Positions 1 to 34,550 of a stretch of DNA of 34,550 nucleotides are shown piece by piece. The notes beneath the pieces are model-generated. The model did not search any database, had not been told where the DNA came from, and was given only the letters and a program-made list of their open reading frames with translations. The DNA is from Bacteroidales bacterium. GTDB taxonomy: Bacteria > Bacteroidota > Bacteroidia > Bacteroidales > WCHB1-69. The stretch spans positions 1 to 34,550 of the forward strand of contig JAQVNO010000010.1 in assembly GCA_028703095.1 (NCBI GenBank), given 5' to 3'. How positions within the stretch are numbered: position 1 is the stretch's first letter; each line of letters begins with the position of its first letter. A program made the translations under genes and the position numbers.

Positions 1-2
1 TC

Positions 3-140
3 TTTTTAGCACGCCTGGTGGGACCGCACGGAAAGGTCTATGCCTTCGACATTCAGGCGCTTGCCCTGCAAAAAACACAGTTACAGCTTGCCAAATACGG
101 TTATAAAGAACGGGTTGAGTTGCTTCATGCTGATACGGAT
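3..140 (+). pseudogene. Fragment of an MnmM/YtqB-type SAM-dependent methyltransferase
   Basis: The reading frame is open from the window edge and gives FLARLVGPHGKVYAFDIQ, then a stretch ending near RVELLHAD. This resembles the motif I/II region of the YtqB/MnmM class I methyltransferases, which act on tRNA wobble uridine: the family has LFLA.LVG..G.VY.FDIQ followed by RV.L.H. Only about 45 codons remain. The 5' part lies outside the window. At about 128-142 the homology stops and the sequence becomes the antisense of the DUF3109 gene, although the frame stays open by chance to 311. The first 60 bases are clearly G+C-richer (34 of 60 by hand count) than the genes that follow. It is either a decayed remnant or one side of a chimeric join. 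The family call rests on a short stretch. Confidence 0.5.
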
Positions 141-515
141 AGGATAGAGGTGGCAGGAAATAGGCTTTTTGAATTTTATTTTCTTTTCCATATATGCTTT
201 TTCAATGGCACATTTGGCGATGCCTGCATCGTAATACACAAAAGCACATGCAGCGTCGTTGATAAGCGGTGTTACCAAATGTCCTTCCATATCGTAATCA
301 AAAACACCTGATATGTCAATGCTGTCTACTCCTTGCCGGCACATATAGGGTTTAATGGCTTCGATATTGTCTTCTAAAACCGATATTTCTTCTTCGTCTA
401 AGGGTGCGCCGGCATCGCCTTCTACACAGCAAAAGCCTTTGCATGCAGATAGATTGCACATAAAATATTCTTCGAAAATATCATCGGATAGGATGGTGTT
501 GTCAACAACTATCAT
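81..515 (-). CDS. DUF3109 family protein, C-terminus replaced
   Basis: The protein starts MIVVDNTILSDDIFEEYF and carries the Cys cluster typical of DUF3109 (CNLSACKGFCCVEGDAGAPL), later CAIEKAY, then ISCHLYPIRI. Family members normally run on for about 50 more residues with a conserved Tyr/Trp/Cys segment. Here the last 16 residues (SMKQLNPFFITVFGKL) do not look like the family and are read from the antisense of the methyltransferase fragment. The true gene therefore ends near 131-138 and the reported stop at 81 is accidental. The function of DUF3109 is not known; the conserved cysteines suggest a bound metal or Fe-S cluster. It starts 8 bases after the cysteine desulfurase stop, so the two are probably cotranscribed, which would suit a metal-cluster role, but that is inference. 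Confidence 0.8.
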   Translation of the reverse strand: MIVVDNTILSDDIFEEYFMCNLSACKGFCCVEGDAGAPLDEEEISVLEDNIEAIKPYMCRQGVDSIDISGVFDYDMEGHLVTPLINDAACAFVYYDAGIAKCAIEKAYMEKKIKFKKPISCHLYPIRISMKQLNPFFITVFGKL

Positions 516-523
516 CGATAGGA

Positions 524-1678
524 TTAGTTTTTGATAGCGGCTATTTCTTTGACGGCTATTAATGCTTTGTCAATTTCTTCGTCGGTAGTAAAGGCCCCGA
601 TGCTGAAGCGGACGGTACCGTGGATATCGATAGTGCCGATACCTTCGTGCACTTTGGGAGCGCATTGCAAGCCGGTACGGCAGGCAATGTCATAATCCAC
701 ATCGAGCATGGTTCCTACATCGCCGGCTTCAAAGCCGTTAATATTGAAACTTAAAACAGGATTTTGATTCTCAACGCTTTTAGCACAATATATCTTTACT
801 CCGTTTATGTTTTGAAGTCCATCGCGTAAGATTTTCCATTGTCTCATTTCCTGCTGATGCATTTTTTCGATGCCCTGTTCTTTCACCCATTTCACGCCGG
901 CATATAGACCGGCAACGCCGAGGAGGTTAAGAGTACCGTATTCTAAACGCCACGGATATTCTTCGAGATGTCCCGGATAAGCCGAACGAACACCGGTGCC
1001 ACCGTAACGGGTATGGTTAATGGTAATGCCTTCTCTTACATAAGAACCGCCAATACCGGTGGGTCCCATCAAACATTTGTGTCCGGTAAAGCAATACACA
1101 TCTATATGAGAAGCTTGCATATCGACGTTTACCGAACCGGCACCTTGGCTGCCATCGACAACAAAAATAACGCCTGCTTCTTTACATATTTTACCGATTT
1201 CGGTAAGGGGTTGAATGGTGCCGATTACATTGGAGCAATGGGTAATAATGACAAACTTAGTGTTTTTACGTATGGCTTTTTTAATATCGTCGGGATGCAC
1301 ATAGCCGGCTTCATCGAAAGGCAAGTAGCTTACTTCTATCAATCCTTTTTGCTCAAGGCAGTATAAGGGTCTTAACACGGAATTATGTTCGAGCATAGAG
1401 GTAACGACATGGTCGCCTTTTTCGCATAAGCCTTGAATGATAAGGTTTAAAGCATCGGTAGCGTTGTAGCCGAAGGTTAATCGGTTGGGGTCGCCACCGC
1501 CATTAAATAATTCGGTAAGCATTTTTCGTGTGTTAAACACGATTTCTTCTGTTTCTATGGCAGCATCGAATCCCGAACGACCCGGGCTGACACCGTGTTT
1601 GCGATAGCAATTAAACATAAAATCATACACTGCATCGGGTTTTGGAAAGGAAGTAGCGGAATTATCTAAGTATATCAT
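524..1678 (-). CDS. Cysteine desulfurase family protein (class V aminotransferase fold)
   Basis: A PLP enzyme expected to convert L-cysteine to L-alanine and pass the sulfur on as a persulfide for Fe-S or thio-cofactor synthesis. The start MIYLDNSATSFPKP is the typical N-terminus of the NifS/SufS-like family. The PLP lysine is K201 in CFTGHKCLMGPTG, preceded by the cofactor-binding IFVVDGSQGAG segment. The catalytic Cys is probably C339 in CRTGLQCAPKVHEG, the short-loop form seen in the subfamily near TIGR01977. At 384 residues it is full length. A Bacteroidota -7 box lies 40 bases upstream and DUF3109 follows 8 bases downstream. It could also act as a selenocysteine lyase; the main IscS or SufS of the cell may be elsewhere, since no scaffold gene is adjacent. 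Confidence 0.9.
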   Translation of the reverse strand: MIYLDNSATSFPKPDAVYDFMFNCYRKHGVSPGRSGFDAAIETEEIVFNTRKMLTELFNGGGDPNRLTFGYNATDALNLIIQGLCEKGDHVVTSMLEHNSVLRPLYCLEQKGLIEVSYLPFDEAGYVHPDDIKKAIRKNTKFVIITHCSNVIGTIQPLTEIGKICKEAGVIFVVDGSQGAGSVNVDMQASHIDVYCFTGHKCLMGPTGIGGSYVREGITINHTRYGGTGVRSAYPGHLEEYPWRLEYGTLNLLGVAGLYAGVKWVKEQGIEKMHQQEMRQWKILRDGLQNINGVKIYCAKSVENQNPVLSFNINGFEAGDVGTMLDVDYDIACRTGLQCAPKVHEGIGTIDIHGTVRFSIGAFTTDEEIDKALIAVKEIAAIKN

Positions 1679-1717
1679 TGAAATAGATTTAAAATATTAT
1701 TACAAAAAATGAATGTG

Positions 1718-1725
1718 CAAAAGTA
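1718..1725 (-). promoter_or_regulatory. -7 promoter box for the cysteine desulfurase gene
   Basis: On the minus strand the sequence reads TACTTTTGCA, an exact match to the Bacteroidota -7 consensus TAnnTTTG. It lies 40 bases before the start codon. No clear -33 TTTG was seen. Confidence 0.65.
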
Positions 1726-1765
1726 CAATTTTTAATAAGAAATATCACATGAAAGAGCGATTTTA

Positions 1766-2365
1766 TTAATTCAATCGCCCGTCTTCGATAAGCCGAACAA
1801 TATGTTCTATTTCTTTGTCTTTCCCATTAGGGTCGTAGTTGTCTTTCAAATTATATTTAAATAAACGGGCAATGGATTGATAAAGAAAAGCACTGAAAGA
1901 GCCTCTTAATTCATCTACAATATTATAGGTTGTTTTACCTGTTTCTCTGTCTACTAATTTCAGCAAAAGAATCCCTTGTGTAAAGGTCATCCTTTCAATG
2001 GTAGAAGTGTATTTTTTTCGAATGTCTTTTTCGGCTTGTTTCATGAGCTCTTTTTGTTGTTTTTCGGGTAAGCCGGCTAATTGTTTATCGTAATTTTCCA
2101 ATATAATGGCAGCCGAACGGGCATAAGGATATACCTTGATGATGTTCTTAATCAGTTTTGTTTTCCTTCGTTGTTCTCTTAAACTGGTGCCGTCTTTGAA
2201 TGCAATGATAAAGACATCGTGTAAATCAATAAGTGCAATCGTATCTCTATCTACAATAACACCTCGGAAAATTTTCATCTTTTGTGCTTGTGATGTCATC
2301 GCAAAACTGAAAATTATTAATAGCAATAAAAACAATCTATAGCCTTTCTTTCTGCTCATTATCAT
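1766..2365 (-). CDS. DUF4294 family exported protein
   Basis: A 199-residue protein with an N-terminal signal peptide (YRLFLLLLIIFSFAMTSQAQ, cleavage likely after AQ at about residue 28). The mature part matches DUF4294, a family confined to Bacteroidota: GVIVDRDTIALIDLHDV, an Arg/Lys-rich segment, IIKVYPYARSA, the KYTSTIERMTFTQGILLLKL stretch, DRETG, then ELRGSFSAFLYQSIARLF and a C-terminal YDPNGKDKEIEHIVRLIEDG. No function is established for the family; it probably sits in the periplasm or on the outer membrane. It is the last gene of a three-gene operon, 6 bases after the barrel gene. Its stop lies inside a small inverted repeat (1757-1762 with 1773-1778) that has no T-run, so a terminator cannot be claimed. 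Confidence 0.85.
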   Translation of the reverse strand: MIMSRKKGYRLFLLLLIIFSFAMTSQAQKMKIFRGVIVDRDTIALIDLHDVFIIAFKDGTSLREQRRKTKLIKNIIKVYPYARSAAIILENYDKQLAGLPEKQQKELMKQAEKDIRKKYTSTIERMTFTQGILLLKLVDRETGKTTYNIVDELRGSFSAFLYQSIARLFKYNLKDNYDPNGKDKEIEHIVRLIEDGRLN

Positions 2366-2371
2366 AATATA

Positions 2372-3760
2372 TTACATATATGAACTTCGGATGTTTTTAT
2401 CGACTTTAGGACGTATTCCTAAGAATAAACCGGTTTGAAGCGAAAAATTATTTAATATTTTAGGAGCCATAGGTCCTATCAGGTTGTCGAAGGCGAAGTA
2501 CCATTGTACCGGTCCGAAATGAAAATGTGCTCCAAACCCTACGTTGCTGAAGGTGCGGTTGTAAATAGAATAGGTAAGGGCTAACTCTACAATATCGCCA
2601 TAATACGCATTGCAAGCAAAAGTTACGGAAGGAATTACTTTTTTACCTACAAAATCTGTTCGGGACAAAATGGTGAAGCGATAATTGGATAATTTATAAA
2701 AAGCTTCTACATATAATTTAGGATAAAGTGAAGAACGGTAATTTTCGATGTTCTCATAGGAATAGGTAAAAAAGTCGTCTGTGGCAATGGAATCGAACAC
2801 GGTACTTATATCGGGTAATTGACCGTCTTGTAAGCCTGTGAGCGCAAGCTCAAACCCATCAAAGAAAATATTTCCGTCTTGGGCCCATTCGCCGGTATCG
2901 TTGGTTGAGAAGTTAAATTGGTTGGTAAGTTTATGGTTTTGCCAGAAAATATAGCCTAAATCGTTTATGCTTATAGCAACGCCCAAATCGTAGGGAAGTT
3001 CAATGGTAGCACCTAAGTCAATAGAAAAACCCGGATTTTGAAAAAGTCCGTTGATGAATTCGTCTTGTCTGAATTCAAACTTTTCGTTAAAAGGAAGGTA
3101 GGTGTTCATTTGCATGTTTCCTTGTGCTTGCAAGTCCCAATCTTCGGTGGTTAAAAAGTTGATAGATGATTGAGTGGTATGGATATTTGTGATGCCGAAT
3201 AATAATTTGGGACGTATGCCAATGGTATATTTATTCTGGATGGTGTATTGATAGCCAATGCCAAACTCTAAATAAGTAGAATGAAAAACGCCGGGTCTGG
3301 ATTCGACATTTTCTCCTATGTATTCTGCATTACCCTCTATCATCATGGATAACCATTCGTTGGGAAGAAACATGTATGTTTCTGACCGTAAGCGTGTGCT
3401 AAACGAAAAATAAGAAATATTTTCTATCCTTACTCCAAAGCCCAATATTTCTTCGTTTAAATCGAAAATAAAACGGGTAGGTCTTTTAAGCCCTTTTAGC
3501 AATCCACGCGGATTAATGATTTTTGAAGTATCGGTAGAGGTAACCAGTTTTTTATATGTTAACAGATTTTCCGAAAAGGCTATGTTAAAATTAGAAATGC
3601 CCGGAATGCTAGCATGCCATTTATAGAGTGATGGTTTGCCGGGATTATAATTGGTAGAGTATATGTTTTCGTTCATTACCGCAAGGGTCTGTTGTGCTTT
3701 TACATCCCATGTTGCTAATAACAGAATAATTATGAATGAGAAAATTATATGTTTTTTCAT
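2372..3760 (-). CDS. DUF5723-type outer-membrane beta-barrel protein
   Basis: A 462-residue protein with a signal peptide (MKKHIIFSFIIILLLATWDVKAQ). It then has the features of the DUF5723 family of Bacteroidota: an N-terminal motif of the type NPGKPSLYKWHASIPGISNF, long runs of alternating hydrophobic residues ending in aromatics (FGIGYQYTI, LYVEAFYKL, AHFHFGPVQWYFAFDNLIG), and a closing segment LQTGLFLGIRP. This fits a barrel in the outer membrane of the transporter/porin-like PorV-FadL type, but cargo and partners are unknown. It lies 11 bases after the lipoprotein gene and 6 before the DUF4294 gene, so the three products probably form one envelope module. Family placement is good; function is not claimed. 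Confidence 0.75.
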   Translation of the reverse strand: MKKHIIFSFIIILLLATWDVKAQQTLAVMNENIYSTNYNPGKPSLYKWHASIPGISNFNIAFSENLLTYKKLVTSTDTSKIINPRGLLKGLKRPTRFIFDLNEEILGFGVRIENISYFSFSTRLRSETYMFLPNEWLSMMIEGNAEYIGENVESRPGVFHSTYLEFGIGYQYTIQNKYTIGIRPKLLFGITNIHTTQSSINFLTTEDWDLQAQGNMQMNTYLPFNEKFEFRQDEFINGLFQNPGFSIDLGATIELPYDLGVAISINDLGYIFWQNHKLTNQFNFSTNDTGEWAQDGNIFFDGFELALTGLQDGQLPDISTVFDSIATDDFFTYSYENIENYRSSLYPKLYVEAFYKLSNYRFTILSRTDFVGKKVIPSVTFACNAYYGDIVELALTYSIYNRTFSNVGFGAHFHFGPVQWYFAFDNLIGPMAPKILNNFSLQTGLFLGIRPKVDKNIRSSYM

Positions 3761-3771
3761 ACGATGACGAT

Positions 3772-5370
3772 TTAAAAGGATTCTAATTTTGCTTTCACAT
3801 GCGCTTGCACACCCAATTTAATACCCAATTTTTGTTCATTGTGATAGAATATCATATAGGGGTCGTTTTTATTAACGTTTGCATCCGCTCGAATGACAAT
3901 ATAAGCAGCTTTCACAATTTTTTGCATGCGTTCGTTGGTAACGGTGATTTTTTTAGAATCTGAGGAGGATTGGATTACATGATAATTATCGTTGGGGTCT
4001 ACCGTTGCCTTGGGTAGTGCCAAAGGTGTTGCAAATAAAGAATCAATGGGTTTGTAAGTTTTGTCTAAGAAATATACTTGACTTTTAATTCCGAAAGCAA
4101 AATTATTTTCCAATTGAATACGAAAAATTGCAGATTCTAATTCATTTACATTTATACTATCCATAGAAAATGTAAGAGTGTCGAAATAAGATAGATTGTA
4201 TAGGTCTATTTTTAAAGGTACTTCCACACGAGCATGGATACGGTAGCGGGAACTATCGGTGATGAAATATTTATTTCCATCAATTCCGTTGTTATTTAGA
4301 ATGCCTGTTCCGGCAAAATAGATATAAGAAGTTCTGTTTTCGTAAAGGAAATCTTCAATATCAAAGCTACGGGTGGTAGTGGCATATTCTCCTTTGACAA
4401 TCGGATAATTGGCAGTTAACAATTCATTGATGGTAATAAGCGGGATATATACATTGTCGAGAGGGTTACAAACAATTACCGAGTCAATATCGACAGATAG
4501 AGGCATGCCTACATTGTTTCGTATATCAATATGCACTTTTGCTGAGTGTGCTTTGCAATGTAGGGTTGCATTGTCTTCTAAGAATATCATTGATAAGTTT
4601 TGGGCGAAATGTTCGGTTTTTGTTTCTGATTGACCATGTAACCAAGAGAAGGTTACATTAGGTAAAGTGTTGACAACATTGAAGTGATAGGGGAAAGTTA
4701 ATGGATCGCTATCGGGGGTTATTTCAATTTCAAATCGAATGGGAATAGAATTTTGCCCGTAAGGGAAAATGCCGTATTTGTTTTTAGCATCAATAGTAAA
4801 AGATACATTTGGAGTAGTGGGAAATTTGGTCATGTTTAACTTTTGTTTGTTCTCATCTAGAATATAATCGCTCTTTAATGTGATTGTATACGGGTGATTT
4901 AAATCAGAGTTGATGTTTATGGTCAAGATGCCCGACTTAAACAAGGCGGAATCGAGTATCATGCCGTCAAGAGTTAGTTTAATGTTTTTATCGATAGTAT
5001 AGCTGTAAGTTGCCTTGGTGTTTTTTACTCCTCCGGTAGGAGCGGGCAACTCAAAACTGAAATTCGATGTTTCTAAAGAAGCATGGTACATGGTGTCTCC
5101 TCGCAAAGAATAGAGTTTTGTTGTATTGTAGGTTAATACTAATATATTATCTACATTTTCAATCGTAAAGTTAGCATCATCACCCATATCAAGGTTGAAA
5201 TCGGAAAGGTTAGCCTCTGTATTTACAATATTAGCAGCCCATTTGGCATCGTAGTCTAATTCTGTTTTTTTGCTAAAGTCGTCAATAAGATCTTGATAAC
5301 AAGATGAAAAAAAGAATATTAAAATGAATCCCCATGCATACAAGGAAAACCTAAAGATATTAATTTTCAT
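3772..5370 (-). CDS. Large exported lipoprotein of unknown function
   Basis: A 532-residue protein whose N-terminus is a lipoprotein signal peptide: a hydrophobic stretch (residues 8-21) followed by the lipobox FSSC with the lipidated Cys at residue 24, then an acidic tail (YQDLIDD) compatible with sorting to the outer membrane. The mature part is beta-rich with repeated segments such as ITLKSDYIL, VPLKIDLYNLSYFDTLTF and MDSINVNELESAIFRIQLEN, suggesting several Ig-like or beta-sandwich modules. No enzymatic motif was recognised. It is the first gene of an operon with the DUF5723 barrel (11 bases downstream) and the DUF4294 protein. A TATTTTTG box lies 26 bases upstream. A plausible role is an extracytoplasmic partner of the barrel, but this rests only on gene order. 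Confidence 0.75.
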   Translation of the reverse strand: MKINIFRFSLYAWGFILIFFFSSCYQDLIDDFSKKTELDYDAKWAANIVNTEANLSDFNLDMGDDANFTIENVDNILVLTYNTTKLYSLRGDTMYHASLETSNFSFELPAPTGGVKNTKATYSYTIDKNIKLTLDGMILDSALFKSGILTININSDLNHPYTITLKSDYILDENKQKLNMTKFPTTPNVSFTIDAKNKYGIFPYGQNSIPIRFEIEITPDSDPLTFPYHFNVVNTLPNVTFSWLHGQSETKTEHFAQNLSMIFLEDNATLHCKAHSAKVHIDIRNNVGMPLSVDIDSVIVCNPLDNVYIPLITINELLTANYPIVKGEYATTTRSFDIEDFLYENRTSYIYFAGTGILNNNGIDGNKYFITDSSRYRIHARVEVPLKIDLYNLSYFDTLTFSMDSINVNELESAIFRIQLENNFAFGIKSQVYFLDKTYKPIDSLFATPLALPKATVDPNDNYHVIQSSSDSKKITVTNERMQKIVKAAYIVIRADANVNKNDPYMIFYHNEQKLGIKLGVQAHVKAKLESF

Positions 5371-5395
5371 AGAGCAATTTGTTTTAAATTATTTG

Positions 5396-5403
5396 CAAAA
5401 ATA
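5396..5403 (-). promoter_or_regulatory. -7 promoter box for the lipoprotein/barrel/DUF4294 operon
   Basis: On the minus strand the sequence reads TATTTTTGCAAAT, matching TAnnTTTG, 26 bases before the lipoprotein start. It lies in the 83-base gap after the TPR gene and so marks a separate transcription unit. No clear -33 element was seen. Confidence 0.55.
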
Positions 5404-5453
5404 TATTTTATTTTAATATAAAAGCTAAAATGATTTTTTTTCTCAGAATAATA

Positions 5454-8102
5454 TTAATGGAAAAACAAATAAAAGTAAGCGTTGATTTTTCCTAAATAGG
5501 CATTTAAGAAAGGCGTATGCTTCTGTGAAAAGGTATATGCTTTTATGGATTCTTTTACATCTTGATTTTTAGAAATGACGTTTTCTCGAAATGATTTACC
5601 CACATTTGTTTGGGTGTTATTCAAAGGATGGTTGTGAGAAGTTGCTAATAGTATGATTTCTATTGCTTTTTGAAAATCTTTCTGTTTGCTGTAGTATTCG
5701 CAGGATGCCTTATAGTAATTGGTGTTGTTTGTTTCCGACAAGAATTCAATCCAGGATTTACACTTTAATCTGTAAGTGTCAAGTTTGTGTTTAGTAAAAT
5801 AGTCATACGATTGTTCGTACAAAAGGAACCCCTCTTCAAATAATCCTACAGATAATTTATCCATTGCTTGTTGGTATAATTTCTGAAAATAAGCGGGTTT
5901 TGCAATGTATGTTTGTAAGTTATCGATACTATCCTTATACAGAGCACCGGCACATTCAATGTCGATGGGTGAATATTCTTCCAATTCTTTTTGTGCTTGC
6001 ACAAAATTGGTTTCTCCTATGTACATTAACGCATTTTCATAAAGCTCTTTTCGATTCCTTTCTATATAATGACAGCCTCTTGTTTGCAATAAGTCTTTTG
6101 ATTCTTGGTATTTAAGCAAAATACTTGAATCTTTATCCATGGATAGGGTGATGATGGTTTTACTGAGTTGTTGATACAAGGGATAGGCTTTTTTAAATTC
6201 ATTTCCCCAAGCAAAAGTATTGATATGCGATAAGCAGCCTAATATTAGCGGCTTACATTTGTCTTCAAGGATGCTATTCCATGCAATGCAGGTGTCAAAG
6301 AGATGGTTTTGTTGCCATTGGTATGCTAAGACACAGCTGTCAAGAAAATCATAATCCATGCTTTGTGGTTCAGTTACGTTGAGGTATAGACATAGTTTGT
6401 TGTATCTGTGTTGGGGAAGTTGTTGTTTTTCTGTTTTTGTTTCCGGCAGTTCCGAAATCACTACCGGACTGCTTTGAATATAATTTTTATGCTGTTGGTA
6501 GAAGTCTTCCGTTTCTTTAATTTTATCGCTTAATTCTTGTGTTTTTTTTGTTGTTTTCAAACGTTCAATTTCAGCGTTTTTTTCGATATAGAGTTGAGTA
6601 AAACAATAGGAATAAATATCATCAAAAACAGCTTGAGGATAAGCGAACTTACTACTGTCTAACACATTTTGAAAATCGCTGATTTCTGTCAATACGCTTG
6701 TATATTGTTTTTTCGATAATTTCTTTTGGCTTGATTTGGTAAAATTGTTCCATAGTAATTGTAGAATATCATGATAGGCAGTATAGTTTTCCGGGCTGTC
6801 ATGATTTTTTTGCATAAGTGCTTTTAATCCTTGGGTGTAGTTGATAGACAATGCAAAACGTTCGTTTCGTATGGCTTGCCGAATGACATCAAAATAGGCA
6901 TTGTAAATGCCTATTTTAGCTTCTTCTTGCAAGAGTTTATATTTTGAATCACAGAAATTGAAGGGCATTTGGCTACAGAAATTATCAAGGGTGTCTAATG
7001 TTTTAAGTGCTGAATAATAATCATTTTTCTTAATTTCTTCTTCAGCCGTAAGTAATAGAATCTGATATAAGTTGTTGGCGACGCTATGGTTATCTATTAT
7101 TTGAGAGGTGTCTTTGTATAAATTGGAAAGTAATCCGATGGGTTTTGTGTAATTCTTTTGATGGATATAATAATTTGATAATGCTAAACAGCTTTGACAA
7201 TGTGTGGGGTTATAATCAAGCGACCTTTGGTAATAATAAACCGCTTTTTCATAATTTTCTTGTTGTTCGCATTCTTTGCCTTTGCGGTATAGCATCTCAT
7301 CCATTTCGGGCAAAGTGGATGCGAGATAATTTTTTATGGTCTTGATGCGGTTAAAAAGTTTGGATACTTTTGTCAGATAATTTGTATTATCGACCTTGGA
7401 AAGGGCGAGCAAGTTTTCAAATTGATTGGAAACATATGCTGTAGCTTCGGTTTCAATATCATCCAAGTTAAATTTATAAATAGGTAATAAATCTACATTC
7501 GAAAGGTTTATTTTGTCTAATGCCTTTTGCCATTGGTAAAAAAGGCTGTCGTTTTGATGGTAGGCATCGATTTTTACAATGCGTGAATCTATGTTAGCTT
7601 CCAGATGCTCATCGAAATAAAACTGCAGATATTCTATTTTATGGCTCCATTCAAGGGAATCGCCTATATATTGAATGAGAGTATCGCATATTATTTTGTT
7701 TTCGGGAATAAGTCTATTCTGAATTTGTAAAGTAAGTATGCTCTTAGCATTAATAAGAAGGTTTCCATTCACAAAAATACGTTTGGGATAAAATAAATCG
7801 CCCAATGTTAAGAGTTTATAATAAATGTCTCCGTTAACACTGTCTTCGCGTATAGATATATTGATGGAATATTGATTTTCTAATTCTTGATACACTTTTA
7901 TTTCTAAGGTGTAGAAAACGGTAATATGTGCATTCGGGTCAGCGGTATAGTGACTAAAAATAGTTTTGTAATCCGGATTGGAGGCTCTTATTTGTTGTGT
8001 GTGAGGGATGGCAACGTAATATGCCATCGATTGACTTTGTCCGAAGGTATTTGAACTTAAATAAGTAATAAATAGTATGAGGAATAAATAGGTACGTGTC
8101 AT
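5454..8102 (-). CDS. Exported tetratricopeptide-repeat protein
   Basis: An 882-residue protein with a signal peptide (MTRTYLFLILFITYLSSNTF, cleavage about residue 21). A clear TPR pair lies at about residues 268-330: KGKECEQQENYEKAVYYYQ, LDYNPTHCQSCLALSNYY, then IHQKNYTKPIGLL. The rest is alpha-helical and rich in Tyr, Leu and Lys, with further degenerate TPR-like helices (MDKLSVGLFEEGFLLYEQSY, CEYYSKQKDFQKAIEIILLA). Residues 22-240 look more beta-rich. No enzyme motif was seen. It is probably a periplasmic or outer-membrane scaffold. It starts 6 bases after the acyltransferase stop, so it is the last gene of the surE operon. Partners and function are unknown. Confidence 0.75.
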   Translation of the reverse strand: MTRTYLFLILFITYLSSNTFGQSQSMAYYVAIPHTQQIRASNPDYKTIFSHYTADPNAHITVFYTLEIKVYQELENQYSINISIREDSVNGDIYYKLLTLGDLFYPKRIFVNGNLLINAKSILTLQIQNRLIPENKIICDTLIQYIGDSLEWSHKIEYLQFYFDEHLEANIDSRIVKIDAYHQNDSLFYQWQKALDKINLSNVDLLPIYKFNLDDIETEATAYVSNQFENLLALSKVDNTNYLTKVSKLFNRIKTIKNYLASTLPEMDEMLYRKGKECEQQENYEKAVYYYQRSLDYNPTHCQSCLALSNYYIHQKNYTKPIGLLSNLYKDTSQIIDNHSVANNLYQILLLTAEEEIKKNDYYSALKTLDTLDNFCSQMPFNFCDSKYKLLQEEAKIGIYNAYFDVIRQAIRNERFALSINYTQGLKALMQKNHDSPENYTAYHDILQLLWNNFTKSSQKKLSKKQYTSVLTEISDFQNVLDSSKFAYPQAVFDDIYSYCFTQLYIEKNAEIERLKTTKKTQELSDKIKETEDFYQQHKNYIQSSPVVISELPETKTEKQQLPQHRYNKLCLYLNVTEPQSMDYDFLDSCVLAYQWQQNHLFDTCIAWNSILEDKCKPLILGCLSHINTFAWGNEFKKAYPLYQQLSKTIITLSMDKDSSILLKYQESKDLLQTRGCHYIERNRKELYENALMYIGETNFVQAQKELEEYSPIDIECAGALYKDSIDNLQTYIAKPAYFQKLYQQAMDKLSVGLFEEGFLLYEQSYDYFTKHKLDTYRLKCKSWIEFLSETNNTNYYKASCEYYSKQKDFQKAIEIILLATSHNHPLNNTQTNVGKSFRENVISKNQDVKESIKAYTFSQKHTPFLNAYLGKINAYFYLFFH

Positions 8103-8108
8103 GAATCT

Positions 8109-8987
8109 TTATTTCGGTAGTTCCATTTTGTGTTTCCAACGTTTATGACTCCATAGCCAATATGCCGGTTCATTGAGAATGTCTCGTTCGAGGAGTTGAA
8201 CATAAGAATGTATAATGTCTCCGTAAGCTGTTTCTTGCGGATTGTCAGTAATTAACTCCAATTCCACTTCGTAATATCCTCTTTTTATTTTTTTAACCAC
8301 ATAATATATTACCGGATAATTGTATTTGCGGGCAAAATATTCTCCTCCATAAATCATGTCGGAAGGCTGGTTAAGAAAAGGGATTACGAATGGATTCTTC
8401 GTATTGCCCGGAGCTTGGTCGCATAGCATCATATAAGCGGTACGTTTTTGTTGTTCGTCGTATTGTTTAAACGTTTCGCGAATGGTTTTTGCAAATATTA
8501 CTTCTGTGCCGTAACGAGTACGGAAAATATTAATGGTTTTTTCAAACGATTTGTTAGAGTTTTCTTTTCCTACTCCTACACCATGGTGTTTAAATTGCAA
8601 AGCTAAGGATAACACCATCCATTCCCAGTTATTATAATGACTCGATAATAAAATAATACTCTTGCCGGCATTGTAATATTGATTTACCAGTTCGGGATTT
8701 TTACAGGTGTAACGCTTCATAATATTACTTCGGGAGCTACTTAACATCTTAATACCTTCAACAAAAAGATGACAAAGATGGGTGTAGTATTTATTTTCTA
8801 TATTGGATAGATACGCTTGATTTGCATTGGGAAAAGCATTTTTTAAGTTGGCACGTACGACTTTTAATCTATACGAAAAAAGAGTATAAAGAAAAAAGCG
8901 TATTAATTTCCCGATAGCATACAATACGTTCATCGGCAGTAGGGAAAGAGGATATAATAAAATGTAAATAACTATTTTAGTTAACAT
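8109..8987 (-). CDS. LpxL/HtrB-family lysophospholipid (lipid A) acyltransferase
   Basis: A 292-residue inner-membrane protein with an N-terminal hydrophobic anchor (about residues 4-24). It has the HX4E catalytic motif of the family: H117 and E122 in SSHYNNWEW. This is followed by the substrate region with MMLCDQAPG and IPFLNQPSDMIYGGEYFAR. These enzymes move a fatty acyl chain onto lipid A or a related lipid at the cytoplasmic face of the inner membrane. Length is normal for the family. Its ATG overlaps the sirtuin stop by 7 bases, which indicates translational coupling. Bacteroidota carry one or a few such acyltransferases; whether this one is the main lipid A late acyltransferase or acts on an amino lipid cannot be told from the sequence. 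Confidence 0.88.
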   Translation of the reverse strand: MLTKIVIYILLYPLSLLPMNVLYAIGKLIRFFLYTLFSYRLKVVRANLKNAFPNANQAYLSNIENKYYTHLCHLFVEGIKMLSSSRSNIMKRYTCKNPELVNQYYNAGKSIILLSSHYNNWEWMVLSLALQFKHHGVGVGKENSNKSFEKTINIFRTRYGTEVIFAKTIRETFKQYDEQQKRTAYMMLCDQAPGNTKNPFVIPFLNQPSDMIYGGEYFARKYNYPVIYYVVKKIKRGYYEVELELITDNPQETAYGDIIHSYVQLLERDILNEPAYWLWSHKRWKHKMELPK

Positions 8988-9688
8988 TTTCTTGCTTTTT
9001 CTACTAATTCTTTTACTAATTGCGGGACGCCTATACCGGCTTTTTCTGCGATACGAATGATGTTTCTATCCTTAGTATGGGTGTCGTTTGCTTTTGGGTC
9101 AATATAATAAACGGGAATGTTTGTTTTAGCAGCATACAATAATCCGGCAGCGGGATATACTGCCATGGAAGTACCTATAATCAGCAGTATGTCGGCTTGT
9201 TCTACCATTTCGGCTGCTTTTTCTATCATGGGAACGGCTTCCCCGAACCAAACAATATGCGGACGCATTTGTTTTCCCCAGGGACAGAGGTCTCCTTTTT
9301 TTATTTCGTTTTCCGTAGGGCCAATATTTACAATGTAATCAGGATTCACCTGACTTCTTTTTTTTCGCAACTCACCGTGTAAATGTAAAACTTGGGAAGA
9401 ACCGGCTCTTTCGTGGAGGTCATCAACATTTTGTGTAATAATTTGTACCTCATAAAAAGATTCCAAACGAATTAGGTGTTTATGTCCTTCGTTGGGAGAA
9501 GCGTTTATTAATTGTTGTAAACGTTCATTGTAAAAACGCAGTACTAAATTCGGGTCTTTTTCCCAGGCTTCGGGAGTGGCGACATCTTCAACACGGTAAT
9601 TTTCCCACAAACCATCGGCATCGCGAAAGGTCTTAATGCCGCTTTCGGCACTGATGCCCGCTCCGGTGAGAACAACTACTTTTTGCAT
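8981..9688 (-). CDS. cobB: Sirtuin, NAD-dependent protein deacylase (class III, CobB/SIRT5-like)
   Basis: It removes acyl groups from protein lysines using NAD+. The NAD site starts at residue 8 (TGAGISAESGIKTFRD). TQNVDDLHERAG carries Q86, N87 and D89, and the catalytic His is H104 in LHLHGE. The acyl-pocket pair Y53 and R56 (FYNER) matches the Tyr/Arg pair of E. coli CobB and SIRT5, which favours succinyl- or malonyl-lysine. The structural zinc site is missing: between HGE and the VWFGEAVP motif there is only one Cys (LCPWG) and no CxxC pair. It is 235 residues, close to the usual compact bacterial size. Gene order is small membrane protein (2 bases upstream) and acyltransferase (7-base overlap). 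Confidence 0.92.
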   Translation of the reverse strand: MQKVVVLTGAGISAESGIKTFRDADGLWENYRVEDVATPEAWEKDPNLVLRFYNERLQQLINASPNEGHKHLIRLESFYEVQIITQNVDDLHERAGSSQVLHLHGELRKKRSQVNPDYIVNIGPTENEIKKGDLCPWGKQMRPHIVWFGEAVPMIEKAAEMVEQADILLIIGTSMAVYPAAGLLYAAKTNIPVYYIDPKANDTHTKDRNIIRIAEKAGIGVPQLVKELVEKARKC

Positions 9689-9690
9689 GT

Positions 9691-9978
9691 TTAGATTATA
9701 TTTAAATAAACAATAAAGTAAAGAATGGCAAAAACAAAGGTGGTGAGTAAAATGCCTCTGCCGGTACGATCGTATTTAAGCTTGATTAAATAGTATCTAA
9801 GTGTAAATAAGTTAGGTAATACCGATACTAAGATAAGGGTAGGTAGTTTTATTAAATAATCTTTTCCTTCAGGAGCAAAGAATGTGGATAATGTAAAAAG
9901 AATGCCGAATAAGATGCCGGGGAAAAGTATCCCGATGATGATACCTAAGACCATACTGTCTCTGCGAAGTTTTTCCAT
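9691..9978 (-). CDS. Small three-helix membrane protein, unknown function
   Basis: A 95-residue protein with three predicted membrane helices: residues about 9-30 (LGIIIGILFPGILFGILFTL), 43-58 (LPTLILVSVLPNLFTL) and 75-94 (ILLTTFVFAILYFIVYLNII). Between helices 2 and 3 lies a positively charged segment RYYLIKLKYDRTGRG. It sits between surE (12 bases upstream) and the sirtuin (2 bases downstream), so it is certainly translated as part of this operon. No function is assigned. Confidence 0.75.
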   Translation of the reverse strand: MEKLRRDSMVLGIIIGILFPGILFGILFTLSTFFAPEGKDYLIKLPTLILVSVLPNLFTLRYYLIKLKYDRTGRGILLTTFVFAILYFIVYLNII

Positions 9979-9990
9979 GTTTTTATTTTT

Positions 9991-10800
9991 TTAAAGTGAA
10001 AAATTCCATGTTTTCATGGTGTTTATATAATGATATGCTGTTAAATCCGGCTGTATGGGCTGAATGGAAACATAGTTGTTTTTCAATGCCCATTCATCGC
10101 TATCTTCCCCTTTATCGTTGTCGACAAGAAAACCGCTTAACCAATAATAGGGTTTGCCGATAGGGTCTATGCGTTCTTCAAATTCTTCGTGCCAGTGATT
10201 TAATGATTGGCGCGTTATCCGAAATCCTTTTATGTCTTTTAATGGGACATTAGGGATGTTTACATTCAAGCAGATATTGCCGGGCAATTTGTTTTCTATA
10301 GCGGTTTGAATGACTTTATGCGCTATTTCCCTCGAAGCATTGAAATTTGAATCGTTAGTATAATCTATCAATGAAAAGCCTATGGAAGGAATATTGTTGA
10401 TGCACCCTTCAATGACGGTAGCCATGGTTCCTGAATAGAACACACTCGATGACGAATTGGAGCCGTGGTTGATACCTGCGATGAGCAAATCTATTTTTTG
10501 GTCTTTCAGTAAGATGCATTGTGCTAATTTAACGGCATCAACCGGTGTGTTGGTAGCTTTGTAGATTTCAAAGTCTTTTTCGGAATGTATTTGTCGTAAA
10601 CGTAAAGGCGAGCTGAACGTAATAGCATGACTCTTTCCCGATTGGGCACTTCCGGGTGCTACAACAATCACCCGTCCGAAATTACGTGCCACATCTGCCA
10701 ACGCACGCAATCCGTATGCATCAACTCCATCATCGTTGGTTACCAGAATCAATGGCTTTTTATTTTTTTCTGTGCTCTTTTCTCCTTTTATTTTGCTCAT
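9991..10800 (-). CDS. surE: SurE 5'/3'-nucleotidase
   Basis: A metal-dependent phosphatase that dephosphorylates nucleoside 5'- and 3'-monophosphates. The N-terminal metal site is LVTNDDGVDAYG (D23, D24). Next come VIVVAPGSAQSGKSHAIT and the conserved AGINHGSN with the metal-binding Asn, then SGTMATVIEG. Length (269 residues) is normal for SurE, with a short Lys-rich N-terminal extension (SKIKGEKSTEKNKK) before the core; a later start is possible but no better Met exists before the core. It is the first gene of the five-gene operon ending at 5454, with a -7 box 45 bases upstream. In many relatives surE sits next to lpxB; here its neighbours are a small membrane protein and a sirtuin. Confidence 0.95.
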   Translation of the reverse strand: MSKIKGEKSTEKNKKPLILVTNDDGVDAYGLRALADVARNFGRVIVVAPGSAQSGKSHAITFSSPLRLRQIHSEKDFEIYKATNTPVDAVKLAQCILLKDQKIDLLIAGINHGSNSSSSVFYSGTMATVIEGCINNIPSIGFSLIDYTNDSNFNASREIAHKVIQTAIENKLPGNICLNVNIPNVPLKDIKGFRITRQSLNHWHEEFEERIDPIGKPYYWLSGFLVDNDKGEDSDEWALKNNYVSIQPIQPDLTAYHYINTMKTWNFSL

Positions 10801-10844
10801 TCTCTTTATGCTATTATCAACAGTATCCTTATATGTATTAATTA

Positions 10845-10852
10845 CAAAAGTA
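10845..10852 (-). promoter_or_regulatory. -7 promoter box for the surE operon
   Basis: On the minus strand the sequence reads TACTTTTGTAAT, matching TAnnTTTG, 45 bases before the surE start. A convincing -33 TTTG was not found. Confidence 0.6.
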
Positions 10853-10901
10853 CAATTTTTTTCAATGGGAAATGAAGGGATACACTTATGGATTAATAAT
10901 A

Positions 10902-10938
10902 AAACAGAGGATTTATCTAATTGAATAATCCTCTGTTT
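10902..10938 (-). terminator. Intrinsic terminator of tnaA
   Basis: A perfect 12-base-pair stem (10902-10913 AAACAGAGGATT with 10927-10938 AATCCTCTGTTT) and a 13-base loop, placed 20 bases after the tnaA stop. On the minus strand it is followed by a U-rich stretch (TTATTATTAA). It separates tnaA from the surE operon. Confidence 0.8.
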
Positions 10939-10957
10939 GAATTTATAATTACTTTGT

Positions 10958-12331
10958 TTACAATCTTTGCAATTTAACGGTAAAGTGTCGCATTATTTCT
11001 GCTTCCCATGCAATTTTCACACCGCGGGTAATTGTTTCGCGGCGGTCGAAGACATTTTTAAGTGCTACGGCGATAACATCCATGTGATTATTGGTGTAAA
11101 CGCGTCGTGGAATTGCCAAACGTAATAAATCCAATCCGCCAAAACGGTTTTCACGGGTAACAGGGTCGCGGTCGGCTAAGAGATATCCGATTTCCACACC
11201 ACGTATGCCGGCTTCCAAGTACAATTCGACGGTAAGGGTCTGAGCCGGAAATTCTTCTTTGGGTACGTATGTCAGTACTTTTGGAGCATCTACGAAAATA
11301 GCATGTCCGCCGGCAGGACGTTGATAAGGAATGCCGAATTCGTCCAAACGTTGAGCTAAATACTCCACTTGTTTAATGCGGGTTTCGAGCATGTCAAACT
11401 CGGTATTTTCGTCTAATCCTATGGCTAAGGCATTCATATCTCTACCGCTCATGCCGCCGTATGTGATATAGCCTTCGTAAACAATTCCAAATACTTTTGC
11501 ACAGTCGTACCATTCTTGTGAACGGGTAGCAATAAAACCTCCCATATTTACTAGGGCATCTTTTTTAGCACTCATGGTCATGCCGTCGGCATAGGTAAAC
11601 ATCTCCTTACAAATTTCTTTGATGCTTTTGTTTTGGTATCCTTTTTCTCTTATTTTTATAAAATAGGCATTTTCAGCAAAGCGGGCGGAATCGAAAAGTA
11701 CCGGTTTTTTGTATTTGTTGGCAATTTTCCGTACTTCCCGCAGGTTTTCCATAGAAACAGGTTGCCCGCCGGCTGTGTTATTGGTAATGGTAACAATCAC
11801 AAAAGGTATTTTATCGTGATGTTCAGCTAAGCATATTTCTAATTTCTTAGGGTCCACATTGCCTTTGAAAGGCACTTCGAGTTGAGTGTCTTTGGCTTCA
11901 TCGATGGTACAATCAATAGCAAAGGCTTTGCGCGATTCGATGTGTCCTTTGGTAGTGTCGAAGTGTGAGTTGCCGGGGATAAAATCGCCGGCTTTTATTA
12001 AACAGGAAAACAATACGTTTTCGGCAGCCCGCCCTTGATGGGTGGGCAACACATAGTCAAACCCTGTGATTTTTGTAATCATATCTTTCATTTTCAAGAA
12101 AGAAGTTGCCCCGGCATAACTTTCATCACCGAGCATGATACCTGCCCACTGACGATCGCTCATGGCTCCCGTTCCGGAATCGGTGAGTAAATCTATGTAA
12201 ACTTGTTCTGCTTTTAATTGAAATACATTATAGTTGGCTTCCTTAATCCATTTTTCACGTTCACTGCGTGTGCTTTTACGGATAGGCTCTATCATTTTTA
12301 TTTTCCAAGATTCTGCAAAAGGTAATTCCAT
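10958..12331 (-). CDS. tnaA: Tryptophanase
   Basis: A PLP enzyme that splits L-tryptophan into indole, pyruvate and ammonia. The 457-residue sequence begins MELPFAESWKIKMIEPIRKS, as in Porphyromonas and Bacteroides tryptophanases. The PLP lysine is K257 in MTMSAKKDALVNMGG, with FDSARFAENAYFIK before it. TNNTAGGQPVSMENLREV, GRAAENVLFS and the C-terminal RLAIPRRVYTNNHMDV are all present. Tyrosine phenol-lyase is the close alternative; the whole-length resemblance to anaerobe tryptophanases favours TnaA. It is a single-gene unit with its own promoter about 163 bases upstream, a terminator and a possible leader peptide gene. Indole production is expected in an anaerobic gut- or oral-type organism. 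Confidence 0.93.
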   Translation of the reverse strand: MELPFAESWKIKMIEPIRKSTRSEREKWIKEANYNVFQLKAEQVYIDLLTDSGTGAMSDRQWAGIMLGDESYAGATSFLKMKDMITKITGFDYVLPTHQGRAAENVLFSCLIKAGDFIPGNSHFDTTKGHIESRKAFAIDCTIDEAKDTQLEVPFKGNVDPKKLEICLAEHHDKIPFVIVTITNNTAGGQPVSMENLREVRKIANKYKKPVLFDSARFAENAYFIKIREKGYQNKSIKEICKEMFTYADGMTMSAKKDALVNMGGFIATRSQEWYDCAKVFGIVYEGYITYGGMSGRDMNALAIGLDENTEFDMLETRIKQVEYLAQRLDEFGIPYQRPAGGHAIFVDAPKVLTYVPKEEFPAQTLTVELYLEAGIRGVEIGYLLADRDPVTRENRFGGLDLLRLAIPRRVYTNNHMDVIAVALKNVFDRRETITRGVKIAWEAEIMRHFTVKLQRL

Positions 12332-12403
12332 ATGTATATAGTTTTATTATATGATGTTAATAACTTAATTTCGGTAAGTATAATTCTTAAATAAGTTTAA
12401 AAA

Positions 12404-12475
12404 TTAAAACGGGTCTTTTCTTTTAATATTAAGATAAATAGGAAGGAAGTGAGATGTTTTATGTGTCATTTTCAT
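12404..12475 (-). CDS. Possible 23-residue leader peptide upstream of tnaA
   Basis: In the long leader of tnaA there is a short ORF starting 19 bases after the -7 box: MKMTHKTSHFLPIYLNIKRK followed by DPF and a stop. It ends 72 bases before the tnaA ATG. Its size and place resemble the TnaC leader of enterobacteria, and it ends in a charged stretch plus Asp-Pro. However, it has no Trp, which TnaC needs, and no Shine-Dalgarno sequence. It could be a chance ORF in an AT-rich leader. Confidence 0.25.
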   Translation of the reverse strand: MKMTHKTSHFLPIYLNIKRKDPF

Positions 12476-12493
12476 TAATTTTTATCAGATGCA

Positions 12494-12501
12494 AAAATAT
12501 A
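12494..12501 (-). promoter_or_regulatory. -7 promoter box for tnaA
   Basis: On the minus strand the sequence reads TATTTTTGCATC, matching TAnnTTTG. The next minus-strand gene is tnaA, 163 bases downstream, so the mRNA would have an unusually long leader. The remaining part of the 12332-12561 gap holds the end of the gmhA transcript; a T-run on the minus strand (complement of about 12529-12539) with only a weak hairpin before it may end that operon. Confidence 0.5.
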
Positions 12502-12561
12502 TATTTTTCTTATTAAAAATCCTTTTTTGAAAAAAAAATGTGAAAAATTACACTTGTTTTT

Positions 12562-13140
12562 CTATTTATTTGAAAATATTGCACTTTCGATGTATTCACA
12601 CAGTATATGCCCAATGAGTATATGGGCTTCTTGAATACGTGGAGTATCGCTTGAGGGAACGTTAAGGATTATATCGCTGATATCTTTAAGTTTTCCAACG
12701 GACGCTCCTGTTAGGGCAATGGTTTTGATTTCTTTATTTTTCGCTGATAGAAAAGCATTGATAATGCTTTCGGAATTTCCTGAAGTAGACAAGCCGATGA
12801 GAACATCGCTTTTTTTTCCGTTTCCCTCCAATAAACGGGAAAAGATATGGTTGTATCCGTAATCGTTTGCAACGGCAGTAAGATACGAGGTATTGCAGTG
12901 TAAGGCTTCGGTTCGTAGGGGAGGTCTGTCGAAATAAAAACGACCTGAGAGTTCGGCAGCCAGATGTTGGGCGTCGGCAGCACTGCCTCCGTTACCGCAA
13001 AAGAAAATACATCCTCCTGACTGTAATGATTGCACACACATATCAATGCTGTCGGCAATACGCTTTAAAAGAAGAGTGTCGCTAAGTAATTTTTCTTTAA
13101 GTTCTATGCTTTCCTTTATTTTTTGTTGAATGTTCATCAT
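12562..13140 (-). CDS. gmhA: Sedoheptulose-7-phosphate isomerase (SIS domain)
   Basis: It converts D-sedoheptulose 7-phosphate to D-glycero-D-manno-heptose 7-phosphate, the first step to ADP- or GDP-heptose. The SIS core is visible: CGNGGSAADAQHLAAELSGR, with zinc ligands H59 and E63, the phosphate loop GLSTSGNSESI, and the C-terminal zinc pair in RIQEAHILIGHILCEYIE. Length (192) is normal. It is the last gene of the first glycan operon and overlaps the GT4 stop by 4 bases; either of the two starting Met codons could be used. No other heptose gene is in the window, so the rest of the pathway must be elsewhere. Confidence 0.92.
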   Translation of the reverse strand: MMNIQQKIKESIELKEKLLSDTLLLKRIADSIDMCVQSLQSGGCIFFCGNGGSAADAQHLAAELSGRFYFDRPPLRTEALHCNTSYLTAVANDYGYNHIFSRLLEGNGKKSDVLIGLSTSGNSESIINAFLSAKNKEIKTIALTGASVGKLKDISDIILNVPSSDTPRIQEAHILIGHILCEYIESAIFSNK

Positions 13141-14279
13141 TTTAGTGTTATTTTTTCGTACAAGGATTGGATTTTAGTAGTTAGTTTATCCCAGGAATAT
13201 TTATCTTTTTCTTTGATAACGTTGGCTTCAAAGTTTTGTTGCCGTTGGTTTTCATAAAAATCAACCAAAGCATCGGCAATTTCCTTTGCGTCGGGAGACA
13301 CAGCATAACCGATGATGTCATGAGGCACAATTTCAGCTAAGCCACCTACTTTTGTAACAAGCATGGCTTTTTCAAAATGAAATCCAATTTGCGTAACCCC
13401 ACTTTGTGTAGCCGTTTTATAGGGTTGTGTTATGATATCGCAAGCCGAAAAATAAGCATTTACCAAAGAATTGGGGATAAAGTCGGTATGTAATTCTACC
13501 AAGGGTTCCAAGTGTAATTTTTTAATTTTTTCCAAGTATAGATTTTCATCTTCATAAAATTCACCGGCTACAATTAATTTGGTGTTAAAAGCACGTAATC
13601 GTTCATCGGCAAAGGCATCTAATAAAATATCCAAGCCTTTATAGGGACGAATGAATCCGAAAAAAAGCAAGTATCTATATTCGCTACTCAATCCCAATGT
13701 TTGTAATGCCAACTCTCTGCTAATTTTTTCTCCGTAGTGGTCATAAATCGGATGTGGAGAATAGGCTTTTGGCTTGTGATGTTTATCGAAAGATTCAATG
13801 TCTTGTATGACTGATTCGGAAAGTGAAATAAAAGCATCCATTTTATTCACAAAATAAGGAGGAAGTATGTTATCTAAAAACGTTGGTTCATGTGGAATCA
13901 TGTTGTGTACTAAAGCGATACATTTTGTTTTTTTGTTTTTGCGAATGTAAGCGGCCAGACTTCCGAAACAGGGAGCCATAAACGACATCCAATAACAAAA
14001 TATCACTAAATTAGGATTTTTCTTTCCTATTTTTTTGCCAATGCTTCTCCAGTTGAAAGGATTTATGGAATTAATTTTACGGAAAATAGTTAAATTATCG
14101 GGTGTAGGGTCCTTGGTAAATTGTGTTTTTCCGGGGAATAAAAAGGAGGGATACTGTAATGTAAATGTATATATTTCCACTTCATTACCTTCTTTTACAT
14201 ATTCCGATGCCAGTCGTTCGTTGAAGGTAGCTAAGCCTCCACGATAAGGATGAGCTGTGCCGATAATTATTATTTTCAT
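13137..14279 (-). CDS. Glycosyltransferase family 4 (GT-B fold)
   Basis: A 380-residue cytoplasmic glycosyltransferase. The N-terminal acceptor domain starts IIIGTAHPYRGGLATFNERL with the Gly-rich loop of the GT4 family. The C-terminal nucleotide-sugar domain shows LLFFGFIRPYKGLDILLDAF, then CDIITQPYKTATQSGV and GGLAEIVPHDIIGYAV. The usual EX7E motif is not clean: the first Glu is replaced around QPYKTATQSG, which is seen in some GT4 branches. Donor and linkage cannot be predicted. It lies 4 bases after the GT2 gene and overlaps gmhA, in the order gmd, fcl, GT2, GT4, gmhA. Confidence 0.88.
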   Translation of the reverse strand: MKIIIIGTAHPYRGGLATFNERLASEYVKEGNEVEIYTFTLQYPSFLFPGKTQFTKDPTPDNLTIFRKINSINPFNWRSIGKKIGKKNPNLVIFCYWMSFMAPCFGSLAAYIRKNKKTKCIALVHNMIPHEPTFLDNILPPYFVNKMDAFISLSESVIQDIESFDKHHKPKAYSPHPIYDHYGEKISRELALQTLGLSSEYRYLLFFGFIRPYKGLDILLDAFADERLRAFNTKLIVAGEFYEDENLYLEKIKKLHLEPLVELHTDFIPNSLVNAYFSACDIITQPYKTATQSGVTQIGFHFEKAMLVTKVGGLAEIVPHDIIGYAVSPDAKEIADALVDFYENQRQQNFEANVIKEKDKYSWDKLTTKIQSLYEKITLK

Positions 14280-14283
14280 TGTA

Positions 14284-15057
14284 TTAATATTTTCGTGTAA
14301 ACGGATATTTTAATATAATGCTAACATGTGCCCATAAAGTGTGGCAAAGTCCGAAGTGTTTTTTCATAATCAGGTAACGTTCTTTCCAAGCTTGTTTACG
14401 GTGAATGCTGGATGTTCCGGCAATCATAAAATCCGACAAATAATCGTTTATATACGTGTTTTTTTGAGAGGAAGACACTACACGAATTACCCAATCATAA
14501 TCGGAAGCAATTTTATAGCGTAAATCATAGAAAGGAGCTATGTCTTTTTTTACCACTATGGATTGATGGCAAACTACCAATCCCTTGAGTAAACTTTTTT
14601 TAGTTAATTGTTTCGGTGCAATTTTATGGCGTTCTCCCAAAGGATTACCGTTAGTGTCAATCATTAATGATTGTCCATAAACAATATCACAATTAGATTG
14701 GTTTTGAATGATTTGGTTTATGTGAGAGAGGGTAGTCGGGCTATGAATTTTATCGCCTGCATTGATAAACCAGATATAGTTTCCTTTTGCCATGGAGATG
14801 CCTTTGTTCATGGCATCATACAAGCCTTTGTCGGGTTCGCTTATCCAATGGAAATTATTTGCTGTCAGACCGAAATCTCCGGAAGCAATTTTTTGTTCTA
14901 TTTTAAGAATGATATCCAAGGTGCCATCTTTTGAGTTTCCGTCAATAATGAGGTATTCATACTCAGGATGTGTCTGATTAAGAATACTGAGCATTGTTTT
15001 TTTTAGATAGTTCTCAGCATTATAGGTAATAGTTATAATTGAAAAGCAGGGTTTCAT
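14284..15057 (-). CDS. Glycosyltransferase family 2 (GT-A fold)
   Basis: A 257-residue glycosyltransferase. It starts with the GT2 signature [38 protein letters not shown], then [20 protein letters not shown], the DxD-type site WFINAGD, and a C-terminal acceptor region [10 protein letters not shown] with [10 protein letters not shown]. This layout is that of WcaA/WcaE-like colanic-acid-type transferases, which add sugars to a lipid-linked acceptor. The ATG overlaps the fcl stop by 4 bases, showing translational coupling. Being next to the GDP-fucose pathway, it is a candidate fucosyltransferase, but this is inference. Confidence 0.9.
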
Positions 15058-15989
15058 TTTTTAAGATAATGTTTCAGATACCATTCGTATACACATGCAA
15101 TCCCGGCTTTTAAAGAAGTTTGATGTTTCCATCCGTTTTGATGCAGTCGGTCAACGTTTAAGAGTTTACGAGGGGTGCCATCGGGTTTGCTCGTATCATA
15201 TACAATATTTCCTTTGTAGCCGATTACTCCTTTGATAATTAATGCCAGTTCATGTATGCTTAAATCTTCTCCTGTTCCTATGTTAATGTGGATTTCATCC
15301 GAGTAGTGATTCATAAGATGTACCAACGCATCGGCGAGGTCGTCGACATATAGGAATTCACGCAATGCCTTACCGCTGCCCCATAAAACGACTTCGCTTT
15401 TATTTTTTACTTTGGCTTCGTGGAATTTACGTATCAAAGCCGGTAAAACATGGGAAGTGTTCAGGTCGAAATTATCATTAATGCCGTATAAATTGGTAGG
15501 CATAGCAGATATAAAATCGCATCCGTATTGTCGGCGGTAGAACTTGCACATTTCCAAACCGGCTATTTTAGCAATGGCATAGGCTTCATTTGTAGGCTCC
15601 AAAGCACCAGTTAACAAATACTCTTCTTTAATCGGTTGTGCTGCCATTTTGGGATAAATGCATGAGCTGCCTAAAAATAATATTTTTTTTGCCTTATGCG
15701 TATAGGCGGCATGGATAATATTGCTTTCAATCATAAGATTATCATATATAAATTCGGCAGGGTAGGTGTTGTTGGCATGAATGCCACCTACTTTGGCTGC
15801 TGCCAAAAAGATATATGCTGGAGTTTCTTTAGCGAAAAAATCATTGACGGCCTGCTGATTACGCAAATCAAGAGCCTCCAATTCACGCGTGATAATTTGT
15901 GTGTATCCTTTATTTTTCAAATTACGCATAATAGCGGAACCTACCAATCCGGTATGTCCTGCAAGGTAAATTTTATCCGTATCTATCAT
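15054..15989 (-). CDS. fcl: GDP-L-fucose synthase
   Basis: It performs the epimerisation and NADPH reduction of GDP-4-keto-6-deoxy-mannose to GDP-L-fucose. This extended SDR enzyme has the Rossmann motif [10 protein letters not shown] near residue 11, the Ser of LGSSCIYPK, and the YxxxK pair in [12 protein letters not shown] conserved [20 protein letters not shown] segment follows, with [18 protein letters not shown]. Length 311 is normal. It lies 19 bases downstream of gmd, its pathway partner, and overlaps the GT2 start. Confidence 0.95.
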
Positions 15990-16008
15990 ATTAATTATTT
16001 ATTAAATG

Positions 16009-17082
16009 TTATCTGACATTAGACTTATAATGTTTTACAAAATCTAAGTCGCTTTTAACCATAATTTTCACCAAGTCCGAAAAAGAGGTTTTGGTCGGAT
16101 TCCATCCTAATAACTTCTTTGCTTTGGTCGGATTGCCTAATAATTGTTCTACTTCGGTCGGACGATAATATTTAGGGTCGACTTCAATCAAAATATTTCC
16201 TGTTTTACTGTCAATACCCTTTTCATTTTCATTTTCACCTTCCCAACGTAAGTTGAAACCGGCTTCGGAAAAGGCAAGGGTGCAGAATTCTCTTACAGCA
16301 TGTGTTTCTCCCGTTGCAATTACAAAATCTTCGGGCGTAGGATGTTGAAGTATCAACCACATACATTCCACATAATCGCGGGCATATCCCCAGTCGCGCA
16401 TGGCATTTAAATTTCCCAGATAAAGTTTCTTTTGCATGCCTAAAGCAATGCGAGCAGCAGCCAAGGTGATTTTTCGGGTAACGAAAGTCTCTCCTCTGCG
16501 TTCGCTTTCATGATTGAATAAAATGCCGTTGGCAGCAAACATTTGATAGGCTTCTCTGTAGTTTTTGGTTATCCAAAATCCATATAATTTTGCTACTCCA
16601 TAGGGAGAACGAGGGTAAAAGGGAGTGTCTTCATGTTGAGGTATTTCTTGTACTTTCCCATATAATTCGGAAGTAGAAGCTTGATATATTTTTGTTTTCT
16701 TTTCTAATTTTAATATGCGAATGGCTTCTAATATTCGCAAGGTCCCGACAGCATCCGATTCGGCAGTGTATTCGGGTACTTCAAACGATACTTTTACATG
16801 GGATTGAGCGGCGAGGTTGTAAATTTCGTCCGGTTGTATGTTTTGAATGATGCGAATAATGGAAGAGGAATCGGTCATGTCGCCATAATGTAATTCCAGT
16901 TTACGTTCCTGTTTCATGTCTTCAATCCATTCATCGAAATATAAATGTTCGATACGTCCGGTATTGAAATACGAAGCACGACGCATTAATCCATGTACTT
17001 CATATCCTTTTTCCAATAAAAACTCGGCAAGATAGGAGCCGTCTTGACCTGTGATTCCTGTGATTAAAGCTACTTTTTTCAT
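16009..17082 (-). CDS. gmd: GDP-mannose 4,6-dehydratase
   Basis: It converts GDP-D-mannose to GDP-4-keto-6-deoxy-D-mannose, the precursor of fucose, rhamnose and related sugars. The NADP-binding motif is [19 protein letters not shown], followed by [15 protein letters not shown] and [11 protein letters not shown]. The active site has STSELYG and the YxxxK pair in [30 protein letters not shown] and [18 protein letters not shown] are diagnostic for Gmd. Length 357 is typical of the Bacteroidota form. It sits between yfhO (2 bases upstream) and fcl (19 bases downstream). Confidence 0.96.
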
Positions 17083-17084
17083 GA

Positions 17085-19637
17085 TTATTCGTTTTTATTG
17101 TTAGTAATGAGAAAATTTGTTTTTCTGTTACGATACAAACCCAGTCCAACTACTGCCAATAGTAAGATAATAATGACAGATGAAGAGGCATTCGAAATCT
17201 TTGCACTTAAGATACTCATGTGGGGAATGTATTTAAATTCTATGTTATGATTGGCTGCAGGCACAAGCATGGCTCTGAGAATATAATTAACACGGAAATG
17301 CGGTACTTTCTTGCCATCCAAATAGGCTACCCATACTCCTTTGTCGTAGAGGACTTCGGAGAAAGTAACCAATTGTTCTTTTGTAGATGAATACGTATAG
17401 TTTAATCGATTGGGAGCGCATAAAGTGTTGACGATTGTAGCATTTGTGTCTCTTGAAATCATTTTGCCTTTAAGGATATCTTCATAGCGTTTCTCGATGA
17501 TGGCAGTATCTTTCACATTCACGTCTTTCAGTGCCAGTATTTCTTGGTCAGGATTTTCAACAATTTTATAGGCATCCACTAACCATACTGAACCGTAAGC
17601 TTCGGGGTTGCGTTGTACTTGTCCGTTTTGTGTAATGATATAGCGAGTGTTTAGCATGTTAAGTACATTCATATTCAATTGGGATGCAAAATAAAAATCG
17701 ATAATATCCTGATATCTTCTTAATTTAGCAGGGCTATAACCGCCAATGGATTTGTGAAAATACGAAGTAGATGATTCATTGAAAGTATTACTTGCTAAAT
17801 TCAATACTCTGTAATTGATATCTGTGTCTTGTAATATCATCTTGTCGGCTTCGGTCGGCTGATGGATATTTTTCACTTTAAATTTGGGTTGAAAATCGGT
17901 TTCGTTTAAATATCGTTTAGAAACAGCCCAGCCATCAATGAGTACTAACATAGCGAGAGATGCAATGACAAGCGTCAGGTTTTTCATTTTATCTTTTAGA
18001 TATAACCATAACAAAGAGAATCCCAATGAAATAAAAACAAGAGAACGGAAAACATCTTTATACACCATTGATTGGCGGTAATCTGTTAAAATTGACAAAA
18101 TACTTCCTACATTACTTTCGGTAAATCCTGCATTGAGCAGTTGTTGTTTGTATTGCTCGTCGCCACTACCTATAAATGAGAAAAACATAGCAGCGGCAAT
18201 AGCCATTAAAATACAAATTCCGGCTGTTATAAAATAGCTTATTTTTAGTTGTTTTAATATATATTCCTTGCTTAGGTTGCCGGAAAATATATCTTTCAAC
18301 GCCAGCATCCCCAAAATGGGCATAGCTACACCCGCGATGATGAGAGCCATGGCAGGAGTTCGGAATTTATTGTAAAAGGGTAAGTTATGGAATAGAAAAT
18401 CATTAATGACATCAAAATTTCTTCCCCAAGCGAGGATGAGAGAAAGCATAAAAACGGCTAACACCCACCATTTTTCGGGACCTTTTATGATAAACAAACT
18501 TAAAATAAATAAGAAACAGACGATAGCGCCTGCATACACAGGTCCTGAAGTAAAAGGTTGGTCTCCCCAATAGGTAGGCAAATAGGTAGATCCATATCCA
18601 TTTTGTCGCAATGCTTGCATGGTTTCTGATTCCGGTGCCAGTTCGGTATGCCCACCCCCGTAGAGATTAGGAACCAATAGCGTAAATGTTTCCATCTTAC
18701 CATAACTCCATGCAAAAGCATAATCTTTTTCCAAACCACCTTCATTAGGAGTAGCAGCATTTGCTGTTTGTTGTTTGATTTCCGGTACAATTGTCAATTC
18801 AGAACCGCCACGCATGGTATCTTTGCTGTAAGTATAGGTTGGTAATAAATTACCCAGATTAGGCAATACGGCGAAAACAGCAGCGATAAGAAGTATGCCC
18901 ATAGCCTTAAAAAATGGTTTTAGGTTTTTTTCTTTCAGCAGATAATAAAAGAAATAGACAATGCCGATTATCCCAACCATCAACATAGCGTAATATGTGA
19001 TTTGTAGGTGGCTGCAACTAATTTCTATTCCTAAAAACAAGAGTGTGACAATGCCTCCCAGCAGATATTTCTTTCGAAAAGCAAGTAGGATGCCTCCTAT
19101 CATCGGAGCGATGTATGCCATTGCATAGCCTTTGGTGACGTGTCCTGCTTCGATGATAATAAAGTTGTAAGAAGCAAAGGTATAAACAATAGCTCCCAAC
19201 AAACTTATCCAGGCGTTGGCACCTAAACAAAGCATGAAAATATAAAAACACAGCAAATAAGTAAAAACAATACCGGCATGCAGCAAAGGTAACCCCCCCC
19301 TAAAAATATAACTTAATTTATGGAAAACATTGAAATAGGGTTCTCCCCATAAAGTAGTGGTGGGCATGCCACTAAACATGGCATTGGTCCACTCGGAATA
19401 TTCCCCTGTTTTTTCCTGATACGCTTTGACTTCTTGTGTCATTCCTTCAACACTGACCATATCGCCTTGAGGCAGTTCTTTGTCATCAAAGAATACCGGA
19501 CTGAAGTATGTGATAGTAAGAAGATACATTATGCCAATGGCAAGGATATGGGGAAGACTTTTCTTTAATATATTCGAAAAAGGATTTTGTGTTTTTTTTG
19601 AAGCTATAGACTTCTCTTTCATGTTATTATTTTTCAT
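17085..19637 (-). CDS. YfhO-family polytopic membrane protein (GT-C-like)
   Basis: An 850-residue protein with about a dozen hydrophobic segments, the last near the C-terminus ([20 protein letters not shown]). The first loop carries [12 protein letters not shown] and the motif [14 protein letters not shown], which is common in YfhO-like proteins of Bacteroidota. A large extracytoplasmic region lies at about residues 590-815. YfhO of Firmicutes is a GT-C enzyme that decorates cell-wall polymers from lipid-linked sugars, so a periplasmic glycosyltransferase is likely here. It heads the glycan operon with gmd 2 bases downstream. A TAATTTTG box lies 35 bases upstream. Two Met codons at the start (residues 1 and 6) are both possible. 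The coding sequence has a G8 tract at codons 113-115. Confidence 0.8.
19293..19300 (-). repeat. G8 homopolymer inside yfhO
   Basis: Eight consecutive C on the plus strand, read as AGG GGG GGG (R113, G114, G115) in yfhO. This is striking in an AT-rich gene. Gain or loss of one base would shift the frame about 13% into the gene. The tract is in frame in this sequence. Confidence 0.9.
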
Positions 19638-19671
19638 GGAGGCTAAAAATTATTGTATTATATTAAAAATG

Positions 19672-19679
19672 CAAAATTA
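19672..19679 (-). promoter_or_regulatory. -7 promoter box for the yfhO-gmd-fcl operon
   Basis: On the minus strand the sequence reads TAATTTTGCA, matching TAnnTTTG, 35 bases before the yfhO start. A TTG occurs 14 bases further upstream, closer than the usual spacing for a -33 element. Confidence 0.6.
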
Positions 19680-19948
19680 CATTTTTTTAAAAACAATATT
19701 TGTTAAAAATAGAATACTTATTTTTAATAACATAAATACTATAATTTATTGAACTTAAAATATAACAAAATAAAATTAATTACGTATAATTGAATAAATA
19801 ATTTTTTATAATATTAAAAGAGTTAATAGCTTAGAAATTACGAAAAAAATGTTTAAAAGCGATTCATTTTATGTGCATTTACAAGTGCCATTTGTAAAAG
19901 ACAAGTAAGTTAGAGTATAAATTTCTTTAATATTCAAGGAGATTTACA

Positions 19949-20029
19949 ATGATTTTTAAAAAATATATAATTATGTTTAAGAAAATTTATGTTTATATTA
20001 AAAAAAATATTATACTTGCAAAAAAATAA
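19949..20029 (+). CDS. Possible 26-residue basic hydrophobic peptide
   Basis: ATG is preceded by AAGGAG with a 7-base spacer, the best Shine-Dalgarno sequence seen in the window. The peptide is rich in Ile, Tyr and Lys (MIFKKYIIMFKKIYVYIKK, then NIILAKK) and would be cationic and membrane-seeking. There is no recognised family. Because the region is extremely AT-rich, a short Lys/Ile ORF can arise by chance, and Bacteroidota rarely rely on Shine-Dalgarno sequences. Confidence 0.2.
   Translation: MIFKKYIIMFKKIYVYIKKNIILAKK
20011..20018 (+). promoter_or_regulatory. Weak -7 box upstream of the first LamG gene
   Basis: TATACTTGCA differs by one base from TAnnTTTG and lies about 150 bases before the ATG. 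It is the best plus-strand candidate in the gap but is not strong. Confidence 0.25.
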
Positions 20030-20169
20030 AAATTTTTGATTTTATCCTAATATTATTTTAATTGCTTATTTTATAATGAAATAATTAAAGATTGACTTGT
20101 GAGTTTATTTTAAAAATGAATAGTTTTTATGCAAAAGATACGAAATCTAATTTTTAAACACAAAGTAAA

Positions 20170-22089
20170 ATGAAAAATGTAATTTTAATAACAGTCATAT
20201 TTGTATTCTCCATTTCTTTTTCAATCGCACAACTTCCTTCTTATGTACCAACAGATAGTCTTGTAGCTTGGTTTCCTTTTAACGGGAATGCGTATGATTA
20301 TAGTGGCAATAACAATCATTTGACAAATTATGGTGCATCATTAACCAACGATAGATTCAATAATTATAATTCAGCATATAATGTTCAATCTTATAGTGGA
20401 TTAAGAAAATCTACCCCCGTTAGCAATGGCGTAAATGTGACTTATTCGTTTTGGGTATATGCAAGTTCTGGAAGTACAAATATTATTGCAGAAACAAATC
20501 CTTTAGCGACAGCAGGATTTCATGCTTATATACAAAATTATATTCCTAAAATATGTACTCAGGGAGTGATTTATAATGTAACTAATGCAACAGCAACCAT
20601 TGGACAAAATACATGGTATTTTATTGCAATGACAAAACAAGGAACACAATTTAAATTATATATTAATGGAATATTAACAAGTCAAGGTACTAGCAACTCT
20701 AATGCGTTTGATGCCAATACATATTTTTTTATAAGTGCAGGTGTCAGTAACAGCGGAGGATTTTCCGGAAATATTGATGATGTCGGAATTTGGAATCGTG
20801 CATTAACACAAACTGAAATCACAACATTATATAATGCTTGTTCGGACACTATTATAGTTAATCAACCACTTAATCAATCAATTGCCATTGGTAGTAATGC
20901 ACGTTTTTTGGCTTCTGCACCTACTTACACTTATTTTCAATGGCAAACCAATACCAATCATTTAGGATGGCTTAATATTCCTTCCAATAGTTATTATTTA
21001 GGAGTAAACAATGATACTTTATTTTTAAATAATGCACAAGTAAGTAATCATCTGCAACAGTTTAGATTATTAGCCACATATAATAATTGCAACGATACTT
21101 CAAGCATAGCGACTTTGTTCATTACGGATACTTGTATTGTATCATTTAATGATACCAATATTATTTCTTTTTATGATACGATAATGATTAACGACACAAA
21201 TCATATAATTTACAATGATACAAGCTACATAGTACTGAACGATACCAATCATGTTATCATTAACGATACCAATTATCTTGTTTTTGATACCAATTATGTA
21301 ATTATCAATGATACAAACTTTATTATTTTAAATGACACCAATTACATTGTTTTGAATGATACGAATTATGTGATAATAAATGATACGAACTTCATGGTAT
21401 GGAACGATACAAATCATGTAATTATTAATGACACAAACTATATTATTTTAAATGACACAAACCATATCATTATTAATGACACAAACTACATTATTTTAAA
21501 TGACACCAATTATGTGATTCTCAATGATACTAATTTGATTATCATTAATGATACGAACCAAATTATTGTTTATGATACGAATTATATTTATGTTTTCGAT
21601 ACAAGTTATGTTATCATTAACGATACTAGCTACATGATTATAAATGACACAAATTATATAGTTGTCAATGACACCAGCTATATTATTTTAACCGACACGA
21701 ATTATGTAATCATCAATGATACAAATCATATAGTAATTTATGATACAAATCATATTATCGTAAACGATACCAACTATGTTTCGGTAACAGATACCTTAAT
21801 CATAGACGTTAACCTACATATAGAATCCAATAACATTGTTAACACCATTAAAATATTTCCAAATCCGGCAAAAGATTACATAACTATTGATTTTGGAGAC
21901 TTTGAGTCCATGTCAGCTTATTTGTTGAAAATCACTAGTATTACCGGTCAAATTATCTGTTTTACACCTATTTATCAACAAAAGACACAGCTTGATTTAT
22001 CAACTTGGTTAGGAGAAGGTATTTATTTTTTCCAAATACTCGATACGAAAAACAATGTTATTGTTACTAAAAAAATAGTTTTAAAATAA
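20170..22089 (+). CDS. Secreted LamG-domain protein with 29-unit DT octapeptide stalk and T9SS sorting domain
   Basis: A 639-residue exported protein. A signal peptide (MKNVILITVIFVFSISFSIA) is followed at about residues 22-225 by a LamG/concanavalin-A-like domain (LVAWFPFNGNAYDYSGNNNH, TWYFIAMTKQGTQFKLYING, GNIDDVGIWNRALTQTEI). An Ig-like domain spans about 226-318 (NQPLNQSIAIGSNARF, FQWQTNT, FRLLATYNNC). Residues 319-547 are 29 units of an octapeptide of the form NDTNYIIL. The C-terminus (about 555-639) is a type IX sorting domain: IKIFPNPAKDYITIDFGDF, ITGQIICFTP, GIYFFQILDTKNNVIVTKKI. It is thus expected to cross the outer membrane by T9SS and be anchored on the surface. A paralogue with a much shorter stalk follows 119 bases downstream. 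Role is likely binding or adhesion; no catalytic motif was seen. Confidence 0.85.
   Translation: MKNVILITVIFVFSISFSIAQLPSYVPTDSLVAWFPFNGNAYDYSGNNNHLTNYGASLTNDRFNNYNSAYNVQSYSGLRKSTPVSNGVNVTYSFWVYASSGSTNIIAETNPLATAGFHAYIQNYIPKICTQGVIYNVTNATATIGQNTWYFIAMTKQGTQFKLYINGILTSQGTSNSNAFDANTYFFISAGVSNSGGFSGNIDDVGIWNRALTQTEITTLYNACSDTIIVNQPLNQSIAIGSNARFLASAPTYTYFQWQTNTNHLGWLNIPSNSYYLGVNNDTLFLNNAQVSNHLQQFRLLATYNNCNDTSSIATLFITDTCIVSFNDTNIISFYDTIMINDTNHIIYNDTSYIVLNDTNHVIINDTNYLVFDTNYVIINDTNFIILNDTNYIVLNDTNYVIINDTNFMVWNDTNHVIINDTNYIILNDTNHIIINDTNYIILNDTNYVILNDTNLIIINDTNQIIVYDTNYIYVFDTSYVIINDTSYMIINDTNYIVVNDTSYIILTDTNYVIINDTNHIVIYDTNHIIVNDTNYVSVTDTLIIDVNLHIESNNIVNTIKIFPNPAKDYITIDFGDFESMSAYLLKITSITGQIICFTPIYQQKTQLDLSTWLGEGIYFFQILDTKNNVIVTKKIVLK
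21124..21810 (+). repeat. 24-base tandem coding repeat, 29 units (NDT-N/S octapeptide)
   Basis: Each unit encodes eight residues, consensus N-D-T-[NS]-[YHF]-[IV]-[IV]-[ILV]. Of the 29 units, 27 are exactly eight residues long, one is seven (NDTNYLV) and one six (YDTIMI). Every unit has Asp-Thr. Codons for Asn, Asp and Thr vary freely between units (AAT/AAC, GAT/GAC, ACA/ACC/ACG), so most copies are old or held by selection on the protein. A local 48-base duplication is visible: 21421-21468 and 21469-21516 differ at 7 positions. Confidence 0.95.
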
Positions 22090-22208
22090 AGTTATAATGA
22101 AGTTATATATTAAATTATAAATTTTGATAAAAATAAGGGAAAATATTTAATGATTAATGAAACAATATCATAATCATATAATAAACAAAAAATTAATAAA
22201 AATTAAAA

Positions 22209-23597
22209 ATGAAAAATGTATTTTTAACAACTATTTTGATTCTTCTTTCTATTTCTTTTACAAGAGCACAACTTCCCGCTTACGTTCCAACAGACAGCCT
22301 TCTAGCTTGGTTCCCTTTTAATGGGAATGCCAATGATATTAGCGGAAACAACAATCATTTGACAAATTATGGAGCTTCGTTAACCAACGATAGGTTCAAT
22401 AATTATAATTCTGCGTATAATGTACAGGCATATAGTGGATTAAGAAGATCTGTTCCCATTACCAATGGTGTAAATGTAACTTATACGTTTTGGATTTATG
22501 CAAGTACAGGAGGTGCTAATATTATTGCAGAAACAAATTCACCACTCACAAGTAGTGGTTTTAATTGTTTGATTCAAAATTATATTCCAAAAATATGTAC
22601 GCAAGGAGTAGCTGCAAATGTGACAAATGCAACCTCAACAATTGGACAAAACACATGGTATTTTATTACAGTAACAAAACAAGGAACTCAATTTAAATTA
22701 TATATTAATGGGATATTAACAAGTCAAGGTACAAGCAATGCTAATTCTTTTGATGCAAATACCTATTTCTTTATTAGTGCCGGTGTAAGTAATAGTGGGG
22801 GATTTTCGGGTAATATAGATGATGTAGGCATTTGGAATCGTGCATTAACACAAACGGAAATTTCCGGATTATATAATGCTTGCAATGGCAATATCATAAC
22901 AACACAACCTACTAATCAAAATGTTACTCTTGGTAGTAATGCCAATTTTATTACAGCGTCTTTAGTAAATTCAAACTATCAATGGCAAACCAATATAGGT
23001 CATTTAGGATGGATTAATACACCGTCCAATAGTTATTATTCGGGAGGGAGCAGTAATGCGATGACCGTAAATAATGTACAGTTGAATAATCATTTACAGC
23101 AATTTAGACTAATAGCAACATTAAATGGATGTGAAGATACATCGAATGTAGCTACATTAGTAATTGCCGATACTTGTATTGCTTCCCAAAATGACACCAA
23201 TCATATTAATGTTTACGATACGATAAATATTTATGATACTGTTATAATAAATGATACCAATCATATAACAGTTAACGATACTGTCCTTATTTCTGTAGTT
23301 GATACACTTGTCATTGAAGTAGAATTAAATATTTCTTCTCCCGTGGTAAATCTTATCAAAATATATCCAAATCCGGCTAAGGATTATATCACAATCGATT
23401 TTGGTGATTTTGCGTCTATGTCGGGTTATTTATTGAAAATTACAAATGTGTCGGGACAAATTATTTATTATACTCCTATTTATCAACAAACAACGCAACT
23501 TGACTTATCAACGTGGACGGGTAAAGGTATTTATTTTGTGCAAATACTCGATTCACAATTTCAAATTATTGAAACAAAGAAAATCCTTTTAGAATAA
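22209..23597 (+). CDS. Secreted LamG-domain protein, short-stalk paralogue, T9SS sorting domain
   Basis: A 462-residue paralogue of the gene upstream with the same architecture. There is a signal peptide (MKNVFLTTILILLSISFTRA), then a LamG domain at about 22-225 nearly identical in many stretches (NNNHLTNYGASLTNDRFNNY, GNIDDVGIWNRALTQTEISG). An Ig-like domain at about 226-319 is more diverged (NQNVTLGSNANF, YQWQTN, FRLIATLNGCEDTS). The stalk has only seven DT units (residues 320-371). A sorting domain follows (IKIYPNPAKDYITIDFGDF to ILDSQFQIIETKKILLE). The two genes are a tandem duplication in which the LamG and C-terminal parts stayed similar and the stalk changed length. It ends just before a terminator hairpin shared with the converging glycan operon. 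Confidence 0.85.
   Translation: MKNVFLTTILILLSISFTRAQLPAYVPTDSLLAWFPFNGNANDISGNNNHLTNYGASLTNDRFNNYNSAYNVQAYSGLRRSVPITNGVNVTYTFWIYASTGGANIIAETNSPLTSSGFNCLIQNYIPKICTQGVAANVTNATSTIGQNTWYFITVTKQGTQFKLYINGILTSQGTSNANSFDANTYFFISAGVSNSGGFSGNIDDVGIWNRALTQTEISGLYNACNGNIITTQPTNQNVTLGSNANFITASLVNSNYQWQTNIGHLGWINTPSNSYYSGGSSNAMTVNNVQLNNHLQQFRLIATLNGCEDTSNVATLVIADTCIASQNDTNHINVYDTINIYDTVIINDTNHITVNDTVLISVVDTLVIEVELNISSPVVNLIKIYPNPAKDYITIDFGDFASMSGYLLKITNVSGQIIYYTPIYQQTTQLDLSTWTGKGIYFVQILDSQFQIIETKKILLE
23166..23321 (+). repeat. DT repeat of the second LamG protein, 7 units
   Basis: Units read ADTCIASQ, NDTNHINV, YDTINI, YDTVII, NDTNHITV, NDTVLISV and VDTLVIEV: five of eight residues and two of six. The first and last units match the ends of the long array in the paralogue, so the difference lies in the middle. 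Confidence 0.9.
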
Positions 23598-23605
23598 TTA
23601 AAAAA

Positions 23606-23641
23606 AAATATTCAATTTAGATGTATTTAAATTGAATATTT
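23606..23641. terminator. Bidirectional terminator between converging LamG gene and glycan operon
   Basis: A perfect 14-base-pair stem (23606-23619 with 23628-23641, arm AAATATTCAATTTA) and an 8-base loop. On the minus strand it is followed by an uninterrupted T8, which makes it a good terminator for the operon ending at 23698. It also lies 9 bases after the stop of the plus-strand LamG gene. Confidence 0.8.
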
Positions 23642-23697
23642 GTAAGATTGTATAATTTGTAGAAAATAATTTATTATTTCTATACGACAAATAATTA

Positions 23698-24783
23698 TCA
23701 ATTATTTAAAATATTCTTGTATACATCACATGTATTATTAACCATTTTATCAATTGTATAATCGTTTATTTTTTTGGTTCCTTTAGAGATTAATGATTTT
23801 CTCATATTGTCATCCGTTACTATCCGTTGAATGGCATCACGAATGGATGTTTTATCTTTTGGATCAAAATAAAGGGCTGCATCTTGAGCTATTTCAGGGA
23901 AACAACTTGCATTGCTTAAACACACCGGACAGTTATTGGCAAATGCTTCTAAAATCGGTATGCCAAATCCTTCGTAAAGAGATGGAAATACAAAAACTAA
24001 AGCATGTTGATACAATGAATATAACATAGCATCACTTGCTTGTACATGGATTAACTGAGAAGAAATGGAATGTTCTTGAAAAAAGTTTATTTCTTCTTTA
24101 GAAAATGAGTTGCCGGTGCATACCACTTTTAATCTTTTATTTGCATGTAAAAGTGGAAAAATTGCTTCTAAAAATGGGATGAAATTTTTGTAATTTTTCC
24201 TTTCCCCAACATACAAAATATAATTTTCATAGATTTGCTCGGCTATTTCTACTTGCTGTTTATATCCATGGTGAACAACCGTTATTTTATCGGGATGTAT
24301 ACCTAAAAATTCCACGATGTCGTTTTTTGTATTTTGACTCACAGCGATAATATGCGTTGCTTTATGAGCCAATAATTTTTTATTTTTTGCTATATTGTCG
24401 TAAATAGGAAATGAATTGGGAAAACGTTCGTGAATCATATCATGTATGGTAATGACAAAAGGTTTCTGTATGTGTTTTAAAAAATAAGGATTATAATATG
24501 TGGGATGAAAAATATCAAATTGGTTTTTTTTAATAGCTTTTGTGGAGATTTGATTATTCATGAAATAATATAAACGTCGTTTGATGCGGAAATTTTGTAT
24601 ACAATCCGTAGATTTGTATGGCTGATTGTAAGGTTTTGTTATATAATGATTTTCGGAGTACTGCATAGCCATTTCTTTTTCAAATCCATCAGGTAAATTG
24701 TGTATTAAATCTGCAAAATAACGGGTTATTCCGCCGAATTTTTGCATGCTAAACATTTGATGATCGTAAAGTATTTTGAACAT
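23698..24783 (-). CDS. Glycosyltransferase family 4 (GT-B fold)
   Basis: A 361-residue glycosyltransferase resembling bacterial mannosyltransferase-type GT4 enzymes. The N-terminal half has FGGITRYFADLIHNLP and FVITIHDMIHERFPN. The donor domain has ILYVGERKNYKNFIPFLEAI, VFVFPSLYEGFGIPILEAFA with the EX7E pair, and CPVCLSNASCFPEIAQDAAL. Donor and linkage are not predictable. It is the last gene of the second glycan operon, 59 bases after the methyltransferase gene, with a strong terminator downstream. Confidence 0.9.
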   Translation of the reverse strand: MFKILYDHQMFSMQKFGGITRYFADLIHNLPDGFEKEMAMQYSENHYITKPYNQPYKSTDCIQNFRIKRRLYYFMNNQISTKAIKKNQFDIFHPTYYNPYFLKHIQKPFVITIHDMIHERFPNSFPIYDNIAKNKKLLAHKATHIIAVSQNTKNDIVEFLGIHPDKITVVHHGYKQQVEIAEQIYENYILYVGERKNYKNFIPFLEAIFPLLHANKRLKVVCTGNSFSKEEINFFQEHSISSQLIHVQASDAMLYSLYQHALVFVFPSLYEGFGIPILEAFANNCPVCLSNASCFPEIAQDAALYFDPKDKTSIRDAIQRIVTDDNMRKSLISKGTKKINDYTIDKMVNNTCDVYKNILNN

Positions 24784-24842
24784 GAGAATATGTTTAATAT
24801 TGGAAACAGCATATTTAAAAAATATAAGTCTGATAATTTTCG

Positions 24843-25616
24843 CTAAATAGTTCCTTGTTTTAAAGATTTACTGTCACTTAATACATATTTTGAATTAAAA
24901 AAGTTGTATTGTACTATTTTAAAGTAATTAAAAAATAAATTACATAACGTATGTGATAGCATTTTTTCTGTTAGTAGATGAAAATCTTTGTTGTTAGAAT
25001 AAAGGTAAAGATTGTATTTTTTTGCCAAAAAGTTTAACGTTTGCTTTGAATAAAAGGAAATATGTTGTCCGTGTTCAAAGGCATAATACCACCAATTTTT
25101 ATCAGGGATTTCAGAAGGTATTAATAGGGTTGAAAAAAATATATTTCTACTTACATCTAACATAGATTCTAATTCTTTCAAAGGATTCTGAAAATGTTCA
25201 AATGCTTCAAATGCAGTTATTAGTTCAATAGGGTTGTTTTGAAGAGATTGAAAATCAAAGCCGCGAGCAAAAATATTATCAGTATATAAATCATTCCATA
25301 AAAAGTTAAATCCTTTATCTCTCATTAAGCGCACAAAAAGACCATAACCACCAGCCATGTCAACATAAGTAGCGTTAACACGAAAAAAAGCTTTGATGAT
25401 TGCACTTGTTAGTTTAGCGCAATATATATTTCGTTGAACTAAACCGGTATCGGTAAGATTAATAGAGCTAGCATATGCTTCATCTAACCAAAAAGGCTCT
25501 TCTGTTTGTATAAAATCGCAGTTTTCACATTTAAAATATGTGATATTATATTTATGTAGAATGTTAGCTTGAAAAGCTGTTTTCACGGGTAGACCGCATA
25601 TACGACATGTGTTCAT
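24843..25616 (-). CDS. Class I SAM-dependent methyltransferase with N-terminal zinc-binding motif
   Basis: A 257-residue protein. The N-terminus has two Cys pairs, CRICG (residues 4-7) and CENCD (about 30-33), which form a likely zinc knuckle. The SAM site follows with YVDMAGGYGLFVRLMRDKGF, where the usual DxGxGxG is DMAGGYG, and the downstream acidic residue in FLWNDLYTDN. ITAFEAFEHFQNPLKELE resembles motif II of the Methyltransf_23 group. Such proteins occur in capsule and O-antigen clusters, where they methylate sugars or act with sugar-branching enzymes. It lies 2 bases after the glycosyltransferase gene upstream. Confidence 0.8.
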   Translation of the reverse strand: MNTCRICGLPVKTAFQANILHKYNITYFKCENCDFIQTEEPFWLDEAYASSINLTDTGLVQRNIYCAKLTSAIIKAFFRVNATYVDMAGGYGLFVRLMRDKGFNFLWNDLYTDNIFARGFDFQSLQNNPIELITAFEAFEHFQNPLKELESMLDVSRNIFFSTLLIPSEIPDKNWWYYAFEHGQHISFYSKQTLNFLAKKYNLYLYSNNKDFHLLTEKMLSHTLCNLFFNYFKIVQYNFFNSKYVLSDSKSLKQGTI

Positions 25617-25618
25617 GC

Positions 25619-26542
25619 TTAAAACTTGGAGATAATTTTGTTTTTACGTTTGATAAATCGCCAAAATAATTGAATGATTGTTTTATTATACATTTTTTTA
25701 TATAAATACTTATCAGCTTCTTTATCTTGAAAAATTGACGACGTGTGCCTTAACGGTAATATTGAATTGGTTTTTAATTCTAAATTGGTTGTATCACTTT
25801 TTGCATCAAAATGTGTTCCATCATCAAGACCAACGTTTGAGATTAGATTGACATTAGGAATAATACTTAATCCTTTGTTTTTCCACAAATGGAATCCTAA
25901 TTGATAATCCCATGTATCGTTACCTTGCTTTTTCATCATCAAGAATTTATCAATCCATACTTTTCTTTCCTTCCAAGACGATAAATATGGTTGGATATCT
26001 TTTTTAAATTCAGACAGAGCATAATCCTTCAAGTATAAATCATATCCCTGCCAAGTTCTTCTCCATGAAGCCCAACCCCATATATTAATATACCCTGAAA
26101 AATAATAAGAAGTGTTTCCTCTTTGGATTCCATCCTGAAAATTATCGCCGGAAATCAACATGATTTTTTTATTGTCTTTGTATTTATTTAATAATTCTTC
26201 ACAATACGTAAAAAAATCAGGGTGAGGCAAACAATCATCTTCTAAAATAATTCCTTGTTCAACATTATCAAAAAACCATGTTATAGCAGTAGATACCCCT
26301 TTGGCGCAACCTAAGTTTTGATTTTGAAATAATGTTTTTAATTCACAATCCCAGTCTATTTGTTTTACAAGATCTCTCACTTTTTGGCATTTTTCAACTT
26401 CTCCTTCTTTATTTGATCTAGGTCCGTCAGCAGCTATATATAAATATTTAGGTTCTCGTTTTTTAATGGCATCAAACACTTGCTGAGCAGTTTCGATTCT
26501 ATTAAATATTATAAATAATATTGGCGTATTAAAGGAAGTCAT
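25619..26542 (-). CDS. GT-A fold glycosyltransferase (HlpA-like)
   Basis: A 307-residue nucleotide-sugar transferase. It starts TPILFIIFNRIETAQQVFDA, has YLYIAADGPRSNKEGE and a metal site in GIILEDDCLPHPDFFTYCEE, followed by the aromatic segment NIWGWASWRRTWQGYD. This pattern is that of the proteins often annotated as hemolytic protein HlpA-like or GNT-I-like glycosyltransferases in polysaccharide clusters. No membrane segment was seen. The haemolysin name in databases is misleading. It lies 16 bases after fkbM and 2 before the methyltransferase gene. Confidence 0.82.
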   Translation of the reverse strand: MTSFNTPILFIIFNRIETAQQVFDAIKKREPKYLYIAADGPRSNKEGEVEKCQKVRDLVKQIDWDCELKTLFQNQNLGCAKGVSTAITWFFDNVEQGIILEDDCLPHPDFFTYCEELLNKYKDNKKIMLISGDNFQDGIQRGNTSYYFSGYINIWGWASWRRTWQGYDLYLKDYALSEFKKDIQPYLSSWKERKVWIDKFLMMKKQGNDTWDYQLGFHLWKNKGLSIIPNVNLISNVGLDDGTHFDAKSDTTNLELKTNSILPLRHTSSIFQDKEADKYLYKKMYNKTIIQLFWRFIKRKNKIISKF

Positions 26543-26558
26543 AATTAGTATAAATGAT

Positions 26559-27248
26559 TTAATTATGTTTAAATAATGATGTACGTTGTGTTCGTCCTAC
26601 CATAGTGTAATTTTTAGCTTTAAGAAATTGGTATATTGAATTTGACTGTATATCGTCAATCGTCGATTCACATTCTATTAGAATAAATGTGGGAATATAT
26701 TTATTCCAATCATTTGATTGTATGACTTCAAAATCAAATCCTTCTACATCTATAGTTAACAAATCAATTTTTCTTTGATGCGGTAAATTTCGATCCAAAA
26801 TATCTTTTAAAGGATAAGTATGTATATTAATCTTCTCAATAATATAATATTTTCTGTTATGACTTCCATCTCGTTCCTTAGCTATTTCGGAATCAAAAGT
26901 ATTCAATGCGCCATCATTAAAAATATGGAATGTCAAAACTTCACCCTTACCAATACCTATATTTAAATTAATGTCTTTTTTTCGATGTTTTATAAATTTT
27001 TTAAATAAACTCGGTGTTGGTTCAATATTTATCCCTCTCCAACCTTTTTTATAAAAATAGGCGGTATTAGAGAATCTATATGGATGGTGAGCTCCTACAT
27101 CAACATAAAAACCTTTATATTTTTTTTTATTTTCAAAAAAGGAAGCTAAAAGCATGTCTTCCCCATCTTGAGCATATGCATTTTTTCTAAATAAAAACTG
27201 AGGGATTATATCATTAGCAATGTTAAATAATAATTTTTTAATTCTCAT
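26559..27248 (-). CDS. FkbM family methyltransferase
   Basis: A 229-residue class I methyltransferase with the FkbM features: AQDGEDMLLASFF, the SAM motif FYVDVGAHHPYRFSNTAYF, GWRGINIEPTPSLFKKF, then LLTIDVEGFDFEVIQ and the closing ILIECE. FkbM-type enzymes O-methylate sugars in surface glycans as well as polyketides. Placement between UDP-xylose synthase and a glycosyltransferase argues for methylation of a glycan residue. Translation is coupled within the operon, since the gap to uxs is only 2 bases. Confidence 0.88.
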   Translation of the reverse strand: MRIKKLLFNIANDIIPQFLFRKNAYAQDGEDMLLASFFENKKKYKGFYVDVGAHHPYRFSNTAYFYKKGWRGINIEPTPSLFKKFIKHRKKDINLNIGIGKGEVLTFHIFNDGALNTFDSEIAKERDGSHNRKYYIIEKINIHTYPLKDILDRNLPHQRKIDLLTIDVEGFDFEVIQSNDWNKYIPTFILIECESTIDDIQSNSIYQFLKAKNYTMVGRTQRTSLFKHN

Positions 27249-27250
27249 TT

Positions 27251-28189
27251 CTATTTAAGTAAAAGTTTAAAATATTCAATTGTCTTTAACAATCCTTTTT
27301 CTAATTGAATACTTGGTTCCCAATTTAATTCTTTTTTTGCCAATGAAATATCCGGACAACGTTGCATAGGGTCATCAGAGGGTAAAGGTTTGAAAATGAG
27401 TTTTGATTTAGAACTAATCATTTCAATGACCTTTTGTGCTAATTCAAGTATTGTAAATTCATGTGGGTTGCCAATATTTACAGGACCAATAAACTCATCC
27501 GGAGCTTCCATCATTTTAATCATCCCCTTTATTAAATCGTCAATATATTGAAAACTGCGGGTTTGTTTTCCATCCCCATAAATAGTTATATCCTTGCCTT
27601 GTAATGCTTGAACAATAAAATTTGAGACAACACGACCATCGTTGGGATGCATTCGAGGGCCATAGGTATTGAAAATTCTTACAATTTTAATGTCTACACT
27701 ATTCATACGATGGTAATCCATAAATAATGTTTCGGCACATCTTTTCCCTTCGTCATAGCAAGAACGAATACCAATGGGATTCACATGTCCCCAATAGGAT
27801 TCTATTTGTGGATGCACATTTGGATCACCATACACTTCGCTGGTTGAGGCTTGTAGTACTCTAGCTTTAGTTCGTTTTGCTAAACCAAGCGCATTAATGG
27901 CTCCCATTACCGATGTTTTAATAGTTTGTATGGCATCAAATTGATAATGAACAGGTGAAGCCGGACATGCTAAATTATAAATCTGATCCGCTTCAATAAA
28001 AAAAGGCATAGTAACATCATGACGTACTATTTCAAAATACGGATTATTCAATAGATGTACAATATTTGCTTTTTGACCGGTAAAATAGTTATCTAAACAA
28101 ATAACTTCATTTCCTTCGTTTAAAAGCCGCTCACATAAATGAGAGCCTATAAAACCAGCTCCTCCTGTTACTAATATTTTTTTCATCAA
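27251..28189 (-). CDS. UDP-glucuronate decarboxylase (UDP-xylose synthase)
   Basis: It decarboxylates UDP-glucuronate to UDP-xylose. This extended SDR has the Rossmann motif [29 protein letters not shown] and the UXS-specific [20 protein letters not shown] followed by ASPVHYQFD. The catalytic residues are in QASTSEVYG and the YxxxK pair in [30 protein letters not shown] is typical of UXS. Length 312 is the short bacterial form without a membrane anchor. It is the first gene of the second glycan operon with a -7 box 23 bases upstream. UDP-glucuronate must come from a UDP-glucose dehydrogenase that is not in this window. Confidence 0.93.
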
Positions 28190-28212
28190 AAATTATAATG
28201 TTAATTAATTTG

Positions 28213-28220
28213 CAAAAGTA
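28213..28220 (-). promoter_or_regulatory. -7 promoter box for the second glycan operon
   Basis: On the minus strand the sequence reads TACTTTTGCAAA, matching TAnnTTTG, 23 bases before the uxs start, in the gap after the aminopeptidase gene. No clear -33 element was seen. Confidence 0.65.
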
Positions 28221-28276
28221 CTAAATAATCAATAAAAATTATTATAGTTAAATGAATTATTATGTATTAAAAATGC

Positions 28277-29566
28277 TTATCCTTTCATTATTTTTTCTAT
28301 GTCACTTGAATTAGAAGGCACATTTGCCATTAAATCTATGGGTTTTTTGGATATCAGCATGTCTGTTTCAATACGTACACCGATTCCTTCTTCGGGAATA
28401 TATATGCCCGGTTCACAACTAGCTATCATACCTTCTTCAAAAATAACATCACGGTCGCCTACATCATGGGTATTAATTCCCATGAAATGTCCGATGTTGT
28501 GCATAAAATATTTTCTTACCAAAGGGAAAGTAATCTTGTCTTGTTGGTCGGCTTCTTGCTGTGTGAATAAACCTAATTTCACAAATTCCGTTTCCATCAT
28601 TGCAAAAACACGTTTATTGATTTTGTTGATAGTCATACCGGGCACGTATAAGGTTTTAGCAAATTCATACACCCTCCAACACGCATCATACACTTGTTTC
28701 TGACGAGGTGAGTAGGTGCCGTTAACAGGAATGGTTCGCGATAAATCGCCCGCATAATTGGCATAAGAGGCTCCGAAGTCGAGCAATAGCAAATCCCCGT
28801 CTTGACACATTTTATTGTTTTTAATATAGTGCAGTACACAGGTGTCTTTCCCGGAAGCAATGATGGGAGCAAAAGCATGGCCGGTAGCAGATAGGCGAAT
28901 GAATTCGTGTATCATTTCTGCTTCAATTTCGTATTCCATCACACCGGGTTTTACAAATTGCAGTATGCGATGTAAGGCTTTGCCGGTTATATCACATGCT
29001 TTTTGAATCAATGCTATTTCAACGGCTTCTTTGCGTAAGCGCAAATGTGTAAAAAGTGGAGACAAACGACCGTATGTATGTAAAGGAAATAATTGTTGAA
29101 TTTTTTTGCATAAGCGCAATTCTTGACGTTCGACTTCCGTACTGAACCGATAATTTTCCTGTAAATTGAGGTATATCTTTTCAGAAGCATATGCCATTTC
29201 TTTCAGTAGAGTATCAAAACTTGAAAGCCATTGTACATTTTGAATGCCGGAAACTCTTTGAGCATGCTCTATCGTATATTTATATCCATTCCAAACAGCG
29301 ATAGTTTCATTGGTTTGTAATAGAAAAAGCACTTCCCTATATTGAGGATTGGGATGATGCGGACAAAGTGCCAATATGCTCTTTTCCTGATCAATGCCCG
29401 TTAAATAAAAGAAATCGGCATTTTGCCGAAAAGGGAAACATTGATCGCCGGTTTCGGGCATTTCATCGTTAGAGCTTAGCAAAACCAGTGCGTTTTCATC
29501 AAGGTAACTGATGAGTTTTTTGCGATTATTAATAAAAAACGAAGTTTCAATTTCTTGGTATTTCAT
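28277..29566 (-). CDS. pepP: Xaa-Pro aminopeptidase (M24B)
   Basis: It releases N-terminal residues next to proline. The 429-residue protein has the aminopeptidase P N-terminal domain (FPFRQNADFFYLTGID) and the pita-bread metallopeptidase fold. The five metal ligands are visible: two Asp in LLLLDFGASYANYAGDLSRT, His in MHNIGHFMGINTHDVGD, Glu in ASCEPGIY and Glu in GVRIETDML. No signal peptide, so it is cytoplasmic. It is the third gene after pyrD and the TonB_C protein (43-base gap); no separate promoter was seen. Confidence 0.93.
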   Translation of the reverse strand: MKYQEIETSFFINNRKKLISYLDENALVLLSSNDEMPETGDQCFPFRQNADFFYLTGIDQEKSILALCPHHPNPQYREVLFLLQTNETIAVWNGYKYTIEHAQRVSGIQNVQWLSSFDTLLKEMAYASEKIYLNLQENYRFSTEVERQELRLCKKIQQLFPLHTYGRLSPLFTHLRLRKEAVEIALIQKACDITGKALHRILQFVKPGVMEYEIEAEMIHEFIRLSATGHAFAPIIASGKDTCVLHYIKNNKMCQDGDLLLLDFGASYANYAGDLSRTIPVNGTYSPRQKQVYDACWRVYEFAKTLYVPGMTINKINKRVFAMMETEFVKLGLFTQQEADQQDKITFPLVRKYFMHNIGHFMGINTHDVGDRDVIFEEGMIASCEPGIYIPEEGIGVRIETDMLISKKPIDLMANVPSNSSDIEKIMKG

Positions 29567-29609
29567 TTATGTGTTTTTAATTTATTTTCTAGACATAATA
29601 AAGTTTAGC

Positions 29610-30032
29610 TTACTCTAATGAAAATGTAATGGGCATTGTAAATTGACAGCGAACAAATTTTCCTTTTTGTTTTGCGGGTTTCCATTTGGGCATTAATCTA
29701 GTTACCCTAAGAGCTTCGGCATCTAAATGGGGGTCTTTGCTTCTGACAATTTTAACATTGCTGAAGCTTCCATCCGTTTCGACAACAAATCCAACAACTA
29801 CAGTTCCTTCAATATTTTTATTAAGGGCTTCTTTTGGATACAAAAGATGGTCTACGAGGAATTTAATACGAGCTTCTTCCCCTCCCGGAAATTGTGGATT
29901 TTCCTCTACCACAACAAAGATTTCATCTTGATAATCATTTATTTGATTTGTGTCTTTGGTTTGAGCCCATGAAAGAGAAGGGAGCAGGAGTAAAATAGCT
30001 AATGACAGCGTTTTTAACTTTAATATATGCAT
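29610..30032 (-). CDS. Short exported TonB C-terminal-domain protein
   Basis: A 140-residue protein with a signal peptide (LKTLSLAILLLLPSLSWAQ, cleavage near residue 24). A short acidic linker is followed by a TonB_C domain at about 45-140: FPGGEEARIKFLVDHLLYP, NIEGTVVVGFVVETDG, VKIVRSKDPHLDAEALRV and MPKWKPAKQKGKFVRCQF. It has no membrane anchor or Pro-rich spacer, so it is not a classical TonB. Bacteroidota have many such periplasmic TonB_C proteins of unclear role. It lies 11 bases after pyrD. Confidence 0.85.
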   Translation of the reverse strand: MHILKLKTLSLAILLLLPSLSWAQTKDTNQINDYQDEIFVVVEENPQFPGGEEARIKFLVDHLLYPKEALNKNIEGTVVVGFVVETDGSFSNVKIVRSKDPHLDAEALRVTRLMPKWKPAKQKGKFVRCQFTMPITFSLE

Positions 30033-30043
30033 GTGTTATAGAT

Positions 30044-30955
30044 TTATATTTTTAACATTCCAATAATGTCTTTAATGGATTTGATATGATGTCGGTCAAG
30101 ATATTCGTTGATTTCACTGATGATTTTTTCGGCAAGGCCGGGGTCGATAAAATTAGCCGTTCCTATTTGAATGGCAGTGGCACCGGCAAGGAAAAATTCA
30201 ATGGCATCGTTTGCAGTCATAATGCCTCCTAACCCGACAATAGGTATTTGCAGGGCTTTGGATGTTTGCCATACCATTCGCAATGCAATAGGTTTAACGC
30301 AAGGTCCCGATAACCCTCCCGTAATGGTGGATAGGATAGGAGTTTGTTTTTCGGCATCGATAGCCATGCCAAGCAAGGTGTTTATTAAAGAAACTGCATC
30401 TGCACCGGCAGCCTCTACTGCTTTGGCAATCTCGCTAATGTCCGTAACATTCGGAGATAATTTAACAATCATAGTTTTTTTATAGGCATCGCGGACGGCT
30501 TTGGTTACTTTCTCAGCAGAGACACAAGAAGTTCCAAAAGCCATGCCACCTTCTTTTACATTAGGACAAGAAATATTTAATTCGATGGCGGGAATTTTCT
30601 CCAAGTTATTTAATTTTTCCGCAACGGCAACATAATCTTCTATCGTGGAACCTGACACGTTTACAAGAATGTGCGTTTGGTAATTTTTTATGCGGGGATA
30701 GATATAATCGATAAAATAATCAATGCCTTTATTTTGTAAACCAACTGCATTTAGCATACCGGAGGGAGTTTCTGCCATTCGCGGGTAGGGATTGCCTTCA
30801 CGCGGATATAATGTTGTCCCTTTGACAATGACACCTCCTAAACGATTAATATCTAAAAAATCGCAAAATTCTTCTCCGTATCCGAAGGTTCCTGATGCAG
30901 TTAAAACAGGATTCTTAAACTCTAAATTATTGATATTTACCGCTAAATCAGCCAT
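30044..30955 (-). CDS. pyrD: Dihydroorotate dehydrogenase, class 1B catalytic subunit
   Basis: It oxidises dihydroorotate to orotate in pyrimidine synthesis. The motifs are [16 protein letters not shown] (FMN/substrate), [53 protein letters not shown] and the FMN phosphate loop [21 protein letters not shown] chose the Met at 30955 ([17 protein letters not shown]), which matches the family N-terminus and gives 303 residues; an upstream ATG at 30982 would add nine residues. Class 1B enzymes work with an electron-transfer subunit PyrK, often encoded next door, but none is seen here. Confidence 0.92.
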
Positions 30956-31103
30956 GCGAATAGGATTTTTTTTATTTCGCAAATATCGTTATAATTTTCT
31001 AATTATGCAAGGGACATCTAAAATAAAGTGTAATTATGCAATAAGTTGAAAGGAATAATTAAAACCCAAATCACTATCAATGAAATAGAATGTGAAAAGA
31101 TGT

Positions 31104-31133
31104 TTTGGCTCTATGTTTTTTTGTGTACTTTTG
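31104..31133 (+). promoter_or_regulatory. Complete Bacteroidota promoter for the ICMT-like gene
   Basis: TTTG at 31104-31107 (-33 element), an 18-base spacer, then TACTTTTGCA with the -7 box at 31126-31133. This is the most complete promoter in the window. The ATG of the downstream gene is 78 bases further on, so the leader is fairly long. Apart from this the 256-base gap before the gene holds nothing recognised. Confidence 0.75.
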
Positions 31134-31211
31134 CATCTGATTTTTTCAATACTTTCATTAACATATAAAACTATTGGGAAGAATTGACTAATAATAAAAT
31201 ATAATTATATC

Positions 31212-32006
31212 ATGGCATTAAAACAATCATTGGAAAAAAATGGAAGTTTTTTATTCCGCTTTCGGGGGCAAATACCTTTGTTCGTGTTTATTTTAGGTTT
31301 GCCTTTCATTTATTATACTTATTTCACCGATAATTATACGCGATTTGAGGATTTTTTCGGTTCGGCTTTGCCTTATTTTTGGACGATAATTAGTGTCGTA
31401 TCGATTTTTGTTTCTGTGTTTGGGTTACTTATACGTGCTTATACCATCGGAACTACACCTCGAGGTACCTCCGGTAGAAATACTAAGCAACAAGTAGCCG
31501 AAGAATTGAATACAAAAGGCATTTATTCGGTGGTACGTCATCCTTTGTACGTCGGTAATTATTTGATGTGGGCAGGTCTGTTGATTTTCGTTGCCAATAT
31601 ATATTTGTTTATTATAGCTTCTTTGTTGTATTGGATATATTACGAACGTATTATGTATACTGAAGAATGTTATCTTGAAAGAAAATTCGGTGAACAATTC
31701 ATTAATTGGTCTTTGGGCGTGCCTGCTTTTATTCCGACTTTAAATAAATTTGTAAAAGGAGAGGTGTCTTTTTCATTTAAAGCGGTATTACGTAGGGAAT
31801 ACTCCGGCTTTTTTGCGATTACTCTTTGTTTTACTGTGGTGGATTATGTTCGTTATTATGCATATATATTGCATGAGAAACTTGCGAATCCCGAATGGAT
31901 ACGCCTTTCTCTTGTTTGTTTACTTACAATGGGGTTGATAATGATTATTTTGCGGACATTAAAGCATCATAGCCGTGTATTGAATCCGGAAGCAAACAGG
32001 GATTAA
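31212..32006 (+). CDS. ICMT-like integral membrane methyltransferase
   Basis: A 264-residue membrane protein. Its core has the isoprenylcysteine carboxyl methyltransferase/PEMT signature: STE14-like GIYSVVRHPLYVGNYLMWAG, then YYERIMYTEECYLERKFGEQ with the conserved Glu and FG. Bacterial members lack prenylated protein substrates and act on lipids; Leptospira LmtA, of this superfamily, methylates the 1-phosphate of lipid A. A lipid or lipid A phosphate is therefore a reasonable but unproven substrate. Hydrophobic segments precede the core (about residues 20-40 and 52-75), and a further pair lies in the C-terminal extension (about 197-255). Its stop overlaps the stop of the converging NYN gene. 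Confidence 0.78.
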   Translation: MALKQSLEKNGSFLFRFRGQIPLFVFILGLPFIYYTYFTDNYTRFEDFFGSALPYFWTIISVVSIFVSVFGLLIRAYTIGTTPRGTSGRNTKQQVAEELNTKGIYSVVRHPLYVGNYLMWAGLLIFVANIYLFIIASLLYWIYYERIMYTEECYLERKFGEQFINWSLGVPAFIPTLNKFVKGEVSFSFKAVLRREYSGFFAITLCFTVVDYVRYYAYILHEKLANPEWIRLSLVCLLTMGLIMIILRTLKHHSRVLNPEANRD

Positions 32007-32018
32007 ATTTTTTTAATC
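32001..32018. terminator. Short palindrome at overlapping stop codons
   Basis: GATTAAA, a T4 loop, then TTTAATC: a 7-base-pair hairpin exactly on the stop codons of two converging genes. It may help end both transcripts, but it is short and A/T-rich. Confidence 0.35.
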
Positions 32019-32791
32019 ACTTTCTTACCGCTATATTTTTTCTTTTTAGTGCGTACATACACATGCTTGATGGTGGCTGAAGTGGTTTGTCGTTCATCAA
32101 TATCAAAATAGGTTTTAAGTGATTTAACAAGGGGAGTTAATTTTTCAAAACCGTAATTTCTTGGATCAAAGTCCGGTTTTTTCTTGATTAATAAATTGCC
32201 TACATCACCTAAGAAAGCCCATCCGTCATCATCGGCAATATCGTGTATGCTTGAAGCTATCAATGAAATAGTCGCATTATTAACTTTGTAAATGGATTTC
32301 TTTTCTTCCACTTTTAATGGCTCTGCAGAAGTATTTTCAATCGGTTGATTGATTTTTAATATCTCCAAATAGATAAATTTATCACAAGCAGCAATAAAGG
32401 GAGGAGGCGTTTTTTTCTCTCCAAATCCAAATACTTTCATTCCCGATTCTCTTAAACGTAAGGCTAAACGGGTAAAATCACTGTCGCTAGAAACGATGCA
32501 AAAACCATCTACTTTTCCGGCGTATAATATATCCATGGCATCAATAATCATGGCTGAATCGGTTGAATTTTTACCTGTAGTATAACTATATTGTTGAATA
32601 GGAGTAATGGCGTTTTCAAGTAAAACACTTTTCCATTTGTTTAAATGCGGTTTAGTCCAATCACCATAGATTCTTTTGAAAGTAGGTGATCCATATTTTG
32701 CAATTTCTTCCAGCATGCTTTGTATGTGTTCGCTGGGAACATTATCGGCATCGATGATAACCGCTAGTTTTAAATCTTTTTTTATTTCCAT
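32003..32791 (-). CDS. NYN-domain (PIN-like) ribonuclease with OST-HTH/LOTUS domain
   Basis: A 262-residue protein. The N-terminal NYN/LabA-like nuclease domain (residues 8-145) shows VIIDADNVPSEHI (D14), STDSAMIIDAMDIL and IVSSDSDFTRLALRLRESG, the conserved Asp set expected to bind metal. The C-terminal part (about 165-255) resembles the LOTUS/OST-HTH RNA-binding module: LIASSIHDIADDDGWAFLGD, LLIKKKPDFDPRNYGF and KLTPLVKSLKTYF, followed by a Lys-rich tail (KKKKYSGKKVIKK). This domain pair is widespread in bacteria and thought to act on RNA, but natural targets are mostly unknown. It is a single gene with its own promoter. Confidence 0.88.
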   Translation of the reverse strand: MEIKKDLKLAVIIDADNVPSEHIQSMLEEIAKYGSPTFKRIYGDWTKPHLNKWKSVLLENAITPIQQYSYTTGKNSTDSAMIIDAMDILYAGKVDGFCIVSSDSDFTRLALRLRESGMKVFGFGEKKTPPPFIAACDKFIYLEILKINQPIENTSAEPLKVEEKKSIYKVNNATISLIASSIHDIADDDGWAFLGDVGNLLIKKKPDFDPRNYGFEKLTPLVKSLKTYFDIDERQTTSATIKHVYVRTKKKKYSGKKVIKKI

Positions 32792-32866
32792 AAGCTATGT
32801 AAGTAGTAGGTTAATGTTTACGTTTTCAGGATTAAGATTGTTTTTAGTCCTGATGAATTATATATG

Positions 32867-32874
32867 CAAAAGTA
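32867..32874 (-). promoter_or_regulatory. -7 promoter box for the NYN-LOTUS gene
   Basis: On the minus strand the sequence reads TACTTTTGCATA, matching TAnnTTTG, 75 bases before the ATG. It shares the 266-base divergent gap with the ilvE promoter. Confidence 0.65.
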
Positions 32875-32993
32875 CACTAATAAAATTAAAAATTCTTAAA
32901 TTAAAAAATAAAAATAGGATATGTATATAAGTTACTTATAATAAAAAAGAAAAAAACATATAAAATATGATAGCCTAATTTAAAAAAATAGCC

Positions 32994-33001
32994 TATTTTT
33001 G
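32994..33001 (+). promoter_or_regulatory. -7 promoter box for ilvE
   Basis: TATTTTTGCA matches TAnnTTTG and lies 56 bases before the ilvE ATG. No -33 TTTG is obvious. Confidence 0.55.
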
Positions 33002-33057
33002 CAAAAAGTTATGCCGGAATAAAATTATTAATAAATTAATCATAAAATACATAAGAT

Positions 33058-34074
33058 ATGACGAGTATAGATTGGAAGAATTTAGCTTTCGGTTATATGA
33101 AAACCGATTATAATGTTAGATGCTACTATCGCGACGGGAAATGGGGCGAATTAGAGATTTCATCTTCAGAAGAAATATCCATGCACATGGCAGCAACTTG
33201 TTTGCATTATGGACAAGAAGCTTTTGAAGGCATGAAAGCGTTTAGAGGGAAAGATGACAAGATACGACTTTTTCGTATAGATGAGAATGCCAAGCGTTTA
33301 CAGAAATCATGTGAGGGAATCATGATGGCTGAGTTTCCGATGGAAAAATTTAAGGAAGCCATACGTAAAGTGGTTAAAATGAATGAAAACTTCATACCTC
33401 CTTACGGTATGGGAGCTTCTTTGTATATTCGACCTTTGATTATTGGTACCGGTGCGCAAGTAGGAGTCAAACCGGCAAATGAATATTTATTTATTGTTTT
33501 TGTTACACCTGTAGGACCTTATTTTAAAGGCGGATTTAAAACTACTCCTTTTGTTGTTACACGTAAATACGATAGGGCAGCACCACTGGGAACAGGAACA
33601 TATAAAATAGGGGGTAATTATGCCGCCAGTTTGCGTGCTGGTCAAGAAGCACATCAAATGGGCTATTCTAATGTTTTTTATTTGGATGCTATTGAAAAAA
33701 AATACATTGATGAATGTGGAGCAGCAAACTTCTTTGGCATAAAAAATAATACATATATCACTCCGAAATCGGATTCTATATTGCCTTCTATCACAAATAA
33801 ATCATTGCAACAATTGGCAGAACATTTGGGTATGAAAGTAGAACGCCGTCCGATAGCTTTGGAAGAATTGGGAACCTTCGAAGAAGCAGGTGCTTGCGGT
33901 ACTGCCGCTGTTATCAGTCCGATTGAACGTATTGACGATTTAGATACTAATAAACGTTATATTTTCTCTAAAGATGGGCAACCCGGTCCTTGGAGTACCA
34001 AATTATATAAATTATTGCAAGGCATCCAATACGGTGAAGAAAACGATGTGTTTAATTGGTGTGAAATTTTGTAA
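33058..34074 (+). CDS. ilvE: Branched-chain amino acid aminotransferase
   Basis: A class IV PLP aminotransferase for the last step of leucine, isoleucine and valine synthesis. The 338-residue protein has LHYGQEAFEGMKAFRGKDDK, RPLIIGTGAQVGVKPA, the PLP lysine K183 in GTGTYKIGGNYAAS, YLDAIEKKYIDECGAANFF and the C-terminal EEAGACGTAAVISPI. Length and motifs fit the eukaryote-like BCAT branch (with ending LLQGIQYGEENDVFNW) that is usual in Bacteroidota. It is a single gene with promoter and terminator; it could also act in branched-chain amino acid breakdown to volatile fatty acids. Confidence 0.95.
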   Translation: MTSIDWKNLAFGYMKTDYNVRCYYRDGKWGELEISSSEEISMHMAATCLHYGQEAFEGMKAFRGKDDKIRLFRIDENAKRLQKSCEGIMMAEFPMEKFKEAIRKVVKMNENFIPPYGMGASLYIRPLIIGTGAQVGVKPANEYLFIVFVTPVGPYFKGGFKTTPFVVTRKYDRAAPLGTGTYKIGGNYAASLRAGQEAHQMGYSNVFYLDAIEKKYIDECGAANFFGIKNNTYITPKSDSILPSITNKSLQQLAEHLGMKVERRPIALEELGTFEEAGACGTAAVISPIERIDDLDTNKRYIFSKDGQPGPWSTKLYKLLQGIQYGEENDVFNWCEIL

Positions 34075-34087
34075 TTGCGAATAATAG

Positions 34088-34116
34088 AAAGGAATCATTT
34101 TTTGATTCCTTTTTTT
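34088..34116 (+). terminator. Intrinsic terminator of ilvE
   Basis: A 10-base-pair stem (34088-34097 AAAGGAATCA with 34103-34112 TGATTCCTTT), a T5 loop and a continuing T-run, 14 bases after the ilvE stop. A classical rho-independent terminator. Confidence 0.88.
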
Positions 34117-34246
34117 ATTTGTCATTAAAAAAAATAAATAAAAATAAATAATTTGTAATAAAATAGAAAGCAGTTTTTTATACGAAAGAATAAAAAATAT
34201 TAGCAATAAAATATACAATAACACGAAAAGAAGCATAAAATTTATG

Positions 34247-34254
34247 TAACTTTG
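34247..34254 (+). promoter_or_regulatory. -7 promoter box for the last gene
   Basis: TAACTTTGCA matches TAnnTTTG and lies 44 bases before the ATG of the gene that runs off the window. Confidence 0.65.
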
Positions 34255-34298
34255 CACGAATATTTATGGAATAATTATAACATTAAAATACAAGTAAT

Positions 34299-34550
34299 AT
34301 GATGAAGAAAAAAAATGTAATTATCATTGGAGCTGCAGGAAGAGATTTCCATAACTTCAATACGTATTTCAGAGGAAATGCGAATTATAATGTCGTAGCT
34401 TTTACAGCTGAACAAATTCCGGGTATTGACGATAAAAAATATCCGGCCGAATTAGCAGGTAAAAAACAATATCCCCAAGGGATTCCCATCTATGCTCAAG
34501 ACGATTTATTAAAATTAATAAAAAAACATAAAGTTGATGAATGTGTATTT
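34299..34550 (+). CDS. Cyclic 2,3-diphosphoglycerate synthetase-like P-loop protein, partial
   Basis: The first 84 residues of a protein that continues past the window. It begins with two Met, then KKKNVIIIGAAGRDFHNFN, followed by YNVVAFTAEQIPGIDDKKYP and GIPIYAQDDLLKLIKKHKVD. This is the N-terminus of a family of about 440 residues annotated as cyclic 2,3-diphosphoglycerate synthetase or GTPase, common in Bacteroidota and archaea. The P-loop would lie downstream and is not seen. The archaeal enzyme makes a thermoprotectant; the bacterial role is not established. Confidence 0.8.
   Translation, partial: MMKKKNVIIIGAAGRDFHNFNTYFRGNANYNVVAFTAEQIPGIDDKKYPAELAGKKQYPQGIPIYAQDDLLKLIKKHKVDECVF

Follow-up and report, generated by a model that had tools for sequence, protein, structure and literature searches.

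A 639-residue protein encoded at 20170..22089 on the forward strand of the window (the whole 34,550-nucleotide stretch of Bacteroidales DNA analyzed here) contains an array of 29 units built on an Asp-Thr (DT) dipeptide. The locus raises the question of what so long and regular an array does and whether it constitutes a new fold, an undescribed beta-roll having been proposed for it in a sequence-only reading of this DNA. The array is confirmed and is unusual in degree; it is the extreme of a known style of linker and not a proven new fold. On balance, we lean toward the explanation that it is a beta-structured surface stalk, an extreme, 29-unit expansion of a length-variable DT linker, connecting a lectin-like head to a T9SS sorting domain.

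The array and its protein context

The open reading frame specifies, in order, a signal peptide, a LamG/ConA-like domain, an Ig-like domain, the DT array and a T9SS type A sorting domain. Residues 1-20 (20170..20229, +) are a probable Sec signal peptide, as judged from a typically hydrophobic N-terminus and an AF2 helix at residues 2-17 rather than by a dedicated signal-peptide predictor. The lectin-type head (residues 24-224; 20239..20841, +) matches PF13385 in a Pfam scan (E 2.1e-18, residues 86-217), and of the structural matches over residues 24-228 the best is to AbnA, an arabinanase, through its domain 4 (Z 21.3), in keeping with which the head may bind sugar. (The head also matches clostridial toxin binding domains; this is uninformative about toxicity because the jelly-roll lectin fold is common and the best Z belongs to the carbohydrate-binding arabinanase domain. 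A match of the protein to the fimbrial TafC lies far under cut-off and covers part of LamG only.) Residues 225-318 (20842..21123, +), which are conserved in relatives and form beta strands in the 15-sequence AF2 model (pLDDT mostly 65-86), probably constitute an Ig-like domain. The array occupies residues 319-547 (21124..21810, +). The proposed placement of the array in front of a T9SS domain is correct: residues 562-637 (21853..22080, +), scanned with the array left out, exceed the cut-offs for PF18962 (E 2.2e-12, 47.5 bits; cut-off 27) and TIGR04183 (E 1.5e-10, 40.9 bits; cut-off 23).

The octapeptide period is real. The 29 DT dipeptides run from residue 320 to residue 541 with 26 of the 28 spacings exactly 8, the exceptions being one of 6 (336 to 342) and one of 7 (366 to 373); the 26 DT-x6-DT pairs compare with a mean of 0.04 in the shuffled protein (maximum 1 in 2000 shuffles). 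Across the 25 regular units only D and T are invariant; position 3 is N (21) or S (4), position 4 is mostly Y, H or F, positions 5-7 are rich in I, V and L, and position 8 is N in 19, giving the consensus D-T-[NS]-[YHF]-[IVM]-[IV]-[ILV]-N. The anticipated alternation of a polar NDT turn with beta-prone residues is accordingly a regular property of the units. K, R, E, G and P are absent from the array, which is 48% ILVFYWM, falls on the folded side of the charge-hydropathy boundary and has a beta propensity of 1.19, a composition that argues against a free disordered chain.

Affiliation with known repeats was discounted at the outset, and this also holds: the array lacks Gly and has period 8, as against the RTX nonapeptide GGxGxDxUx and the five-residue A(D/N)LxX of pentapeptide repeats, for which there is no Pfam match. 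Pfam, NCBIfam and PDB sequence families yield no significant match to the array, and neither phage records nor viral contigs hold one that would indicate phage or viral origin. Weak matches to B_lectin (E 0.23), gastrodianin (E 0.07) and JUQZ_fam_ocin (E 0.003, 17.8 of a required 40 bits) are read as chance, reflecting a repetitive strand pattern.

A 16-residue higher order, with Ile alternating with Leu or Trp at the end of the strand in neighboring units, had been suspected and does not materialize. Position 7 switches between I and L/W 12 times (permuted mean 11.6, p 0.54), the likeness of units at lag 2 does not stand out from that of shuffled units (p 0.16), and lag-2 likeness does not exceed lag-1 likeness (p 0.64). 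Nor is there significant 24-residue order in the array (lag 3, p 0.10); the best lags of unit similarity, 5 and 7 units (p 0.02-0.03), are not significant across the 12 lags.

An old array and a length-variable linker

A counterpart is on contig JAGOKS010000071.1 of a sister genome, 'Bacteroidales bacterium isolate Go_SlDig_bin_369' (whose name hints at a sludge digester as source). Its array also has 29 units, shares both odd spacings and aligns with no gaps, at 97% protein identity. This conservation, together with the fact that the longest exact DNA repeat in the array is only 23 bases, rules out collapse or expansion in assembly. The units differ pairwise at 8.2 of 24 bases on average, mostly at third codon positions; between units, synonymous sites are saturated and pN is 0 for D and T. 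Between the two genomes, dN and dS are 0.015 and 0.18 for the array and 0.058 and 0.46 for the head. The diverged units, their saturated synonymous sites, conservation in the sister genome and the dN/dS values imply that the array is old, is kept by selection at the protein level, and is no active minisatellite. The array is under purifying selection.

Two further features of the comparison with the sister genome are worth recording. The array has lower dS (about 0.17, 95% CI 0.10-0.26) than the sorting domain (0.53, CI 0.30-0.88). Over the LamG stretch corresponding to 20470-20644 (22509-22683 in the downstream copy), copy 1 of the sister genome is 87-92% identical in nucleotide sequence to its own paralogue and 72-84% identical to its orthologue here, a pattern over ~175 bases that is suggestive of gene conversion within the tandem pair.

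The tandem paralogue in question lies directly downstream of the array gene (22209..23597, +). Its 462-residue product has a like layout (Pfam), is 72% identical over residues 1-366, and has a short DT linker of about 7 units (23166..23324, +). DT linkers are not general among this genome's T9SS cargo: 29 other tails hold at most 3 DT in the 66 preceding residues. The sister genome also encodes, on a separate contig (L168, 343-1533), a third LamG protein whose tail is related and whose linker is short (TDTLSVEDTLNI).

Relatives were sought with a profile built on the tail and the end of the linker (alignment A2), which matched 33 of 295 genomes of the order and 4 of 296 of the phylum; the weaker of these matches are probably ordinary sorting domains. 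The strong matches have chains of 1, 2, 4, 6, 8, 9 or 10 DT units, mostly with a VTDTLII-like last unit. The array protein likewise has a VTDTLII-like last unit, its DT recurring at intervals of about eight residues between the head and the sorting domain. Related heads are followed by one or a few DT units, by no linker (L135, L138), or by a second Ig-like domain instead (L131, L132). When five DT at exact period 8 are specified instead, 7 genomes in the phylum (of 395) and 16 in the order (of 295) qualify; most of these contain low-complexity DNA or unrelated proteins, and array-type architecture is found, besides this genome, only in G252, G582 and G584. Thus, the DT unit goes with this type of sorting-domain tail, and 29 units make the longest array seen. 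Since relatives have 0-10 units at the same place and the paralogue has about 7, the array can be thought of as an extreme expansion of a linker of variable length, and its length is as unusual as had been supposed. Within family f1, strong matches are confined to this genome and its sister among 99 genomes; the patchy distribution suggests transfer or frequent loss. A literature search whose coverage excluded most subscription journals found no description of such DT linkers. (DT octads also occur elsewhere: leucine-rich-repeat-like proteins of other Bacteroidales (L043, L044, L045, L047) have them in mid-protein (DTLLIIRIDTLLVFDSDTLFI), with no adjacent T9SS tail.)

Sugar-nucleotide and glycosyltransferase genes flank the array gene and its paralogue on both sides. 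Upstream, and divergent from the array gene, is the gene of an 850-residue YfhO-like membrane protein (17085-19637), which adjoins a GDP-mannose 4,6-dehydratase gene; relatives of YfhO are linked to glycosylation. Downstream, genes with equal ORF lengths look alike in the two genomes, but the interval that separates them from the paralogue (23698-28189 here; L169, 3837-6142, in the sister genome) holds fewer ORFs in the sister genome, and different ones, as if the glycan cassette that follows the paralogue were variable.

The fold and function of the array

Type A cargo of the T9SS is known to be cleaved by PorU and joined to surface polysaccharide (PMC4560394, PMC11969387). This genome has 77 sorting-domain matches and PorU (E 4e-255; 847 bits with NF033707, cut-off 420, the remainder being on a second contig). 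A surface stalk would accordingly come about in the following way: the Sec signal would export the array protein, which the T9SS would then move across the outer membrane; there PorU would cleave close to the array's end, removing the sorting domain and attaching the new C-terminus to surface polysaccharide. The array would thereby hold the lectin-like head away from the cell, and its units would probably form a stacked beta structure, a parallel beta-helix or other solenoid being likelier than a flexible chain. The stand-off of the head would equal the length of the array, arithmetically about 45 A as a three-sided helix and much more if extended. The occurrence of 0-10-unit DT chains before like sorting domains in relatives, and of a short-linker paralogue next door, speaks for a stalk. 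On the other side, the expansion rests on a single lineage (this genome and its sister, of the 99 genomes of family f1), and relatives with 1-4 units have too few to form a solenoid, so that the ancestral role of the linker needed none.

Two AF2 models of the full-length protein bear on the fold. The single-sequence model has one strand per unit at pLDDT 50-65, the array being its best-predicted part. Adding 15 homologues improves the folding of head and tail, and gives the array regular strands of about 5 residues with NDT turns, at pLDDT 60-77 in mid-array and <50 at both ends, a modest confidence. A Foldseek search with the single-sequence model gave no significant match; structural comparison of the same model gave UpaB (Z 15.2) and tapirin (Z 14.1, 2.5 A over 189 residues), with RTX at Z 5.0. 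Confident beta-solenoids are a known AF2 output for arbitrary perfect repeats, and natural repeats may be affected too (PMC11795689). Because of this bias, which like the low confidence at the array ends also counts against a beta-stacked stalk, the likeness to a three-sided helix is a lead only. A strand is predicted in each unit, but an undescribed beta-roll goes beyond models of modest confidence and known bias, and the array is a candidate new beta fold rather than a proven one.

The roll is weakened in its two-sided form, in which 16-residue coils would have Asn/Asp turns that bind a cation. Each unit does supply the polar NDT turn and strand that it requires. However, there is no 16-residue order, the RTX motif and Gly are absent, the 6- and 7-residue units would break register, and the single-sequence model resembles a three-sided beta-helix with 24 residues per coil far better than it does RTX rolls (Z 14-15 versus 5), leaving a two-sided roll very improbable. 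A segment of the cross-beta, functional amyloid-like kind, self-associating and linking cells or polymers in a biofilm, might be suggested by Asn-, Thr- and Ile-rich repeats that are uncharged except for Asp and have the beta propensity already noted; one covalently anchored copy per protein beside a lectin head would suit display rather than polymerization, and curli CsgA (8c50) matches poorly in structure (Z 7.8, rmsd 9.5), so we give this reading hardly any credence. Less easily set aside, though still unlikely, is a spacer, extended or flexible, that has no intrinsic fold, in which the units would add only length and the DT spacing would be left over from unit duplication. It accommodates the use of single DT units, or of 2-4 copies, by relatives, for which no solenoid is possible, the low AF2 confidence at both ends of the array, the lack of 16- or 24-residue order, and the location of known T9SS cut sites in flexible linkers between a folded tail and a folded mature domain (PMC11969387). 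Set against it are a composition (48% ILVFYWM, zero Gly, Pro, Lys, Arg and Glu) unlike that of a disordered linker and the invariance of D and T in the face of saturated synonymous sites, which is more constraint than a plain spacer needs.

The invariance of D and T can be read in yet another way, as the sign of a mucin-like stalk in which the Thr of each unit bears a Bacteroidota O-glycan that would stiffen and protect it. The Bacteroidota O-glycosylation motif is D(S/T)(A/I/L/V/M/T/S/G/F/C) (PMC8729774, PMC8550257). It fits 47 of the 50 D(S/T)x of other DT linkers, T9SS cargo of Tannerella forsythia is heavily O-glycosylated (PMC8729774, PMC8550257), and sugar and glycosyltransferase genes lie on either side of the gene pair. 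In contrast, only 7 of the 29 array units fit; the other 22 are DTN, for which there is no reported site (PMC8729774, PMC12871550), and these are related by duplication and hence are not independent observations. Moreover, Ser, which is slightly preferred at known sites (PMC12871550), never substitutes for Thr in the array. With Asn at position 3, the array is mostly outside the sequon, which is suggestive of the long array having left the glycosylation system. The contrast is no more than suggestive because the DTN units are not independent and the motif is weak evidence, 176 of the 209 D(S/T)x in the frames of other cargo fitting it as well. It weakens the mucin-like reading for the array protein, which we regard as improbable; for the short linkers that reading is open.

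To return to the beta-structured stalk: a stronger version of it, which is conceivable and which we put forward tentatively, is that amplification of the unit turned a short extended linker into a folded, new sequence class of parallel beta-helix with ~ten 24-residue coils, Asn at position 3 removing the O-glycosylation sequon. This entails a shift from an alternating D-T-V-x-V-T-V-x pattern to a turn and strand block, N-D-T-N-Y-I-I-I, with Tyr/His and Ile that may form ladders along the outside. Relatives form a natural series in which one position carries anywhere from 0 to 29 units, and the long array has a short-linker paralogue beside it. Two questions thereby become testable: what determines how far from the cell T9SS-anchored lectin-like heads stand, and whether a folded rod can arise by amplification of linker units. 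For glycoproteomics, the sequon contrast (47/50 against 7/29) is a direct prediction.

Comparison with known systems

Three-sided parallel beta-helices (UpaB, the tapirin C-terminal domain, inulin lyase and Awp1) match the single-sequence AF2 model at Z 13-15, which would put about three eight-residue units in each coil. In sequence, however, the array has no significant match among solved structures, and the likeness is to a low-confidence model of a kind that AF2 over-calls. The RTX nonapeptide beta-roll is also a repeat of short turn and strand with Asp in the turn, as in the array, but requires nine-residue units with Gly where the array has eight-residue units without it. The bacterial ice nucleation protein (PMC9418140) is comparable as a long and regular array with Thr and Tyr that is predicted to form a solenoid; its coils are of 16 residues, an order that the array lacks, and no ice nucleation Pfam repeat is matched in the array at E up to 1.

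TfsA and TfsB of Tannerella forsythia are, like the array protein, T9SS cargo with many D-S/T sites (PMC8729774, PMC8550257). They are O-glycosylated, whereas the DTN of the array is outside the characterized motif.

The nearest counterparts are the DT-type linkers of other Bacteroidota (L011/L097, L040/L101, L041/L102, L115 and L110), which share with the array its place, its eight-residue unit and the type of tail, and mostly also the VTDTLII-like last unit. These linkers have 1-10 units of alternating D-T-V-x-V-T-V-x, as against 29 of D-T-N-Y-I-I-I-N. In nine other linkers hydrophobic residues occupy positions 3, 5 and 7 and alternate with mostly polar ones; in the array, they form a block at positions 4-7, and position 3 is Asn or Ser.
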